Both the position numbers and the translations under genes were made by a program. The notes under the pieces were generated by a model. The model worked only from the letters and a program-made list of their open reading frames with translations. It did not search any database and had not been told where the DNA came from. Below, in pieces: positions 1-64,000 of a stretch of 64,000 nucleotides of DNA. The stretch's first letter is position 1. Each line of letters opens with the position of its first letter. Source of the DNA: Nafulsella turpanensis ZLM-10 (GTDB lineage: Bacteria; Bacteroidota; Bacteroidia; Cytophagales; Cyclobacteriaceae); contig NZ_ANNU01000015.1 in NCBI RefSeq assembly GCF_000346615.1, forward strand, positions 1 to 64,000, written 5' to 3'.

Positions 1-97
1 AGCTAATTTATTCTGAAGCTATTTTATTCTGGCTTCTCAAGCGAAGACTGCTACTGCTTAGCTGCCTTTTTTCTCTCCTTTTTTCCAAAAGCGAATG
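1..97 (-). other. 5' leader of a stable-RNA operon running off the left edge
   Basis: Read on the minus strand, this stretch follows two tandem strong promoters and has no credible open reading frame. It is rich in purine runs and short repeats, as is usual for the leader ahead of a Bacteroidota 16S rRNA gene. The mature RNA itself is not in the window, so the identity (rRNA, tRNA cluster or ribosomal-protein operon) is inferred from promoter type and leader character only. Confidence 0.5.
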
Positions 98-128
98 CAA
101 AGGTAAAGGATGTTTTGCTTCGCTGCAA
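98..128 (-). promoter_or_regulatory. Promoter P2 of stable-RNA operon
   Basis: On the minus strand a -7 box TACCTTTG (98-105) lies 20 bases downstream of a TTG -33 box (126-128). This matches the Bacteroidota primary sigma factor consensus TTG-N19-TAnnTTTG. TACCTTTGCA is typical of strong rRNA and ribosomal-protein promoters in this phylum. Transcription would proceed leftwards, out of the window. Confidence 0.65.
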
Positions 129-250
129 GCTTTTCGTGAAGATTTATTTCTGAAGTTTCTCAGCAGCTTTATCGCCTACTCTCTTCCATTCCTCCTCTCA
201 AATTCCGCCTCAATCTCGCTGCCTCCTGGCCTGCTGCCGTAAGGGGAGTG

Positions 251-281
251 CAAAGGTAGAAAAACTTATTAAACCTGCAAA
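251..281 (-). promoter_or_regulatory. Promoter P1 of stable-RNA operon
   Basis: A second minus-strand -7 box TACCTTTG (251-258) is preceded by a TTTG -33 box (278-281) at exactly 19 bases. The upstream DNA (about 282-330) is AT-rich, like an UP element. Tandem promoters about 150 bases apart, both reading left, are the pattern of rRNA operons. The remaining bases 282-578 hold no gene that I can support. Confidence 0.65.
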
Positions 282-578
282 CACTCTTTTGAAAATATTG
301 TTAACTTTTCCTTTTTGTCTGTCCACGGCCGCTGTATAACTTCCATTTCTATGCTGCCCCACAAAAAATAACCATTCTGGTTTCTGTTCCACCATGACAG
401 CTTCTCTTACAGGATTATTTTTCTTCTGCAGGTTTATCTGGTAACTTTTTCCGTTCAAAGGCAAAAGTGGGTTCCCTTCAGAAAAAGCTTTCCTACACTT
501 TTGGAGGAATACAGGCCGTGGAATCCCACTGTTTTTGCAGATATGGGCTGATAAAATTCCAAGCTTGCTTCTTTCGGC

Positions 579-929
579 TTATTTATATTTAATGAAGCGG
601 ATGGTTAACGGATAAACGAAAAAGCCTCCTTTATCTGCCAGTAAAGCAGCTTTTATCATCATTACTACCTGGAAAATTAATATTACAGGGATTATTATTA
701 CCCCGATAAAAACAAAAAGCAACAAAGAGGCTATTAGCACATATATAGTTACTGAAATCTGGAAGTTGAGAGCTTCCCTTGCATGTTCTTCAAGTAAAAT
801 GGAATGTTCTTTTTTTAGCAGCCATACCAGCAGGGGTCCTACAATGTTTCCGAAGGGAAAGGCAAAGCCAGCAAAACCACTGAGGTGGGCAATAAGGATC
901 CATTGTTTTTCATTAAAAGCACTTTCCAT
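579..929 (-). CDS. DUF4870 domain membrane protein
   Basis: This 116-residue protein matches the DUF4870 pattern. It has an N-terminal amphipathic stretch (NEKQWILIAHLSGFAGF), a first hydrophobic segment around residues 20-38, and the charged signature HAREALNFQISVTIY at about residues 48-62. A long hydrophobic hairpin (residues 60-95) and a short basic tail follow. It is predicted to sit in the inner membrane with about three membrane spans. The function of the family is unknown. It stands alone, divergent from the WG-repeat gene on the right, with the stable-RNA promoters on its left. The length is normal for the family, so the start is accepted. Confidence 0.85.
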   Translation of the reverse strand: MESAFNEKQWILIAHLSGFAGFAFPFGNIVGPLLVWLLKKEHSILLEEHAREALNFQISVTIYVLIASLLLFVFIGVIIIPVILIFQVVMMIKAALLADKGGFFVYPLTIRFIKYK

Positions 930-1276
930 ACTTTATTCTTTTGGGTTTTCTCTTTTCTGAAAGTCTGGCTTTTTTGCTCTTGCTGACCTTTCCTCGCTGG
1001 AAGATTTCCAATCTCCTCCTCTCCCAAAGGAACAGCCTCTGACTCACTTCAGAAAAAATTAATTATTTTTATGTACTAAATATTTTATGCTAGCCTTTAT
1101 TCCTTTACGTTCTTACTGCCAGCGGTTTAAGATATATGTTCACAATGTAGTATTTATTCGCCATAATGGTGAACTTTACATATCAAATTATGCTAAACCA
1201 GGGGTTAGCTGAATTTCAAAAGTTTAGCGAACACATACCCTGTTTATTGATTATTCTTTATAAACCTTCTTCTTAA
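930..1276. other. Divergent intergenic region, no gene seen
   Basis: This 347-base AT-rich gap separates the DUF4870 gene (minus) from the WG-repeat gene (plus), so promoters for both should lie here. I found no convincing TTG-N19-TAnnTTTG pair and no RNA gene. Confidence 0.5.
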
Positions 1277-2389
1277 ATGAAGAATAAGTTTGTTCGGCAG
1301 TTTTATTCAATGCTTTTAATGAGAATCCTTTTGTTTTTTATATATCTCCTGGGGTGGGTAGCGTTGGCTGGTGTGCCGGCTGTGGCGCAGGAACTTTATC
1401 CTATGAGGAACTTTAATAAATGGGGCTATATCAATAGCGAGGGCCGGTGGATTATTCCTCCCCAGTATGAAATGGCGCTTAATTTTTCAGATGGCCTTGC
1501 TCTGGTAAAAGATACCTATAAGGGTGGAGAAGTATGGGATGTTATTAATGAAAAAGGGGAAAAGGTAATCCAGTCGGAGTACTATGGTTATGGTATTTTC
1601 CTTAAAATATACGACTACCGTATTTCTATCAAACCTAACCAGCAGTTTACTGAAGGACTTATTCCGGTGGCTATTGAAATTATGGATCCGAATTATAAAG
1701 GGGAAACGGTAAGCGGTTTTCTGAATAAAGAGGGCGAGCTGGAAGTTTATGGCTACTACGATAAGGTTTATAGTTTCCATGATGGATATGCCGTTGCAGA
1801 AAAAGACGGGAAGTTTGGTTTTATTGATAAGACGGGCGAGTGGGTTATCAATCCGACCTATGCCATGGCCGGTTCTTTTTCGAATGGTTTAGCTCCTGTA
1901 CTGGATGAGAAAAGCCGGAAATGGGGCTTCATTAATAAAAAAGGTGAGTGGACAATTAAACCACAGTTCAGTAAAGCCAAAGAATTCTCCGATGGACTTG
2001 CAGCTGTCTGGAAGGACTTTAAGTGGGGATATATTAATGTGTATGGCGAGTATATTGTTCCTCTGCAGTTCCGGATTGCAGAATCGTTCTCCGATGGATA
2101 TGCATATGTAGGAAAAGACAATTCTTACTACTTCATCAATAAAAATGGAGAAAAGGCTTTTTCAGATGAATTATATGGAAAACTCTGCTTTACCAGACCT
2201 TTTGTAAATGGAGCTGCTTTAATGGCCATTGCTCCGGACGGACGCAGTTGTTTCAATTTTGAAGTTGCAGAAGAGGTTATTATTCTCCAGGACACAAATC
2301 TGTTGCTGTACCTGGATACCAATGGGGATGTTATTTATAAGCAGGAAATGGAAGAATATTATACGGTCAATAAAATCAGGAGACCTTAA
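1277..2389 (+). CDS. WG repeat-containing exported protein
   Basis: The protein has 370 residues with a signal peptide-like N-terminus (hydrophobic core about 12-35, ending AVAQE). It then carries at least six tandem WG repeats of about 45-50 residues, recognisable by phrases such as KWGYINSEGRWIIPPQYE, KFGFIDKTGEWVINPTY, KWGFINKKGEWTIKPQF and KWGYINVYGEYIVPLQF. Each is followed by a FSDGLA-type turn. WG repeats form beta-rich folds, probably propeller-like, on exported proteins of Bacteroidota. No enzymatic motif is visible, and the molecular role is unknown. The gene is monocistronic and converges on the DUF2007 gene four bases away. Confidence 0.85.
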   Translation: MKNKFVRQFYSMLLMRILLFFIYLLGWVALAGVPAVAQELYPMRNFNKWGYINSEGRWIIPPQYEMALNFSDGLALVKDTYKGGEVWDVINEKGEKVIQSEYYGYGIFLKIYDYRISIKPNQQFTEGLIPVAIEIMDPNYKGETVSGFLNKEGELEVYGYYDKVYSFHDGYAVAEKDGKFGFIDKTGEWVINPTYAMAGSFSNGLAPVLDEKSRKWGFINKKGEWTIKPQFSKAKEFSDGLAAVWKDFKWGYINVYGEYIVPLQFRIAESFSDGYAYVGKDNSYYFINKNGEKAFSDELYGKLCFTRPFVNGAALMAIAPDGRSCFNFEVAEEVIILQDTNLLLYLDTNGDVIYKQEMEEYYTVNKIRRP

Positions 2390-2392
2390 TCT

Positions 2393-2662
2393 TTACTCCC
2401 CTTCCAGTGCAGGTTCATCAGTGGCTGCTCCTGCATGGAAAATATTTTTTACCAGGGCTTCTGCCTTCAAAAAATCATCTTCCGAAACAAAAACCTCTGC
2501 AGAATGATCAGCTTCGACGGACATCCAGCCGGCTAAAAAATTCTCCTGCAGGTGATTTCGAACGAGTGAACCAATGGCGTTTTCGCTGAGGTAGTCATGA
2601 ACCTGATCGGCCTCAACAGCTGAGCCTTTAAAAACAGCTATGTATCCTTTCTCTTTCATCAT
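2393..2662 (-). CDS. DUF2007 domain protein (putative signal transducing protein)
   Basis: This 89-residue protein fits the DUF2007 fold. It has a first strand (GYIAVFKGSAVEADQVHDYL), a central AIGSLVRNH segment and a final VFVSEDDFLKAEALV helix. In the family this small ferredoxin-like domain occurs alone or fused to membrane or signalling domains. No biochemical activity is established. Two adjacent ATG codons (M1, M2) are possible starts. The gene ends 3 bases from the stop of the convergent WG-repeat gene. Confidence 0.8.
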   Translation of the reverse strand: MMKEKGYIAVFKGSAVEADQVHDYLSENAIGSLVRNHLQENFLAGWMSVEADHSAEVFVSEDDFLKAEALVKNIFHAGAATDEPALEGE

Positions 2663-2740
2663 CCTTCTGTTTTAGATTGAAAACTTCTAGCCCGAAGTAA
2701 GAAATAAACCAGCTTGCTCCCGGAATGTTAGCCTATAACT

Positions 2741-2777
2741 AAAAAATAAAAACCGGCACAAATTGCTTGTACCGGTT
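2741..2777 (-). terminator. Rho-independent terminator of the acyl-CoA ligase gene
   Basis: Inverted arms of 11 bases (2751-2761 and 2767-2777, one wobble pair, loop of 5) form an AACCGG-type hairpin. Read on the minus strand, it is followed by a T-rich run (complement of 2741-2750). It lies 7 bases beyond the stop codon of the ligase gene. Confidence 0.8.
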
Positions 2778-2783
2778 AAGAAT

Positions 2784-4589
2784 TTAAACTGCTTCAGCTT
2801 CCTGCTTACGGTCTTGTTCAGGATACTCTCCAGCATAAATTTCCTGAATAAGTGCCTCATTTTTTTGATGAATGGCCTTCCGCTTTAGTTTAAGGGTGGG
2901 GGTTAATTCTCCACTTTCAATCGTCCATTGCTCTGGTAATAAGCGGTATTGCTTTATCTTTTCGTACTGGGCAAAATCTTCATTCGCTTTATCGATTTCA
3001 CGATGGAATTTATTCTGAACCTGCGGATGCCGGAGCATGGCAACATTATTCGTATACTCCACCTGCTTTACTTTACACCACTCCCGCAGGTTATCGAAAT
3101 TGGGCACCACCAGGGCAGCCGGAAAACGCTCCCCTTCTCCTACCACCATTACCTGCTCAATAAGAGTCGATTCTTTTAACTTATTTTCCAGCACCTGCGG
3201 GGCTATGTATTTACCACCTGAGGTTTTAAACATTTCTTTTTTACGATCGGTAATCGCAAGGAAACGCCCTTCCCTCAACTCTCCTACATCGCCCGTGTGA
3301 AACCATCCATCTTTATCGATTACTTCGGCGGTTAGCTCAGGTTTATTGTAATAGCCTTTCATTACGTTAGGGCCTTTAACCAGTATTTCTCCATCTTCGG
3401 CAATCTTTACTTCCACCCCATCGAGTAACTCTCCCACGGTTCCTACCCGTACCCTCTCCGGATCGAGGCGGGTAAAGGCAACTCCCGGCGAAGTTTCGGT
3501 AAGGCCGTATGCTTCACAAACCGGAATCTGGCCTGCCCAGAAGACTCTTCCTAAGCGTGGTTGAAGGGCCGCAGCGCCCGATACAATCATTTTTACATTG
3601 CCCCCAAGGGCTTCCCGCCATTTGCTAAAGATGAGTTTATTGGCCAGCTTTAACTGAAAGTTGTACCACCAGCTATTTTCTTTATGCGGCTCATATTCAT
3701 CTCCAAGCCGAAGTGCCCAGAAAAAGAGTGCTCGCTTTGCTCCGGTCAGCTCCATTCCTTTAGCCACTATCTTATCATACACCTTCTCCAGCAGACGTGG
3801 AACAGTGGTAAACATTTCGGGCTGAACTTCCTTCAGGTTTTCCCCAATTGTTTCCATGCTTTCGGCATAATAAATGGGGAGGCCTCTGTTGATATAAGAA
3901 TAAACTGCCGTACGTTCGAAAATATGACAGATGGGTAAAAAACTTAATGCTTTGCCATTTGCGCTAAGATTAGGAAAAATATCTGCCACTGCCTGCGCAT
4001 TACTCATAATATTCCGGTGTGTTAGCATTACCCCTTTTGGATTACCGGTAGTACCGGAGGTATAGATAAGGGTAAGCAAATCGTCCTCTTTCACCTGAGC
4101 CTTTAATGGCTCCAGCTGCTCAGGGTCTTCGCCCTCACCCTTTTTAGCCAGTTCGCTCCAGTGTTGGGCACCCTTTACCTGCTCGAAAGTATAGATACCA
4201 CGGATGTTCATTCCTTCTGTGGCCTGCTCTACCTTTCTAAGGAGCTCTTCATCGGCCACAAAAACCATTTTAACACCGGCATCTTCAAAAATGTAGCGGT
4301 AATCCCTGATGGTGATGGTTGGATACATAGGCACACTTACCGCCCCCAGCTGCTGCATACCAAAATCCACAAAGTTCCACTCAGGTCGGTTAGGAGATAT
4401 AATGGCTATTTTATCGTCCTTTACAATTCCTTCTTTTTTCAGGCCAATACTCATCCGATTTGCGATATCGACGAAGTCCTGGCTGCTGTACTCAACCCAT
4501 TGGCCATTACGTTTGTGTGCCAGCATATTGGGTTTTGGATTCTGTGCTAACAGCTGAGGAAGGAGGTCAAAAAGTCTGGTTGGCTTCAT
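2784..4589 (-). CDS. Long-chain fatty acid-CoA ligase (AMP-forming)
   Basis: This 601-residue adenylate-forming enzyme activates long-chain fatty acids to acyl-CoA with ATP, using an acyl-AMP intermediate. The P-loop-like A3 motif YTSGTTGNPKGVMLTH lies around residues 175-190, the A5 motif EAYGLTETSPG around 350, and the A7 motif GWFHTGDVGEL around 430. The A8 hinge ITDRKKEMFKTSGGKYIAP lies about 445-465. The architecture and length match the FadD15/long-chain ACSL group common in Bacteroidota. It is probably cytosolic or peripheral to the membrane. It would feed acyl-CoA to the beta-oxidation genes at 54-60 kb but is not in the same operon. It is monocistronic with its own terminator. Confidence 0.92.
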   Translation of the reverse strand: MKPTRLFDLLPQLLAQNPKPNMLAHKRNGQWVEYSSQDFVDIANRMSIGLKKEGIVKDDKIAIISPNRPEWNFVDFGMQQLGAVSVPMYPTITIRDYRYIFEDAGVKMVFVADEELLRKVEQATEGMNIRGIYTFEQVKGAQHWSELAKKGEGEDPEQLEPLKAQVKEDDLLTLIYTSGTTGNPKGVMLTHRNIMSNAQAVADIFPNLSANGKALSFLPICHIFERTAVYSYINRGLPIYYAESMETIGENLKEVQPEMFTTVPRLLEKVYDKIVAKGMELTGAKRALFFWALRLGDEYEPHKENSWWYNFQLKLANKLIFSKWREALGGNVKMIVSGAAALQPRLGRVFWAGQIPVCEAYGLTETSPGVAFTRLDPERVRVGTVGELLDGVEVKIAEDGEILVKGPNVMKGYYNKPELTAEVIDKDGWFHTGDVGELREGRFLAITDRKKEMFKTSGGKYIAPQVLENKLKESTLIEQVMVVGEGERFPAALVVPNFDNLREWCKVKQVEYTNNVAMLRHPQVQNKFHREIDKANEDFAQYEKIKQYRLLPEQWTIESGELTPTLKLKRKAIHQKNEALIQEIYAGEYPEQDRKQEAEAV

Positions 4590-4746
4590 GCTTTTACAGG
4601 TAATTTTAACATACAGGAATATATTAAAATTAAAGAATGAATGAAAGCCTTATCTTAAAAATTTATTCTGATTAAATCCTGTTTATTAAAATAATGTAGT
4701 AACTGCACATGTTCGGAAACAGGATTGGCTGGAGAGCAGCCGGCAG

Positions 4747-4789
4747 CTTTCTTTTCATGCGCCCGTTTTTCCTGTTCGGGAAAAGAAAG
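4747..4789 (-). terminator. Possible terminator downstream of the TPR gene
   Basis: A perfect 10-base inverted repeat (4747-4756 and 4780-4789, arms CTTTCTTTTC/GAAAAGAAAG) encloses a smaller CCCG/CGGG hairpin. It begins 3 bases past the TPR gene's stop. There is no long T-run, so termination is plausible but not certain. Confidence 0.45.
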
Positions 4790-4791
4790 GA

Positions 4792-6636
4792 CTAATTCGG
4801 GAAATCGCCGCGCAGGGTTCGAAAACGCTTACGGGCATCCGAGACATACACACTACCTGGATAAAGGCTTAGAAACTCACGATAATACTCCATAGCCTGT
4901 TGTTTGTTATCCAGGTATTCCTCGTATATGCGGGCTCGCTGGTAAAAGGCATCATCGCCCAAAACATCCTGACCCCAGTTTTGTGTAATTTGGGTAAGCT
5001 TGTCCACAGCCAGGCTATAGTTGCCCAGCTCAAGTGCAATCTTCGCCTGTAAATTCAGTACCTCATCTGTAAGGCTGTGCCCCCTAAATTCTGAAAGCAG
5101 GCTGTCGAGCGACTGCAGGGCAGCTTCTTTTTTGTTCTGGAAGAGCAGTAATTCCGCATCTGCATATTGCTTCATGGCCCTGTCGGACGTATCGAGTGCG
5201 CTATTGGTCTTGATTAAGAGACTCAGCGCCATGGCGTCGTTGGCAATTTCGCGGGTGGTGGCTTCTTTCAGTACGTCTAAATGACCCTGGGCAAGGGCAA
5301 ATTCTCCTTTATAGTAGGATAGCTTAGCATTTTTAAGCTTTGCCTCATACCCGAGTGGTTCATCCTTATGTTCCTTTTCAACCTGTGAATAAAGAAGGGT
5401 GGCTTCCCATGGTTCACCAGCCAAAAGGTAGATATCGCCCAGTGCCAGTTTACTTTGTGCCCTCAGGTTTTCATCGACACGGGGAGCAGCTATGATGGTT
5501 TTGAGGATACTGATGGCCGAGTCTTTCTGGTCAAGATAAAACGCATGCAGCATGGCCTTACTGTTAAGTGCTTCGAGGGAGGTGTTATTGATACCTATTT
5601 CCTTTACCAGCTGCTCATAATCTTTTACAAGCTTTACAATTTCCTGCCTGTCTACCGGGTAAGTATTCTTTACCAGTTCCTCTCTTGCCTTTATTACATA
5701 GCGGCGAGCCACATAGTAGGCATTTCCCTGCCTGAACTCATCGGCAATATATTCGAAAATTTGTATGGCCTCCGGGTAAGCCTGGTTATCCAGGGCAATA
5801 ATGCCTAAATCAATTAATTCAGATGCGCCTGTCTGCAGGCGTTTTTGCATCGCTCTGGCCTGGACAAAAGCACCATAAAAGTTTTTCTGCTGTACGTTTA
5901 CCCAAATCAGTAAATCGGAGAAATGGAGGTTATCTGGATTCTTCTGTACCTTTTCGAATAAAATTCTTTTAAATGCCTCTAAATCTTCTGGTTCTGAGAG
6001 TGAAGCCTGGAGCATATTCTTTACATACTCCATATTCCGGGGGTTTTGCTCAATATAGCGAAAGTATTCGCTAATCATTTTCTCTTTTTCGCCCATAGCT
6101 CTGTAGATATTTGCCATCTGTAAAGCATAGGCACCAGTTTCATCTTTTTGCACTTCCCGGGCCCGCTGGTACGTCTGCAGGGTTCTATCGTATAAGCGCT
6201 TGTTGAAAAAGAGTTGGGCAACTAAATTGGTTTTATAATTATTGCTGATGGCTGCACTTATAATCTCTTCGTACAGCTTATTCGCTTTTTTTGTCTCTCC
6301 CTGCAGTTCGTAAAGACGGGCCAGGTCTATCTGGTACATTTCCGGATTAGCGTGGCTCTTTACCTGTCGCTCCAGGTAGTTTTCGGCATCTTTATAAGCC
6401 TGGGTACTTATTAACAGCTCCAGGTAATTATCGTGGATAAAAGGAACGTTCTCGCTGTTCTTGACGAGGGTTTCATACATCGAAAGCGCTTTTTCTGTTT
6501 CACCCTGCTCGAAATACTGGTTGGCAAGCCGAATATCTTCCTGATCCTGTGCATAAGAAGCAGGAACAAGCCAGATGAGCATTGCACAAAGGGCAAAAAA
6601 GAATCGGAACGAGCTAATTTTTTCACTTATACACAT
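4792..6636 (-). CDS. Exported tetratricopeptide-repeat protein
   Basis: The protein has 614 residues with a signal peptide (hydrophobic residues about 11-27, cleavage near ASYAQ). Degenerate TPR helices follow throughout, for example NQYFEQGETEKALSMYETLV, and the C-terminal repeat DKLTQITQNWGQDVLGDDAF followed by AMEYYREFLSLYPGSVYVSD, which resembles outer-membrane-assembly TPR scaffolds. It is probably a periplasmic scaffold, and no partner is evident. The start codon ATG (6634-6636) overlaps a perfect DnaA box at 6627-6635 on the border of the candidate replication origin. The gene is transcribed away from that origin. The exact function is not known. Confidence 0.8.
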   Translation of the reverse strand: MCISEKISSFRFFFALCAMLIWLVPASYAQDQEDIRLANQYFEQGETEKALSMYETLVKNSENVPFIHDNYLELLISTQAYKDAENYLERQVKSHANPEMYQIDLARLYELQGETKKANKLYEEIISAAISNNYKTNLVAQLFFNKRLYDRTLQTYQRAREVQKDETGAYALQMANIYRAMGEKEKMISEYFRYIEQNPRNMEYVKNMLQASLSEPEDLEAFKRILFEKVQKNPDNLHFSDLLIWVNVQQKNFYGAFVQARAMQKRLQTGASELIDLGIIALDNQAYPEAIQIFEYIADEFRQGNAYYVARRYVIKAREELVKNTYPVDRQEIVKLVKDYEQLVKEIGINNTSLEALNSKAMLHAFYLDQKDSAISILKTIIAAPRVDENLRAQSKLALGDIYLLAGEPWEATLLYSQVEKEHKDEPLGYEAKLKNAKLSYYKGEFALAQGHLDVLKEATTREIANDAMALSLLIKTNSALDTSDRAMKQYADAELLLFQNKKEAALQSLDSLLSEFRGHSLTDEVLNLQAKIALELGNYSLAVDKLTQITQNWGQDVLGDDAFYQRARIYEEYLDNKQQAMEYYREFLSLYPGSVYVSDARKRFRTLRGDFPN

Positions 6637-7013
6637 TATCCCCTGCCTAATTATTAATATTGGTTCAATTTATAAATAAGTTATTATATCTATTAAGGTG
6701 TGAATTCGTGGATAAGTTTCTGAATTGCCTTTCTCAGTTTTGTATTTTACAGCCTTTTCTGAAAAATGGCGCTTTTTAAAAACTTTTAACCTTTTAAAAA
6801 TCAATTAGTTATATACTTGTTCTTAAAGTAGTACATGAATATTTTATGAAGTTTAGAATGGTGGGTAATTGTGGAAAGGCGGGTGAATTGTTTCTGCTAA
6901 GTGGCCGACTTTACACACATCCGATTTCCACGAGAGGCAACTGTGTATTATTGCCTTTTTATCCACCCCCTGTTTCCACACTTTCCACTACTTATACACA
7001 TCGTTTATTCACG
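6627..7013. other. oriC: Candidate chromosomal replication origin (oriC): DnaA-box cluster
   Basis: Two perfect DnaA boxes TTATACACA (6627-6635 and 6992-7000, same orientation) bracket an AT-rich gap. One-mismatch boxes lie at 6707-6715 (minus, TTATCCACG), 6911-6919 (TTACACACA), 6942-6950 (minus, TAATACACA), 6959-6967 (TTATCCACC) and 7005-7013 (TTATTCACG). Weaker TTTCCAC repeats lie at 6870-6878, 6972-6980 and 6981-6989. About 200 bases of strongly AT-rich DNA (6640-6850) could be the unwinding element. mnmG and parS sites within 5 kb support the call. It is not proven, because skew and dnaA location were not tested. Confidence 0.7.
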
Positions 7014-8699
7014 TACTTCTATTTCTTTCAGTTCCCAGTTTGCCTTTAGGCTAATTGTTTCATCCAGTAGAATTACAGGTTCAGGCTCTATCCTTTCGTA
7101 GATATTACCCGGATCCCACTGTCCGTTTTCATTTTCATCTATCAGCACTCTTATGCGGTACTCCCCGGGTGCTACATAATTAAAGGTAAAGTTGTGTTGA
7201 TTCTCCACTTCTTTTACCACTTTAAAGGTATTGGCATCAAGGAGCTGAATGGTGAAGGAATCTGCCTCGCTGGAAAAGCGGCCCTGTAGCAGTCCAAAGT
7301 TTTTAGCATCTGCCCAGCGGTAGCTTAGTTCAGATGCTTTGGAGCTGTCCTGTTCTGCACTAATAAAAGCAGCTTTGCCTAAATGCAGGCTAAACCCGTT
7401 TGTCGCCGTTGGCTGCACTGGTATTTCTTCCTGTAGTGAAGCTTTTTCTGATGACTGGTTTGCGATAGTTTTTGTTGGCTCGAGAAGTTTATTGATCTCC
7501 AGTCTGTCGCGCCGGCTGTTCCACGTGAAGTCTTTTTCAGGCACAATCTGCACGGTCGTAAGACTATCGTAGCGGATAAAAAGGCTGTCGGTATTTACTT
7601 CCTTCACAGGTTTCGTAAAGGAAATGGTGGCGGTAAAATCTTTTTCTACAGCAGCTCCTGACTTTGGTATAACAGTATACTCGAAAGGGCCTTTCTCCCG
7701 CTTGCTCTCCTGGAATTTAACATAGACTGTATCCTGTAACTGCTGGCCCAGTGAATCGGTTAATGAGAGAAAAGTAGCAAGACTATCCTGTATAGGCCAT
7801 GCATTATACACCCTGATAGTTTTATTTTCTTCCACCAGGTTGCTGTAGAGCGGTTCTTCTGTTTCTTCCAGTGGTTGTAGCTCATAATCTTTTACTGCCT
7901 TATTCAGCCTGATATCAAAATAAGGGCCGGAAGGTCTGGCACTGTTAACGGCCGGTGGATTGGTGTTAATACTAAGTAAATTTATATTTAAAGAGTCTAT
8001 ATTTGAATTTAAGTATATTGTATCTTTAATAAATCCAAAAGGCTCATTACTCGCTTCGGTTTTCAGGTTCCTGTTGGCATCTGCGGTAGCGTACAGTAGA
8101 TACTCTCCTACCTTTAGATTATTAAACTGAAAAAAACCTGTTTCATCTGTTTTTGAAAGATAGTAAGGCCTGCTGTTAAAAATATTAAGGGTATCCTTTG
8201 CACGGTAGAGGCCTACCAGCGCATCGGCTACCGGCTCTCCGGTTAAGAGCCGTTGTACGGTGCCTGAAATTGACATAGAATCAAGGAATGCTCCGGTACT
8301 AAATGCGAGCTGCAAATCTTCTACCGGATTTCCTTCGTTTAAATCTGAAATTCCCTCACGAAAGCTAAGGGTATAAGTAGTATTTGTATCGAAAGGTTGT
8401 TGGAAAAGGAGTTCAACCGTATTTTTATTTATTTTGGTTTTATACTCTCCTTGTATGGAGGGCGTAATAATGAGCTGATTTGCCAGGTCTTTTACCTGTA
8501 CCGCTTCATTAAATTCAAGCCGTACAATTCTTTCATTATAATGCACGGCCCCACCTGTAGGATTTACCTTTACCAGTGCCGGCGGAATGGTGTCTTTAGG
8601 ACCTCCGGTGGGCGTGCTGATATTTGCACAGGAGGTAACAAAGACCTGAATAAAGAAATAAATGCCTGCGATAACAATCCAGTAGTTGCGCTTTCTCAT
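7005..8699 (-). CDS. Ig-like (Big_5) domain lipoprotein
   Basis: The protein has 564 residues. A lipoprotein signal ends VTSC with the lipidated cysteine at residue 24. The phrase PTGGPKDTIPPALVKVNPT then leads into an SbsA/Big_5 Ig-like domain (about 38-135: RIVRLEFNEAV, TYTLSFREGISDLNEGN). A carboxypeptidase-regulatory-like domain follows (about 140-215: SGTV, GEPVADALVGLY, GFFQFNNLKVGEYLL). The C-terminus has an EYRIRVLIDENENGQWD motif of the kind seen at the ends of this family. It is likely anchored in the outer membrane, and its role is unknown. It lies 4 bases after the methyltransferase gene in the mnmG run. A degenerate parS (7517-7532) lies within it. Confidence 0.85.
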   Translation of the reverse strand: MRKRNYWIVIAGIYFFIQVFVTSCANISTPTGGPKDTIPPALVKVNPTGGAVHYNERIVRLEFNEAVQVKDLANQLIITPSIQGEYKTKINKNTVELLFQQPFDTNTTYTLSFREGISDLNEGNPVEDLQLAFSTGAFLDSMSISGTVQRLLTGEPVADALVGLYRAKDTLNIFNSRPYYLSKTDETGFFQFNNLKVGEYLLYATADANRNLKTEASNEPFGFIKDTIYLNSNIDSLNINLLSINTNPPAVNSARPSGPYFDIRLNKAVKDYELQPLEETEEPLYSNLVEENKTIRVYNAWPIQDSLATFLSLTDSLGQQLQDTVYVKFQESKREKGPFEYTVIPKSGAAVEKDFTATISFTKPVKEVNTDSLFIRYDSLTTVQIVPEKDFTWNSRRDRLEINKLLEPTKTIANQSSEKASLQEEIPVQPTATNGFSLHLGKAAFISAEQDSSKASELSYRWADAKNFGLLQGRFSSEADSFTIQLLDANTFKVVKEVENQHNFTFNYVAPGEYRIRVLIDENENGQWDPGNIYERIEPEPVILLDETISLKANWELKEIEVRE

Positions 8700-8703
8700 G
8701 CTG

Positions 8704-9582
8704 CTATTTACTGATGATATAGATTAAACTTGAATAGTTATTTGATGTACGTGCTTTTAAATTGGAGCGAAGGCCTACCAAGCTGGCTTTGGCCATATTA
8801 GGCTTCCCGGTTTTATGCTTTTCGCTTAGCATACTTACGTAATAGGCATCCAGCTTCATGGGGACAACTGCCTGTATATGCATATCAAATTTTCTCCACC
8901 ATTGCTCCATGGTCTGTTGGGTGAAATGGTACAAATGACGGGGTACATCATAAGCTGCCCAGTACTCCTGATAATATTGTGCATCATACGATTCGGAATT
9001 CGGAACGGCCACGAAAAGCATTCCCTTCGGCGCAAGTAGCTCTTTTATTTTTAAGCAGCTTTCTTCCAGATTAGAAATATGCTCCAGCACATGCCAAAGG
9101 GTAATGGCCTGGAACTGCTTTTCTTTTGTAACAGCATCAAGTGAGGCAAACAGGGGTTGTTGAACAAGCTGTTCGGCCTGGGCCCGGGCTTTATCATTTA
9201 CCTCTACCCCGCTAACGGTCCATTTAAGCTTTTTATTATAGTCAATAAACTCTCCTGTTCCGCAGCCTATATCCAGCAGTCTTCCTTTCTTTCCCCACTT
9301 TCCGATAAGCCTGCTTTTCTGCTGAATGGTGTAGATTCTCGCCAGTTTATAAAGGTTATTAATCAGGTTGTTTCCTTCATTTGTATGGGAGATATAATCT
9401 TCCGATTCATAATACTTTCCTAATTCACTTTCTACCGGTCTTGGGTTGGTAAACCTGAATCCGCAATGGTTGCAGGAAACAATTCTAAAGCTTTCCTGGC
9501 TCACCGAAAAGTCTTTCAGTTTTTTATACAAAGTAAAGTGCCCGCTCTTGCAAAGCGGGCATTGGTTGAGGTGTTCTTCCAT
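8704..9582 (-). CDS. Class I SAM-dependent methyltransferase with N-terminal zinc ribbon
   Basis: The protein has 292 residues. The N-terminus carries a four-cysteine zinc ribbon (CPLCKSG at about 8-14 and CNHCGF at about 37-42). A Rossmann methyltransferase domain follows with motif I LLDIGCGTGEF near residue 105, an acidic VSGVEVN strand-2 end, and the motif IV region ITLWHVLEHISNL. HVLEH is the hallmark of the Methyltransf_23 group. The substrate is unknown, and family members act on sugars, quinones or small molecules. It is encoded between mnmG (15 bases upstream) and the Ig-like lipoprotein (4 bases downstream), so it is probably cotranscribed. Confidence 0.85.
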   Translation of the reverse strand: MEEHLNQCPLCKSGHFTLYKKLKDFSVSQESFRIVSCNHCGFRFTNPRPVESELGKYYESEDYISHTNEGNNLINNLYKLARIYTIQQKSRLIGKWGKKGRLLDIGCGTGEFIDYNKKLKWTVSGVEVNDKARAQAEQLVQQPLFASLDAVTKEKQFQAITLWHVLEHISNLEESCLKIKELLAPKGMLFVAVPNSESYDAQYYQEYWAAYDVPRHLYHFTQQTMEQWWRKFDMHIQAVVPMKLDAYYVSMLSEKHKTGKPNMAKASLVGLRSNLKARTSNNYSSLIYIISK

Positions 9583-9597
9583 TTTTCTGATGGACTA

Positions 9598-11460
9598 TTA
9601 TCTTCCTAAATAAATCATGATGATGGAAATATCGGCCGGCGATACTCCACTTATTCGGCTTGCCTGCCCGATAGTAGCAGGCTTCATTTTGTGTAGTTTC
9701 TGCCGTGCTTCTGCCGAGAGTGCTGTAATTTTATGGTAGTCGAAATCTTCGGGTATCCTGTGGTTCTCCAAGCTGCCCATTTTTTCGGCCAGCTTTTCTT
9801 CTTTATCTATGTAATTATCGTATTTGATCTGGATTTCTGCCTGTTCCAGCACTTCTTTGCTATATTTTTTCAGGTATTGTGCCAGCTCACTATCTAGTTG
9901 CATGAGTTCCGGCATTCCTATTTGAGGGCGTTTTAGCAGCTGCATAGCCGATACCTTCTCCCGTATAGTGGCCGTATTCAAATCTTCCAGCGTATGATTG
10001 ATGGCTTCGGGCTCTACCTTTTTTAGTTTAAGGTCATTTAAAAGCCTTTTTACATCATTTCTTTTGTCGATCATTTTTTCCAGGCGCTCATCAGAGGCCA
10101 GTCCTAGTTTATGGCCGGCTTCTGTTAGCCTTAAATCTGCATTGTCCTGTCGTAGAAGAATTCTAAATTCTGCCCTGGAGGTAAACATCCGGTAAGGTTC
10201 TTCTGTTCCTTTATTGATTAGGTCGTCGATCAACACACCTATGTACGCATCGGATCTTTTTAGAATGAAAGGGTCTTTCTCGTGAACCTTGTTGTGCGCA
10301 TTTATGCCGGCCACTAAGCCCTGGCAGCCGGCTTCTTCATAGCCGGTGGTGCCATTTATCTGGCCTGCAAAATAGAGGTTCTCGATGAGTTTTGTCTCCA
10401 GTGTTTGGTTCAGTTGCGTTGGCGGGAAGAAATCATACTCGATGGCATAGCCGGGCCTGAACATTTTTACATTTTCGAAGCCTTCTATTTTGCGGATGGC
10501 TTTGTACTGGATGTCCTCCGGAAGCGAGGTGGAGAAGCCATTTACATATATTTCTACCGTATTCCAGCCTTCCGGCTCTACAAATATCTGGTGGCGATCT
10601 CTTTCTGCGAAGCGGTTGATTTTATCTTCTATCGAGGGGCAATAGCGAGGACCAAGGCCTTTGATGCGCCCGTTAAACATAGGAGAACGATCAAATCCTT
10701 CCTGCAGGCTTTCATGAACTGCTGTATTGGTATAGGTAATATAGCAGCTTCTTTGCTCTTTTAAGGGAGCAGTTGTAAGGTAAGAGAAGCATCCTGGCTC
10801 TTCATCGCCAAACTGTTCTTCCATTTTGCTATAATCAAGCGAGCGGCCATCTACTCTTGGGGGTGTTCCGGTTTTCATTCGGCCTGCCTCGAAACCTAAA
10901 CTTACCAGTTGCTCAGTTAATCCGGTTGCTGCTTTCTCGCCTGTTCTACCTCCGCCAAATTGTTTTTCACCTATATGGATGATGCCATTTAAGAAGGTTC
11001 CATTGGTGAGCACTACGGCTTTTGCCTTTATTTCCAGACCCATTCCTGTCTTTATTCCGACCACTCTCCCATCCTTCACCATTAATTCGCGCACCATTTC
11101 CTGCCAAAAATCCACGTTTGGGGTCTGTTCCAGCGCCAGGCGCCACTCTTCTGCAAAGCGCATCCGGTCATTCTGACTCCTTGGGCTCCACATGGCTGGT
11201 CCTTTCGATTTATTCAGCATCCGGAATTGAATCATTGACTTGTCCGATATAATACCGGACATGCCTCCCAATGCATCTATTTCTCGCACTATCTGGCCTT
11301 TGGCTACTCCTCCCATTGCAGGGTTACATGACATTTGGGCAATCGTATTCATGTTCATGGTCGCCAGCAAAACTTTCGAGCCCATTTTAGCTGCTGCATG
11401 TGCTGCCTCACATCCTGCATGGCCGGCACCTACTACTATTACATCGTAATCTGGAAACAT
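9598..11460 (-). CDS. mnmG: tRNA uridine-5-carboxymethylaminomethyl modification enzyme MnmG (GidA)
   Basis: This FAD enzyme works with MnmE to install the carboxymethylaminomethyl group on U34 of certain tRNAs. The start used here is the ATG giving MFPDYDVIVVGAGHAG (620 residues). The longer reading frame to 11523 would translate through a parS site and adds 21 residues without family support. The dinucleotide-binding GAGHAG motif lies near residue 11. Both GidA signatures are present, GLGPRYCPSIEDK (about 275) and YEEAGCQGLVAGINAH (about 375). The length is normal. mnmG is often near oriC in bacteria, which fits the DnaA boxes and parS sites here. Confidence 0.96.
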   Translation of the reverse strand: MFPDYDVIVVGAGHAGCEAAHAAAKMGSKVLLATMNMNTIAQMSCNPAMGGVAKGQIVREIDALGGMSGIISDKSMIQFRMLNKSKGPAMWSPRSQNDRMRFAEEWRLALEQTPNVDFWQEMVRELMVKDGRVVGIKTGMGLEIKAKAVVLTNGTFLNGIIHIGEKQFGGGRTGEKAATGLTEQLVSLGFEAGRMKTGTPPRVDGRSLDYSKMEEQFGDEEPGCFSYLTTAPLKEQRSCYITYTNTAVHESLQEGFDRSPMFNGRIKGLGPRYCPSIEDKINRFAERDRHQIFVEPEGWNTVEIYVNGFSTSLPEDIQYKAIRKIEGFENVKMFRPGYAIEYDFFPPTQLNQTLETKLIENLYFAGQINGTTGYEEAGCQGLVAGINAHNKVHEKDPFILKRSDAYIGVLIDDLINKGTEEPYRMFTSRAEFRILLRQDNADLRLTEAGHKLGLASDERLEKMIDKRNDVKRLLNDLKLKKVEPEAINHTLEDLNTATIREKVSAMQLLKRPQIGMPELMQLDSELAQYLKKYSKEVLEQAEIQIKYDNYIDKEEKLAEKMGSLENHRIPEDFDYHKITALSAEARQKLHKMKPATIGQASRISGVSPADISIIMIYLGR

Positions 11461-11478
11461 ATACTCTTTCTCTATTGA

Positions 11479-11494
11479 TGTTCCACGTGGAACA
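11479..11494. promoter_or_regulatory. parS: parS centromere site 1
   Basis: TGTTCCACGTGGAACA is a perfect 16-base palindrome and matches the ParB-binding parS consensus. It lies 18 bases upstream of the mnmG start. In most bacteria parS sites cluster around oriC, where ParB loads SMC and drives origin segregation. Confidence 0.9.
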
Positions 11495-11515
11495 GTTTGC
11501 TGAACAAAATAAAAC

Positions 11516-11531
11516 TGTTCCACGTGGAACA
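11516..11531. promoter_or_regulatory. parS: parS centromere site 2
   Basis: This is a second identical perfect TGTTCCACGTGGAACA palindrome, 37 bases centre to centre from site 1, in the mnmG-ybeY gap. Two exact 16-base copies this close cannot reasonably be chance. Confidence 0.9.
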
Positions 11532-11569
11532 GCTATGAATTGTCTTAATGGAAATACAAAATTAGGGAA

Positions 11570-12007
11570 TTATTGGTTCTCAAAAGGAAGCAAGAGAGAT
11601 AAAGATTGGTCTTCTTCCTGTCGCATCACCTTCTGTTCTTCTTCCGTTTTGTCAGGATAACCAAGTAAATGTAAAACACCGTGGATCATGACACGGTGTA
11701 GTTCTTCTTCAAAGTTTTTGGAGTATTCGGTACTGTTTTCTTTTACCCGATCGATGCTGATGAAAATATCCGCTTCAATGGAGTCTTCTTCTTCTGAATT
11801 ATCAAAGGTAATAATGTCAGTGAAATAGTGGTGATCAAGGTAGTCAATGTTTATCTGTTTGAGGTAAGCATCAGAACAAAAAACGTAGTTTATTTCATTA
11901 AGATGAGCACCCTTTCTTTTAATGATTTCTTTAATCCAGTTACGGAGGATTGTCTTCTTCTTTAGATTGAACGAAATATCTTCAGAAAAAAAATGAATAT
12001 TTTGCAT
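11570..12007 (-). CDS. ybeY: Endoribonuclease YbeY (rRNA maturation factor)
   Basis: This 145-residue metal-dependent RNase is involved in 16S rRNA 3' maturation and ribosome quality control. The signature HGVLHLLGYPDKTEEE lies around residues 108-123. The first two histidines of the usual H-x3-H-x5-H triad are present, while the third position is aspartate (GYPD). To my knowledge this Asp form is normal in Bacteroidota. A conserved DIITFD strand lies around 82-87. The gene follows the RsbW-like gene by one base and precedes the parS pair, so it forms an operon with DUF4175 and the ATPase. Confidence 0.92.
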   Translation of the reverse strand: MQNIHFFSEDISFNLKKKTILRNWIKEIIKRKGAHLNEINYVFCSDAYLKQINIDYLDHHYFTDIITFDNSEEEDSIEADIFISIDRVKENSTEYSKNFEEELHRVMIHGVLHLLGYPDKTEEEQKVMRQEEDQSLSLLLPFENQ

Positions 12008-12008
12008 A

Positions 12009-12413
12009 CTAATTCATGTAGAAACTCAACTCCACCGACCGTCCCTTGTCTTTGAAGGAAACTTCATCGGCTAAGTGCTTCATCAGGAAAATGCCCCGGC
12101 CACCTGGCTTCTCAATGTTTTCAGGCGCAGTAGGATCAGGCAAATCGTTATAGTCGAAACCGGGTCCTTCATCTTCAATAATAAAAGTGATCTGGCTTTC
12201 ATTTAGAATTAAGCAAAGCTTCACGTTCTTTTCCGGATCCAGTTTATTGCCATGACGGATGGCGTTATTTACCGACTCCGTAACGGCAATCATTATATTT
12301 CCATAAATTCCGTCGTCGAGCTGGTACTCCTCCTTGGCATTATCGATAAAGCTCTCAATCATGCGGATATTATCGAGTAAAGACGGAATTTCAATTTTAA
12401 TGGTGCTAATCAT
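12009..12413 (-). CDS. RsbW-like ATP-binding protein (anti-sigma regulatory factor / HATPase_c_2)
   Basis: This 134-residue stand-alone GHKL ATPase domain has the N-box VTESVNNAIRHGN (about 44-56), the G1 box DEGPGFDY (about 81-88) and the G2 box GGRGIFLMKHLAD (about 104-116). This is the form of SpoIIAB/RsbW serine kinases that bind anti-sigma antagonists. In Bacteroidota the partner is usually a STAS-domain protein, which is not encoded here. The gene sits between DUF4175 (20 bases upstream) and ybeY (1 base downstream). The kinase function is inferred from the family. Confidence 0.88.
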   Translation of the reverse strand: MISTIKIEIPSLLDNIRMIESFIDNAKEEYQLDDGIYGNIMIAVTESVNNAIRHGNKLDPEKNVKLCLILNESQITFIIEDEGPGFDYNDLPDPTAPENIEKPGGRGIFLMKHLADEVSFKDKGRSVELSFYMN

Positions 12414-12432
12414 AGGTGCTGTACGAATTTGT

Positions 12433-15400
12433 TTATAAACCTAGTCTTTTAAAATAGTTGTTTACTTCTTTCTTGTAATATGGATTCAGTTTCGGAGGAA
12501 CAGATTTTAAAAGCTCCACTTCCTTTTCCTTTTGTCTCAGGTACTCCTCGAAAGCTTCGGGTATTTTCCGTTCATAGTCTTTCGCTGTTTCACCTTTTCG
12601 CTCATCATCTTTCCCTCTTTCCCTCATTCCCTTTTCTGTTTCCAGGAGCCGGGTTAAAATTTCCTGTTGCCTTTCAATTAACTCTCTACTCAGGCGCTTG
12701 TTAACCAAATCACTTTCTGTTTCTTCCATCTGCTCCTGTACGCCTTTATTTCCTGGCTTACTTCCCGGCTTTCCGTTGCCGTACTTTTCTTCCAGTTCCT
12801 GCAGGGCCTGCCTTATTTTTTCCTGTTCGGCGGCTAAGCGAGCCAGTTCCTCAGATAACTGCCTGCCACTCTTTCCACTTTGCTTTAGCTGCTGTATTCG
12901 CTGGTTCAGCTGCTTTTGCAAATCACTCAATTTGGGAGCACCCTCTCCCTTTTTATTTTTATTCCCGGCCTGCGGCATACCCTGGGCATTCGCCATTTGC
13001 TCCTGCATTTGCTGGAGTACATCATCGAGCAGCAGCGCCAGGTTATTCATAGAGGTCATGGTAAACTGTTGTTTACCTACTGCCTCATTCTTTTTCCGCT
13101 CCTTTATTGCGTTTACGCTTTCATCGAGGTATTTGTTCATGTCGTTCAGCTCGCGTGTAACGAAAGCCTGAATCTGGAATACTCTTTCGGCCAGGGAACG
13201 CAAACTGTCCTCTAATATAACAGCATCCTCCTGAATCTTCAATTGTTGCTGTGCAAGATTAACAAATCTGGGGTTAGATTGATTAATTTCCCTGAATTCT
13301 TTCATCAGTTCTTCCTGGCTGAAAGAGAGGGTAAGCAGGTTATCGACAATATTCCGCAAATCGTCCAGGTTTTCCTGCATCATGCTCATTTGCATGCCAC
13401 TTTGCATTTCCTGCATCTTTTGCGCCATTTCCTTCATCTTTTCAGCTGCTTTTTGCTGTGCCTTTTGCGCCTTCTTATTCTTCCCTTTCTCCAGCGACTC
13501 CTGGCTTTCCTTTTGCTGCTCCTCAATTCTCTGCTGCTCTTCCTTAAAATCCTGTAAAGGGTTAGGGTTTTTTAACTCCTGGTTGAGCTGCTCGAGCTCA
13601 TCCATGGATTGCTTTATCTCCTCAAACTCTTTATTCAGCTCCTGTTGTTGCTGTTGCAATTCTTCTGTCGATTGTTGCTCTTTACCTGTTTGCTCGGCCA
13701 GCTCTTCCTGCTCTTTTCTCAACTCTTCCACTTCCTGCCTGGTTTCTTCCAGCTGGTGGTCGAACTTCATTCGCTTAAATAACTCCAGCGCGCGCTCCAG
13801 TTCTTTTTCCAGATTATCTTCCTTGTTCTTTAAGTTTTCCAGCACGTTCTGGAATTCTTCCGACTGGCCTTTTTCTTCCAGTAACTTTTGTAGTTCTTCG
13901 TAGAGGCGTTTCGTTTCTTCATCCAGCAACTCATTCATTAGCTGCTGTAGCTGTTCTGCCTTTTCCTGTATCTCCTTGTTTTGCTCCTCCGAAAAGCGCT
14001 CTCTTTGTTGTTTTAGCGCTTCGCTTTCTTCGGCCAGCTTTTCCAGCTGCTCTTCCATCTTTTTCCGCTCTTCCAGAATTTCCTGCAGGAGCTTTTCATC
14101 CTGGTAATTCACCTGCTTTTTGCCTCTGAGCCGGTCTTCTGCCTGCTGTATTTTCTCTTCCAGCTTTCGAGCCTGTTGTACACTCTTATCTATACCTTCT
14201 TCTGTATTCTGTTCTGCCTTGCTGATAAGTTCTCTGAGTTCCTCTTCATTTGGTGCCTGAAGGGTATAAACAGAGGTTTGAGAGGCCTTTGGTCCATTAA
14301 TGCCATCATTGTCCCACACTTTTACAAAGTATTCCAGCTGGTCGCCCTTCCTGAGTTGGAGACTATCGAGCGGCCAGCGTAAAAAGTAGCTCTGGCTAAG
14401 CTGCCTTTCCCCTAGCGGAAGAGGAATACTTTTGTAAGCCGTTGTTTCGCCCTCTCCATTTCGTTTAACCTTATAGAAGACTGACAGGCGGCTAAGGCCA
14501 TAATCGTCTGCTACATTACCACCCAGCACCACTAAATTAAAGAGGGTAGTATCCGCAAAAGGCTTCAGGCTGATATCCGGGTGCCGGTCAGGAATAACCT
14601 CAATCTGGTAACGAATTGGTTCTTTATTGCTGCTCCACTGGTTAAAGAGCTTTAAACTATATTCCTGGCTCTCAAGCAGTTGTTTTTCATAGTTAATAAG
14701 CTGGTTGTCAGATGATTGTAAAACGGTATCTTTTTTTGTTTCTCCAAAAGAAATTTGAAGGCTATCTGTATAGAGGGTTTTAAACTGCCAGTTTACCCGG
14801 GTACCTTCCGGTATCTGAAAGTTGCCAACATTGGCCAGTCGCTCATTTTCTTTATTCAGGTAGGAGGGGTACTGGAGGTGTACCTGAAAATTTTGAATGG
14901 CTGGCCGCTCTACTACCGCCAGTTCATATGAGTCGGAGCTGAAACCAGCTGCCTCAAAGGAAAATTCTTTCTCTTCCTGTACTTTAGAAAAGGTATAGGA
15001 AAACAGCCCTGCCGCTTCCTGCTTCATCTTTATTTGACGGCCGTTTAACCATATATAGGAGGTGCCAGGCTGGCTTTCTCCCTCATAGCGAAGGCGGAGG
15101 GTGAAGTCTTCGTTTTTAAAGGCCTGCAGGGTTTCATTTTCAATTACAAACCGGAAGGGAGCCTGGGGGGCGAAGTCCTGCCGGTAGTGAACAATACGGG
15201 TGGCTGAATCGGTAAAGAGGCCCGGAAGAAAAACAGCCGCGGCCAGAAAAAGAAGGAGAATCGGGAGTAAATAGGGCAGGTAGCGGGTGTTGGCCTGGTA
15301 GGTAATGGCTGAATCGAAGCGGATTGGGCTTATTTCGGCCGACTTTTGCCGGATACTGGCTGCCAATAGCTGATGGCCCTGCTCCCCTTGCCGGCGGTGT

Positions 15401-15744
15401 AGCTGCAGGAGATTAATAAGCTTGTCGCGCACTTCAGGGAAGGAGGAGCCAATACGGGCTGCAGCCTCCTCATCGGTAAGCGCCTTGTCGAGCCTAATAA
15501 GCCTGAGCAGGGGCGATAGCACCCAGCGGTAAAGCACAATGCCGGCAGTAAAGAGGAAGGCAAAGAAAAGCACAGTACGAACTTCCCTGCTGAAATGGGC
15601 GAAATGTTCTGCAAAGCTAAACAGGAGAAAAACCGCCAGCAGTACTGCCAGCGACCAGATGCTTCCTCTCAGCAGCAGGTTCAGGAAAAACTTACGTTTG
15701 TACTTCCTGATATTTTTTATAACAACATCTTCTGCATTATGCAT
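12433..15744 (-). CDS. DUF4175 family membrane protein with long coiled coil
   Basis: This very long protein (1103 residues) has two N-terminal membrane segments (about 20-45 and 55-78) and a third at about 155-175. A beta-rich extracytoplasmic part follows (about 180-500, with IWLNG and YQIEVIPDRHPDISL). A Glu/Gln/Lys-rich coiled coil runs from about 505 to 780. After it comes the conserved DUF4175 C-terminal region (MQMSMMQENLDDLRNIVDNL, NEAVGKQQFTMTSMNNLALL, RQLSEELARLAAEQEKIRQ) ending NPYYKKEVNNYFKRL. The function is unknown. In Bacteroidota the gene usually heads the ybeY-mnmG cluster, as here. Coding bias in the coiled coil produces long antisense open frames, which are not genes. Confidence 0.88.
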   Translation of the reverse strand: MHNAEDVVIKNIRKYKRKFFLNLLLRGSIWSLAVLLAVFLLFSFAEHFAHFSREVRTVLFFAFLFTAGIVLYRWVLSPLLRLIRLDKALTDEEAAARIGSSFPEVRDKLINLLQLHRRQGEQGHQLLAASIRQKSAEISPIRFDSAITYQANTRYLPYLLPILLLFLAAAVFLPGLFTDSATRIVHYRQDFAPQAPFRFVIENETLQAFKNEDFTLRLRYEGESQPGTSYIWLNGRQIKMKQEAAGLFSYTFSKVQEEKEFSFEAAGFSSDSYELAVVERPAIQNFQVHLQYPSYLNKENERLANVGNFQIPEGTRVNWQFKTLYTDSLQISFGETKKDTVLQSSDNQLINYEKQLLESQEYSLKLFNQWSSNKEPIRYQIEVIPDRHPDISLKPFADTTLFNLVVLGGNVADDYGLSRLSVFYKVKRNGEGETTAYKSIPLPLGERQLSQSYFLRWPLDSLQLRKGDQLEYFVKVWDNDGINGPKASQTSVYTLQAPNEEELRELISKAEQNTEEGIDKSVQQARKLEEKIQQAEDRLRGKKQVNYQDEKLLQEILEERKKMEEQLEKLAEESEALKQQRERFSEEQNKEIQEKAEQLQQLMNELLDEETKRLYEELQKLLEEKGQSEEFQNVLENLKNKEDNLEKELERALELFKRMKFDHQLEETRQEVEELRKEQEELAEQTGKEQQSTEELQQQQQELNKEFEEIKQSMDELEQLNQELKNPNPLQDFKEEQQRIEEQQKESQESLEKGKNKKAQKAQQKAAEKMKEMAQKMQEMQSGMQMSMMQENLDDLRNIVDNLLTLSFSQEELMKEFREINQSNPRFVNLAQQQLKIQEDAVILEDSLRSLAERVFQIQAFVTRELNDMNKYLDESVNAIKERKKNEAVGKQQFTMTSMNNLALLLDDVLQQMQEQMANAQGMPQAGNKNKKGEGAPKLSDLQKQLNQRIQQLKQSGKSGRQLSEELARLAAEQEKIRQALQELEEKYGNGKPGSKPGNKGVQEQMEETESDLVNKRLSRELIERQQEILTRLLETEKGMRERGKDDERKGETAKDYERKIPEAFEEYLRQKEKEVELLKSVPPKLNPYYKKEVNNYFKRLGL

Positions 15745-15801
15745 AGTAAAGCCTCACTTAATCTTTAAGGTACGTTTGCTAAGGGAAGCAGGTTTCTTCT
15801 T

Positions 15802-17571
15802 TTATTGAGAACGTAACTTCCTTGCCTGCTGAAAATAAACCTTGCTAAAATCGCGGTACTGCATGGGATTGTTAGGAAAATTCTTCACATACGACTGCAG
15901 GAGGCGGAAGCCCTCGTCATACCAGAGAACAATAATAGGAGCATCTTCCATCAGCACTTTCTCAGCCTCAATAAAATACTTATTTGCTTCACTTACAGAA
16001 CGTGCCCGCAGCGCCTGCTCGTATAATTTATTGAATTTAGCACTCGAATATCTGGCAATGTTCGGGTAGGCCGGTTCGCGCTGGTGGGTATCCATATTGC
16101 CGCTGTAGAAGACCCACAGGAAGTTCTCGGGGCTGGGGAAGTCGGCATACCAGGCAGAGCGCATTACATCAAACCGACCCTGGTAAGCATTTTCCAGTAG
16201 CTGGGCAAAAGGATAGGTGGCTATTTCCACCTGAATGTTCAGGTGGTCGCTCAGTTGCTTCTGTATCTCGACTGCTACATTGGTATTTCTGTCTCCTTCG
16301 GCATTGAGCATAAACTCTACTTTAGGAAAGCCTTTTCCGTTCGGGTAGCCTGCCTTTGTCAGGTAATACCGGGCCGAATCGACATTCAGCCGGTAGCCTG
16401 GTATCTCTGAAATATTATAATCGGTGAAAACCGGTGGTGTAATACCATGATGGCCCGGTGCAAAACCTTCATTATTGAGTACAAAGGTGAGGATTTTATC
16501 CCGATCGATGGCATAGCTGATGGCTTTACGAAGATCGGGGTTGCTGAATAGTTTCCGGTTAGCGGTATTAAAAGTCAGGAACTGGGTTACCATTTCGGGC
16601 TCTCTTTGCAATTCATACCTGTTAAATTCGCCATTTCCGGTAAGGTTGCTCTCCAGAATTTCAATAATATGCTCCGTTGGGAGGCGATATATCATGTCGA
16701 GGTTGCCCTTTTTAAACTCGAATAATTCAGATTTCTTGCTATTGATAAACTGTACATTTACCGCGTCCAGGAAGGGAAGAGGATTACCATAGTGGTCTTC
16801 GCCCCAGTAATTCGGATTCTTAGGCAGCACGATAGAAATGTTTTCTTCAACATTTCCCATTTCAAATGCGCCTGTCCCTACTGCTCTTATCCGCATATCA
16901 GGCCCATATTCTTCAAGGGCCTCAGGCGGGTAAATGAAGGTGGCCGGACGGGCAAGGTTTACCAGGAAAACAGAGTTGGGTTTGGTAATACTCAGGCGGA
17001 GGGTTAAAGAGTCGAGTACTTCTATTCCTTCTACGCCAAAAGAGGGGGTTTTACCTCCTGCGGAGGCTTTAAAGTAAGCATCGGCACCTTTGAGTAAACC
17101 AGCAAAGACTGAGTAATTCTGATTAAGGGCCGACTGCGTACAAAGCTGTGTAAAGCAGAAAGCTACATCAGCCGCGGTAAGCTTCCGTCCTTTACCCCCT
17201 GGGAAAGCAGGATCGTCGTGGAAATACACATTGTCGCGTAATTTAAAGGTATATACCGTGCCGGTCGAATCGAGCGTGTAGCTTTCGGCCAGGCTGTTCT
17301 CCAGCGTCAGGTCCAGATCATTAAATTTAAACAGGCCTTCATACATCTGCGAGGCTACCCGGTAAGAGTAAACATCGGTTATACTGGGCGGAAACAGATT
17401 TTTAATATATTCTGATTCGTTAATACGGAGCACCCCTCCATAGTAGTGGCCACCTTCGCCTTCGCGCACACCAGCCTGAAGCGTTTCTTCCTGCCCTTCC
17501 TCAGAGCTGGTACAAGCTCCTGTAAAAAGAACAGTTCCGGCCAGCAGGCCCAGGTACAATAATTTTTTCAT
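15802..17571 (-). CDS. ABC transporter substrate-binding lipoprotein (peptide type, SBP_bac_5)
   Basis: The protein has 589 residues. A lipoprotein signal ends FTGAC, with Cys at residue 20. The SBP family 5 body follows: GGVLRINESEYIKNLFPPSI, MYEGLFKFNDLDLTLENSLAESY, GRKLTAADVAFCFTQLC, VGTGAFEM, AISYAIDRDKIL and PNGKGFPKVEF. It is predicted to bind oligopeptides or related solutes at the membrane for an ABC importer. No permease or ATPase gene is adjacent. It lies 57 bases upstream of DUF4175 on the same strand and may share its transcript. Substrate specificity cannot be read from the sequence. Confidence 0.9.
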   Translation of the reverse strand: MKKLLYLGLLAGTVLFTGACTSSEEGQEETLQAGVREGEGGHYYGGVLRINESEYIKNLFPPSITDVYSYRVASQMYEGLFKFNDLDLTLENSLAESYTLDSTGTVYTFKLRDNVYFHDDPAFPGGKGRKLTAADVAFCFTQLCTQSALNQNYSVFAGLLKGADAYFKASAGGKTPSFGVEGIEVLDSLTLRLSITKPNSVFLVNLARPATFIYPPEALEEYGPDMRIRAVGTGAFEMGNVEENISIVLPKNPNYWGEDHYGNPLPFLDAVNVQFINSKKSELFEFKKGNLDMIYRLPTEHIIEILESNLTGNGEFNRYELQREPEMVTQFLTFNTANRKLFSNPDLRKAISYAIDRDKILTFVLNNEGFAPGHHGITPPVFTDYNISEIPGYRLNVDSARYYLTKAGYPNGKGFPKVEFMLNAEGDRNTNVAVEIQKQLSDHLNIQVEIATYPFAQLLENAYQGRFDVMRSAWYADFPSPENFLWVFYSGNMDTHQREPAYPNIARYSSAKFNKLYEQALRARSVSEANKYFIEAEKVLMEDAPIIVLWYDEGFRLLQSYVKNFPNNPMQYRDFSKVYFQQARKLRSQ

Positions 17572-17651
17572 ATTCGTGTATCCGTATGTAACGGTAATCT
17601 GTAATGGAATCGGAACCTTTTATGGATAATAGTAAATATAGTCCTATTTTA

Positions 17652-18413
17652 TCATTCTATCTCCAGCACAATAGGGCAGTGGTCAGAGTGAACAACATCC
17701 GGCAGAATAGAGGCATGCTTTAGCCTGTTCTTCAGAGAGTCACTGACCATCTGGTAATCAATCCGCCAGCCTTTGTTCTTTTTTCGGGCTCCGGCTCTGT
17801 AGCTCCACCAGCTGTAGTGATGCGGGCCAGGATTAAAGTGGCGGAACGAATCGGTAAATCCTGAGGCGGCAAAACGGCTGAACCACTCCCGTTCTTCCGG
17901 AAGGAAGCCGGAGGAGTTTTTATTCCTGACCGGATCATGTATATCTATCTCCTGGTGGCAAATATTATAATCGCCACTGATGATAAGGTTTGGAATTTCC
18001 TTTTTCAGCTGTTCTGTATACTCCTGAAAATCGGCCAGCCACTGCATTTTAAATGCCTGGCGTCCATCGCTGCTCGAGCCGGAGGGCATGTACACACTTA
18101 TTACCGAAAAATCATCGTAATCGGCCCTAAGTACTCTTCCTTCGCAGTCGTAGAGCTGCATATCGCAGCCGTAGTAAATATTTTTGGGTTCCTGTTTACT
18201 GAAAATAGCCACCCCGCTGTAGCCTTTTTTTTCTGCCGACATCCAGTAAAGCTGATAGCCCAGTTCCTTAAATGGCTCCTGCTCCACCTGTTCAGGTGAG
18301 GCTTTGGTTTCCTGCAGGCAAAGGATATCTGGTTTTTCATCTGCCAGCCAGTCTACAAAGCCTTTTTGCATGGCTGCACGGATGCCATTAACATTATAAG
18401 AGATTATTTTCAT
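17652..18413 (-). CDS. xth: Exodeoxyribonuclease III (AP endonuclease)
   Basis: This 253-residue member of the exonuclease III/EEP family cuts abasic sites and degrades 3' ends in base excision repair. The diagnostic motifs are complete: ISYNVNGIRAAM (start), DILCLQETKA with the metal-binding Glu (about 30-39), SGDYNICHQEIDIHDP (about 146-161), WRIDYQMVSD (about 218-227), and the catalytic C-terminal HSDHCPIVLEI. The length is typical. The gene is divergent from the endonuclease III gene, so two base-excision enzymes flank one 327-base gap. Confidence 0.95.
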   Translation of the reverse strand: MKIISYNVNGIRAAMQKGFVDWLADEKPDILCLQETKASPEQVEQEPFKELGYQLYWMSAEKKGYSGVAIFSKQEPKNIYYGCDMQLYDCEGRVLRADYDDFSVISVYMPSGSSSDGRQAFKMQWLADFQEYTEQLKKEIPNLIISGDYNICHQEIDIHDPVRNKNSSGFLPEEREWFSRFAASGFTDSFRHFNPGPHHYSWWSYRAGARKKNKGWRIDYQMVSDSLKNRLKHASILPDVVHSDHCPIVLEIE

Positions 18414-18740
18414 ACCACATAAATACAGAAGTACAAGGCCTTCTGGTTCATTTCATTATCAGTTTTTCGGCTTGCAATATACAGCTGATTTTTAAGCTTT
18501 TCCTTTCTCTACTCTTCCTGCTGCGCCAGAGCGCAAGGAACCGTGTAAGCCAGCCTGGCAACATGGTAGCCAAAGAGGGAGATAAATTAATGCAAAAGCA
18601 GAAAAAGTACAAGCTTTTGAAGTGACAGAAGCTATAAAACCAACAGATTATTAACTAGTTGTACAATTTTTATATGGAGAGCCGGGCTTTGCCAGAACCA
18701 CTTGCTGTTTTATGGGTTGCCTGATTAAAGTACCAGCACC
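18414..18740. other. Divergent intergenic region between two base-excision repair genes
   Basis: This 327-base gap between xth (minus) and the endonuclease III gene (plus) holds no gene that I can support. A small GCGC hairpin lies near 18530. No clear promoter pair was found. Confidence 0.4.
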
Positions 18741-19415
18741 ATGAGCACAAGCGATAAAGCACCTTTCGATATTGATAAAGCCCTTGAACAGATTGAAAAG
18801 GCCGTAGCGCCTTACCCGAAGGCGGCGCTGTTTGACCTGTACGAGCAGGGCTTCACTTCCCTTTTTGAGCAGTTAATTGCCTGTATCATTTCCATCCGCA
18901 CTTTCGATGAAGTAACCATTCCTACTGCTGAGAAACTCTTTTCGCTGGCCCGGACACCTGAAGCCATGCAGCAGCTGAGCCCGGAACAAATTGGCGCCGC
19001 GTTGCATGGCGCTACCTTTGCCGAAGCAAAAAGTTACCAGATTAAAGCCATTGCTACCGAAATAGTGGAAAGGCACGGAGGAGAGCTGAAGGCTGATTTC
19101 GAAACACTCACCGCATTTAAAGGAGTAGGTCCAAAATGTGCTAACCTGGCCTTAGGAATTGCGGCAGGGCAGGCACATATAGGAGTGGATATTCATGTAC
19201 ACCGGGTAACCAACCGCTGGGGCTATATAGAAGCGCCTACGCCAGAAAAGACGATGAAGGCTCTGGAAAAAAAGCTACCGGAGAAATACTGGATTACCAT
19301 TAACCGTCTGTTGGTTCCTTTTGGTAAACATATCTGTACCGGCCGCCTCCCCCACTGCTCTACCTGCCCGGTAGAAAAGATGTGCCGGCAGGTAGGAGTC
19401 ACTCGCCATCGTTAA
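18741..19415 (+). CDS. nth: Endonuclease III-type DNA glycosylase
   Basis: This 224-residue HhH-GPD DNA glycosylase/AP lyase acts in base excision repair. The helix-hairpin-helix FKGVGPKCANLALG (about 129-142) carries the lyase lysine, and the catalytic aspartate is in GVDIHVHRVTNR (about 153). The C-terminus holds a 4Fe-4S loop with exact spacing C-x6-C-x2-C-x5-C (CTGRLPHCSTCPVEKMC). The N-terminal 30 residues differ from E. coli Nth. The 3' end overlaps the convergent hypothetical gene by 17 bases. Confidence 0.93.
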   Translation: MSTSDKAPFDIDKALEQIEKAVAPYPKAALFDLYEQGFTSLFEQLIACIISIRTFDEVTIPTAEKLFSLARTPEAMQQLSPEQIGAALHGATFAEAKSYQIKAIATEIVERHGGELKADFETLTAFKGVGPKCANLALGIAAGQAHIGVDIHVHRVTNRWGYIEAPTPEKTMKALEKKLPEKYWITINRLLVPFGKHICTGRLPHCSTCPVEKMCRQVGVTRHR

Positions 19416-19782
19416 GGTTAAGTCCCAGGTCCCACTCCATTTCTTTCTCAAAGTATTCCAGCACATGCATTTTCAGGAGTTTTTCCTGGTCCAGAATATC
19501 GAAATGAGGAAGCTTTTGAGTAGGCCGCCAGTGAGGCCAGCCCTGCTCGTCGAGCCCTTCCAGTTCATAAAAGCCGGAATAGCTTAGCACCTTACAGATG
19601 GCGATGTGCATGAGGTCCTGCTTCTGTTCTTTGGTAAAAGTATGTCGTCCTCTTCCCAGTTCCTGTACGCCTATTAAAAAAAGCACACCATTCAGGTCGG
19701 CAGGCTTTTTACCAATGGTATCGGCTAAATGCTGGAGCAGCCGGTTCCACTGCCGCTCCAGTTCAAGATCTTTTTTAATCAT
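19399..19782 (-). CDS. Conserved hypothetical protein
   Basis: This 127-residue soluble protein is rich in helices and acidic near its C-terminus (EKEMEWDLGLNLNDGE). I do not recognise a named domain. The start overlaps the 3' end of the carboxymuconolactone-decarboxylase-like gene by 8 bases. That indicates translational coupling, and the two genes form an operon. The clear overlap and ordinary amino-acid composition support it as real. Phrases such as NGVLFLIGVQELGRG and KEQKQDLMHIAICKVLS look conserved rather than random. The function is unknown. Confidence 0.75.
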   Translation of the reverse strand: MIKKDLELERQWNRLLQHLADTIGKKPADLNGVLFLIGVQELGRGRHTFTKEQKQDLMHIAICKVLSYSGFYELEGLDEQGWPHWRPTQKLPHFDILDQEKLLKMHVLEYFEKEMEWDLGLNLNDGE

Positions 19783-20131
19783 TTTTCTTCTCCTCCTCTT
19801 CCAGGGCCTCCCAGTATTCTACTGCCCTCCGTAGGTGAGGAATTACAATGGTCCCTCCTATTATGCTGGCAATAGAGAAAATCTCGAACATCTGTTCAGT
19901 GGTATAGCCTAGTTCCTTACACTTTCCGATGTGATAGCGAACGCAATCATCGCAGCGGAGCACCATTGAACATGCAAGGCCAATAGCTTCCTTGGTTTTA
20001 GTATCGAGTGCTCCCTCTGCATAGGTATTAGTGTCAAGGTTAAAAAGGCGTTTAATTACCTTGTTATCGGCAGCCATAATACGTTCGTTCATGCGGCTGC
20101 GGTATTCGTTAAAGTCGTTTACGATGCTCAT
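19775..20131 (-). CDS. Carboxymuconolactone decarboxylase / AhpD-like family protein
   Basis: This 118-residue all-helical protein carries the CMD-family core KEAIGLACSMVLRCDDC-VRYHI. The redox CxxC pair (CDDC, about residues 60-63) is followed by the conserved His, as in AhpD-like peroxidase helpers. GYTTEQMFEIFSIASIIGG matches the second helix pair. The likely role is thiol-based peroxide defence or a related small redox reaction. The true substrate is unknown. It is the first gene of a two-gene minus-strand operon, and the upstream gap contains a parS site. Confidence 0.88.
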   Translation of the reverse strand: MSIVNDFNEYRSRMNERIMAADNKVIKRLFNLDTNTYAEGALDTKTKEAIGLACSMVLRCDDCVRYHIGKCKELGYTTEQMFEIFSIASIIGGTIVIPHLRRAVEYWEALEEEEKKND

Positions 20132-20229
20132 AATATCTTTTTTGGCAAATATAGCCGATAGCGAAATGGATGCCTAGCCCCTGCCGGGCAATCAGCCAAA
20201 AACTGATCCACATTCGGAACCTCTCTTTT

Positions 20230-20245
20230 TGTTCCACGTGAAACT
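20230..20245. promoter_or_regulatory. parS: parS centromere site 3 (one mismatch)
   Basis: TGTTCCACGTGAAACT matches the parS consensus TGTTnCACGTGAAACA at 15 of 16 positions. It lies between the AhpD-like gene and comF, 8.7 kb from the parS pair. A TTG codon here could extend the comF frame through the site, but family comparison argues against that start. Confidence 0.8.
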
Positions 20246-20264
20246 GTTAAAAAGCTTACACCCC

Positions 20265-20951
20265 ATGCAGGATGTTGTCCGACAGTTTGTGAACCTTCTC
20301 TTTCCGCCCCTCTGCCTTTTGTGTGAGAGAACATTGGTGCAGGGAGAAAAATTCATGTGCACCCATTGTTTGGCGTCCCTTCCCCACTCACACCTGCATG
20401 AGCAACGGAATGAGGTTTTGGCGCAAAAGCTTTCGGCCGTACTTCCTGTGCGCTTTGTTTTATCTTATCTGCTTTACCAGAAGTCGGGGAGCACCCAAAA
20501 GCTGCTGCAGTTTCTTAAGTATAAAAATTATCCGGAAGTAGGGCGAGTGATTGGGCGGCAGTTTGGAGGTCGGCTTCAGGAGAAAGGCTACGGAGAGGCT
20601 TTTGATGTAGTGATACCTGTTCCTCTACACCCGAAGAAACAGCGCCAGCGCGGGTATAACCAGAGCGAAGAATTTGCGAAAGGCCTGTCGGAGGTATTGG
20701 AAATTCCTTACACCACCGATTGGGTAATAAGGAAAGAAGCTAGCAGTACCCAAACCCGAAAAAGCAGGCTGGATCGGTGGTTAAATGTTGCAACTATTTT
20801 TGACGTTCCGGAGCAGGAAAAAGTGAAGGGAAAACGCATTTTGCTGGTGGATGATGTAGTAACGACAGGTGCTACCCTGGAAGCCTGTGCCACCGCTCTG
20901 CTGGAAGGGGGGTGTAAAGAATTAAGTGTAGGGGCTATTGCAGTGGCATAA
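20265..20951 (+). CDS. comF: ComF family phosphoribosyltransferase-like protein
   Basis: The protein has 228 residues from the ATG at 20265. A longer frame from a TTG at 20229 would run through the parS site and lacks family support. The N-terminus has two Cys pairs, PPLCLLCERTL and CTHCLASLP (zinc finger-like). The PRTase domain follows, with VVIPVPLHPKKQRQRGYNQSEEFA and the PRPP-binding loop ILLVDDVVTTGATLEACA near the C-terminus. ComF proteins support DNA uptake in competent bacteria and are widespread elsewhere with uncertain roles. It is convergent with gldJ, sharing the hairpin at 20956-20983. Confidence 0.9.
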   Translation: MQDVVRQFVNLLFPPLCLLCERTLVQGEKFMCTHCLASLPHSHLHEQRNEVLAQKLSAVLPVRFVLSYLLYQKSGSTQKLLQFLKYKNYPEVGRVIGRQFGGRLQEKGYGEAFDVVIPVPLHPKKQRQRGYNQSEEFAKGLSEVLEIPYTTDWVIRKEASSTQTRKSRLDRWLNVATIFDVPEQEKVKGKRILLVDDVVTTGATLEACATALLEGGCKELSVGAIAVA

Positions 20952-20983
20952 AAAAAGCTCCTGAAGGAAGTACCTCAGGAGCT
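20950..20983 (-). terminator. Terminator of gldJ
   Basis: A perfect 9-base inverted repeat (20956-20964 and 20975-20983, arms AGCTCCTGA/TCAGGAGCT) is followed by a T-run when read on the minus strand (complement of 20950-20955). It starts 21 bases beyond the gldJ stop codon and touches the comF stop, so it may stop both convergent transcripts. Confidence 0.85.
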
Positions 20984-21004
20984 CTCTCTATAAATTAGAT
21001 TCTC

Positions 21005-22201
21005 TTAGTAATTGGCGCCGGCGCTAATCATGGCACAACGGAAACCAATGGTAGCTGTTGCAGAGTCCTGCTCGAGGAAGCGGCGGGTACCTGGAGATAG
21101 CCAGTAGGCTACATCTTTCCATGAACCACCTTTAAATACTCTTACTTCGTCGGTAATAAGTGAGTTGAAGCCTTCTGCATCATACATTTCTTCACTATCC
21201 ATATAGCCATCTCTGCGGACCGGGTTCAGGTCGTCGAAGTCCTGGAACGAAAGCGGACGGTACACGTCCTGCACCCATTCGTTTACGTTACCGGCCATAT
21301 TGTACAGACCAAAGTCATTTGGTGGATATTCGTAGATATAGGCGGTAATCATGGCGCCGTCGTTCAGCTTACCGGCAATACCCGCATAGTCACCACGGCC
21401 ACGTTTAAAGTTAGCGAGAAAGTAGCCCATTTCTTTTCCGTAAGGATTACGGAGAGAGTGGCCATCCCATGGATATAATCTCTTGTGCGTCTGGTTTTCG
21501 TCGAGCCACTGAGTTCCGATTAAAGCCTGTGCAGCATACTCCCATTCAGCTTCGGTAGGAAGGCGGAAGTCGGGCAGTACAACACCGGTTTCAAGCGGAA
21601 TACGACCGCCGGCAGTTTCCGGAATATCTTCAAGACCATTTTCTTCGGCCAGCTTCTGGTTTACCACTGCGGTACGCCATTTGGTATAGTCATTCGCCTG
21701 TAGCCAGGTAACACCTACCACCGGGTGGTAGCGGAAGCCAGGGTAGCGAAGGTAATGCTCAACATAGGGGTCGTTGAACGCGAGTTCTTTTGCCCAAACA
21801 GTAGTATCGGGCAGGGCTGACTCATAAAATTCGCGGGAAGAGTCTAACTGAATGTAGTACAGATACTCCAGCCAGTGAACGTTGGCTACTTCCGTTTCGT
21901 CCATATAAAAGGAAGCGACGGTAACAGTCCGTTCAAGGTTATCGCGCGAGTTAAGGATATCTTCTTCAAAAGAGCCTAATGTAGTACGGCCACCCTGAAT
22001 AAACACCATGTTAGGAGCAGCAGGCTGCCCCTGGAAATCTGTCACCTGGAATCCTCCATCCTCGTTATATTCCAGCCCGGTAGTGGTACTTGCCAGGCCA
22101 GGGTTGACAGCATCCGGCTTATTACTGCCACAAGAGGTGAGTATAGCAATGCCGCACAGAACGCTCGACAAGCCCTTGAACACGCTCACAATTTTAGTCA
22201 T
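21005..22201 (-). CDS. gldJ: GldJ-like gliding motility / type IX secretion lipoprotein (FGE-sulfatase domain)
   Basis: The protein has 398 residues. A lipoprotein signal ends AILTSC, with Cys at about residue 24. A formylglycine-generating-enzyme-like (SUMF1/DUF323) domain follows: MVFIQGGRTTLGSFEED, VASFYMDETEVANVHWLEYL, RLPTEAEWEYAAQA, RLYPWDG, YNMAGNVNEWVQDVY, VFKGGSW and TIGFRCA. Two Bacteroidota gliding lipoproteins have this fold, GldJ and GldK. There is no gldL-gldM-gldN next to it, and the N-terminal SRDNLERTVTVASFYMDETEVANV phrase (broken here at known variants) fits GldJ better. GldJ stabilises the type IX secretion and motility machinery in the outer membrane. Assignment to GldJ rather than another FGE lipoprotein is an inference. 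Confidence 0.78.
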   Translation of the reverse strand: MTKIVSVFKGLSSVLCGIAILTSCGSNKPDAVNPGLASTTTGLEYNEDGGFQVTDFQGQPAAPNMVFIQGGRTTLGSFEEDILNSRDNLERTVTVASFYMDETEVANVHWLEYLYYIQLDSSREFYESALPDTTVWAKELAFNDPYVEHYLRYPGFRYHPVVGVTWLQANDYTKWRTAVVNQKLAEENGLEDIPETAGGRIPLETGVVLPDFRLPTEAEWEYAAQALIGTQWLDENQTHKRLYPWDGHSLRNPYGKEMGYFLANFKRGRGDYAGIAGKLNDGAMITAYIYEYPPNDFGLYNMAGNVNEWVQDVYRPLSFQDFDDLNPVRRDGYMDSEEMYDAEGFNSLITDEVRVFKGGSWKDVAYWLSPGTRRFLEQDSATATIGFRCAMISAGANY

Positions 22202-22561
22202 AACACTTAACTATTTATTCACACAAAGTTTTAACAAAATAACAACCTGTTGTTCAAAACCACTAATAGTGACTTTAGTGACAAATTTGAACCAAATTAC
22301 CTAATATTTAAATTTAAATAGGCCAATTTTACTTTCTATGTAAGGTATTGCTCTTTTTAATTCAAATACCCCGCTCCACACAACTGTTTATTTTTGCAGG
22401 AGCATCTGTATTTTTTTAATAACGGAAAAAGCAGCGGTTCTATTTTACAAGTATACACTGCAACTATAAATTAATGCTGTTGATGTAAGATTAAATGTGG
22501 TTCTTTTAATCAGCAGTGGTCCTTACCCTATTCATTTAGGTATTAGGTTCTTAGAAAGCAA
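22202..22561. other. AT-rich intergenic region upstream of gldJ
   Basis: These 360 bases lie between gldJ and the 3' end of mfd on the same strand. They should contain the gldJ promoter and any mfd terminator, but I could not fix either with confidence. No RNA gene is seen. Confidence 0.4.
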
Positions 22562-25500
22562 TCAGGCAGGTAACATCGATTTTAAAATATTCATTCCCTG
22601 TTCCACACCTAATACATCTTCAACGGTAAGGATGAGTCTTTTCTTATGTTCTTTCATCCGGCATTTGCGCGGGTGCATCTGTACATACCTTAAAATCTGG
22701 CCAAAAGTTTCCGACTTGAAAAATTCTTCATTTTCCGAAGAAACAAAATAGCCTTTCATATTTTCATTTTTAAGCATCAGCTTTTCAAAACCTAATTTTT
22801 CGGCAAGCCAGCGGAGCCTCACCGTTTCCACAAGATCTATTACCGGTTCGGGCAGCGGACCAAAACGGTCGCGCATGTTATCGATGAATTTGCCCAGTTC
22901 CAGCTCATTTTTGAGGTTATCGAGCTTGGAGTAAAGAGCCAGCCTTTCAGTAATATTGGCCACATAGGTTTCCGGAATCAGAATTTCAAGGTCTGTTTCA
23001 ATGTTGCAGTCCTGCACCAGTACTTTTGCACTTTCTTTCAACTCATGCTCAAAGAGGGCTGCAAATTCTGTTTCTTTTAAATCCTGAACGGCTTCGTCGA
23101 GTATTTTATGGTACATATCGAATCCAAGGTCGGAGATAAAGCCGCTCTGCTCTGCTCCTAATAAATTGCCCGCCCCTCGAATGTCGAGGTCGCGCATGGC
23201 AACTTTAAAGCCATCGCCCAGGTCGCTGAATTCCTCCAGGGTACTGAGGCGCTTACGCGCATCGGCCGATAAGGTGGAGGTTGGCGGAGTAAGCAGATAG
23301 CAGAAGGCTTTTTTGTTGGAGCGACCAACGCGGCCCCGCATCTGGTGCAGGTCAGAAAGGCCGAACATATGCGCCCGATTAATTATAATGGTGTTGGCAT
23401 TGGGAATGTCGAGACCCGACTCGATGATGTTGGTTGACACCAGTACATCATATTCGCCCTCGATAAACTGTACCATTATTTTTTCGAGCCTGCTGCCATC
23501 CATCTGCCCGTGCGCGGCTACCACGCGGGCGTCGGGCACAAGGCGGAGAATAAGGCTGGCAATGCTATCGATATCGGAAATGCGGTTATGAACGAAGAAT
23601 ACCTGCCCTCCCCTTCGAAGCTCAAAGCTAATGGCATCGCGGATAACCTCTTCGTTAAAAGAATGCAATTCGGTAGTAACGGGCTGCCGGTTGGGCGGCG
23701 GTGTGGCAATTACGCTCAGGTCGCGGGCCCCCATCAGTGAAAAGTGCAGCGTACGCGGAATAGGGGTGGCGGTGAGGGTAAGCGCATCCACATTCACCCG
23801 CATCTCCTTGAGCCTTTCCTTTACTTTTACGCCAAATTTTTGTTCCTCGTCAATCACCATCAGGCCCAGGTCCTTAAACTCCACATCTTTATTAACGATG
23901 CGGTGGGTGCCGATGAGGATGTCTACTTTTCCCTCTTTCAGGCCTTGGAGGATATCTTTTACCTGCTTGGTGCTTTTAAATCGGTTTATATACTCGGTTC
24001 GAATAGGAAACTCCGACAGGCGCTCGGCAAAGGTGCGGTAGTGCTGCATGGCCAGAATAGTGGTGGGCACCAGTACTGCTACCTGTTTTCCTTCATTTAC
24101 AGCTTTAAAAGCGGCCCTTATGGCCACTTCGGTTTTACCGAAGCCTACATCGCCGCACACGAGGCGGTCCATGGGGTGAGGCTGTTCCATATCGGCCTTT
24201 ACATCAGAAGTTGCGGAGGCCTGATCGGGGGTATCTTCATAAATAAAGGAGCTTTCGAGTTCGGCCTGCAAAAAGCCATCGGGGCTGTAGGCAAAACCGG
24301 GAGCACCCTTCCGCTTAGCATAGAGCTCAATAAGGTCCTTGGCAATATCCTTGACCTTCTTCTTAACCCGCTTCTTTTTATTTTCCCAGTCCTGGCTGCC
24401 CAGCTTGCTGATTTGCGGGGGTACACCCTCTTTACCGGTATACTTGCTTATTTTGTGCAGGGAGTGAATGCTTACATATACCAGGTCATCGTCGCGGTAT
24501 ATCAGGCGGATAGCCTCCTGCTGCTTACCATTATTTTCGACTTTTTCGAGTCCTGCAAATTTGCCAATGCCATGGTCGACATGGGTAACAAAGTCGCCGG
24601 GCTGCAGGCTGCGCAGTTCTTTTAAGGTAAGGGCTTTGCTTTTGCTGTACTTGTTCTTGCTGCGGTATTTATGGAATCGCTCGAACAGCTGATGATCGGT
24701 ATAACAGCTTATTTTTAGCAGCTTATCAACATAGCCTTCGCGGAGCGAAATATTGAGGCCCTGGTATTTCAGGTAAGGATTTACTTCTTCAAAAATGGTG
24801 GTGAGCCGCTCGATTTGCTTGGCCGATTCAGCGACCAGCAGATTAGTAAAGCCTCCCTCCTGCAGCTCTTCCAGGTTTTTGGCCATGAGCTCAAAATTCT
24901 TGTTAAAGCTCGGCTGTGGTTCTGCTTCCCACTGTATTTCCCGGTCGGCAGTAAAATAAAAGCGGTTGCCGAATTCTATCTGTACGAAGTCCTGCAGCTT
25001 CTGGCTAAACTCTTCGGAGGTTTCGAAGAGCACTTCCGGGCTCATCACCACCTGGGTATCGCCGGAGGCCTGCATCAGGTTTTCGAAATTCTGGCTGGCT
25101 TTGGCAAAGGACTTGTCCAGTACATCTATCGTTTGCTGGTAATCTTTAAAAAAAATGTTGGTATCGCGCGGCAGAAACTCGAGCAGGCTTTGGCGCTCCT
25201 CCTGCAGAAGCTTTGTTTGTACGTTGGGAATGATGCTGATTTGCTCCACCGGGTCGATGCTCAGCTGGCTAACAGGGTCGAAGGTACGGATGGTTTCTAT
25301 TTCGTCGCCGAAGAGCTCGATGCGGTAAGGAAGCTCATTAGCATAAGAATACACATCGATAATACCACCCCTCACAGCAAACTGGCCGGCTTCATATACA
25401 AAATCGGTTCGCTCAAAATCGTAAGTCTGCAGGAGCTCGGCCAGAAATTCCGTATCGACCAGCTCCCCGGTTTTAGCGGTAAAGGTATTTTCTGTAAGAG

Positions 25501-25915
25501 AGCGCTTATTTATTACTTTTTCGGTAAGTGCCTCCGGGTAGGTAACAATGAGTTCTCCATTGGCAGCTTTCTGATTGATGCGGTTGAGGATTTCGGCCCG
25601 CATTAAAATATTGGCATTTTCTGTTTCGTCGAATTCGTAGGGGCGCTTAAAGGACGAAGGGAAAAGCAGCACCTCTTTTTGAGAAATCAGGTTCTGGAGG
25701 TCATTCACAAAATAGGCCGCTTCTTCGCGGTCGTGCATGACGAACAGACTGGTTTGCCCGTTGATGCGGTGCAGGGATGCTGATATTACTGCATCGAGGC
25801 TGCCCCGCAGGCCTTTGAGCTGGAGGCAACGATGCTTCTTTGTTTTGAGGGAATCGGCCAGGGTTTTGAGGAGGCTGTCTTCGGTATATAAAGTAATAAA
25901 GTCTTGTACTGTCAA
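22562..25915 (-). CDS. mfd: Transcription-repair coupling factor Mfd
   Basis: This 1117-residue DNA translocase removes stalled RNA polymerase from lesions and recruits UvrA for nucleotide excision repair. The order of domains is complete. A UvrB-like N-terminus (residues 1-330, with IDVYSYANELPYRIELFGDEIE) leads into the RNA-polymerase-interaction domain (LQPGDFVTHVDHGIGKFAGL, about 450). The SF2 helicase follows with Walker A GDVGFGKTEVAIRAAFKA (about 590), DEEQKFGV (motif II), TATPIPRT and RMRGRVGRS. The C-terminal TRCF domain is last. The length matches the family. It stands alone with no partner genes nearby. Confidence 0.97.
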   Translation of the reverse strand: MTVQDFITLYTEDSLLKTLADSLKTKKHRCLQLKGLRGSLDAVISASLHRINGQTSLFVMHDREEAAYFVNDLQNLISQKEVLLFPSSFKRPYEFDETENANILMRAEILNRINQKAANGELIVTYPEALTEKVINKRSLTENTFTAKTGELVDTEFLAELLQTYDFERTDFVYEAGQFAVRGGIIDVYSYANELPYRIELFGDEIETIRTFDPVSQLSIDPVEQISIIPNVQTKLLQEERQSLLEFLPRDTNIFFKDYQQTIDVLDKSFAKASQNFENLMQASGDTQVVMSPEVLFETSEEFSQKLQDFVQIEFGNRFYFTADREIQWEAEPQPSFNKNFELMAKNLEELQEGGFTNLLVAESAKQIERLTTIFEEVNPYLKYQGLNISLREGYVDKLLKISCYTDHQLFERFHKYRSKNKYSKSKALTLKELRSLQPGDFVTHVDHGIGKFAGLEKVENNGKQQEAIRLIYRDDDLVYVSIHSLHKISKYTGKEGVPPQISKLGSQDWENKKKRVKKKVKDIAKDLIELYAKRKGAPGFAYSPDGFLQAELESSFIYEDTPDQASATSDVKADMEQPHPMDRLVCGDVGFGKTEVAIRAAFKAVNEGKQVAVLVPTTILAMQHYRTFAERLSEFPIRTEYINRFKSTKQVKDILQGLKEGKVDILIGTHRIVNKDVEFKDLGLMVIDEEQKFGVKVKERLKEMRVNVDALTLTATPIPRTLHFSLMGARDLSVIATPPPNRQPVTTELHSFNEEVIRDAISFELRRGGQVFFVHNRISDIDSIASLILRLVPDARVVAAHGQMDGSRLEKIMVQFIEGEYDVLVSTNIIESGLDIPNANTIIINRAHMFGLSDLHQMRGRVGRSNKKAFCYLLTPPTSTLSADARKRLSTLEEFSDLGDGFKVAMRDLDIRGAGNLLGAEQSGFISDLGFDMYHKILDEAVQDLKETEFAALFEHELKESAKVLVQDCNIETDLEILIPETYVANITERLALYSKLDNLKNELELGKFIDNMRDRFGPLPEPVIDLVETVRLRWLAEKLGFEKLMLKNENMKGYFVSSENEEFFKSETFGQILRYVQMHPRKCRMKEHKKRLILTVEDVLGVEQGMNILKSMLPA

Positions 25916-26415
25916 AATAGCACTGAATTTAAGATTCTCTTAGTGGTATAATTCCGGATAGGTAAAATTAGTTTAGAAAATGCAGGCGGCTGTTATGATA
26001 GCTGCAAATTTTCTGCTGCTGAAGCTTTTAGGCCTCGTTTAAAACCGCTTTGTTGAACGACAAATTTAAACTTTGCACATATCCTCCAGCCTCTTCCCGG
26101 GCAATAGCACTAATACTCTCCTTCAAGAGAGCTTCGATGAGGCCCAAAAGCCTGCCTTATTGAAATCAAAACTTAACTGAGACTGGCTTTTGGAGATAAA
26201 AATGGAAGAGTAAGGATTTATTGTAAGCCCAAGCGCAACAAAAGCGGTGGAGATAAAGTAAAAATAAGCACAGGTAGTTAAAGCTTTCCTTCTTCACCTT
26301 TTTGCGTATTGCTCCATATCAAACGCATAAATTATAGTTAGCTGATAATGAGGTGTAATAGATAAGTATTTACTGCCGGAAAACGTTATTATGGATACTT
26401 TTAGAAATTATACGC
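25916..26415. other. 500-base divergent intergenic region
   Basis: This region lies between mfd (minus) and the oxidase subunit gene (plus). It contains no open frame or RNA gene that I can support. A TACTTTTA sequence shortly before the oxidase start (about 26397) is a weak -7 candidate without a matching -33 box. Confidence 0.4.
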
Positions 26416-27054
26416 ATGCAGCCTTCACATAATCGTAAAATAACCGATACCGGACGAATCACTACCTTTGAGAAGATAGAAAAGCTTCATCCGCATAAAA
26501 TGCTTCTCTTCCTGGCCATCTTCGGGAGTAGCCTTATTTTCCTGTTTATGCTCATTGCTTTTACCGCTACCTACCAGGAATCGGGAACGGAAATGCCCGG
26601 TTTCCACATGCCCGAGGCTTTTATTTTCAGCACCATCGTTCTTATTTTTTCATCATTCTTTGTTAACCAGTTTCTAAGGGCATTTAAGAATGAAGAGTTT
26701 AAAAAACTGCGAAACCTGATTGGCATTACGGCCATGCTGGGTTTTATTTTTACGCTTAGCCAATACTGGGGCTGGCATCAGCTGGAGCAATCGGGCTACA
26801 GTCTTACAGGCTACAGCAGCGGAGCTTACCTGTACATAATTTCAGGACTTCATATTCTGCACCTGGTGGGCGGTATCTTTTTTATGACGCACCACTTTAT
26901 AAAAGTTTCGCGCGTGGCAAACGATTCGGTAAAGGGTCTTATTATGGTTACAAATCCTTACCAGAAGATAAAGCTGAGCATACTGGTTACCTACTGGCAT
27001 TTTATTGATGTGCTATGGGTAGGAATGTTCCTGTACTTCCTTTTCTTCTTTTAG
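26416..27054 (+). CDS. Cytochrome c oxidase subunit III
   Basis: The protein has 212 residues with five predicted membrane helices (about 28-50, 65-83, 97-115, 137-158 and 185-211). The core motifs of heme-copper oxidase subunit III are present: HPHKMLLFLAIFGSSLIF, GAYLYIISGLHILHLVGG and SILVTYWHFIDVLWVGMFLYF. It has five rather than seven helices, which is usual for bacterial CoxO/CyoC-type subunits. Subunits I and II and assembly genes are absent here, so it is an orphan that must join an oxidase encoded elsewhere. It is a membrane protein of the aerobic respiratory chain. Confidence 0.9.
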   Translation: MQPSHNRKITDTGRITTFEKIEKLHPHKMLLFLAIFGSSLIFLFMLIAFTATYQESGTEMPGFHMPEAFIFSTIVLIFSSFFVNQFLRAFKNEEFKKLRNLIGITAMLGFIFTLSQYWGWHQLEQSGYSLTGYSSGAYLYIISGLHILHLVGGIFFMTHHFIKVSRVANDSVKGLIMVTNPYQKIKLSILVTYWHFIDVLWVGMFLYFLFFF

Positions 27055-27447
27055 AATTGGCAGGAGGGGTAAATTCGGTGAATGGTTCAATAAAGCAAAA
27101 ACCGGCACCTGGTAAAAAGGGCCGTTTTTTCTTGTTAGAAGACCTGCGGTCTTTTTCCCTGGAAAGCCGGATTCAATGATAAGCTCATTCCGGTAGGATA
27201 TACTTATAGAGATGAATTTTACCAGTTGTTAAAAAGGGAAAAGCGAATCCTTTAAACTTCCCACTCTAAGGGATCGACACCCAGCATAATTTTATGCCCT
27301 TGGGCACCTCTAAAAATTATTTACTGCCTTACCATAGCTTTACAGCCACTTTTTACCTAAAATTATACCATTGTCAGATGGTCCCGGCCTAACAACAAGG
27401 AGCCATTTGAAAGCCGATGTATCAGACTGCCATATCTTTAAAAGTAA
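27055..27447. other. Intergenic region after the oxidase subunit gene
   Basis: These 393 bases contain a likely terminator at 27101-27132. Beyond that I see no gene, RNA or clear promoter. Confidence 0.4.
27101..27132 (+). terminator. Possible terminator of the oxidase subunit gene
   Basis: CGGC-a-CC (27103-27109) pairs with GGGCCG (27119-27124), leaving one bulged base and a 9-base loop, and six Ts follow. It is 50 bases past the stop codon. The stem is short and imperfect. Confidence 0.5.
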
Positions 27448-28320
27448 ATGAACAGCACCTCTTCCCCCACTCCCCTCTCAGGCCACTACTTTTTTATAAA
27501 TAACCGAATTGTTTCCTCCACAGAGGAGGCGCTGCAGCTAAGCGACCTCGGGCTCTTCCGGGGGTACGGCATTTTCGATTATTTCCGCACCCACGAAGGA
27601 AAGCCCTTTCTGATGCGGCAGTATTTGCAGCGCTTCAGACGTTCAGGCAAAGACCTCCGGCTGGAGCTTAATCTTTCAGATGAAGAATTGGAAGCTACTA
27701 TTCTGGAGCTGATTAAACTTAATGGCCGGTCGGAAAGTGGTGTCAGGCTCCTGCTTACCGGTGGCTATTCCGAAAATACTTTTACCCCTTCAACACCTAA
27801 TCTTATCATTCGGATCGAGAAATCGGTACTGCCCGACGAGCGCAGTTATACCGAGGGAGTAAAGCTCATCAGTACAGAATACCTGCGCGATATGCCGGAG
27901 GTAAAAACTACCAATTACCTGAAAGCGGTAAGAGAGTGGCCGGCAGTGGAGGCGGCTGGTGCCACAGAACTGCTTTACCACTGGAATGGTGAATGGCTGG
28001 AGTGCAGCCGCAGCAATTTTTTCGTTGTGGTAAAAGGAGTACTCATAACAGCTCCCCTGCCTAAAGTGCTGGCAGGTGTTACCCGTGGCGAGACACTTCG
28101 GATAGCACGAGAATCAGGTATTCCGGTAAAGGAAGAAAGCCTGCCGCTTGCCATTTTACCGGAGGCGGAGGAGGCATTTATTACCGGAACGACCAAGCGA
28201 ATTATGCCGGTGGTGCAGGTCGATGGCCAGCAGATTGGCAACGGAAAGCCCGGGCCCGTTAGCAAAAGGCTACTGCAGGAATGGCAGCTGCTCGAAACCA
28301 GGAACAGCCGCGAATACTGA
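27448..28320 (+). CDS. Class IV aminotransferase (branched-chain aminotransferase / aminodeoxychorismate lyase type)
   Basis: This 290-residue PLP enzyme is of fold type IV. The N-terminal phrase LSDLGLFRGYGIFDYFRT matches the family. The PLP-binding lysine lies in VKTTNYLKAVRE (about residue 152), and the cofactor-phosphate loop is in ECSRSNFFVVV (about 190-200) and AGVTRGETLRIARE (about 212-225). The EAFITGTTKRIMPVV strand closes the domain. Specificity (branched-chain amino acid, D-amino acid or aminodeoxychorismate) cannot be decided by eye, and the short form fits pabC-like and ilvE-like proteins equally. It is encoded alone, upstream of an SDR gene. Confidence 0.85.
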   Translation: MNSTSSPTPLSGHYFFINNRIVSSTEEALQLSDLGLFRGYGIFDYFRTHEGKPFLMRQYLQRFRRSGKDLRLELNLSDEELEATILELIKLNGRSESGVRLLLTGGYSENTFTPSTPNLIIRIEKSVLPDERSYTEGVKLISTEYLRDMPEVKTTNYLKAVREWPAVEAAGATELLYHWNGEWLECSRSNFFVVVKGVLITAPLPKVLAGVTRGETLRIARESGIPVKEESLPLAILPEAEEAFITGTTKRIMPVVQVDGQQIGNGKPGPVSKRLLQEWQLLETRNSREY

Positions 28321-28440
28321 ACAAAAGTGGCTGGCAAAGCTTATTTTCGGAGGCGGAGGGAAGAAGCTTTTTTGCACAGGACATTTTTAATGATAATTAT
28401 GGTTGTCCGAAACAGAAAGAAGATAAGAGTTGTGCTGTTT

Positions 28441-28480
28441 TTATAAGCGTAGAGAAATCTTTATAAGCGTAGAGAAATCT
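28441..28480. repeat. Perfect 20-base tandem duplication
   Basis: The unit beginning ttataagcgtagagaaat occurs twice without change, at 28441-28460 and 28461-28480, in the gap ahead of the SDR gene. It looks like a recent slippage or duplication event. It also brings two copies of an AT-rich TTATAAG motif near the SDR promoter region. Confidence 0.9.
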
Positions 28481-28535
28481 TTATTTTTCCCTTCTGTTCA
28501 ATTAAACCTGATACCTAAAGAAGAAAAGTATACCT

Positions 28536-29294
28536 ATGGAAATTTCCCTTCGAAACAAGAATATTTTACTGACAGGAGCCAGCCGCGGAATCGGAAGGGC
28601 GGCAGCCGAGGCTCTGGCTGCCAGTGGCGCCCGGGTAGCCGTACATTACAACAGCAATAAAGAAGCGGCAGAGGCCCTGGTAAAACGAATTGGTAATAAC
28701 AGTAAAGCCTTTGGGGCCGATTTAGGTACCGGCGAAGGGCCATTGCAGCTGTGGGAGGCAGTACGGGAAGGTTTTGGTACCATCGATGTGCTCATTAACA
28801 ATGCCGGTGTGGCCATTAGCAGCCCGATTGATAAAAACGATGAAGAATGGCTGCACGACTGGGGCCACACCATGATGGTGAACTTAAACGCTACGGCTAT
28901 TCTATGTAAAAAAGCCGTGGAACATTTTAAGAGCCGCGGTGGAGGACGCATTATCAATATCAGCAGCCGCGCAGCCTTTAGAGGAGATACCGCCGAATAT
29001 ATGGCTTACGCTTCCAGCAAAGGAGGAATGGTATCCCTGACCCGCAGTATTGCAAGAGCATTTGGAAAAGAGGGTATCGTTGCTTTTAATATTGCCCCTG
29101 GCTTTACACGCACCGATATGGCCCAGGATTTTATCGACCAGTATGGAGAAGGTTATGCCCTTAATGACATTGCCCTGAACCGGCTTACCCGGCCCGAAGA
29201 TATTGCCCCGACCCTGGTATTTTTAGCGGCCGGTATGGCCGACCATGCAACAGGAGCCACTATCGACCTAAATGCCGGCAGTTATGTACACTAA
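28536..29294 (+). CDS. Short-chain dehydrogenase/reductase (FabG-like)
   Basis: This 252-residue NAD(P)-dependent Rossmann oxidoreductase has the cofactor motif TGASRGIGRAAAEAL (about 11-25), the NNAG motif (about 87-90), the catalytic Ser in INISSRAAF (about 140), and the Tyr-x3-Lys pair in AYASSKGGMVSL (about 154-158). It ends GATIDLNAGSYVH. The fold and length match 3-oxoacyl-ACP reductase-like SDRs. With no fatty acid synthesis genes adjacent, the true substrate is uncertain. It is followed 61 bases later by a membrane protein gene on the same strand. Confidence 0.88.
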   Translation: MEISLRNKNILLTGASRGIGRAAAEALAASGARVAVHYNSNKEAAEALVKRIGNNSKAFGADLGTGEGPLQLWEAVREGFGTIDVLINNAGVAISSPIDKNDEEWLHDWGHTMMVNLNATAILCKKAVEHFKSRGGGRIINISSRAAFRGDTAEYMAYASSKGGMVSLTRSIARAFGKEGIVAFNIAPGFTRTDMAQDFIDQYGEGYALNDIALNRLTRPEDIAPTLVFLAAGMADHATGATIDLNAGSYVH

Positions 29295-29355
29295 GGCAGG
29301 ATGAAAACTTTTAGGCCTGAAAAGGCTTATATAGGTAATTTAATTCCTGATACTT

Positions 29356-29904
29356 ATGAGCTCCTCCCCCCAGGCACTTTTCTTTGAAAAGCAGCGGTAC
29401 AATCTTCGTTGGCTGTGGCTAATCTACATCATGCTTGGCGCTCCTTTGCTGCTAATGGTCATTTACAGTTCTTACGGACAGCTGTTTGTAACAGATCCTT
29501 ACTATAGCCGGCCGGAGGCCTCCCAGTGGGTACTGTACAGCCTAAACAGCGCTACCCTGCTGTTGCTGTTAGCCGCCCCATTTCTGATCCATTCGCTCGT
29601 ACTGAAGATATGGATATATCCTGAACTGGTACGGGTAAAGCTGGGTGTTTGGTACAGGCGGGAAATAAGTCTAGAAGATATTCAGGAGGTAGAAGCGCTC
29701 ACTTTCGACCCTGTCCGGCAGTTTACCGAACGGGTAAGGCAAAAGCGGGCATGGCTGGAAAAGAAGCAAAACACCTACAGTGTACGCGGCCGGCGAGCTG
29801 TTAAGCTGGTACTGAAAAATGGCATGGAGGTACTACTGGGTACCCAGCGGCCGGAGGAAATGGAAAAAATATTAAAACCATTAGTACAGGAACAGCGGAC
29901 TTAG
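29356..29904 (+). CDS. Membrane protein with PH-like C-terminal domain (DUF6141-like)
   Basis: The protein has 182 residues. FFEKQRYNLRWLWLIYIMLG opens the first membrane helix (about 16-37), and a second spans about 68-90. The C-terminal half (IWIYPELVRVKLGVWYRREI, VKLVLKNGMEVLLGTQRPEEM) resembles a bacterial PH domain with a membrane anchor, as in the DUF6141 family. That comparison is from memory and is only moderate. The function is unknown. It is convergent with the lipoprotein gene at 29921. Confidence 0.65.
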   Translation: MSSSPQALFFEKQRYNLRWLWLIYIMLGAPLLLMVIYSSYGQLFVTDPYYSRPEASQWVLYSLNSATLLLLLAAPFLIHSLVLKIWIYPELVRVKLGVWYRREISLEDIQEVEALTFDPVRQFTERVRQKRAWLEKKQNTYSVRGRRAVKLVLKNGMEVLLGTQRPEEMEKILKPLVQEQRT

Positions 29905-29920
29905 CTGTTACAGGGGCAGC

Positions 29921-30517
29921 TTACATAGCATTGACCAGCTCCCGGCGGGATAGAAGAATACTCCAGACACCTATGAGTGCCTTTGCCTGGGGATTATCTT
30001 CAGTGAAATCAGAATCAGGCAGACCCGCTGCCGGTAAAGAAAACGGCTGGGTGTACAGGAAATAAGGCTGCCCCATCGGCTGTACATTATCTTCGAGTGC
30101 TATGTTATTTTCCTGGTTATACTGGTAGGCCTCGAGTAACTGTTTTTCCAATTCTTCCCGGTTGTCGGAAGGGCTTGCCATTTCTATTGGGAGCAGGCGA
30201 ATGTCGGCCTGATATGCTTTGGAGAGCGAATCGGTAATGGAGCGAATAATGGGATTTTGAAGGGCCTGCGAAGGGGTAATTCCCTGCTCCTGGATCAGCC
30301 GCTGTAGGTGCGAGCTTAACTGGTTTTGGGCTTCATTGGTAATCGTGCGTCCTGTTTTAAAGGCATGGGCGGTAATTTGCGCTTCGGTAAGCCTTTTGGG
30401 CTCCCGGTTTTCCATTTCTTCCAGTAGTGCATCCCGCTTAAAACGCTGCTGGCTGCCCGGTTCACAGGCAGCCAGCAAAAGACAAATCAGTATCCCATAA
30501 GGATATTTATTATTCAT
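29921..30517 (-). CDS. Hypothetical lipoprotein, possibly DUF3365/Tll0287-like
   Basis: The ATG at 30517 gives 198 residues with a lipoprotein signal ending LLAAC (Cys at about 18). The longer frame to 30568 adds a non-signal leader that overlaps the upstream receptor gene. The body is helical and acidic (LTEAQITAHAFKTGRTITNEAQNQ split here), and ends with a conserved-looking ALIGVWSILLSRRELV. The helical part recalls the Tll0287/DUF3365 sensor fold, but the CxxCH heme site of that family is absent. It lies 7 bases after the HAMP-GAF receptor gene and is surely cotranscribed, so it may be an outer-membrane partner of that receptor. Confidence 0.7.
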   Translation of the reverse strand: MNNKYPYGILICLLLAACEPGSQQRFKRDALLEEMENREPKRLTEAQITAHAFKTGRTITNEAQNQLSSHLQRLIQEQGITPSQALQNPIIRSITDSLSKAYQADIRLLPIEMASPSDNREELEKQLLEAYQYNQENNIALEDNVQPMGQPYFLYTQPFSLPAAGLPDSDFTEDNPQAKALIGVWSILLSRRELVNAM

Positions 30518-30524
30518 GATCCAG

Positions 30525-32456
30525 TTATGTGCCCAGGTTCTCAATGATTTCCGAAATGTTGGAGGCAAATATCAGGTATTTAACGCTCTGGAACACCGGA
30601 TCTTCTAATTTACCGGCAGAAATTTTGGCAATCACTTCTTTTCCTTTTTTGTTTTTCAGGTGGAGAACACCGGTCCATGACAGATTTTCTTCCAGAGCCG
30701 CTTTAATTTCAGTTAGCTGCCATTCCGATAAAATAAGGGAGGAGAAAGGAACATTCTGGAGTTCGCCTTCGCTGTACCCCAGAGTCTGGCAGGCGAGCCT
30801 GTTGGCTACAGTTATTTTAAACTGGCTGTTCATTTCAAACATCATATTGGTATTGCTGATGATGCTTTCCTTTTCCTGGGTGTCGTGCTGTGCACGCTGC
30901 ATCTCTTCCTGTGTAGCCTGCAGCTCTTCCATGTTCTGGCGCATTTCCTCTTCCTGTGCACGCATTTGCTCGGTAAGCTCTGTCGATTCTTCGAGCAGCT
31001 TTTGGGTGCGTTCATTAATTTTTACGGAAGACAAGGTAGAAGCAATACTTTCGGCCATTTTCTCGATAAAATCAATTTCATGCCTGGCAAAAAGGTTGAA
31101 GGAGGCAATTTCAAGAAGGCCATATACCTCGTCGTTTACCTTTAGCGGCACAATAAGGATGCTGCTGGGGTTGGCTTCGCCAAGACCGGAAGTAATGGTA
31201 ATGTAATTATCCGGAATGTCGGTGAGGTAAATAGTATCCTGCTCCAGCCATGCCTGCCCGGTTAAACCATCGCCTGGATATACCTTCTGCTCGAGGTACT
31301 TTTTCTTATCCCATGCATAGCAGGCGGCCATTTCCAGGTACTTATCATTTTCATTTTCGTCGTTCACAATGTAAAGTCCGCCCTGGTTGGCTTTAACATA
31401 TTTTACCAGGTTAGAAATGATAATGTCGCTGAGGGTACTGATGTTGTCGTTGTTCTTGCGCAGGATATCACCAAATTTAGCAAGACCTTCGGTGGCCCAG
31501 CTGCGGCGCTTATCTTCTTCGGCCACCTTTTCCAGGTTGTTGCGCATTTCGATGAGTGAGTTACCCAGTACATCTTCCTTGCTCAGAGGCTGGTAATCGG
31601 CCTGGTAATTTCCTTTACCAATGTTTTCGGCAAAGGAAGAGGTGGAACGCAGGCCACTTACCAGTTTTTCAACAGCTTCGGCCATTTCGCCAATTTCATC
31701 GCGGCTAAACTTGAGGCTTTTTTCTTCGGGCAGTATACCAAGTCCCAGCTTTTGCACTACATCTTTTATAGTAGCAATAGGCCGGGTAATAGAGCGGGTA
31801 ATATACAGGGCTACGGCGATACCAATAACAATAACGGCAATTCCTAAAACAATGGTAAAGCGGCTTAACTGTTCAAAGGCAGCAATCTGGGCCATGTCGG
31901 CCTCATTTTTTTCCTCCACTTTAGCTTTTGCCAGGGCCTCCAGCCGCTGTTCCACCGCATCGAGCTGAGGTAGAATAAGGCTCGAAAGGTTATCTTCGGC
32001 AAGGAACTTAATCATTGAGTCTTCATAATCCTCGAAGGAGGTGAGTCGGTTCATAATCTCATCCTTCTGGGTTTTAAGGGCAATATCAAAGCTGTGGAGG
32101 ATAGAGTCCATTTCTGCCTGCTGCTTTGGGTTAGCCCACTTTGTTGAAAGATCTTCGAGTTCGGTACGTAAGGCCGGATAATTGTAGCGGTGGAGCGAAT
32201 CGAGCTTGGCCTGGTCGGCAGTATTACCAAACATGTACACCCAGTTGGTAATCAGCATTTTTGAGCGGGTTACCATGTGGCGGAACTCGTTGAGCGTATT
32301 TACTGAAGGGTCCACTACCTCCCTGTTCTGCCGGATAGCCTGATCGCTGTTGTCAATGGTAAAGATGCTGTAGGTAGCGTTTGCAGCAAAAATGGTTATC
32401 AGGATGGAAAACCCGAGCAATATTTTATTACCAATGGTAAATCGCCTGTTCTTCAT
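30525..32456 (-). CDS. Membrane receptor with HAMP, GAF and PAS domains, no output domain
   Basis: The protein has 643 residues. A first membrane helix (about 9-28) leads to an extracytoplasmic four-helix sensor (30-190). A second helix (about 200-222) joins a HAMP domain (ITRSITRPIATIKDVV, about 220-275). A GAF domain follows (about 335-480: YVKANQGGLYIVND, GLTGQAWLEQDTIYL, VYGLLEIASFNLF), then a Gln/Glu-rich coiled coil (490-540) and a C-terminal PAS domain (545-640). No histidine kinase, GGDEF or methyl-accepting domain is present. Signals probably pass to a partner protein. The gene sits between a YfiR-family gene and a lipoprotein gene, recalling the YfiBNR arrangement. Confidence 0.88.
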   Translation of the reverse strand: MKNRRFTIGNKILLGFSILITIFAANATYSIFTIDNSDQAIRQNREVVDPSVNTLNEFRHMVTRSKMLITNWVYMFGNTADQAKLDSLHRYNYPALRTELEDLSTKWANPKQQAEMDSILHSFDIALKTQKDEIMNRLTSFEDYEDSMIKFLAEDNLSSLILPQLDAVEQRLEALAKAKVEEKNEADMAQIAAFEQLSRFTIVLGIAVIVIGIAVALYITRSITRPIATIKDVVQKLGLGILPEEKSLKFSRDEIGEMAEAVEKLVSGLRSTSSFAENIGKGNYQADYQPLSKEDVLGNSLIEMRNNLEKVAEEDKRRSWATEGLAKFGDILRKNNDNISTLSDIIISNLVKYVKANQGGLYIVNDENENDKYLEMAACYAWDKKKYLEQKVYPGDGLTGQAWLEQDTIYLTDIPDNYITITSGLGEANPSSILIVPLKVNDEVYGLLEIASFNLFARHEIDFIEKMAESIASTLSSVKINERTQKLLEESTELTEQMRAQEEEMRQNMEELQATQEEMQRAQHDTQEKESIISNTNMMFEMNSQFKITVANRLACQTLGYSEGELQNVPFSSLILSEWQLTEIKAALEENLSWTGVLHLKNKKGKEVIAKISAGKLEDPVFQSVKYLIFASNISEIIENLGT

Positions 32457-32524
32457 GTCGAAATGGGACTATGATATACTAAATAAGAAAAACTAATGAA
32501 TAAATATAATGGTACGATGGCAGG

Positions 32525-32581
32525 AAATAAAAAAGGTTGCCTGGCAATCCATGTAAGGTATCTTGCTTTTCGGCAACCTTT
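32525..32581 (-). terminator. Hairpin terminator or attenuator between yfiR-like gene and receptor gene
   Basis: A perfect 10-base inverted repeat (32532-32541 and 32572-32581, arms AAAGGTTGCC/GGCAACCTTT) encloses a 30-base loop. Read on the minus strand it is followed by a run of Ts (complement of 32525-32534). It lies 43 bases past the yfiR-like stop. It may set a lower level of the downstream receptor rather than separate the units fully. Confidence 0.75.
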
Positions 32582-32623
32582 AATCTTAAATCCTTTTCGG
32601 TATAGCTGAAAATTAGCTCCTTC

Positions 32624-33157
32624 TTAAATTTTGGTGTAAATTTTATGAGCAAATTTGGTAAGCTCTCCCGAAATTTTCAGATTCCGTAAATCGGTCGAAG
32701 CCTGATTAATTTCGAAGTTCCAGCGGCCATTATTAACAATAAAGTTAATATCGCTTCCTTCTTTGCCTAATCCATCCTTTTCGCTAATAATGAGCGTTGG
32801 CTGGTTGGCGAGTTGAGTCCGTAGCGCGGCCAGTTCCTTACTTTTAGACTCTGGCAGGAACAGCATATGGCAGTGGGCTACCTCAGCCGGGCTGTTAAAA
32901 GTTTTTACTACAATCGGTTTTCCGCTTACCGACTTAGACTCTGCCATCTTCTTCAGATGTTCGGTAATGCCGGAATTGCCTAGTACACCAATGACAAATT
33001 CATTTCCAACCGAGGTTTCAGGCCACTTTATATATTTGGTAAAGTTGTAAATGAATACCGTATGGAACTTGTAATCAACCTGCTGTGCCTGCGCTGCGTT
33101 TGTACCCATCATCAGGAAAACTGTAAATAATACAACAACGTGGTACGTCTTTCTCAT
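32624..33157 (-). CDS. YfiR family protein (DUF4154)
   Basis: The ATG at 33157 gives 177 residues with a clear signal peptide (hydrophobic about 5-17, ending AAQAQQ). The frame to 33223 adds an unlikely leader. The YfiR/DUF4154 core follows: YKFHTVFIYNFTKYIKWPE, FVIGVLGNSGITEHLKKMA, CHMLFLPESKSKEL, TLIISEKDGLGKEGSDINFI and NLKISGELTKFAHKI. In Pseudomonas YfiR is a periplasmic inhibitor of the diguanylate cyclase YfiN. Here the adjacent HAMP receptor (167 bases downstream) lacks a cyclase, so the partner relation is inferred from gene order. Confidence 0.9.
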   Translation of the reverse strand: MRKTYHVVVLFTVFLMMGTNAAQAQQVDYKFHTVFIYNFTKYIKWPETSVGNEFVIGVLGNSGITEHLKKMAESKSVSGKPIVVKTFNSPAEVAHCHMLFLPESKSKELAALRTQLANQPTLIISEKDGLGKEGSDINFIVNNGRWNFEINQASTDLRNLKISGELTKFAHKIYTKI

Positions 33158-33502
33158 ATAGCAATGTTTGTTCTTAATAAATAAATGATACTGCAAACAT
33201 AGCTGTTGATTCATCAATTTCATGTAGCATTACAGGCTATACCTTAATTGCGTAATGTTTTAATTCTTTTACAAAGAAAATCAGGCTTTTATAAAACATC
33301 GTGCAGGAATACAATTTTAATATGGTGCAGGCTGTTGAGGATCTAATTCCGGATCTTTTACCTCCAGAGTATCCTGTTTTTGAGTCGTCGCAGGGGCTTC
33401 CATGGCAAAAGCAGGAATGAAAGAAGGAAATACTAAATTATTGTACAGGAATACACAATTGAGCCATGGTTTTGTTAGTTTTGTGCTGAAATTACTGAGA
33501 GT
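33158..33502. other. Divergent intergenic region upstream of prfA
   Basis: These 345 bases lie between the YfiR-like gene and prfA. A TAGTTTTG box at 33477-33484 fits the Bacteroidota -7 consensus for prfA, but the nearest TTG (33460-33462) is only 14 bases upstream instead of 19. No RNA gene is seen. Confidence 0.4.
33477..33484 (+). promoter_or_regulatory. Possible -7 box of the prfA promoter
   Basis: TAGTTTTG matches TAnnTTTG and ends 18 bases before the prfA start codon. The -33 spacing is non-standard, so this is tentative. Confidence 0.35.
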
Positions 33503-34588
33503 ATGAAAGATAAATTAGATGCCATAAAACATCGTTTCGAAGAAGTTGCGCAATTAATTGTACAGCCCGAGGCGATGGCCGATATGCAGCAGTATTCCAA
33601 GCTAAGCAAGGAATATAAAGACCTGGAAAAGATCGTGCAGAAGTACGAGGAATATAAGCTGGTAACCGCCAATATTAAAAATGCCAAGGAAATTCTTTCG
33701 AACGAAAAAGACCCCGAGTTCCGCGAAATGGCGAAGCTGGAACTGGATGAGCTTTATCCGCAGGAAGAAGCGTTGGAAGATGAGCTTAAGCAAATGATGA
33801 TTCCTAAAGACCCGAACGACTCTAAAAATGCAATTCTGGAGATCCGTGCGGGTGCCGGTGGCGATGAAGCTGCTATTTTTGCCGGTGACCTCTTTAGAAT
33901 GTACCAGCGTTTTGCCGAAAAGCAGGGCTGGAAAATGGAAGTACTCGACCTTACGGAGGGAACATCCGGCGGGTATAAAGAAATAATTTCTACCCTTAGC
34001 GGCCCCGAGGTATATGGTATGATGAAGTTCGAGTCGGGCGTACACCGTGTGCAGCGGGTACCGGCTACCGAAACCCAGGGCAGGGTCCATACTTCTGCCG
34101 CCACCGTAGCCGTACTCCCCGAAATGGAAGAGGTAGAGGTAGATGTTAACATGAACGACATCCGCAAAGATACTTTCTGTTCCAGCGGGCCAGGCGGGCA
34201 GTCGGTAAACACCACCTACTCAGCCGTACGCCTTACCCACCTTCCTACCGGAATGGTGGTAAGCTGCCAGGATGAGAAATCGCAGATCAAGAACTTCGAG
34301 AAGGCACTGAAAGTACTCCGCTCCCGCCTGTATGAAATTGAGCTGCAAAGGCATAACGACGAAGTGGGTGCCCAGCGTCGCTCCATGGTAGGAAGCGGCG
34401 ACCGTTCCGATAAAATTCGTACCTACAACTACCCGCAGGGCCGGGTAACCGACCACCGTATTGGCTATTCAGTTCATAACCTGCCTACCGTAATGGATGG
34501 AGAAATTGGCGATTTTATTGAAGAACTTCGTATTGCCGAAAATGCCACTAAACTAAAAGATGGTGGCAGTACTGAAAAGGCGAGATAA
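33503..34588 (+). CDS. prfA: Peptide chain release factor 1
   Basis: This 361-residue class I release factor acts at UAG and UAA stop codons in the ribosomal A site. The stop-codon recognition loop of RF1 type is present (VPATETQGRVHTS, about 187-199), and the GGQ peptidyl-hydrolysis motif lies in SSGPGGQSVNTTYSAVR (about 225-241). The N-terminal helical domain and the GAGGDEAAIFAGDLFRMYQRF segment (about 117-137) are normal. The length is typical. In other bacteria prmC often follows, but here a lipoprotein gene follows 29 bases later. Confidence 0.97.
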   Translation: MKDKLDAIKHRFEEVAQLIVQPEAMADMQQYSKLSKEYKDLEKIVQKYEEYKLVTANIKNAKEILSNEKDPEFREMAKLELDELYPQEEALEDELKQMMIPKDPNDSKNAILEIRAGAGGDEAAIFAGDLFRMYQRFAEKQGWKMEVLDLTEGTSGGYKEIISTLSGPEVYGMMKFESGVHRVQRVPATETQGRVHTSAATVAVLPEMEEVEVDVNMNDIRKDTFCSSGPGGQSVNTTYSAVRLTHLPTGMVVSCQDEKSQIKNFEKALKVLRSRLYEIELQRHNDEVGAQRRSMVGSGDRSDKIRTYNYPQGRVTDHRIGYSVHNLPTVMDGEIGDFIEELRIAENATKLKDGGSTEKAR

Positions 34589-34617
34589 AGCGTTACCGAG
34601 GTAAACGTACCCTAAAG

Positions 34618-36024
34618 GTGAAACAACTGCTTCTTTTATGTATGCTGAGCACAGCCCTTTTCTGGGCCTGCCAGCCGGAAGATGAAATTCTGGCCGGGGA
34701 AGCAGTAAGGCTGCAGTTTGAGCAGGATAGCATACTATTCGACACCATTTTTACTACCGAGCAAAGTATTACCCACCGTTTCAGGGTGTATAATCCTTCA
34801 GAAAAATCGGTATTGATAGAGCAGATTGCCCTTTCCGGTGGAGCCCAGTCGCCCTATACCCTCTATGTAAACGGGCAGCCAGGTGCTGCTTTTGGAGACC
34901 AGCTGCTGCTGGCGGGCGATAGCCTTTTGCTGTTGCTGGAAGCCACCCTCCCTGAAACATCTGATACCCTGCCCTACCTTGCCAGCGATGAGCTGGTGTT
35001 CATGAACAAAGGCCTCAGGCAGGAGGTGGCAGTGGTTGGCTACGGGCAAAATGCCCTCTTTGTCAGCGATACAGTGGTGGCCTGCAATGCGGTGTGGGAT
35101 AGTCCCCTGCCCTATGTGATAGAAAATTCCCTGCTGGTCGATTCGCTCTGTACCCTTCAAATTAAAAAAGGCAGCCGGCTATACTTTAAGCCCGATGCCT
35201 ACCTGTATATAAAAGGAACTCTTGTAGCGGAAGGTGACAGTGCAGAAGGGGAACGAATTCTTTTCCGCAACCAGCGGCTCGATCCTTATTACGAGAACCA
35301 GCCGGGGCAGTGGGGCGGCCTCATCTTTCTGCCCGGCAGCAGCGGCAATCGGCTGTCGTACTGCGATATTCGAAATGCTGAATACGGCATTTACCTTGGC
35401 ACACCAGATGAGGATGCAATACCTGACCTGGAGCTGGCAAGCTGCCGCATCGAAAATACGCTCGAAGCCGGCATTGTTGCCTATACCTCCGATTTGCTGG
35501 CCGTAAATACCCTTGTTAATACCTCTGTACAGCTGACAGTGGCCAATATGGCGGGCGGAAATTATACCTACAGGCATTGCACCTTTGCCAACTATTTCTC
35601 TCAGCGCGAAAACTACCCGGTGCTCCTCTTATCTGATAATGTAGTACTGGCCGATGGCTCTGTACTGACCGAACCCCTGCAGGTGCTCATGGAAAATTCA
35701 ATCGTGTGGGGAAATATTACGGGAGGCGAAGAGCTGGTGGTCGATAACAGCGGAACAGCCGATATAGAGCTTGAATTCCGGCATAATCTTTTGCGCACGA
35801 CCGATGCTGCTTTTAATGAAAAAGAAAATATTTTAGGTTCCGACCGCCACCTGCCGGGCTTCCGAAATATTGAACTGTATGATTACCGGCCCGATTCGCT
35901 CTCTCCGGCTATAGATGCAGGTGTTGTCTCCTCCATAGAACTTGACCTGGAGGGGCAGTCGCGCGACGGACAGCCCGATATGGGGGCCTACGAATATACT
36001 GAACAGGCAGAAGAAGATGAATAA
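34618..36024 (+). CDS. Lipoprotein with parallel beta-helix repeats
   Basis: The gene starts with GTG and encodes 468 residues with a lipoprotein signal ending LFWAC (Cys at about 18). The N-terminal 130 residues look like a beta-sandwich (TIFTTEQSITHRFRVYNPS). Right-handed parallel beta-helix turns follow (GQWGGLIFLPGSSGNRLSYC, IRNAEYGIYLG, SCRIENTLEAGIVAY, YRHCTFANYFS, ENSIVWGNITGGEE). The C-terminal phrase SPAIDAGVVSS...DGQPDMGAYEY is the common close of the choice-of-anchor Q/beta-helix families. It is probably surface-exposed, and no enzyme residues can be assigned. The stop overlaps the start of the YjbQ-family gene by 8 bases, so they are translationally coupled. Confidence 0.85.
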   Translation: MKQLLLLCMLSTALFWACQPEDEILAGEAVRLQFEQDSILFDTIFTTEQSITHRFRVYNPSEKSVLIEQIALSGGAQSPYTLYVNGQPGAAFGDQLLLAGDSLLLLLEATLPETSDTLPYLASDELVFMNKGLRQEVAVVGYGQNALFVSDTVVACNAVWDSPLPYVIENSLLVDSLCTLQIKKGSRLYFKPDAYLYIKGTLVAEGDSAEGERILFRNQRLDPYYENQPGQWGGLIFLPGSSGNRLSYCDIRNAEYGIYLGTPDEDAIPDLELASCRIENTLEAGIVAYTSDLLAVNTLVNTSVQLTVANMAGGNYTYRHCTFANYFSQRENYPVLLLSDNVVLADGSVLTEPLQVLMENSIVWGNITGGEELVVDNSGTADIELEFRHNLLRTTDAAFNEKENILGSDRHLPGFRNIELYDYRPDSLSPAIDAGVVSSIELDLEGQSRDGQPDMGAYEYTEQAEEDE

Positions 36025-36463
36025 AATGAACCCAATGCAAATATTCCAGACAAGCCTTGAACTGCCGGCCTTTCCGCGCGGCTATCATCTGGTAACCCGG
36101 AAGATTGAAGAAGCCTGTGATTTTTTAGCCGAAATAGAAGCCGGAATACTGCATGTATTTATTCAGCATACCTCTGCTTCGCTCACCATTAACGAAAATG
36201 CCGACCCCAGTGTACGGGTCGATTTCCGGAGTCATTTCGATGTGTTAGTGCCGGAAAATGAGCCCCACTATACCCATACACAGGAAGGATCTGACGATAT
36301 GCCGGCTCACCTGAAAGCAGCTTTGCTGGGCAATTCCCTCCAGATTCCCATTACCAAAGGAAGCCTGAACTTGGGCACCTGGCAAGGAATTTACCTTTGC
36401 GAACACCGGAATCATGGCGGTCGCCGGCGTTTGGTCCTTACAGCTTATGGAAGCAGCAGGTAG
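36017..36463 (+). CDS. YjbQ family protein (secondary thiamine-phosphate synthase, UPF0047)
   Basis: The ATG at 36017 gives 148 residues. The longer frame begins inside the upstream gene and is not supported. An alternative ATG lies 9 bases downstream. The UPF0047 hallmarks are present: GILHVFIQHTSASLTINENAD (broken in text at HTSASLTINE), HTQEGSDDMPAHLKAALLG, and LGTWQGIYLCEHR with RRRLVLT. In E. coli YjbQ has weak thiamine-phosphate synthase activity and is otherwise uncharacterised. Conserved His residues at IQHTS and DDMPAH form the presumed metal site. Its physiological role is unknown. Confidence 0.9.
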   Translation: MNKMNPMQIFQTSLELPAFPRGYHLVTRKIEEACDFLAEIEAGILHVFIQHTSASLTINENADPSVRVDFRSHFDVLVPENEPHYTHTQEGSDDMPAHLKAALLGNSLQIPITKGSLNLGTWQGIYLCEHRNHGGRRRLVLTAYGSSR

Positions 36464-36863
36464 CAAACAGAAACTTTTCAGCCTGGTTCTCCCGGAGCGG
36501 GAACAGGTAACAAATTATTTGCGTGGGATATTCCTCTTTCCTTCCCCTACAACTTAAGAGGAGTTGATCTACTTTCACCGAAACCAGTAACAGCCTTCAC
36601 TACCTTCCTTAAGCTATCCTAGCTTAGCTCTGCCTGGGGTTTATTCATCATATTAAATGGCTGAAAGCTAAAAAAGCAGGAATAAGGCTTTTAAAAAACA
36701 AAAAGGTTAATAACGTAACAAGCCTTTCATTCCCACGTACTTATACATTACCCGGACTTTCTGTGTATATGGGAAGCTGTGCTGGTTTTTTCCTCTTCTC
36801 ACCATCAGGCATTTTTTAAGGAGAGAATGCTCTCTCAATATTTTTTAACTAAACCAAAAAACA
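36464..36863. other. 400-base intergenic region
   Basis: These bases lie between the YjbQ-family gene and a small membrane protein gene, both on the plus strand. A GC hairpin near 36485-36505 lacks a T-run. I see no gene or RNA. Confidence 0.4.
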
Positions 36864-37085
36864 ATGGCAGAAATAAAAGTTGAGAAAAAAGACAAATCAT
36901 CCATCTGGCCCTGGATTATAGGCATTATTGTTTTACTGGGAATCATCTGGTTCCTGATAGAAGCCTTTGGAGAAGAAGAACCGGCCCTTGAGGAAGTAGA
37001 GGTGGAAGAAGTAGGCGATGCCAGCTTATTCCAGCCAGAACATTCCCCTCAGGCGCTTGTCATAGACAGCTTTTATGAAGTTTGA
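36864..37085 (+). CDS. Small single-span membrane protein
   Basis: The protein has 73 residues. A basic head (AEIKVEKKDKSS) precedes one hydrophobic helix (WPWIIGIIVLLGIIWFLIEAF, about 15-35), and a very acidic tail follows (EEEPALEEVEVEEVG). The charge pattern predicts a cytoplasmic N-terminus. I recognise no family. It lies 70 bases upstream of the PRC-barrel gene on the same strand and may be coexpressed with it. Both have compositions typical of stress-induced envelope proteins, but that is inference. Confidence 0.7.
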   Translation: MAEIKVEKKDKSSIWPWIIGIIVLLGIIWFLIEAFGEEEPALEEVEVEEVGDASLFQPEHSPQALVIDSFYEV

Positions 37086-37155
37086 TGAAAACAACTTCAT
37101 TTTTTGGGCCAATCCGGGCCTGATAAGTTTAATTTTTTAGAGAGGAGATAGAACA

Positions 37156-38439
37156 ATGAAAGAAGATACAAGAACCCGAAGTATGAAAGGAACTCGCACA
37201 CAAAGCGATAGTACTTATGATAAAGTCCGTGGAACAGGGAGGAACAACCCACATCTGGCCCGGCTAAAAGATTTAGATGACTACCAGGTAGCTTCCGAAG
37301 ATCCGGATGTTAGAGGTTGGTCAGTCATTAGCGGTGATAATGAAAAAATTGGTACTGTTGATGAACTGATTGTAGATACCGACCGGATGAAGGTACGTTA
37401 CCTGGTTGTAGATACTATTGATAAGTTCGCAGCCGATAAGGATGACCACTATATGCTGGTTCCTGTGGGGGCAGCCCGTTTGCATGAAAAGAATAATGAT
37501 GTAGTTGTAAGCGGTATCACCACCCATAACAGCACTAATTACCCGGTTTATCGTGGCGAATCCATTACCCGCGACCATGAGCATTCTGTACGCGGATTTT
37601 ATGAAGCAGGCGGAACCGTACCGGCTGCAGGCGTGGCAGGAAGCGTTTCGCAACACGAAACCATTCGTGATGCCCACACCGGGAAAATTTACGAGCGCCG
37701 CGACGATGTAAAAGACAGAGATGCTGATTTTGCGCGTGATAATTCGCCCAATGAAACCAGCTACGGAACAGGACAAATAAGTGACCTGCCGGAAGAAAAC
37801 AGAATGAAAGATCGTACCAGAGGAAGCTCTAACACCATAAGTGGCGACAGTTCAATTGCCGGAGAGCGCCGCCCCGACGGCCAAACTACCCTTGGGCAGT
37901 CTAACCTAACCACAGGTGGTGAAGTTAGAGAGCGCATTGGTACGAGTGGTATATCAGGAAGTCGTACTTCCAGCCTGCCTAACAAAGAGTTACGCCAGGG
38001 ACCACCGCCAAGCGATAACCCTGAGCAGGGGCGTGTACGTATCCACGATACCGAACCTGATGTGGAGGCACCAAAAGGGAGTGCTGAAGAAAGAGAAGAT
38101 AACTTCAGGTCAACCAGTGATATGAGCCGCTCCACCAGTTTAGGGGAAGATACAAGCCGTAGAACCAATATGGGTAACCTGGAAAATAAAAAAGATAATC
38201 CGGGAATCCATGACAGAAGTCGTATGTCCTCTCCTGAGTTTACGGAGCGAACCACTACACCCGGTGGTGCCCGCCACCCGGAGAAGTATCCTGACGGAAG
38301 TCGGCCGGTAGAGAACAGGAATGTAGAACATCGTTCCGATGAACTTCCGGATGATCGCTACGACCCTAATAATGATGAGTTTTATACCCACGATCACTTC
38401 GATGAAGAGAAGTTCTATGGAAATCGTAGAAAAAGATAA
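37156..38439 (+). CDS. PRC-barrel domain protein with long disordered tail
   Basis: The protein has 427 residues. A PRC-barrel domain occupies about residues 35-125 (DLDDYQVASEDPDVRGWSVI, KIGTVDELIVDTDRMKVRYL, HYMLVPVGAARL). The remaining 300 residues are hydrophilic and low in complexity, rich in Arg, Ser, Asp, Gly and Thr. They contain many charged short phrases (SGDSSIAGERRPDGQ, TDMSRSTSLGEDTSRR split), as in intrinsically disordered stress proteins. The start is preceded by AGGAGATAG, an unusually good ribosome-binding site for this genome. A strong terminator follows at 38466. PRC-barrel proteins of this kind are common in Bacteroidota and are often linked to stress or desiccation. The function is unproven. 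Confidence 0.85.
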   Translation: MKEDTRTRSMKGTRTQSDSTYDKVRGTGRNNPHLARLKDLDDYQVASEDPDVRGWSVISGDNEKIGTVDELIVDTDRMKVRYLVVDTIDKFAADKDDHYMLVPVGAARLHEKNNDVVVSGITTHNSTNYPVYRGESITRDHEHSVRGFYEAGGTVPAAGVAGSVSQHETIRDAHTGKIYERRDDVKDRDADFARDNSPNETSYGTGQISDLPEENRMKDRTRGSSNTISGDSSIAGERRPDGQTTLGQSNLTTGGEVRERIGTSGISGSRTSSLPNKELRQGPPPSDNPEQGRVRIHDTEPDVEAPKGSAEEREDNFRSTSDMSRSTSLGEDTSRRTNMGNLENKKDNPGIHDRSRMSSPEFTERTTTPGGARHPEKYPDGSRPVENRNVEHRSDELPDDRYDPNNDEFYTHDHFDEEKFYGNRRKR

Positions 38440-38465
38440 ACCACATCTGGGGTAGAATAAATTTT

Positions 38466-38498
38466 AAAGGGAGCTGCAAAAAAGCAGTTCCCTTTTTT
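38466..38498 (+). terminator. Rho-independent terminator of the PRC-barrel gene
   Basis: Arms 38466-38477 (AAAGGGAGCTGC) and 38484-38495 (GCAGTTCCCTTT) pair with one mismatch around a 6-base loop and run into six Ts. It lies 26 bases past the stop codon. Confidence 0.88.
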
Positions 38499-38693
38499 AG
38501 TTTGTGAATAACTGAAAAGAGGTGGAGGAAAACCTGGAGCCATTCTTAAAATGCCTGCGGGGGCAGTTCTCAGGAAAAAGGAATTGTAACACAGTAACAG
38601 CAATTTTTACCGGAAAGAATTGTGGCTGCTAAACTACCAGGCATAAAAGTAGTTGGTATTGAATAGAAATAATTAAAATCAGTAAAGACCAAC

Positions 38694-39272
38694 ATGAGAA
38701 AAGCATTTTTATATTTAGCAGGGATCTTTTTACTCTTTGGCTTGAGCTCCTGCGGCTACAACACCATGGTTACCAAAGATGAACAGGTAGGTGGGGCATG
38801 GGCGCAGGTCGAGAACCAATACCAGCGGCGGGCCGACCTGATTCCAAATCTGGTAAATACGGTCAAGGGCTATGCCGATTTCGAGAGAGAAACTATTACC
38901 GAAGTAATAGAAGCCAGGGCAAAGGCCACTTCTATCAATGTAAATGCCGATGAACTCAACCCTGAACAGATTCAGCAGTTTCAACAGGCCCAGGAGCAGT
39001 TAGGCGGGGCACTCAGTCGACTACTGGCCACTGTCGAGCGCTATCCGGAGTTAAAGGCTAACCAGAATTTCCTGGAACTCCAGGCCCAGCTCGAAGGCAC
39101 AGAAAACCGAATTGCCACTGAAAGAATGCGGTACAATGAAACCGTGCAGGCTTACAATGCTTACATCCGGCGTTTTCCACAGAACTTTATTGCCGGCTGG
39201 TTCGACTTTGAAGAGAAGGGCTATTTCGAAGCAGAAGAAGGCGCAGAAGAAGTGCCGGAAGTTACTTTTTAA
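38694..39272 (+). CDS. lemA: LemA family protein
   Basis: The protein has 192 residues. A lipoprotein-type signal ends GLSSCGYN (Cys at about 20). The LemA helical core follows with the hallmark VENQYQRRADLIPNLVNTVKGYADFE, read here as QYQRRADLIPNLVNTVKGY (about 40-60). The ATSINVNADELNPEQIQQF and LQAQLEGTENRIATERMRYN segments are also family-typical, and the C-terminal FNAYIRRFPQNFIAGWFDF-like ending is conserved. It is a membrane-anchored coiled protein of unknown biochemical role. It heads a three-gene operon with two TPM-domain genes, the usual neighbourhood. Confidence 0.93.
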   Translation: MRKAFLYLAGIFLLFGLSSCGYNTMVTKDEQVGGAWAQVENQYQRRADLIPNLVNTVKGYADFERETITEVIEARAKATSINVNADELNPEQIQQFQQAQEQLGGALSRLLATVERYPELKANQNFLELQAQLEGTENRIATERMRYNETVQAYNAYIRRFPQNFIAGWFDFEEKGYFEAEEGAEEVPEVTF

Positions 39273-39288
39273 TATAAACCTAGCGGAA

Positions 39289-39726
39289 ATGCCAAAAGAT
39301 AAACTGAGCGAAGAAGAGAGAAAGTCGATTATTGCAGCTATTCAGGAAGCAGAAAAAGATACCTCGGGCGAAATACGGGTACACCTGGAGAACCATTGCC
39401 GGGAAGAGGTGCTGGATAGGGCCGCGGAAGTATTTGCCCAGCTAAAGATGCACAAAACAGAGCTGCGAAACGGAGTACTGTTTTACCTAGCCATGAAAGA
39501 CCACAAGCTGGCAATACTGGGCGACATGGGCATAAACCAAAAAGTACCCGAAGGCTTCTGGGAAAATATACGCGACTTTATGGTGGCACAGTTTAAAGAA
39601 GGAAAGTATGCCTATGGCCTTTCCGAAGGAATAAAAATGGCCGGCCAACAACTGCAGGCCCACTTTCCTTACCAGTCAAGCGACCGGAACGAGCTCTCCG
39701 ACGACATATCCTTCAACAAGGATTAG
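39289..39726 (+). CDS. TPM domain protein
   Basis: The ATG at 39289 gives 145 residues. The longer frame from 39112 overlaps lemA and is not supported. The TPM (TLP18.3/Psb32/MOLO-1) fold is visible: IIAAIQEAEKDTSGEIRVHL, AAEVFAQLKMHKTELRNGVL, HKLAILGDMGINQKVP and FWENIRDFMVAQFKEGKYAYG. It has no signal peptide, unlike the next gene, so it is presumably cytosolic or held by partners. It begins 16 bases after lemA and is cotranscribed. The family is implicated in membrane-associated phosphatase-like or quality-control roles, which are not established in bacteria. Confidence 0.9.
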   Translation: MPKDKLSEEERKSIIAAIQEAEKDTSGEIRVHLENHCREEVLDRAAEVFAQLKMHKTELRNGVLFYLAMKDHKLAILGDMGINQKVPEGFWENIRDFMVAQFKEGKYAYGLSEGIKMAGQQLQAHFPYQSSDRNELSDDISFNKD

Positions 39727-39771
39727 CGAGGGTAGAAGCTCTCCTGTTCCGGTATTTCAAATCCTAAAAGA

Positions 39772-40578
39772 ATGATAAAACAGTTTTTAGTCCTTATTTA
39801 TATACTACTCTCCCTGCCCCTGCTGCTCGTGGCACAGAATATACCTGAGCCAATGCGGCCAGCCAGAGCCGTAAATGATTTTGCCCAGATGCTCAGCCCC
39901 GAAGAGCAGGCCCGGCTGGAAAGAAAACTTCGAAATTACAACGATAGCACTTCCTCTGCCCTGGTAGTTGTTACCGTGCCCAACACAAATGGTATGGATA
40001 TCGCCCAGTATACCACCGAGCTGGCGCACGAATGGGGCGTGGGTAAAGGGGAACTGGACAACGGTTTAGTTATTTTAGTATCGCGAGATGATAAACGCAT
40101 CAATATTTCCACCGGCTATGGTCTTGAAGGAGCCGTACCCGATGCACTGGCGAAGCGAATTATTGAGCAGCAAATGAAGCCTCTTTTCCGTGAAGGAAGG
40201 TTTTATGCCGGCTTCGATGCTGCTACCGATACCATTATTAAACTCGCCTCCGGAGAGTATACTGCCGAAGAGGTAGGTGTAGGGGAAACTTCCGAGGGTG
40301 GAAGCCCCTGGCTTGCCCTGCTGGTCATCTTCTTTCTCATCATTTTTCCTATCCTCAGAATGCGCAGCTACCGAAAAGGCCATTTGGCGAGCTCCAGGCG
40401 CTCAGTCGGCTGGTGGCCTATGCTGTTTCTGATGGGAGGAATGGGCGGCCACCGCGGACGCTCCTACCAGGATTTTAATAGCGGTGGTGGAGTATTTGGT
40501 GGAGGAAGTGGTGGTGGCGGCTTCGGAGGTTTCGGCGGCGGGGGCTTTGGTGGCGGTGGGGCTAGTGGTGGCTGGTAA
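39772..40578 (+). CDS. TPM domain membrane protein with Gly-rich tail (YgcG-like)
   Basis: The protein has 268 residues with a signal peptide (about 1-20, ending VAQN). The TPM domain occupies about 30-150 (RAVNDFAQMLSPEEQARLER, SSALVVVTVPNTNG, LAHEWGVGKGELDNGLVILV, SRDDKRINISTGYGLEGAVP). A membrane helix follows (about 182-197), and the tail is extremely Gly-rich (from about 228, GGGVFGGGSGGGGFGGFGGG), which is usual in this family. It is probably an inner-membrane protein with its TPM domain outside. It is the third gene of the lemA-TPM-TPM operon. Confidence 0.93.
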   Translation: MIKQFLVLIYILLSLPLLLVAQNIPEPMRPARAVNDFAQMLSPEEQARLERKLRNYNDSTSSALVVVTVPNTNGMDIAQYTTELAHEWGVGKGELDNGLVILVSRDDKRINISTGYGLEGAVPDALAKRIIEQQMKPLFREGRFYAGFDAATDTIIKLASGEYTAEEVGVGETSEGGSPWLALLVIFFLIIFPILRMRSYRKGHLASSRRSVGWWPMLFLMGGMGGHRGRSYQDFNSGGGVFGGGSGGGGFGGFGGGGFGGGGASGGW

Positions 40579-40688
40579 AGCCAAGGAAGACTTTATAGCC
40601 CCTGATTTTCCTGAATTGATAAAAACAGAAATATATCATCTCATACCGGAGGAAATATTTATGGAAGAAACACCTAAAAATGTAAAGC

Positions 40689-41630
40689 ATGAAAGCAGCA
40701 GTAATAGAGCGTTATGGCCCTCCCTATAGTTTAAAAATCCGGCAGATGCCTCAGCCTGAAATTGGAACGTCAGAGCTTTTAGTTAAAGTCAGTGCCTCGT
40801 CGGTAAACCCGGTGGACTGGAAAATACGACAGGGCGATCTTAAAATTGTAACTGGCAATGATTTCCCTAAAATTCTGGGAGCCGATTTTTGTGGAGAGGT
40901 AGTAGCAGTGGGCGCCGGAGTAAGCGGATATGAAAAGGGTGATAAAGTTTTTGGAATGGAAAGGGCGGTGAAAGGAGGGGCTTATGCCGAGTACCTGAAG
41001 GTAAAGCCTTCTACCCTGGCCCCAAAACCCGCAAAGCTAAGCGATGAGGAAGCGGCTGCTCTCCCGCTTGCTGGCTTAACAGCCCTGCAGGGCCTGAGAG
41101 ACTTTGGTAGGCTGGAAAAGGACGATAAGGTATTAATTAATGGCGCATCGGGTGGTGTAGGCACTTTTGCGGTACAAATTGCCAAAGCAATGGGTGCACA
41201 TGTAACCGGTGTATGCAGTACCTCCAAATTGGAGATGGTAAAATTGCTTGGAGCCGAAAAGGTAATTGACTATACCACAGAAAAAGTACTGAAGCCGGAA
41301 GATAAATATCATCTTATCTTCGATGCGCATGGAAATCTTTCTTTTGGTGAGGCACAAAAATGCCTCTACGACGACGGAATGCTGGTAACCACTCTTCCCT
41401 CCGTTAAAAGCATACTGGATATTGGCTTCAGTAAACTGCAAAAGCATAAGCAGATGAAGACCTTCTTTATTACACCCAATCATGCTGATTTAATGGAGCT
41501 GAAACGGCTGGTCGATGAAGGGAAGCTTAAAGTAGTTATCGACAAAGTATACCCACTCGAAGAGCTGGACCTCGCTCACAGCTATAGTGAAACCGGGCAT
41601 GCAAGGGGTAAAATTGCCATCAGCATTTAG
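40689..41630 (+). CDS. NAD(P)-dependent alcohol dehydrogenase (quinone oxidoreductase type)
   Basis: This 313-residue medium-chain dehydrogenase/reductase has the N-terminal GroES-like domain (SSVNPVDWKIRQGDLK, GADFCGEVVAVGAGVSGYEKGDKV) and the Rossmann domain with VLINGASGGVGTFAVQIAKA (about 145-164). The catalytic zinc ligands of true alcohol dehydrogenases are absent, which places it in the zinc-independent zeta-crystallin/quinone oxidoreductase-like group. NADPH preference is likely but not shown. It is encoded alone, 111 bases after the TPM gene and before mgsA. Confidence 0.88.
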   Translation: MKAAVIERYGPPYSLKIRQMPQPEIGTSELLVKVSASSVNPVDWKIRQGDLKIVTGNDFPKILGADFCGEVVAVGAGVSGYEKGDKVFGMERAVKGGAYAEYLKVKPSTLAPKPAKLSDEEAAALPLAGLTALQGLRDFGRLEKDDKVLINGASGGVGTFAVQIAKAMGAHVTGVCSTSKLEMVKLLGAEKVIDYTTEKVLKPEDKYHLIFDAHGNLSFGEAQKCLYDDGMLVTTLPSVKSILDIGFSKLQKHKQMKTFFITPNHADLMELKRLVDEGKLKVVIDKVYPLEELDLAHSYSETGHARGKIAISI

Positions 41631-41711
41631 GGCCGGCCTTCCTGCCTTTTTAACTTACCCAATTGCCCTTTTGCGCTCTTTGCCGTACATTCGGTACTAA
41701 ACAAGTATGAT

Positions 41712-42158
41712 ATGAAGAACGAAACAAGGCCTACGGTTGCTCTGGTAGCACACGATAATAAAAAGCCCGACCTGGTGGCGTGGTGTAAACACAATAAAAA
41801 ATTATTAGAGAACTACCGGCTCATTGCCACCGGAACCACCGGAAAGCTGTTGAACGAGGAAACAGGGCTGGACGTAGTAAGACTACAGAGTGGGCCTCTT
41901 GGAGGCGACCTGCAATTAGGCGCCCAAATAACAGAGGGAGGAGTAGACTTTCTTATCTTTTTATGGGACCCGCTGGAATCGCAGCCGCACGACCCCGATG
42001 TAAAAGCACTATTAAGAATTGCCGCGGTATGGAATATCCCCGTGGCCTGTAACCGTGCCACTGCCGACTACATCTTTACCTCCCGCCTCCTGCAGGAGAA
42101 GTACGACCGGGATCTGCCCAACTATACCGATTACCTGAGCCGAAGGGATGAGAAGTAA
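41712..42158 (+). CDS. mgsA: Methylglyoxal synthase
   Basis: This 148-residue enzyme converts dihydroxyacetone phosphate to methylglyoxal and phosphate, relieving phosphate-limited glycolysis. The MGS-like fold starts RPTVALVAHDNKKPDLVAW. The phosphate-binding ATGTTGKLL (about 40-48), the catalytic Asp in SGPLGGDLQLGA (about 68), and WDPLESQPHDPDVKALLRIA (about 98-117) are diagnostic. The length matches E. coli MgsA (152). It is encoded alone, and its stop is 18 bases from that of the convergent radical SAM gene. Confidence 0.95.
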   Translation: MKNETRPTVALVAHDNKKPDLVAWCKHNKKLLENYRLIATGTTGKLLNEETGLDVVRLQSGPLGGDLQLGAQITEGGVDFLIFLWDPLESQPHDPDVKALLRIAAVWNIPVACNRATADYIFTSRLLQEKYDRDLPNYTDYLSRRDEK

Positions 42159-42175
42159 GTGAGCTGGTTAATTTT

Positions 42176-43231
42176 CTAGAACAAGGTGTACTGGCTACCT
42201 CTGCGGAAGGCCTGCAAATTATAAGCTGGCATGGAGCGGCCGCTGAGATACTTCCTCTTTGCTAAGCGGAAAAGCTGCGAAATAGCCAGTGCCAAAGGTC
42301 CTTCTCCTCCCATTCGTCTCCCCCACTGGCTGTCATTCACCTTGCCGGCATGCAGGCTGCAGATGCCGTTCCACACTTTTTCGAAGCGATCGGGATAATT
42401 TTTTCGAAGCCAGTCTCCAAACAAAGGGCCCAGGCTGCCATTGAGCCGTACAATGGTGTAGCCGGCTGCCCGGGCCCCATGCTCTGCCGACTGCCGGATA
42501 ATTTCAGGAATTTCGTGGTCATTGAGACCGGGAATGACCGGAGCATTCATTACCCCAACAGGTATACCTTTTTGGGACAGGAGTTCCATTGCCTCCAGCT
42601 TTTTGCGGGCGCTGGCGGTACGCGGCTCCATTTTGCCGCGCAACTCCTCATTTAGCGTATTGATCGAGAAGTACACATGCACCAGGTGGTGCTTCGCCAT
42701 TTCCTCCAGAATATCTACATCGCGGGTAATAAGGCTGTTTTTGGTAATAATCCCAACCGGGTGCCTGTAATCCTTTAGAAGCTGTAGCAGCTGCCGTGTA
42801 AGCTTAAACTTTCGTTCCAGTGGCTGGTAGCAATCGGTATTGCCGGAAATCATGATGGGGCGTAGTTCCCAGCTCTTATGCCGGAGCTCTTTCTCCAGCA
42901 GGCGGGCGGCCTGTTCTTTTACAATAATTTTACTTTCGAAGTCGAGGCCGGCACTAAAGCCCCAGTACTGGTGCGAATTGCGGGCATAGCAATAAACACA
43001 GCCGTGCTCGCAGCCTTGGTAAGGGTTTACAGAATACACCTTTCCCAGATCGGGGCTATCTACCTTGCTGACAATCTTTTTCGGACTCTCCTTAAAAATT
43101 TGTGTTTGGGGCTGGCTTAGCAGCGGCTCATCAAGGCCTTCGATATGCTCACTTACATATTGCTGCTGTAGAAAGGGATTGGCCGTTTGTATTTGCGATC
43201 CTCTTCCTTTAAAATATTTGTCATCTGCCAT
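42176..43231 (-). CDS. PA0069 family radical SAM protein (spore photoproduct lyase-related)
   Basis: The gene encodes 351 residues from the ATG at 43231 (an ATG 9 bases upstream is also possible). The conserved opening DKYFKGRGSQIQTANPF is typical of the family. The radical SAM 4Fe-4S motif is present in PYQGCEHGCVYCYARNSH (Cys-x3-Cys-x2-Cys, about 77-83). Later conserved segments are MISGNTDCYQPLERKFKLTR, GIITKNSLITRDVDILEEM and VMNAPVIPGLND. Family members are related to SplB, but their reaction is unknown. It is alone and divergent from nothing nearby. Confidence 0.9.
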   Translation of the reverse strand: MADDKYFKGRGSQIQTANPFLQQQYVSEHIEGLDEPLLSQPQTQIFKESPKKIVSKVDSPDLGKVYSVNPYQGCEHGCVYCYARNSHQYWGFSAGLDFESKIIVKEQAARLLEKELRHKSWELRPIMISGNTDCYQPLERKFKLTRQLLQLLKDYRHPVGIITKNSLITRDVDILEEMAKHHLVHVYFSINTLNEELRGKMEPRTASARKKLEAMELLSQKGIPVGVMNAPVIPGLNDHEIPEIIRQSAEHGARAAGYTIVRLNGSLGPLFGDWLRKNYPDRFEKVWNGICSLHAGKVNDSQWGRRMGGEGPLALAISQLFRLAKRKYLSGRSMPAYNLQAFRRGSQYTLF

Positions 43232-43369
43232 ACAATCCATTTTTTTAGCAATAAAGCTAAATGCAATGGCTAAACAAACTCTTGTCCAATTATTTTACTA
43301 AAATAATTGGTAATTCGGGGTACTGAACCGGGATACAGGCAGAGGAGACACCTTCTTATTTAGTAAGAA

Positions 43370-43774
43370 CTAAATGAAGGCACCACTGAGGAGCTTACGG
43401 ATATCTTCCTGGCTGAAGGGTTTTTGAAGGTAACCTAAAAAATTATAATGTTTCGCACTGTTGAGATCTTTGGGACTACTGGAACTGGTGAGCATTATTA
43501 CGCTTACTTTATCTTTCCATTTCCGTTTCTCAAATTCTCCCATAAACTCAAAACCATCCATTATAGGCATATTCAGGTCAAGGAAAACGAGCAGGTGCCC
43601 CTCCTCTCCCTTAGAAAGCAGGGGGTGGTCGTCCAGGAAGTCAAGGGCCATTTTACCGTTGGTAACTACCTCCAGCTCAGGAGCAAGGTCCATTTCAGCA
43701 ATTAAAGATTTGGTAATATAATTGCTGATTTCATCATCATCTACCAACAGTATTGCACTCAGGGGTTTCTTCAT
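43370..43774 (-). CDS. Single-domain response regulator (CheY-like)
   Basis: The ATG at 43774 gives 134 residues starting KKPLSAILLVDDDEISNYI. The frame to 43840 merely reads through the kinase gene. The acidic pocket DDDE, the phospho-acceptor Asp in LVFLDLNMPIMDGFEF (about 65), the conserved Thr/Ser in IMLTSSSSPKDL and Lys in YLQKPFSQED complete the receiver domain. No DNA-binding output follows. The gene overlaps the 3' end of the PAS histidine kinase by 38 bases, so they are translationally coupled, and the regulator is presumably its phosphorylation target. Confidence 0.94.
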   Translation of the reverse strand: MKKPLSAILLVDDDEISNYITKSLIAEMDLAPELEVVTNGKMALDFLDDHPLLSKGEEGHLLVFLDLNMPIMDGFEFMGEFEKRKWKDKVSVIMLTSSSSPKDLNSAKHYNFLGYLQKPFSQEDIRKLLSGAFI

Positions 43775-46418
43775 TCTGCAGATAAATTTTAAAATTTGTT
43801 CCTTGGCCGACTGTGCTTTCAACTTCAATACGGCCACCATTGTTCTCTACAATTTTCTTAACAATGTAGAGGCCCATACCCGAGCCTTCCACATTTTTAT
43901 GAAGGCGCTTGAATAGCGAAAATATCTTTTCGTACTGGTTTTCCGGAATTCCTTCACCATTATCCCGTATGCTAAGTACAACTTCTCCATCCCTGTTCCT
44001 ACTTGTTGTTACAAACAATTCGGGCGGTCGGTCGGGAGAGCGGTATTTAATGCCGTTGGCCAGCAGGTTGTAAAAGATACTGCGAAGGTTTTTACGGTCG
44101 AAAGCTATTTCCTCTACCTCAAAAGAGGAATGGATAATGGCCCCGTTCTTCCGGATAAGACCGTTAATATCCTGCTTTACATCTTCAAAAACCTCAGGCA
44201 GCTGAACAATTTCGTTTACCTGATCTTCCAGCTCTTTCTGCATTTTGGTTACATCCGAAAGGTCGGCAATGGTTTGCTTAAAGCGGTCGATAGAGGTCTT
44301 CATCATGGCCAGCAGGTTATGATCCTTCTCGGGGAGCCTTTCCTGCAGCTTTTTATCCAGCAAAATCAGCAAGCCTTCGAGGTTTGCAATGGGTGCTTTC
44401 AGGTCGTGCGAAGCGGTATATATAAAGCTGTCGAGGTCGGCATTGATCTTTTGGAGCTGAACATTTTTATTTTGTAATTCAGCCGTACGTCTTTGTACCT
44501 GCTCTTCCAGTTCATTATTGGCTTCCTTTAGCAGCTCTTCGGTCCGGACCAGCTCTTCGTTGGTTTCGTGCAGCTTAAAGTTTGTTTGCTTCAGTTCTTC
44601 GTCGGCTTTCTTCTTTTCGTTTATATCGCGGGTAATACCAATAATCTGGATGGGAAAGCCTTTGGCATCTCGCCTGAAAACATGATAGCGGGCACTAACC
44701 CATATATACTCTCCTGTATTTCTTCGAATTCGGTACTCTACCTCTCTGGCTTCAGTTCCGGTATATTCTCTGTATTCCTTCAGAAACTGCGTAGCATTTT
44801 GCATATCCTCCGGATGGATCATCTTTGGTAAAAACAGAGGATCTTTGCGGAGCTCCTCCATTTCCTCTGCGGAGTAGCCCAGTACCTGTGTAAGCTCCCT
44901 GTTGCCATAAATATTGGCCCTCTTTTCAAGGTCAAAAACAGAAATGATATCAGGCGTTGTTTCGGTTACTTTCTGGACAAAATACTGCTCTTCCTGTATC
45001 TGGAGTTCGACTAATTTACGTTCTGTAATATCGAGCGAAGTGCCTTTTAGCTGATACATCTTTCCATCGGAAGAGAAGACCAGTTTTCCATTGCTCTGTA
45101 ACCAGCGGATACTTCCATCGCGCCTTATAATTCGGTGCTGGAAGGTATAAGACTGCTTTTGCTCGATGGCACGAGCGATGGTTTGTTTTACAAACTCGAG
45201 ATCTTCCGGATGGATAAATGTGAGGTATTCCTCATAATTCATGGAAAGTTCTCCGGTAGATAGCCCGAATATCCGCTTCATTTCCTTCGACCACCATACG
45301 TTGTCAGATGGGATATGGTACTCGAAGCTGCCTAAATGGGCAATTTGCTGAGCCTCCTCGAGCTGATCTACTGTTTGCTGGAGGGCTTCCTGTGCCTCCT
45401 CCAGCTGGGTAAGACTTTCCTGCAGCTCTTCATTGGCCGCCTCTATTTCTTCGCGTTGTTCAGTGAGTTCTTCATTGGCGGCTTGTAGCTCCTCCCGTTG
45501 TTCGGTTAACTCTTCATTAGCCGCCTGCAGCTCTTCTTTATGTTCTTTGAGTTGTTCCTCGGCTTTTACCCTTTCGCTAATATCAGTGATAACGGCCATA
45601 CAGCCACAAACCTGCTGGTGCTGGTCGTAAAGAGGGCTTACATGAGCATCGTAAAAGCCCTTGCGCGATTTAAAGGGATGGCGGGGGAGGTGAATGCTCT
45701 TTCCGTTCAAAGAATCTTCCACAGCCACTTCTATTTCAGTTCCTGCCAGGGCTGGTATCAATTCAAAAATGGAACGGCCAAGGGCCTTATTTTTTTCTAT
45801 GCCTAGTATTTGTTCCAGGGCCGGATTCCATTCCGTAACCTCCTTCTGCCGGTTTAAGGCCATTATGCCTCCGGTATTAAATTTTATGAGAGAGGTGAGA
45901 AAGGAATTCTCTGAATGCAGGTTTTCCTGCTGAATATCGAGATATACCTGAAAAGCCCATTGTTCGATTTGCTGGTGCAGCTGTTCGAGCTCCTCCATAA
46001 TGGCTACTATAAGCAGGCAATCGGAGGTATAGCCTGGTAACAGCTGCAGGATCACCTGCTTGCGGATGCTGTACGTGAGTACGATATCGTTAAGCTGTAC
46101 CGCCTCACGGGAGAAGCCTATCTGTTTCCCGTTCTTCCACTCGAGGAAAGATTTCTTTGCCTCCTGGAGGGCGGTGTGGCTAGCCAGCTGCTCAAAAAAA
46201 TCTTTTACGCCTTTTTTCGACAGCTCAAAAAGTTCGGCTTCGGTAAGGTGGGCGAAGAGCTTTAGTAAGGGCAGCTTCGACTGCTGTGCAATTTTAAGGT
46301 TAAGCTGCGTAGCTTTGTCTAACTGGCTGGTTAAGACATGAGTAGCCAGGCCTTCGAGCTTTTGGTAGCTGATTTCAGGTTCTCCTTCTGGCGATTGTGC
46401 AGGTCCTCTAAGTTCCAT
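43737..46418 (-). CDS. Multi-PAS hybrid-length sensor histidine kinase
   Basis: The protein has 893 residues. The N-terminal helical sensor (1-165, RsbRD-like appearance) is followed by PAS domain 1 (about 170-285). A 14-residue repeat coiled coil follows (about 288-330: EELQAANEELTEQR three times). PAS domains 2 and 3 follow (about 345-610), then another coiled coil and the HisKA helix with the phospho-His in FIYTASHDLKAPIANLEGL (about 675). The HATPase_c domain carries the N, G1 and G2 boxes (YNLLANGIKYRS, IRDNGEGIP, EGSGMGLYIVKKIVENNGG). No membrane helix is seen, so it is a cytosolic sensor, probably redox or ligand sensing through PAS. The cognate regulator is encoded by the overlapping gene. 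Confidence 0.93.
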   Translation of the reverse strand: MELRGPAQSPEGEPEISYQKLEGLATHVLTSQLDKATQLNLKIAQQSKLPLLKLFAHLTEAELFELSKKGVKDFFEQLASHTALQEAKKSFLEWKNGKQIGFSREAVQLNDIVLTYSIRKQVILQLLPGYTSDCLLIVAIMEELEQLHQQIEQWAFQVYLDIQQENLHSENSFLTSLIKFNTGGIMALNRQKEVTEWNPALEQILGIEKNKALGRSIFELIPALAGTEIEVAVEDSLNGKSIHLPRHPFKSRKGFYDAHVSPLYDQHQQVCGCMAVITDISERVKAEEQLKEHKEELQAANEELTEQREELQAANEELTEQREEIEAANEELQESLTQLEEAQEALQQTVDQLEEAQQIAHLGSFEYHIPSDNVWWSKEMKRIFGLSTGELSMNYEEYLTFIHPEDLEFVKQTIARAIEQKQSYTFQHRIIRRDGSIRWLQSNGKLVFSSDGKMYQLKGTSLDITERKLVELQIQEEQYFVQKVTETTPDIISVFDLEKRANIYGNRELTQVLGYSAEEMEELRKDPLFLPKMIHPEDMQNATQFLKEYREYTGTEAREVEYRIRRNTGEYIWVSARYHVFRRDAKGFPIQIIGITRDINEKKKADEELKQTNFKLHETNEELVRTEELLKEANNELEEQVQRRTAELQNKNVQLQKINADLDSFIYTASHDLKAPIANLEGLLILLDKKLQERLPEKDHNLLAMMKTSIDRFKQTIADLSDVTKMQKELEDQVNEIVQLPEVFEDVKQDINGLIRKNGAIIHSSFEVEEIAFDRKNLRSIFYNLLANGIKYRSPDRPPELFVTTSRNRDGEVVLSIRDNGEGIPENQYEKIFSLFKRLHKNVEGSGMGLYIVKKIVENNGGRIEVESTVGQGTNFKIYLQNEETPECNTVGR

Positions 46419-46545
46419 TAATAATCTTTTAACTCACGAAATGTTTGTACTCTTAAGTAAAGTATTGGCGCCAAAATAAGGTGTGGAGCAGAGATAAAAG
46501 AATCTTCAGTATGCAATTTACTTTATTTTCTGATACCATGGATAT

Positions 46546-46579
46546 AAAAAAATCCTGAACTGTTTTAGTTCAGGATTTT
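46546..46579 (-). terminator. Strong Rho-independent terminator
   Basis: A perfect 13-base inverted repeat (46549-46561 and 46567-46579) with a 5-base loop is followed on the minus strand by a run of seven Ts. It lies 45 bases after the stop of the coiled-coil membrane protein gene and so ends that transcript before the kinase gene. Confidence 0.88.
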
Positions 46580-46623
46580 ACATGCTGATGAGAATATTAT
46601 TTTTGGCGGTTTGGTGTAAAGCC

Positions 46624-47250
46624 CTATTTACTTTTTTGAGAGGAAGAAAGTCGCTGGTTCAGTTCTTCCACGGCATTACGTTCTGTCTGCAGGTCGCGCA
46701 TCAGGCGGGTTTCTTTTTCCCTGGCTCTTATTTTAAACTCGTTAAATTCAGTATCGAGCGTTTCGTACTCATTTTTTTTCTTTACGGCCACTTTATTGCT
46801 GCTTTTATACTTATAAATGGCAATAGCCAGAATAATGAGCAGTATTCCAATTATACTCCAGACAATGGTACTGTAGGTGGCCTTTTGCACATCTATTCCC
46901 AGGAACTCAATGTGCTCAATATCGTACTGACTATCTTCGACGGCCAGTTGCTGCTCTTCAAGCTCATCCTGCAGGCGGGTAATTTCCTGTTGCTGGGCCG
47001 AAATTTTGTTCTGGGCTTCTAAAATATCCTGTCGAATGGTGCTCAGAGAATCTCTTACATTGCTGTAGAACTGGTCGAGCAGGGTCTCTTTAACCACCTT
47101 GTACTCCTGGTAGGAGTTAGATGCGCTTTTCATGGAACGGAACTGTTCCTCTAAAGTAGGTGGTCCCGTAGGCTCATCCTGTGCATAGGCAGTGCTGCTC
47201 ATGCCAATTAGTAAAAAATAGAAGATAATGTATACTTTCTTCAGCTTCAT
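46624..47250 (-). CDS. Coiled-coil membrane protein (often misnamed tRNA guanine-N1 methyltransferase)
   Basis: The ATG at 47250 gives 208 residues. The frame to 47292 adds an unlikely leader. A signal peptide (about 1-22, ending STAYAQ) is followed by a helical region (SYQEYKVVKETLLDQFYSNV), a coiled coil (55-105), one membrane helix (about 128-148, TIVWSIIGILLIILAIAIYK) and a basic coiled tail. This family is widely labelled in databases as tRNA (guanine-N1)-methyltransferase. Nothing here resembles a methyltransferase, so that label should not be propagated. The function is unknown. The architecture suggests an inner-membrane scaffold. Confidence 0.8.
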   Translation of the reverse strand: MKLKKVYIIFYFLLIGMSSTAYAQDEPTGPPTLEEQFRSMKSASNSYQEYKVVKETLLDQFYSNVRDSLSTIRQDILEAQNKISAQQQEITRLQDELEEQQLAVEDSQYDIEHIEFLGIDVQKATYSTIVWSIIGILLIILAIAIYKYKSSNKVAVKKKNEYETLDTEFNEFKIRAREKETRLMRDLQTERNAVEELNQRLSSSQKSK

Positions 47251-47687
47251 AACTCGTTTTCGTTTAGAGGCATAGCCTGGTTCATTTCCCAAAAAGAAGG
47301 TTTTATCCTCAAATAGTCAAGTTCTTTTTGCTTATAAATTAGCTGTTTACAACATAAACCGCAGCAGGAATGAACAGAATGCGTTTTATATAAATAAACA
47401 AAACAAAAAAACTTGTTGAATGTTGTCAACTTTTCCACTTAAATCTTCCATTTGTGGATGCTGGCTGCAACGATAAAGCTACCCAATAGGTTGTAGTTAA
47501 CAAAAGAGAAAGGAGTACGAAGAGGCAGGCATGCACTTCTCTTCCACAACTAATTCCAGTGTAGAGGACTTTTTCGGGCAGCGAAAAGGAGGGGTAATTT
47601 TTTTTGTTACAGGGAACCTACTCCTTGTTTTATTGATTAAGAGTAGTATATTTGCAATCCCAAAGCAATTGAGTGAGGGAAATATAT
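47251..47687. other. Intergenic region with tRNA promoter
   Basis: This gap of 437 bases lies between the coiled-coil membrane protein gene (minus) and tRNA-Leu (plus). It contains the tRNA promoter at 47625-47654. Frames spanning 47531-47848 run through the tRNA and are not genes. A promoter for the minus-strand gene was not identified. Confidence 0.5.
47625..47654 (+). promoter_or_regulatory. Promoter of tRNA-Leu
   Basis: TTG (47625-47627), a 19-base spacer and TATATTTG (47647-47654) match the Bacteroidota consensus exactly. Transcription would begin about 7-8 bases later, some 25 bases upstream of the mature tRNA 5' end. Confidence 0.88.
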
Positions 47688-47769
47688 GCGCAAGTGGCGA
47701 AATTGGTAGACGCGCTGTCTTCAGGCGGCAGTTCCGCAAGGTGTGGAGGTTCGAGTCCTCTCTTGCGCA
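47688..47769 (+). tRNA. tRNA-Leu (anticodon CAG)
   Basis: This is an 82-base class II tRNA. The acceptor arms GCGCAAG (47688-47694) and CTTGCGC (47762-47768) pair perfectly. The D-loop contains AATTGGTAGAC, and the anticodon stem CTGTC/GGCAG encloses loop TTCAGGC with anticodon CAG, reading CUG. The variable arm is long, as in leucine tRNAs, and the T-loop is GTTCGAGTC. CCA is not encoded (CCT follows). Confidence 0.97.
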
Positions 47770-47774
47770 CCTGG

Positions 47775-47816
47775 GCGGACAATTCAAGGAAATTCCTAGA
47801 GTTGTCCGCTTTTTTT
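47775..47816 (+). terminator. Terminator of tRNA-Leu
   Basis: A perfect 8-base stem GCGGACAA (47775-47782) / TTGTCCGC (47802-47809) with a 19-base loop is followed by seven Ts. It begins 6 bases after the tRNA. Confidence 0.88.
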
Positions 47817-48218
47817 ATGACCATTTTTTAGTGGGAGGTGAAGCCTGAACTGAATTTGTGACTGGTGCCGTAAATGGTCGATAAAGCATAGATAAACCCA
47901 AATTAGCGGTTGGTGGGCGAAGTAAATCTTCTGGCACCTGGCCATCATAAACATTTTAAGCGCTTTGGAGTGTCAGTTCCGCTTAACCTTTTGATCATTC
48001 ACCATCTGTTAGGGATATCCAAAAATCAGAAAAAGTAAGATTTAAGAGCCTCTTCGCAAGAGTAGCCGTGTTCCTAGGTTAAATTGCGCCACCTCCTGAC
48101 AAAAGTATTAATGTTGTGGTGGCAATATTTCAAATGGAGTTTACTAACTTGGAGAATGAACATTTTCGGCTTTTAACCAGGTAAGCTATTAAATTTTTTA
48201 AAATCAGATTAATTATTA
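47817..48218. other. Intergenic region upstream of the second histidine kinase
   Basis: These 402 bases show no supported gene. A TAACTTGG sequence near 48147 resembles a -7 box with one mismatch, but no -33 box at the right distance was found. Confidence 0.4.
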
Positions 48219-50327
48219 ATGTCCAGTATTAAAGGTCCCTCTACAGCCAGCCGCCCTTTTAGCTTATTTGGGGGTGAAGGGGAAATGGCGGCTCTGATGC
48301 GCGCTTACGACTGGGAATCTCATCCCATGGGAAAGCCCGAGCAGTGGCCGGAAAGCTTGAAAATAGCTATACGGCTTATCCTTAATTCGAATTTTCCGAT
48401 GTTTATCTGGTGGTCCAAGGATTTGTATATGTTCCATAACGACGCCTATTTGCCTGCGCTAGGAGAAAAGCACCCCAGGGCTTTAGGCGCTTCGGCCAGA
48501 AAAATGTGGAGAGAGATATGGGGCGACATTGGACAGGTGGTAGAAGAAGTAATTGGAAATGGCCGACCTTTTTATGCGAAGGAACTCCAATTGTTCCTGG
48601 AAAGGAAGGGCTTTTCAGAAGAAACTTTCTGGACTTTCTCCTATAGTCCTGCTCCAGACGATGAGGGCGGAATAGGCGGCCTTTTTTGCGCCTGCAATGA
48701 GGAAACTAAAACTGTTCTGGGGCAGAGGCGCCTCAGAACTATAAAGGATGTTGCAGATGCAACCGTGCAGGTTGAAACACTGAGTGGCGCCAGTCTCCTG
48801 ATAAGCGAAGTGCTCTCTAATTGTCAGCATGATGTTCCTTTCAGCCTTACGTATATTCTGGACAGAGAAGGAACAAAAGCAAAGTTATTAGGGCAATCAG
48901 GTAAAATACCCCAGGAATTAGCGCCCGTGGAGGTAAACCTGCTTCAGCAAGGGGAAGTTGATGTGTGGAGCTTAGTTGAGGTTTGGCGGAGTGGTAGTAT
49001 GAAGGCCATTCAACTTTCTGTTGATGTTAAGGGCATAGGCTCTGGTAGAAAAATTAATGAAGCGGTTGTACTACCGATTCTGAAACCAGGTGAGGATAAA
49101 CTTATTGGTTTTTTTGTTTCCGGCATAAGCACTCAGCTGGAATATGATGGAGACTATAAAAACTTCCATGAGTTACTCGTAGGACAAATTGCCACCTCAT
49201 TTGCCGGTATACAGGCCCGCGAAGAGGTAAAAAGGCAACAAGAGGAGTTGATTAACTTATTTCAGCAGGCCCCTGTAGCCATTGCCATTTTGCGGGGTAC
49301 TTCCCTGATAGTAGAGCTCGCTAACCCGAGTATGTGCGTGGTTTGGGGCCGTACCTACGAGCAGGTTATTAATAAACCTGTTTTTGAAGCTTTGCCAGAA
49401 GCAAAAGGTCAGGGGCTGGAAGAACTGCTCGAAGATGTTTTAGTAAATGGAGCCACCCACGCATTTAATGAATTCCCTTTGGTGCTCAGGCGTGGCGGAA
49501 AGCAGGAAACTATTTATGCTAATTTTATTTATTACCCTTTCAGGAACTCCAAAGGAGTGGTAAAAGGCGTTACGGCCATAGCCGTTGAAGTAACTGAACA
49601 GGTAGAGGCAAGGCAGCAGATTGAAGAGAAGAATAAGGAACTGGTAGCCATCAATGCCGACCTTGACAATTTCGTGTATTCCGCTTCGCATGACTTGAAA
49701 GGGCCGATTCTGAATATTGAGGGCTTAATGAAAGTTTTAATGCCCCGGCTTCCTGAGGAAAGCCTCCGGAAAAAGGAAGTTGAAACGGTGGTGAAAATGA
49801 TTTTCGGATCTATAGAACGCCTGCAGGCCACTATTTCTGACCTTTCTGAAGTATCCAGGGTGCAAAAAGAGGCCAATGAAGATGTACAGGTGGTAGATGT
49901 TGCCCTTGTGGTAAATGAGGTATTAAAGGATATGGAGTTGGAGGTTCAGAAATCGGGAGCGATTATTGAAACCAACTTCCAATCACGTCCCCTTCTTTTT
50001 TCTCCTAAAAATCTGAGAAGCATCATTTACAACCTGCTCTCTAATGCCATTAAATATCGGTCTCCCGACCGCGAGCCCCACATTCGCTTGTTTTGTGAGG
50101 AAAAGGATGGTGAGATGGTGTTTGCTGTAAAGGACAATGGTTTAGGAATGAACCTGAAGTATAAAGAGAAGATATTTTCTATGTTCAAGCGGCTTCATTC
50201 ACATGTTGAGGGCACGGGAATTGGCTTGTACATTGTAAAGCGGATTGTGGAAAATGCAGGAGGAAGAATAGAAGTGGAAAGCAAGTTAGGGGAAGGATCC
50301 ACTTTTACCATCCACTTTAAATTATAA
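48219..50327 (+). CDS. PAS/GAF sensor histidine kinase
   Basis: The protein has 702 residues. The N-terminal PAS-like domain begins FSLFGGEGEMAALMRAYDWESH (broken at EMAALMRAY) and contains MFIWWSKDLYMFHNDAYLPAL (about 60-80). A GAF-type region follows (about 180-340), then a second PAS domain (about 345-465), a HisKA helix with phospho-His in FVYSASHDLKGPILNIEGL (about 490), and a HATPase_c domain (YNLLSNAIKYRSPDREP, VKDNGLGM, GTGIGLYIVKRIVE, about 600-690). It is cytosolic with no membrane span. The C-terminal third is clearly paralogous to the kinase at 43737. The signal is unknown. No regulator gene is adjacent, so its target is elsewhere. Confidence 0.92.
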   Translation: MSSIKGPSTASRPFSLFGGEGEMAALMRAYDWESHPMGKPEQWPESLKIAIRLILNSNFPMFIWWSKDLYMFHNDAYLPALGEKHPRALGASARKMWREIWGDIGQVVEEVIGNGRPFYAKELQLFLERKGFSEETFWTFSYSPAPDDEGGIGGLFCACNEETKTVLGQRRLRTIKDVADATVQVETLSGASLLISEVLSNCQHDVPFSLTYILDREGTKAKLLGQSGKIPQELAPVEVNLLQQGEVDVWSLVEVWRSGSMKAIQLSVDVKGIGSGRKINEAVVLPILKPGEDKLIGFFVSGISTQLEYDGDYKNFHELLVGQIATSFAGIQAREEVKRQQEELINLFQQAPVAIAILRGTSLIVELANPSMCVVWGRTYEQVINKPVFEALPEAKGQGLEELLEDVLVNGATHAFNEFPLVLRRGGKQETIYANFIYYPFRNSKGVVKGVTAIAVEVTEQVEARQQIEEKNKELVAINADLDNFVYSASHDLKGPILNIEGLMKVLMPRLPEESLRKKEVETVVKMIFGSIERLQATISDLSEVSRVQKEANEDVQVVDVALVVNEVLKDMELEVQKSGAIIETNFQSRPLLFSPKNLRSIIYNLLSNAIKYRSPDREPHIRLFCEEKDGEMVFAVKDNGLGMNLKYKEKIFSMFKRLHSHVEGTGIGLYIVKRIVENAGGRIEVESKLGEGSTFTIHFKL

Positions 50328-50518
50328 TTGCGGCTCATTCTGCAAATGCCGGCTCAGCTCCCTTCCTAATAAGCCTTTACCCACTTACTTTTAAATACAG
50401 TAATCTTTTTAAATGATTCTGCTATCAAATAAGAGTGGTTCTTTTTCTCTGATAAGCTGCTTTTGCTTTAATTCAGAAAGAAGGAGGCCGTACGCTGTTT
50501 TGCAAAAATTAAAATCAG

Positions 50519-50548
50519 GCGGACAAACCCGGTCTTGTCCGCTTTTCT
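50519..50548. terminator. Hairpin terminator after the histidine kinase gene
   Basis: GCGGACAA (50519-50526) and TTGTCCGC (50535-50542) form a perfect 8-base stem with an 8-base loop, followed by TTTTCTT. It can serve the plus-strand kinase gene (192 bases away). On the minus strand the tract after the stem is weaker. The arms are identical to those of the tRNA-Leu terminator. Confidence 0.75.
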
Positions 50549-50593
50549 TATGCTGCTGTGGCTGGTTTCGATACAAAATGGATTATTTCAGCC

Positions 50594-50878
50594 TCACACA
50601 CTGGAGGGCCTGGGGCCTTTGTATTTCTCCCATGAAGCATCGACCAGTATTTTCATCAGCACTTTAGACAAGCCTATGCCTAAGCCTGTAGCTGCTCCCC
50701 ACATAAACGCATCTTTCCATTGTACCCCAGGGTCCGATGGGTTCTCCGGCGGCTCGTTTTTAGTAAAGTTCTTCCAGCCCTTTTTTAATAAAGTGTGGGT
50801 ACCTACTGCCACGGCAATTGTTGCTAATTTATCAATTGCCTTGTACTGGTTCTTTCGTGATATACTTAATATGCTCAT
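50594..50878 (-). CDS. DUF4235 domain membrane protein
   Basis: The ATG at 50878 gives 94 residues. The frame to 50938 has no support for its first 20 residues. The DUF4235 pattern is visible: KLATIAVAVGTHTLLKKGWKNF (first helix, about 18-34), a Pro-rich charged loop (NEPPENPSDPGVQWKDAFMW) and a Gly-rich second helix (GAATGLGIGLSKVLMKILV, about 65-83). It is a small two-helix membrane protein. The role of the family is unknown. Confidence 0.75.
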   Translation of the reverse strand: MSILSISRKNQYKAIDKLATIAVAVGTHTLLKKGWKNFTKNEPPENPSDPGVQWKDAFMWGAATGLGIGLSKVLMKILVDASWEKYKGPRPSSV

Positions 50879-51083
50879 AAAAATAGTTTGTAACGTTAAA
50901 TCATGTTCTGATAAAAGATACGGGGAGCACAGCTGCAAAGTTTAGTTTATGAACAGATAGGCCCTTATTCCTGCAGGGGAAGATAGTAAGTGCTCTGTCT
51001 TCACCTTAATTTAAACGAATAGTAGAGCAAAAAAAATCAGCGACAGGCAAAGAGAACACCCACTCCCGGGGAGGAGGCTCTTA

Positions 51084-51953
51084 CTACTCGAGCTTTTTTA
51101 CCGCAAGGGCAAAAAGGGCGGTGCTAAAGAAGGTAAATGAGCTGTAGATGATAGGCATAATAGCTAAGTCGGGCCTGTTAAGGATAGTATTCGCCACAAA
51201 AATAGCCAAAGCATTACTCTGGATGCCTACGACGGTACTAATAGTGTAATGGGCCTTTTTATCTTTAAGAACCAGCCGTGCCAGCAGGTAAGAAGCAAGG
51301 ACCGCCCCAACGTTTAAGGCAATGGCATAAGGATACTGGTTCAGGTACTTCATTATATCTAAGCTGCTGCCTCCGCTTTCCAGAAAAATGGAGCCTCCAA
51401 AAATTATCAGGAGAATGACCGGCATCCCCCATTTCATTATTTTTTCCAGTTTTATGGCTATTTCTTCTTTATTCTCCCGGAGTAGCACACCTAAAGAAAT
51501 AGGGATGATAACAGTGATGCATATTTTTAGAATAGTTTCCCAGAAAGGCAGGGAAATTTGCTGGCCCTTCGATTCAAATATCTGAAGCGCAAGACTCACT
51601 ATCAGTGGAATGGCAATGAGCGAAAGAACACTGCTAAGAGCCGTGGTAGAGACCGCCAGCGCCAGGCGACCATCTAAATAATAGGTAATAAAATTAGGCG
51701 ATGCCCCGGAAGGGCTTACCGACACCAGTACCAGGCCAATTTTGGCCCATGTAGGGAAGTCGAGCAGGAGGGCAATCAGGAAGGCGATAAGCGGTAAAAG
51801 AATCATCTGTCCGATCATGGAAACAGTAATTTCCTGCGGCTTTACTATGATTCTTCGAAAATCTTCCAACTGTAGGTTTATCCCTACTCCAAACATAATG
51901 GTGCCTACGAGAAAGGGCAAACCATATTCAGCAAATAAATATGCAATATCCAA
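51084..51953 (-). CDS. Bile acid:sodium symporter family (SBF) transporter
   Basis: This 289-residue protein has about nine predicted membrane helices in the BASS/SBF pattern. It starts EYGLPFLVGTIMFGVGINLQLEDFRRI. A discontinuous region near SVSPSGASPNFITYYLDGRLALAVSTT (about 78-105) corresponds to the helix-crossing sodium site, and a second conserved segment is GIQSNALAIFVANTIL (about 244-259). It probably moves an organic anion with sodium across the inner membrane. The substrate cannot be inferred. It is encoded alone. Confidence 0.88.
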   Translation of the reverse strand: MDIAYLFAEYGLPFLVGTIMFGVGINLQLEDFRRIIVKPQEITVSMIGQMILLPLIAFLIALLLDFPTWAKIGLVLVSVSPSGASPNFITYYLDGRLALAVSTTALSSVLSLIAIPLIVSLALQIFESKGQQISLPFWETILKICITVIIPISLGVLLRENKEEIAIKLEKIMKWGMPVILLIIFGGSIFLESGGSSLDIMKYLNQYPYAIALNVGAVLASYLLARLVLKDKKAHYTISTVVGIQSNALAIFVANTILNRPDLAIMPIIYSSFTFFSTALFALAVKKLE

Positions 51954-52231
51954 AGTAAACGCTAAGAGGTGCGAAATTAATAAAAATGTTCCCTTTCTTT
52001 TTCAGAAAGAGCATAAATGTTCAGGTAGGGCTGATATTCTGCACTTAATGTAATCCCACACCTTAAAACCCGCGCTCCTGTAATTTTCTGTTAACGCTCC
52101 TGGAGCAGGGGAATCAAAAGACTTTTTCCTCTACGTTTTCTTTAGTGGCAAAGTTCTGCTGCTGTCCCTGCTTTTGCCCGGTCAGGGAGGAGAGAGGCAG
52201 GAGCCATTACTGGTGAGAACGGGAAACCAGC

Positions 52232-52843
52232 TTAGCTTTTAGCTTCTATTTTATGTACGAGATAGTCGGTAAGCTGCCTCCACTGAATTTTCTGAAAGAA
52301 GATCCATCCTCCTTCGGCCACAAGCGTATTAATCAGTTCCCGCTTTCCGGCATCAGTGCCCTGGTTATTGATACCTTCATTTTTCCCGATTTCATAGGCA
52401 TAGAGGGTTTGGCCGTTCAGGGTTATTTTAAAGGTGCTGGTTGCTTCATCAATAAAAAAGTGTTCAATGTCCTCGCCTCCCTCACGAGGGTCCCTGCTGG
52501 GGCTCACCGTAAATTGCGCCATTTCATTATTTTGCCGGATATCTGTTACCACCACCCAGTTTTCCGGAGCGGGAAGCGGCAGCATTATCCTGATATAATC
52601 TCCTTTTTGTGGCTCCCGGTCGCCTGCCGGTTTGCCGCTGCTGGTGTAAAGTTCGAAGGTGGAGGTTAGGCCAGGCAAATCCGACCATTTATTTACATTG
52701 AACAGCTTTGCTTTTGATCTTTCGAAGGCCCGAAGAGCAGCTTCTTTGCCGGGGTACTCACTTTTACTGGAGTAAACTTTATCTTTTGTTCCTTTACCCC
52801 CTAAAATCTTCACCTGTTTAACAACCTTTTCTATGATACCCAT
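52232..52843 (-). CDS. Conserved hypothetical protein
   Basis: This 203-residue soluble protein has no signal peptide or membrane helix. The first half is basic (KQVKILGGKGTKDKVY, AALRAFERSKAKLFNVNKWSD). The second half is a beta-rich region with PAPENWVVVTDIRQNNEMAQF, SRDPREGGEDIEHFFIDEATS and FFQKIQWRQLTDYLVHKI. The coding frame is intact and has normal composition, so it is likely real. I do not recognise the family. It is not part of an obvious operon. Confidence 0.7.
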   Translation of the reverse strand: MGIIEKVVKQVKILGGKGTKDKVYSSKSEYPGKEAALRAFERSKAKLFNVNKWSDLPGLTSTFELYTSSGKPAGDREPQKGDYIRIMLPLPAPENWVVVTDIRQNNEMAQFTVSPSRDPREGGEDIEHFFIDEATSTFKITLNGQTLYAYEIGKNEGINNQGTDAGKRELINTLVAEGGWIFFQKIQWRQLTDYLVHKIEAKS

Positions 52844-53101
52844 TTTTATATCTCTTAAAGTTATTTCGACTTCTGTTGACTGCCAGCGGCGATTATTTAA
52901 GTTCTTCCTCCTGGCGCTTTGCTTTCTGGTATACGAGTCGGCTGGCAGAACTGTTCTGTGGCAGGGACTATGAACCTGGGCATGAGTTTAAATGGTAAGG
53001 CAATTGGAGCCCGATTGGTGTAATCCGTTTTGGGCAGGAAGTGCTGAGGCTTTTACCAGGGAAAGCGGCAGGCAAAAGATCAGGAAAAAATTTTACAGAA
53101 G

Positions 53102-53115
53102 GTATGCATGCATAC
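53102..53115. promoter_or_regulatory. Candidate MarR operator
   Basis: GTATGCATGCATAC is a perfect 14-base palindrome, a typical size for MarR dimers. It overlaps the expected -33 region of the promoter whose -7 box is at 53127-53134, so binding would block transcription of the MarR gene and perhaps the fad operon. Confidence 0.6.
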
Positions 53116-53126
53116 TAAATATTTTT

Positions 53127-53134
53127 TATATTTG
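53127..53134 (+). promoter_or_regulatory. -7 box of the MarR gene promoter
   Basis: TATATTTG matches TAnnTTTG exactly. The -33 position falls in the palindrome at 53102-53115 and is not a good TTG, consistent with regulated rather than constitutive use. Confidence 0.6.
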
Positions 53135-53225
53135 ACAACAGGGGGCCAGACTCTCTTTACGCACCTGCATCAGGGTATTTGTAGTATAAAATACTGTGAT
53201 GGCAGGAAAAGGAAAAATTTTTAGT

Positions 53226-53663
53226 ATGAAACGAGAAGACACAGTCGATTATAATATTAAAGCATCCTGGCATGCCATTTCGCGCATGTACAACCAGGAG
53301 GCCATGCAATACGATATTACTACTTCTATAGGTTTTGTGCTGCTGAATATAGATACTGAAGAGGGTACCCCGGCTACTAAAATAGCCCCTCTCCTGGGCC
53401 TGGAGGCACGCAGTCTTACGCGTATGCTAAAGAGCATGGAAGAAAAGGGTCTCATATACCGAAAGGCTGACCCGGCCGACCGAAGACTGGTACGTATTTT
53501 CCTGACAGAGAAGGGAAAGGAGAAAAAGGAGGTTTCCAGAAAAACGGTAAAAGCTTTTAACAAAGCAATAAAGGAATCAATACCAGAAGAAAAGCTAAAG
53601 GTATTCTTCGAAGTTATACATCAAATTAACCGGGTAGTTGAGGAGCAGAAATTTAAGGAATGA
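53226..53663 (+). CDS. MarR family transcriptional regulator
   Basis: The ATG at 53226 gives 145 residues beginning KREDTVDYNIKASWHAISRMY. A GTG/ATG pair at 53196/53199 would add 10 residues without family support. The winged helix is clear: TPATKIAPLLGLEARSLTRML is the recognition helix-turn-helix (about 50-70), and the wing is DPADRRLVRIFLTEKGK (about 85-101). It lies 337 bases upstream of fadN on the same strand. Close relatives sit ahead of fadN-fadA-fadE in many Bacteroidota, so it probably represses beta-oxidation until acyl-CoA is available. The ligand is not known. Confidence 0.9.
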   Translation: MKREDTVDYNIKASWHAISRMYNQEAMQYDITTSIGFVLLNIDTEEGTPATKIAPLLGLEARSLTRMLKSMEEKGLIYRKADPADRRLVRIFLTEKGKEKKEVSRKTVKAFNKAIKESIPEEKLKVFFEVIHQINRVVEEQKFKE

Positions 53664-53684
53664 GGGAGATCATGGATAAGAGAC

Positions 53685-53722
53685 TTGAGACAATGGACGT
53701 AAGAACCAGGAACCAGGAGGCA
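53685..53722. repeat. Simple-sequence element end (GAGACTTGAGAC / AGAACCAGGAACCAGGAG type)
   Basis: Short near-tandem units (gacttgagac, then agaaccaggaaccagg) resemble the degenerate termini that flank four-helix-bundle genes elsewhere in this window and phylum. No four-helix gene remains here, so it would be a solo remnant. Classification is tentative. Confidence 0.4.
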
Positions 53723-53746
53723 TGACAAGAGAAGCCCCAAAACCGC

Positions 53747-53879
53747 TGTCATTACGAGCCGACGTGACAATCTGTTCCTAAATGAAGGGCAGTACAAAAG
53801 AGGAAGGTTTTAGAAAGTACTAATGTTCGGGAGATTGCCACGCCGCTATGCTCCCGCGCCGCTTCGGCTCGCCATGACA
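53747..53879. repeat. Palindromic interspersed repeat (about 133 bases)
   Basis: The ends TGTCATTACGAGC (53747-53759) and GCTCGCCATGACA (53867-53879) are inverted repeats with 11 of 13 matches. Inner phrases ACAATCT and AGATTGCC are also complementary. This is the GTCATTGCGAG...AGATTGC type of intergenic palindrome widespread in bacterial genomes. It would form a long hairpin in RNA between marR and fadN. Confidence 0.7.
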
Positions 53880-53930
53880 TTTTCCATTGGAGATGCCTGA
53901 ATCCTTTATACAAAACACTTTATACTGTAA

Positions 53931-53975
53931 AAACGAACAACTGAAAACCAACAACCATCAACTAAAAACAAAAGC
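53931..53975. repeat. Solo terminal repeat, element B type, upstream of fadN
   Basis: The stretch contains CGAACAACTGA, identical to the right end of element B (58418-58428), and ACAACCATCAAC, also in that end. No partner left repeat or four-helix gene is present. It ends 25 bases before the fadN start, the same relative position as the element ends at 56821 and 58433. Confidence 0.5.
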
Positions 53976-54000
53976 ATCAACCATAAAACAATTTTTTTAT

Positions 54001-56403
54001 ATGAAAAGAACCATTAATAAGGTAACCGTATTAGGCTCCGGTATTATGGGCTCGCGAATAGCGGCACATTTTGCCAATATCGGGGTAAAAGTACGCCTGC
54101 TCGATATTGCCCCCTTCGAACTGAATGAAGAGGAAAAGGCGAAAGGGCTGAGCCTGGACGACCCAAGGGTAAAAATGCGCATCGTGAACCAGGCATGGGA
54201 AAATACTTTAAAATCGAAGCCTGCCTCCCTCTACGATGCCTCTTTTGCCGAGCGCGTAACCCTTGGCAACTTCAAAGACCATATGAAGGACATTGGCGAC
54301 AGCGATTGGGTAATTGAAGTGGTAGTTGAAAACCTGAAAATTAAAAAGCAGGTATTTGAAGAGGTAGAGAAGTACCGCAAAAAAGGCACCCTCATTACCT
54401 CCAACACCTCGGGTATCCCCATCCACCTGATGCTCGACGGCCGTTCCGATGATTTTCAGAGACACTTTGCAGGCAGCCACTTCTTTAATCCGCCCCGCTA
54501 CCTGAAGCTGCTCGAAATTATTCCTACCCCCAAAACTGACCCTGAAGTTACCGACTTCCTCATGAAGTACGGCGACCGCTACCTTGGTAAAACCACCGTA
54601 CTGTGTAAAGATACTCCTGCCTTTATCGCCAACCGTGTAGGTATTTTTGGCATTATGAAGGTGGTCGATACCATGAAGAAAATGGACCTGAGTGTGGATG
54701 AAGTGGACAAGCTAACCGGTCCTGTAATTGGCCGCCCCAAATCAGCTACCTTCCGTACTTCCGATGTCGTTGGCCTCGATACCTTAGTAAATGTGGCCAA
54801 CGGGCTCTACGAAGGTCTGCCAAACGATGAGCGCCGCGAAATATTTAAGCTTCCGCCCGAAGTAAATGCCCTGGCCGAACGTAAGTGGCTGGGCGATAAA
54901 ACCGGGCAGGGCTTCTATAAAAAGACCAAAGACAAGGAGGGCAAAACCGAAATCCTGACGCTCGACCTGAAGGATATGGAGTACAAGCCGAAGCAAAAAG
55001 TAAAATTTGCCACGCTTGAACAAACTAAGCCTATCGAAAACCTGCGCGAGCGTATGCCGGTGCTGCTTTCAGGCAAAGATAAAGCCGGCGAATTCTACCG
55101 CGACTCTTTCTACGGTCTGTTCGAGTATGTTTCGAACCGCATTCCGGAAATTGCCGACGAGCTCTACCGTATCGACGATGCCCTCCGCGCCGGTTTTGGC
55201 TGGGAGTTAGGACCCTTCCAGACATGGGATGCCGTTGGCGTGAAAAAGACGGTTTCCAAAATGGAAGAAATGGGCTATAAGCCTAAGCAGTGGGTGTACG
55301 ACATGCTGGAATCCGGTAACGAAAGCTTCTATAAAGTAGAAGGCGGGCAGAAGCTGTATTACGATATCGACAGCAAGTCCTACAAAGCCGTACCAGGTAC
55401 CGAAGAATTTATTCTGCTCGATACTCTTCGCAAAAATAGCAAAGTATGGGGCAATGCAGATGCAACCATCCTCGACCTGGGCGATGGTATCCTAAACCTT
55501 GAGTTCCATAGCAAAATGAATACCATGGGTGCCGGCGTGGTCGAAGGCATCAACCGCGCCATCAGCCTTGCCGAAGAGAAATACCGCGGCCTCGTTATTG
55601 CCAACGAAGGCGCTAACTTCTCGGCCGGAGCCAACCTTGGCATGGTGTTTATGTATGCCATTGAGCAGGAGTACGACGAAATCGATTTCATGATTCGCCA
55701 GTTCCAGAACACCATTATGCGGGCCCGCTACAGCAGCATTCCGGTTGTAGTGGCACCACACGGCATGACCCTCGGTGGTGGCTGCGAGCTTACCATGCAC
55801 GCCGACCAGGTGGTGGCTGCGGCCGAAACCTATATCGGTCTGGTAGAAGTGGGTGTTGGTCTCATTCCCGGTGGTGGCGGTACCAAGGAGATGACGCTTC
55901 GCGCTGCCGATGAGACTGAAATCGGTGATGTGGAATTTAATGTGCTGCAGAACTCCTTCATGAACATTGCTACCGCTAAGGTAGCCACCTCTGCTCATGA
56001 AGCGCGCGGCATGAACATTCTCCGGAAAAAGGATATGATTGTGGTGAATAAAGACCGCCAGATTGCCGATGCCAAAGCGGCCGCCATTGCCATGGCCGAA
56101 GCCGGCTATGTGCAGCCCATCCAGCGTACCGATATTAGGGTGCAGGGCCGTTCTGGTATGGCGCTCTTCCTGGCCGGTATTCATGGCATGCGTGCAGGTA
56201 ATTATATCTCTGCCCACGACCAGAAGATAGCCGAAAAGATAGCCAACGTCATGTGCGGCGGCGATCTCTCTTATGCACAAAATGTATCGGAGCAGTACCT
56301 GCTGGACCTCGAACGCGAAGCCTTCCTCAGCCTCTGTGCCGAAAAGAAAACCCTTGAGCGCATCCAGGCCATTTTGCAGGGCGGAAAACCACTTCGTAAC
56401 TAG
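54001..56403 (+). CDS. fadN: 3-hydroxyacyl-CoA dehydrogenase / enoyl-CoA hydratase (FadN type)
   Basis: The ATG at 54001 gives 800 residues beginning KRTINKVTVLGSGIMGSRIA. An upstream TTG-started frame reads through repeats and is rejected. The dehydrogenase comes first: NAD motif VLGSGIMGSRIAAHF (about 8-22), SNTSGIPIHLM, and GSHFFNPPRYLKLLEII. Its helical domain contains DTPAFIANRVG. The hydratase is C-terminal: ANEGANFSAGANLGMVF and MTLGGGCELTMHADQ with EVGVGLIPGGGG carrying the catalytic glutamates. This dehydrogenase-then-hydratase order is that of B. subtilis FadN, the reverse of E. coli FadB. It performs the two middle steps of beta-oxidation in the cytosol. The stop codon abuts element A. 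Confidence 0.94.
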   Translation: MKRTINKVTVLGSGIMGSRIAAHFANIGVKVRLLDIAPFELNEEEKAKGLSLDDPRVKMRIVNQAWENTLKSKPASLYDASFAERVTLGNFKDHMKDIGDSDWVIEVVVENLKIKKQVFEEVEKYRKKGTLITSNTSGIPIHLMLDGRSDDFQRHFAGSHFFNPPRYLKLLEIIPTPKTDPEVTDFLMKYGDRYLGKTTVLCKDTPAFIANRVGIFGIMKVVDTMKKMDLSVDEVDKLTGPVIGRPKSATFRTSDVVGLDTLVNVANGLYEGLPNDERREIFKLPPEVNALAERKWLGDKTGQGFYKKTKDKEGKTEILTLDLKDMEYKPKQKVKFATLEQTKPIENLRERMPVLLSGKDKAGEFYRDSFYGLFEYVSNRIPEIADELYRIDDALRAGFGWELGPFQTWDAVGVKKTVSKMEEMGYKPKQWVYDMLESGNESFYKVEGGQKLYYDIDSKSYKAVPGTEEFILLDTLRKNSKVWGNADATILDLGDGILNLEFHSKMNTMGAGVVEGINRAISLAEEKYRGLVIANEGANFSAGANLGMVFMYAIEQEYDEIDFMIRQFQNTIMRARYSSIPVVVAPHGMTLGGGCELTMHADQVVAAAETYIGLVEVGVGLIPGGGGTKEMTLRAADETEIGDVEFNVLQNSFMNIATAKVATSAHEARGMNILRKKDMIVVNKDRQIADAKAAAIAMAEAGYVQPIQRTDIRVQGRSGMALFLAGIHGMRAGNYISAHDQKIAEKIANVMCGGDLSYAQNVSEQYLLDLEREAFLSLCAEKKTLERIQAILQGGKPLRN

Positions 56404-56821
56404 TAGTGGGTATTGAGTAGTGAGTATTGGGATTTACAGATTATGCACAACTACAAAGAATTGAATGTTTGGAAGTTAGCTGTAGACTTCGCCACAGATG
56501 TGTATAAAATCACTGCTCAATTTCCTGCCGAGGAGAGATTTGGGCTGCAATCGCAAATTAGGAGGAGTGCAGTATCTATTGCCTCCAACATTGCTGAAGG
56601 TGCAGGTAGAAACTCTAAGGGAGAGTTTAAACAGTTTTTAGGAATCGCATACGGATCTGCCTATGAGTTGGAAACACAGTTCTTCATTAGCAGAAACTTA
56701 GCATTTATAACAGAAGAAGAAATTAACCAGGTGGTGAATAAAATTGAGACTATCCAAAAAATGATTTACAAGCTTAAATCCAGCCTTAGTTAGGCTGTCT
56801 CAATACTCACTACCCACTACT
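56402..56821 (+). mobile_element. Element A: inverted-repeat-flanked four-helix-bundle unit
   Basis: This unit of about 420 bases fills the fadN-fadA junction. The left end (56402-56429) pairs with the right end (56801-56821): AGTAGTGGGTA (56402-56412) with TACCCACTACT, and GTGAGTATTG (56420-56429) with CAATACTCAC, with only a 7-base bulge on the left. The fadN stop TAG overlaps the left end. Inside is one four-helix-bundle gene. The structure recalls 23S rRNA intervening sequences, which carry the same protein family in a hairpin. Mobility is inferred. Confidence 0.65.
56443..56793 (+). CDS. Four-helix-bundle protein (S23 / IVS-encoded family), element A
   Basis: The ATG at 56443 gives 116 residues beginning HNYKELNVWKLAVDFATDVY. 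The TTG-started frame from 56413 begins inside the terminal repeat. The family signature is complete: FPAEERFGLQSQIRRSAVSI, SNIAEGAGRNSKGEFKQFL, and GSAYELETQFFISRNL. The fold is a small antiparallel four-helix bundle that forms pentamers in homologues. It relates to proteins encoded in 23S rRNA intervening sequences and to the Avd accessory protein of diversity-generating retroelements. Nucleic-acid binding is likely but not shown. It sits inside the fadNAE operon and is co-oriented with it. It is only moderately similar to the element B protein. Confidence 0.9.
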   Translation: MHNYKELNVWKLAVDFATDVYKITAQFPAEERFGLQSQIRRSAVSIASNIAEGAGRNSKGEFKQFLGIAYGSAYELETQFFISRNLAFITEEEINQVVNKIETIQKMIYKLKSSLS

Positions 56822-56832
56822 CAATTCTAACA

Positions 56833-58005
56833 ATGAACGCATACATAATAACAGGATACAGAACAGCGGTAACGCGCGCCAAGAAAGGCGGCTTCCGCTT
56901 TACACGGCCCGATGATTTGGCCGCCGATGTAATTAAGCATCTGGTAAAAGAAACTGGTATCGACCCGCACACGGTCGATGACCTTATTGTAGGCAATGCC
57001 GTACCCGAAGCAGAACAGGGTATGCAGATGGGGCGGATGATTTCCCTCCTATCGCTGCCACTCGAGGTACCGGGCATGATTGTAAACCGCTACTGCGGCT
57101 CCGGTCTCGAAGCTATTAACATTGCTGCTACCCGCGTACATGCCGGTATGGCCGATTGCATTATAGCAGGTGGTACTGAAAGTATGTCCATGGTGCCGAT
57201 AATGGGCTACCGCACAGCTCTTAACTACAAAATTGCCAAAGAGCACCCCGACTACTATACCAGTATGGGGCTTACAGCCGAGCACATTTCAAAAGAATTT
57301 AATGTAAGCCGCGAAGATATGGATGAGTTTGCATTAAGTTCTCACCAGAAGGCTCTGAAAGCGCAGGCGGAAGGAAAGTTCGACGAGGAAATCCTGTCCA
57401 TAACCGTGGAGGAAACCTACCTCGACGAGAACATGAAGAAAAAGACGCGCAGCTATACTGTAGACAAAGATGAAGGACCGCGTGCGGAAACCAGCCTAGA
57501 AGCACTGGCAAAACTGAAGCCGGTTTTTGCGCAGGGAGGTTCCGTAACAGCAGGTAACTCCTCTCCTACTAACGACGGTGCAGCCTTTGTAATGGTCGTA
57601 AGCGAGAAGTTTCTGAAGGAAAATAATCTGACACCCAAAGCTCGTTTTGTAAGCTATGCCGCAGCCGGTGTGGAACCTCGCATCATGGGTATAGGTCCAG
57701 TCGCAGCCATTCCAAAAGCACTGAAGCTGGCAGGCCTACAGCAGAATCAGCTGGACCTGATTGAAATGAATGAAGCCTTCGCGGCCCAGTCGATTGCTGT
57801 ATTCCGCGAGCTCGATCTGAACATGGACATCCTGAACGTAAATGGAGGTGCCATTGCCCTGGGTCACCCGCTGGGATGTACCGGCGCCAAGCTCAGCATC
57901 ACCATGATGAACGAAGCCAAACGTCGCAACTCTAAATACGGCATGGTAACTGCCTGCGTAGGCGGCGGTCAGGGCGTAGCGGGGATATTTGAATTTTTAC
58001 ATTAA
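56833..58005 (+). CDS. fadA: Acetyl-CoA acyltransferase (thiolase) FadA
   Basis: This 390-residue thiolase performs the last step of beta-oxidation, releasing acetyl-CoA. The acyl-binding Cys is in [13 protein letters not shown] (about 88), the His motif is in [13 protein letters not shown] (about 318-330), [15 protein letters not shown] lies about 343-357, and the second active Cys is in [15 protein letters not shown] (about 376-390). A MARK-like loop deletion typical of this subgroup is seen. It starts 11 bases beyond the right repeat of element A, and its stop is 1 base before element B. Confidence 0.96.
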
Positions 58006-58006
58006 T

Positions 58007-58433
58007 CGTTGATGGTTGTTCGTTGTTAGTTGTTCGAAAAAATGAGTCAGTTACAATACACCGATTTAGATGTGTGGCAGGTTGCGAGAAAGCTTGTGAA
58101 AGAGGTGTATGTTCAAAGCAGAGCTTTTCCGAAGGAGGAAGCCTTTGGTTTAACGAGCCAAATAAGACGAGCAGCCATCTCTGTCCCTTCTAATATAGCA
58201 GAAGGATGTGGAAGGAGCAGTAGCAAAGAGTCCGTGCACTTCTATTTTATTGCAAGAGGAAGTCTTTATGAATTAGAAACCCAACTTTTTCTGGCACTTG
58301 ATATGGGATTTCTATCTCATGAAGCATTTGAATCTCTAATCCAGCAAGCAGAACGGTGCAAGAAACTACTGAATGGATTTATCCGGTACTTCAAAGCCAA
58401 ATACGAACAACCATCAACGAACAACTGACAACG
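58007..58433 (+). mobile_element. Element B: inverted-repeat-flanked four-helix-bundle unit
   Basis: This unit of 427 bases fills the fadA-fadE junction. The ends 58007-58036 and 58404-58433 are 30-base inverted repeats with 25 matching positions, including a 17-base perfect pair (CGTTGATGGTTGTTCGT at 58007-58023 with its complement at 58403-58419, in permuted register). It begins 1 base after the fadA stop and ends 23 bases before the fadE start. It carries one four-helix-bundle gene whose 3' end is encoded by the repeat itself. The terminal sequence is unrelated to that of element A. Mobility is inferred. Confidence 0.65.
58042..58428 (+). CDS. Four-helix-bundle protein (S23 / IVS-encoded family), element B
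   Basis: The ATG at 58042 gives 128 residues beginning SQLQYTDLDVWQVARKLVKE. The TTG frame from 58030 begins in the terminal repeat. The signature matches the family: FPKEEAFGLTSQIRRAAISV, SNIAEGCGRSSSKESVHFYF and GSLYELETQLFLALDM. The last residues (about YEQPSTNN) are encoded by the right inverted repeat, so the protein's tail depends on the element end. The function is unknown and nucleic-acid binding is likely. The protein differs from the element A protein in most positions outside the core motifs, so the two units are separate acquisitions. Confidence 0.9.
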   Translation: MSQLQYTDLDVWQVARKLVKEVYVQSRAFPKEEAFGLTSQIRRAAISVPSNIAEGCGRSSSKESVHFYFIARGSLYELETQLFLALDMGFLSHEAFESLIQQAERCKKLLNGFIRYFKAKYEQPSTNN

Positions 58434-58456
58434 AGTAAATAAAATCAACTAAAAAT

Positions 58457-60256
58457 ATGGAGACAGCACAAAAAAACGATGCCCTCAAAGGCGGTGAGTT
58501 TCTCATCAAGGAAACGCCTGCCGAGCGTGTGTTCATTCCCGAAGAGTGGAGCGAAGAACAGCGCATGATTGCCCAAACCTGTAAAGACTTTCTGGAAACA
58601 GAAATTTACCCTCGGCTTGAAGATATTGATTCAATGAAGCACCCGGAGCTGATGCCGCAGCTGATGGACAAAGCGGGTGAATTAGGACTGTTGGGAACTT
58701 CTATTCCGGAGCAGTACGGCGGCTTTGGCATGGACTTCAACACCTCCATGCTGGTGGCCGAAGTAACCGGTGCCGGTCACTCCTTTGCTGTAGGGCTTTC
58801 GGCCCACACAGGAATTGGTACCCTGCCCATTCTGTACTATGGCAATGAAGAGCAGAAGGCAAAATACCTTCCTAAGCTGGCAACCGGCGAATACAAAGCT
58901 GCTTACTGCTTAACTGAACCCGATAGCGGCTCAGACGCCAATAGCGGTAAAACCAAAGCGGTTCTCAATCCCGAAGGTACCCACTACATCATTAATGGAC
59001 AGAAAATGTGGATAACCAACGGCGGTTTTGCCGATATCTACATTGTATTTGCCAAAATAGAGGATGACAAAAACCTTACTGCCTTTATTGTAGAGCGGGA
59101 GTTTGGTGGCATCACCATGAATGAGGAAGAGAAGAAAATGGGTATTAAGGGCTCTTCTACCCGCCAGATTTTCTTCAACGACTGCAAAGTGCCGAAAGAG
59201 AATATGCTTTCCGAGCGCCAGAACGGCTTTAAAATTGCCGTAAACATTCTCAACATTGGCCGTATTAAGCTTGCTGCTGCGGCATTTGGTGCCTCCAAGG
59301 CAGTTACTGCCAATGCCGTGCGTTATGCCAACGAGCGTAAGCAGTTCGGTACCGCCATCGCCAACTTCGGTGCCATTAAGCACAAGCTGGGCGAAATGGC
59401 CTCCCGTACCTATGCCTGCGAATCAGCCTCCTACCGTGCCGGGCAGAACATCGACGACGCTTATGAAAAGCTGGTTGCCGGCGGTATGGAAGAGGCACAG
59501 GCGAAGCTGAAATCTGTGGAAGAGTTTGCCATTGAATGCGCTATTCTGAAAGTGCATGGTTCCGAAGTACTCGATTATGTCGTGGACGAAGGCGTGCAGA
59601 TATATGGTGGCATGGGCTTCTCGGCCGATGCGCCGATGGACCGTGCCTATCGCGATGCCCGAATCAACCGTATTTTCGAAGGCACGAACGAGATTAACCG
59701 AATGCTTACCATCGATATGCTGATGAAGCGTGCCATGAAGGGCGAGATCGACCTAATGAGTGCAGCCATGGCTGTGCAGAAAGACCTGACTTCCATCCCT
59801 GACTTTGGTGCACAGGAAGAGGGTGGCTTTATGGCTGCCGAAAAGAAAGTACTGGCCAATCTTAAGAAAGCAGGCCTTATGATTGCCGGTGCCGCTGCCC
59901 AGAAGCTGATGCAGAAGCTGTCGCACGAACAGGAAATACTGATGAACCTGGCCGACATGCTGATTGAAGTATACGCGCTGGAATCTGCCATCCTCCGTAC
60001 CGAAAAGCTGGCCGGTATGCGTGGCGAAGAAGCCGTGCAGCCACAAATTGACATGACCCGCATATACATGATGCGTGCCGTGGAAATTGCCGGACAGTCC
60101 GGCCGCGAAGCCATCTATGCTTTCGCCGAAGGCGATGAGCAGCGCCTGATGCTAATGGGACTGAAGCGATACACCAAAGTAGAGCCTTTTAACGTAAAAG
60201 ACGCTCGCCGCCGTGTGGCCGATGTGCTGATTGCCAAAAACGAGTATCCTTTTTAG
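58457..60256 (+). CDS. fadE: Acyl-CoA dehydrogenase (FadE type)
   Basis: This 599-residue FAD enzyme catalyses the first dehydrogenation of beta-oxidation. It has the N-terminal ACDH helical domain (FIPEEWSEEQRMIAQTCKDF), the FAD-binding AAYCLTEPDSGSDANS (about 152-167), WITNGGFADIYIVFAK (about 183-198), and the catalytic glutamate region INRIFEGTNEINRM (about 410-423). A 170-residue C-terminal extension of helices is typical of the long B. subtilis FadE-like and VLCAD-like forms. It is the third gene of the marR-fadN-fadA-fadE set, and a terminator follows at 60280. Confidence 0.95.
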   Translation: METAQKNDALKGGEFLIKETPAERVFIPEEWSEEQRMIAQTCKDFLETEIYPRLEDIDSMKHPELMPQLMDKAGELGLLGTSIPEQYGGFGMDFNTSMLVAEVTGAGHSFAVGLSAHTGIGTLPILYYGNEEQKAKYLPKLATGEYKAAYCLTEPDSGSDANSGKTKAVLNPEGTHYIINGQKMWITNGGFADIYIVFAKIEDDKNLTAFIVEREFGGITMNEEEKKMGIKGSSTRQIFFNDCKVPKENMLSERQNGFKIAVNILNIGRIKLAAAAFGASKAVTANAVRYANERKQFGTAIANFGAIKHKLGEMASRTYACESASYRAGQNIDDAYEKLVAGGMEEAQAKLKSVEEFAIECAILKVHGSEVLDYVVDEGVQIYGGMGFSADAPMDRAYRDARINRIFEGTNEINRMLTIDMLMKRAMKGEIDLMSAAMAVQKDLTSIPDFGAQEEGGFMAAEKKVLANLKKAGLMIAGAAAQKLMQKLSHEQEILMNLADMLIEVYALESAILRTEKLAGMRGEEAVQPQIDMTRIYMMRAVEIAGQSGREAIYAFAEGDEQRLMLMGLKRYTKVEPFNVKDARRRVADVLIAKNEYPF

Positions 60257-60279
60257 TAATAGTTAAGCATTGCTTATAT

Positions 60280-60312
60280 AGCCTCCGGAAATTTTTCGGG
60301 GGCTTCTTTGTT
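60280..60312 (+). terminator. Terminator of the fadNAE operon
   Basis: AGCCTCCG (60280-60287) pairs with CGGGGGCT (60297-60304, one wobble) around a 9-base loop, followed by a T-rich tract. It lies 24 bases past the fadE stop. Confidence 0.8.
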
Positions 60313-61353
60313 TAGCTTTCCCGCAATCTAAAGTTCGTAAACTGTTGCTTTAAATAGTTGTGGGACGGAAAGCTTTTGCAGCTGCCATAAAATCGCTGCA
60401 GTTGAGCAGGGGTAAGCCTTTTCCAAATATACTGGGGGCTTCTGGTAAAGGGCTACTTTAGAGATTTTTCAATTGAGTGCAGAGATGAGCTGAGAGAGGA
60501 ATGACTGTCGAAGCCGCCAGTAGCCAGAGGAGGGCCTTTTGCTGCTTGTTTTTTAGAGTAGGAGCGATCGGTTCTGCGTAATAAAAAATGGTAACCTCCT
60601 GCCTGGCCATAGGCCCTGCGAATAGGTAGTGGAAAAGTAATTAAAAGCAATGGATGATGAAGGAAAGCTTTCCCCGACTGACTGCAGTACAGCTAGCAAG
60701 CTTGACAGATAATTGGAAGCGCTGGAGATGTCTGTTTGTAAAGCACTCTTTCGAAGTTAATTAAGGAGAAAAAAGAGGCTTTAGTGTCTTAGCAGGAAGC
60801 TTTTGGTAAATGGATTCCTGCAGAACCACAGGTTTTTATCCACAGGTAAGTTTTTAGCGGATAAGATATTTTTACTGCTCCGGTAGCAGCTCTTTCTCCT
60901 ATTGCTTCCCGGGCTTTGCCTTCTTCAGGAGAAAGCGGTAGAGACCGTTCTAAACCTGTAACTTCCTCCAAATTAAACGCTGCACAAAGGATTAGCAGTG
61001 CAGAAAAGCCTTTAATTTTGAAATTCGGAGCAGGTATTTATCCTTACGCCCCCTGTACAAATTCTATAATGCTTCATCTTATTAAGTTAAAGAGTTTATT
61101 GCATCAACAAATTATAACTACTTAAAATGGAGCAGTATAAAACGTAAGTTTTATGCAGGCAGGACAAAGATACACTATATGTAAAGTTATATTTTAGTGT
61201 ATCTTTCATTTGTTGCCGGCCAGTCCACAATCCCCTTTTAGCTTGAGGGCTAAAAACTTACTACTTTTAAAGTGTTCCGGAGGCAGTGTTTTCTTAATAG
61301 GCAGTTCTTCTGGAAAGGTAAACTCCAACTTTATCTGATAAACTTTAGAAGCC
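60313..61353. other. Gene-poor region of about 1 kb
   Basis: The short frames in this region (60453-60650, 60789-60971 minus; 60916-61125 plus) have no family features, no start context and poor composition, so I do not call them. It contains a lone perfect DnaA-box match (60836-60844) and a hairpin at 61166-61206. A small RNA gene could be present but none is recognised. Confidence 0.45.
61166..61206. repeat. Perfect 12-base inverted repeat
   Basis: AAAGATACACTA (61166-61177) and TAGTGTATCTTT (61195-61206) pair perfectly with a 17-base loop. The loop and flanks are AT-rich. It could be a regulator-binding site or an RNA hairpin upstream of the small membrane protein gene, but there is no T-run that would make it a terminator. 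Confidence 0.6.
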
Positions 61354-61557
61354 ATGAAGATCATTAAGAAAACCTTTCAGGCAATGGTTCTCAATCTGCT
61401 TATTATTGCCTCCTTCTTTGTATTCGTCAACTGCTTTAATAAGCAGGAATTGTGGCCGGTGGTTGTTTCCGGTAGTCTGTTGATGGCCTTTATTCTTATG
61501 AAGGTATCTATGATGTCTAAAGCCAACCACAGCACTCAACAACGATACTATAGATAA
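61354..61557 (+). CDS. Small two-helix membrane protein
   Basis: The protein has 67 residues. A basic head (KIIKKTFQAM) precedes two hydrophobic helices (about 11-28 and 33-50) and a basic, hydrophilic tail (SKANHSTQQRYYR). A strong terminator begins 22 bases past the stop codon, which supports a real transcript. I recognise no family. It is divergent from nothing and lies between the gene-poor region and the recG 3' end. Confidence 0.6.
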   Translation: MKIIKKTFQAMVLNLLIIASFFVFVNCFNKQELWPVVVSGSLLMAFILMKVSMMSKANHSTQQRYYR

Positions 61558-61578
61558 AACTTTACTACAAAAACAAAG

Positions 61579-61620
61579 AGCAGTCCGGTAGTTGTTAAGC
61601 AACTGCCTGACTGCTTTTTT
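61579..61620 (+). terminator. Strong terminator after the small membrane protein gene
   Basis: AGCAGTC-c-GGTAGTTG and CAACTGCC-t-GACTGCT pair over about 15 positions around a 5-base loop and run into six Ts (61615-61620). Confidence 0.88.
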
Positions 61621-61690
61621 ATTTTCTTGTGTGGCACGCGTTGCAAACGCGCGCCAGCGGGAAAGGAGCGGGAGAATGTACAAGCAGGCA

Positions 61691-61735
61691 GGAGATTGCT
61701 TCTTCACTTCGCCTGGCTTCGTTCATCGCAATAAC
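61691..61735. repeat. Degenerate half of the palindromic interspersed repeat
   Basis: GGAGATTGCTTCTTCACTTC and the following CTTCGTTCATCGCAATAAC resemble the right half of the GTCATTGCGAG...GGAGATTGC element class seen intact at 53747-53879. It looks decayed. Confidence 0.5.
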
Positions 61736-61760
61736 ATTGTTCGTGGAAGAAAGTACCAAA

Positions 61761-61794
61761 ACCAGCCACTGAGCACCAGGCACTATTCACCAGC
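61761..61794. repeat. Simple-sequence element end downstream of recG
   Basis: The degenerate units CCACTGAGCACCAGGCACT and ATTCACCAGC resemble the kind of terminal repeat that flanks four-helix-bundle units. No inverted partner or gene is present between it and recG. Tentative remnant. Confidence 0.35.
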
Positions 61795-61847
61795 AATAAG
61801 CAGCCGCTGCTGCCTGCCACCAGTCATTAACCTCCAGCCACGGAAGG

Positions 61848-63947
61848 CTAACTAATCCGGCTCCAGTTGAGAACGTCCTGTGTTTGCGCTTCTACCTGCC
61901 GTTTTACATCTTTATTCTGTGTAAGTTCCAGCAGTGGGTCCTCCTCCAACAAAGCACTGGCAGCATCGCGGGCGACCTGGAGAATTTTGCTGTCCTTGCT
62001 CAAATCGGAAACAAGTAAGTCGGTAATGCCGCTTTGCTGGGTGCCGGTAATATCGCCGGGGCCGCGGAGGCGCAGGTCCATATCGGCAATTTCAAAGCCA
62101 TTATTGGTTCGCACCATCGTATCGATACGGATGCGGGCCTCCTTGCTTAGCTTAAAGTCAGTCATTAATATACAGTAGCTCTGTGCGGCACCTCGCCCTA
62201 CCCTCCCGCGTAGCTGGTGTAGCTGGGCCAGGCCAAAGCGCTCGGCGTTTTCAATAATCATGACCGAAGCGTTGGGCACGTTAACGCCTACCTCTATTAC
62301 CGTGGTGGCCACCATAATTTGCGTTTGCTTTTTAAGGAAGCGCTGCATTTCATACTCCTTTTCCTCGGGCTTTTGCCGGCCGTGTACAATGCTTACCTGG
62401 TACTCCGGCTGCGGAAAGGCGCGACAGATGCTTTCATAGCCATCGGTCAGGTCTTTGAGGTCTAGCTTCTCAGATTCTTCGATGAGTGGGTACACGATAT
62501 ATATCTGCCTGCCTTCTTTTATTTGCTCCTTCATGAAACCAAATACGCGCAGACGGTGGGCATCGTAGCGGTGTACGGTCTGGATAGGTTTACGGCCGGC
62601 GGGTAGTTCGTCGATTACCGATACATCGAGGTCGCCATAGAGCGTCATGGCGAGGGTGCGTGGAATAGGCGTGGCGGTCATCACCAGGATGTGTGGCGGG
62701 TACAGCTCATTTTTATTCCAGAGGCGTGCCCGCTGTGCTACCCCAAAGCGGTGCTGCTCATCAATTACGGCCAGTCCGAGATTTTTAAACTGCACTGGGT
62801 CTTCGAGTAAGGCATGGGTGCCAACCAGTATATGAAGCACTCCGCTTTCGAGGGCCTCATGAATTTGCCGACGTGCTTTTTGCTTTGTAGAACCGGTGAG
62901 CAGCGCAATGTTGAGGCCCAGCTTTTTGGCAAATTCTTTCAGGCCGTGGTAATGTTGGGTGGCCAGAATTTCGGTGGGTGCCATGAGGGCTGCCTGGGCA
63001 CCGCAGCCAATCGCCAGCAGCATCGAAATAAAGGCTACAATGGTTTTGCCGCTACCTACATCGCCCTGCAGGAGGCGGTTCATTTGCTTGCCGCTGCGTA
63101 CATCGGCATAAATTTCCTTTACCACCCGCTTTTGTGCTCCGGTTAAATCGAAGGGAAGGTGATCTTTATAAAATCGCGTAAGCAACTCCGGATTATCAAA
63201 TACCTGCCCTTTGTATTTTTCGGTACGACCCAGCTTTAGTTTTAACAGGCGTAGCTGAATGTAAAAAAGCTCCTCGAATTTAAGCCTGAAAAGGGCTTTG
63301 GCAAGCCATTCATGGTCTTTCGGAAAGTGGATGCCCTGGAGGGCCTCTTTTTTGCCCATGAGGCGATATTGCTCCAGTAGATGCTGCGGAAGCGTTTCGT
63401 GGATATAGTCTGCGGCCAGCTTGAGCAGCTGCTCCTGAATTTTGCTAATGGCCTTGCTGTCGATAAACTTCCGCTTGAGCTTTTCGGTGGTGTGGTATAC
63501 CGGCTGCAGGTAGCCGCCGGCATTGTTATAGTCGGTGAGCACTTCCAGCTCGGGGTGGGCAATGCTGTATTTCTGTCCGAACTTGCTGGGTTTGCCAAAG
63601 GCAACATAATCAGTGCCGGAGCGGAGGCTTTTAGCTACCCATGCGGCCTTGGCAAACCACACCAGCTCTATTTCGCCAGTCCCATCGGAAAAGTAGGCCA
63701 CCAGGCGCTTCTTTTTACCTTCTCCTACCATTTCCAGGGAGCGAATACGGCCTTTCAGCTGCACATAAGGCATCTGGTCGTTCAGCTGTGCAATAGGGTA
63801 AAAGCGGGTGCGGTCTTCGTGGCGGAAGGGATAATGCTGAATGAGGTCACCATAGGTAAACAGCTGCAGCTCCTTTTTCAGCAAATCGGCTTTTTGTGGC
63901 CCAATGCCCCGTAGGTATTCGATAGGAGTACTAAAAAAACCAGCCAT
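61848..63947 (-). CDS. recG: ATP-dependent DNA helicase RecG
   Basis: This 699-residue SF2 helicase reverses stalled replication forks and migrates Holliday junctions. The N-terminal wedge/OB domain (about 1-240: RGIGPQKADLLKKELQLFTY, PYVQLKGRIRSLEMVG) is followed by the helicase. Its motifs are LLQGDVGSGKTIVAFISML (Walker A, about 295-313), IDEQHRFGV (motif II), MTATPIPRTLAMTLYGDLD (motif III), VGVNVPNASVMIIENAERFG and LRGRVGRG. The length is typical. It starts 4 bases left of an element-type repeat. Confidence 0.96.
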   Translation of the reverse strand: MAGFFSTPIEYLRGIGPQKADLLKKELQLFTYGDLIQHYPFRHEDRTRFYPIAQLNDQMPYVQLKGRIRSLEMVGEGKKKRLVAYFSDGTGEIELVWFAKAAWVAKSLRSGTDYVAFGKPSKFGQKYSIAHPELEVLTDYNNAGGYLQPVYHTTEKLKRKFIDSKAISKIQEQLLKLAADYIHETLPQHLLEQYRLMGKKEALQGIHFPKDHEWLAKALFRLKFEELFYIQLRLLKLKLGRTEKYKGQVFDNPELLTRFYKDHLPFDLTGAQKRVVKEIYADVRSGKQMNRLLQGDVGSGKTIVAFISMLLAIGCGAQAALMAPTEILATQHYHGLKEFAKKLGLNIALLTGSTKQKARRQIHEALESGVLHILVGTHALLEDPVQFKNLGLAVIDEQHRFGVAQRARLWNKNELYPPHILVMTATPIPRTLAMTLYGDLDVSVIDELPAGRKPIQTVHRYDAHRLRVFGFMKEQIKEGRQIYIVYPLIEESEKLDLKDLTDGYESICRAFPQPEYQVSIVHGRQKPEEKEYEMQRFLKKQTQIMVATTVIEVGVNVPNASVMIIENAERFGLAQLHQLRGRVGRGAAQSYCILMTDFKLSKEARIRIDTMVRTNNGFEIADMDLRLRGPGDITGTQQSGITDLLVSDLSKDSKILQVARDAASALLEEDPLLELTQNKDVKRQVEAQTQDVLNWSRIS

Positions 63948-63951
63948 TATT

Positions 63952-63985
63952 TTAGTATTGAGTAGTGGGTATTGAGTACTGAGAC
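63952..63985 (-). repeat. Right terminal repeat of a further four-helix-bundle unit (predicted)
   Basis: These 34 bases match the right end of element A (56797-56830, reverse complement) at 31 of 34 positions. They lie at the same distance from the downstream start codon (recG, minus strand). The matching left end and gene would lie beyond the right edge of the window, so only this end is seen. Confidence 0.6.
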
Positions 63986-64000
63986 GTGAGGAAATGAATG

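Follow-up and report, generated by a model that had tools for sequence, protein, structure and literature searches.

Does the short gap between a TPR-protein gene and a gene for an Ig-like protein hold the point at which replication of this chromosome begins? We examined the gap within the window, the whole stretch of 64,000 nucleotides analysed here, which corresponds to positions 1–64000 of contig C15 in a host assembly of 4.80 Mb and 109 contigs. The gap at 6637–7004, together with DnaA boxes that reach into both flanking genes, is very probably the chromosomal replication origin, oriC. This predicted assignment, which a preliminary description had put forward for 6627–7013, is supported by a cluster of DnaA boxes, an adjoining unstable core that would melt easily, a place conserved among relatives, nearby parS-consensus sites and a switch of skew at the orthologous gap in closed relatives.

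DnaA boxes and the unstable core

The features of the gap are as follows.

6637–7004, no strand: core oriC spacer (predicted), 368 bp, from the lipoprotein stop to the TPR start, assigned from its box counts and a position kept in relatives
6619–7013: extent of the box cluster
6627–6635, plus strand: perfect DnaA box TTATACACA, overlapping the TPR start codon; a box lies near the TPR start in many relatives too
6648–6688, no strand: predicted DNA unwinding element, the least stable 40-step window in 104 kb by nearest-neighbour duplex stability
6680–6698, minus strand: AT-rich tract with triplet-phased adenines, DnaA-trio-like, adjoining the tandem boxes
6699–6715, minus strand: tandem DnaA boxes 8 bp apart, TTATCCACG then GAATTCACA, the second with two mismatches
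6707–6715, minus strand: DnaA box, one mismatch
6911–6919, plus strand: DnaA box TTACACACA, one mismatch, overlapping CTTTACACA at 6909
6942–6950, minus strand: DnaA box TAATACACA, one mismatch
6959–6967, plus strand: DnaA box TTATCCACC, one mismatch
6992–7000, plus strand: perfect DnaA box TTATACACA, near the lipoprotein stop and at the same place in the congener G001
7005–7013, plus strand: DnaA box TTATTCACG, one mismatch, overlapping the lipoprotein stop

Rescanning 6627–7013 with TTATNCACA returned seven sites, two perfect and five with one mismatch, exactly the count that had been claimed. With the pattern TTWTNCACA the cluster holds 12 boxes (2 of them perfect), whereas elsewhere in the 104 kb of host contig read the highest count per 400 bp is 5. 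Dinucleotide shuffles of 6610–7013 (n = 2000) gave a mean of 1.6 boxes and a maximum of 7, and in 60 control stretches of 20 kb each, taken from three relatives, no 400 bp held more than 8. The gap therefore carries the dense intergenic DnaA-box cluster by which an oriC is recognised. The host DnaA that would read these boxes has a canonical recognition helix, FGGRDHSTVIHA, and is homologous to PDB 1j1v, named as DnaA. Three further perfect DnaA boxes form a smaller group at 56117–56516 of the window, partly in coding sequence.

One might read the boxes as a chance cluster, given that the region is AT-rich and that boxes are somewhat enriched across the whole window. Yet the count was reached in none of the 2000 local shuffles, the cluster is kept across the order (see below), and box bases are more conserved than their flanks: in the spacer of the congener G001, 84% of box bases are identical, compared to 63% of the other bases. 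Shuffles, order-wide conservation and box-base conservation together rule this reading out, and we regard its probability as practically nil.

Read from the lipoprotein gene towards the TPR gene, the gap has a box at +5 and the tandem pair, 8 bp apart, at about +290, followed by two bases, TTAATAGATATAATAAC, the AT-rich tract and finally the box that overlaps the TPR start codon. The AT-rich core that had been described is borne out by a G+C content of 0.33 and by the least stable 40-step window of the 104 kb, which lies inside the cluster. An easily unwound AT-rich element thus adjoins the boxes when judged with 40-step windows; with 60- and 100-step windows the candidate ranks second, not first, in the same 104 kb.

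The tandem pair followed by TWATA (6691–6715, minus strand) has a single match in the whole host genome. For comparisons among spacers we used 29 of 30 loci, L020 being omitted because its contig ends inside the spacer. The strict form of the pattern occurs in 8 of these 29 spacers (the host included) and a form with at most one mismatch in the pair in 16, and neither form has a match in 1.49 Mb of control sequence. The gap accordingly shows the arrangement of a basal unwinding system (BUS), in which a DnaA box, often tandem, stands beside the unwinding element.

A further mark of such systems is a series of DnaA-trios (NAN on the 3'-5' strand), three or more of them no farther than 16 bp from a box. 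In the 22 of the 29 spacers with a placeable tandem pair, the period-3 contrast of adenines after the tandem boxes is 0.31, against a maximum of 0.20 in shuffles that ignore kinship among the 22 spacers (0 of 1000 reached the observed value), and the phased adenines sit on the strand where the tandem boxes read TTATCCAC. Counted formally, the host has 2 trios on the side of the tandem boxes (shuffle mean 2.1) and 5 on the side of the 6627 box, at spacer 15 (shuffle mean 3.1). At least three trios were found on the tandem side in 10 of 22 spacers and on the 6627-box side in 14 of 17, little above shuffles. The strict trio count was rejected: runs are hardly longer than in shuffles, although the triplet phase beats every shuffle.

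In the mechanism that this layout suggests, DnaA supplied by a gene elsewhere on the chromosome would bind the boxes of the gap and spread from the tandem boxes at 6699–6715, from the box at 6627, or from both, onto the AT-rich tract at 6648–6698, which would melt under it. Helicase would be loaded at the melted tract, two forks would then depart in opposite directions, and ParB bound to two sites 4.5 kb away may help the new origins to separate.

Conservation of the locus and its parS-consensus sites

On the lipoprotein side the gap is followed by a block of genes and two parS-consensus sites; the TPR gene forms the opposite flank. In the gene counts below, some of the 30 loci are cut by contig ends.

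4792–6636, minus strand: TPR-repeat protein, conserved opposite flank, in 26 of 30 loci
7005–8699, minus strand: Ig-like (Big_5) protein, called a lipoprotein from its sequence, conserved origin flank
8704–9582, minus strand: methyltransferase-domain protein, part of the conserved block, in 23 of 30 loci
9598–11466, minus strand: mnmG (gidA; TIGR00136, 863.7 bits), in 26 of 30 loci
11479–11494, no strand: parS-consensus site 1
11516–11531, no strand: parS-consensus site 2

Both flanking genes are those named in the preliminary description, and mnmG and the two perfect parS sites that it had placed within 5 kb are indeed there, at 9598–11466 and at 11479 and 11516, respectively. The lipoprotein was matched in 58 of 59 genomes. 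Among the best 30 of these 58, all from the order, 28, host included, have the box-richest 400 bp of the locus read immediately 3' of the lipoprotein gene, the two misses being G058 and G056; the conservation that had been proposed as a check was thus found, both in the position of the cluster and in the box bases. Clusters of the relatives hold 6 to 16 boxes, so that some, with counts as low as 6–8, do not exceed the control maximum of 8. We also examined the lipoprotein locus in six more matched genomes (G046, G045, G040, G013, G011 and G039); five new genomes gave 6–17 boxes in G045, G040, G013 and G011 and only 4 in G039. Two further members of the order have 22 and 19 boxes 3' of the lipoprotein. 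A metagenome-assembled genome labelled 'Cytophagaceae bacterium' (JAIXWQ010000009.1) has mnmG with a parS site just upstream, the methyltransferase gene, the lipoprotein gene and then 14 boxes; past the cluster stands a homologue of the window's AMP-binding gene, with no TPR match. The label of this genome is the single named pointer to Cytophagales as the order.

The lipoprotein gene itself was considered as the cause of the boxes. It is present in 195 of 198 genomes sampled across the phylum, from which 30 loci were chosen, mostly one per family (2 in the order and 28 outside it, of which L135 ends at the gene). In the 27 readable loci outside the order, the first 1 kb past the 3' end of the lipoprotein gene never exceeds 5 boxes per 400 bp. 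The only one with a cluster, G060, has 9 boxes 2.1 kb from the lipoprotein and is also the sole one of the 27 with mnmG beside it. On these 27 loci the lipoprotein gene as such was rejected as the cause. Among four named loci, from Flavobacteriaceae, Flavobacteriales (two) and Chitinophagaceae, three have no cluster and the fourth, L199, is without the 3' side. In G056 the lipoprotein and mnmG genes are apart, and six boxes in 400 bp (L192:2903–3302) lie 3.3 kb 3' of mnmG, a group that is possibly a displaced origin.

The host genome has only two copies of the motif TGTTNCACGTGNAACA, which we take to be parS; both stand a short way upstream of mnmG, 4.5 kb from the gap. In G036 and G028 the consensus stands at the same distance from the gap as in the host; exact copies were found neither in 200 kb of G030 nor in 1.2 Mb of controls. 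Of nine stretches around mnmG, five (G040, G039, G058, G011 and G012) have the consensus at most 0.6 kb upstream of that gene, and it was not found in those of G045, G013, G056 and G037. The host parB gene is on another contig. A third parS-like site, TGTTCCACGTGAAACT, lies at 20230–20245 of the window, 13 kb from the origin; it has two mismatches to the palindrome and is outside the consensus.

GC skew, dnaA and promoter-like sites

With the host assembly split into 109 contigs, we turned to closed relatives for the skew test, sampling 20 evenly spaced stretches of 20 kb per genome and fitting the best least-squares step from minus to plus. In G030, G036 and G028, all from the host's family, the best of 20 possible boundaries falls exactly at the orthologous gap, with mean skews after and before it of +0.026 and −0.034, +0.073 and −0.070, and +0.034 and −0.026, respectively. 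G045, a closed genome of another family with only 6 boxes, has noisy skew, and its best boundary is 2 of 20 steps off. Three of the four closed relatives therefore showed the skew minimum named beforehand as a check, in the form of a switch at the orthologous gap; G045 did not.

At finer scale, the cumulative-skew minimum over 80 kb of G028 is at 5784717, within the gap at 5784703–5785060, and the local minima of G030 and G036 lie 7.5 kb and 44 kb off the gap. In the host contig the cumulative minimum is at 14.5 kb, about 8 kb from the gap, with a floor that is flat to about 24 kb, and not at 6.8 kb. Coding-strand bias was discarded as too weak an origin marker: it fitted the gap to within one step in G036 but missed it in G030, and for G028 the gap was the best boundary, yet with nearly equal halves (0.57 vs 0.53).

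The resolution of skew bears on a different interpretation, which places the true origin elsewhere nearby and sees in the cluster either a site that titrates or reactivates DnaA (similar to datA or DARS) or a promoter through which DnaA controls the TPR gene. A perfect box does overlap the TPR start codon, and in several genomes skew alone places the origin no better than to tens of kb. Against this, no better cluster was found in 104 kb of host contig, 200 kb of G030, 180 kb of G036 or 80 kb of G028, the unstable core is correctly spaced from the tandem boxes, and the skew switches at the orthologous gap, with parS-consensus sites nearby. We give this interpretation a slim chance and retain the gap as the predicted origin.

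An origin beside dnaA, as in many bacteria, with the present cluster as a secondary one, would agree with general expectation and with the start of the G028 record at dnaA. The data speak otherwise: dnaA is 0.86 Mb (G030), 0.90 Mb (G036) and 0.96 Mb (G028) from the gap at which the skew switches, and skew does not change sign there: of the samples nearest to dnaA, those to one side are positive and those to the other zero or positive. Moreover, the 19 kb read around the host dnaA, which is on another contig, nowhere holds more than 5 boxes per 400 bp. On the skew in these three genomes and the sparse boxes around the host dnaA, an origin at that gene was rejected as extremely improbable, and the gap remains the preferred site. 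With its start at dnaA, the G028 record (G028:C1:1, L152) opens nearly 1 Mb from the place where the skew switches.

A pair of stable-RNA promoters had been noted 6.5 kb from the cluster. Both rRNA-type promoter-like sites (TACCTTTGC...) are present, one with one mismatch at 92–105 and an exact one at 245–258, both on the minus strand and facing off the contig start, but over the window the scanned pattern turns up at least as often as expected by chance, and the pair adds little. No RNA gene was found near these two sites. In G030 and G036, the 20 kb to either side of the orthologous site gave no Rfam match, and rRNA beside the origin was therefore set aside as a candidate. SSU rRNA was not found anywhere in the host assembly; together with the outward-facing promoter-like sites, this means that an rRNA operon may lie just beyond this end of the contig. 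Elsewhere in the window, two genes for 23S rRNA-intervening-sequence (four-helix) proteins, at 56413–56793 and 58030–58428, sit among genes that appear by sequence to be for fatty-acid oxidation, behind a MarR-type regulator.

Known origins and a genus with a changed DnaA helix

Origins far from dnaA and near mnmG are already known for Bacteroidota, and the present site adds another such predicted origin. According to the accessible text of PMC4755523, oriC is commonly far from dnaA in Bacteroidetes, in line with the statement of the preliminary description that in many Bacteroidota it is not beside that gene. The oriC of Prevotella intermedia OMA14, as given there, resembles the present site in being a DnaA-box cluster at a skew transition with dnaA not near, in a group different from that of the host. 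In the available portions of PMC11278836 and PMC12843772, Ori-Finder places oriC next to mnmG in Mariniflexile litorale and Algorimicrobium bowmanii, respectively, likewise near mnmG and in agreement with GC skew, and in M. litorale the skew was at odds with the position of dnaA (PMC11278836). That text has oriC at mnmG and ter at leuB, and a figure legend has the labels reversed. Both species belong to Flavobacteriaceae or kin and not to the host's order, and the same portions give no gene-level layout with a lipoprotein and a TPR gene.

The basal unwinding system of Bacillus subtilis and others, as outlined in the accessible text of PMC8287927, is similar in its tandem boxes, short spacer and triplet-phased AT-rich tract. 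In contrast to the B. subtilis rule as we understand it from that source, where the trio adenines are on the other strand, those of the present tract are on the TTATCCAC strand. Our literature searches, on origins of the order and on oriC near mnmG in the phylum, with subscription papers mostly outside them, gave no paper with this gene layout among the matches listed. Replicative oriC plasmids of Cytophaga hutchinsonii, from what is probably the host's order, were reportedly obtained by Xu et al. in 2012.

Two genomes of family f4 with few canonical boxes, G058 (3 per 400 bp) and G039 (4), keep the gene order and a parS site. Their DnaA helix reads GGKDQS(T/A)ISHA in place of GGRDHSTVIHA, and their gaps carry 9 (G058) and 8 (G039) copies of YTRTTCAW. 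Shuffles of these gaps gave means of 0.31 and 0.36 copies and a maximum of 3 in 1000, a comparison that is not independent because the motif was derived from the same gaps; the 28 other spacers have 0 or 1 copy each. In the accessible text of PMC5043019, E. coli DnaA residues 432–435 are among those with base-specific contacts. By an alignment made by eye, the changed His would correspond to residue 434 of the E. coli protein.

We extended the comparison to 13 genomes of f4, in which the lipoprotein locus was found in 12 (none for G255), DnaA was matched in 12 and its helix was read in 11. The congener G259, whose DnaA has His, carries 15 perfect TTATTCACA boxes and 4 variant sites, and G258, whose DnaA has Gln, shows a single near-canonical box beside 4 variant sites. 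G256 and G260 combine His with both forms, and the variant box can therefore occur without Gln. Each of the six f4 genomes that have the TPR neighbour carries 4–18 boxes of one or the other kind per 400 bp. In the five that lack this neighbour, canonical boxes number no more than 4 per 400 bp, with no perfect one among them, and variant sites no more than 1. Since its contig stops 344 bp past the lipoprotein gene, G257, with four one-mismatch boxes and no variant in its gap, was left out of this count. The Gln change was probably one evolutionary event, since the Gln genomes are congeneric. The spacer of relatives thus appears to change its box type when the DnaA helix changes, and the exceptions G058 and G039 would in this way support the origin reading. 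A different helix, FGKRHHSTVIHA with Asp changed to His, was seen in G037 (L159, L193), in which no lipoprotein and at most 5 boxes per 400 bp were found near mnmG.

A broader proposal, which we advance tentatively and with more doubt than confidence, is that the origin of the order is a module anchored in gene order (mnmG, methyltransferase, Ig-like lipoprotein, oriC and TPR, with parS upstream of mnmG) that stays fixed while dnaA sits elsewhere, that the adenine triplets of its tract lie on the strand opposite to the B. subtilis rule, and that in one genus initiator and origin were re-coded together, with DnaA His changed to Gln at a DNA-contacting position and TTATTCACA to YTRTTCAW. The locus provides a firm oriC candidate for a group whose genome records may start at dnaA (e.g., G028), and a synteny rule and motif for locating the origin even in draft assemblies, with uses in estimating growth rates from read depth and in building oriC plasmids. 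The related genus, in which DnaA helix and boxes both differ, offers a natural pair for the study of joint change in initiator and origin.
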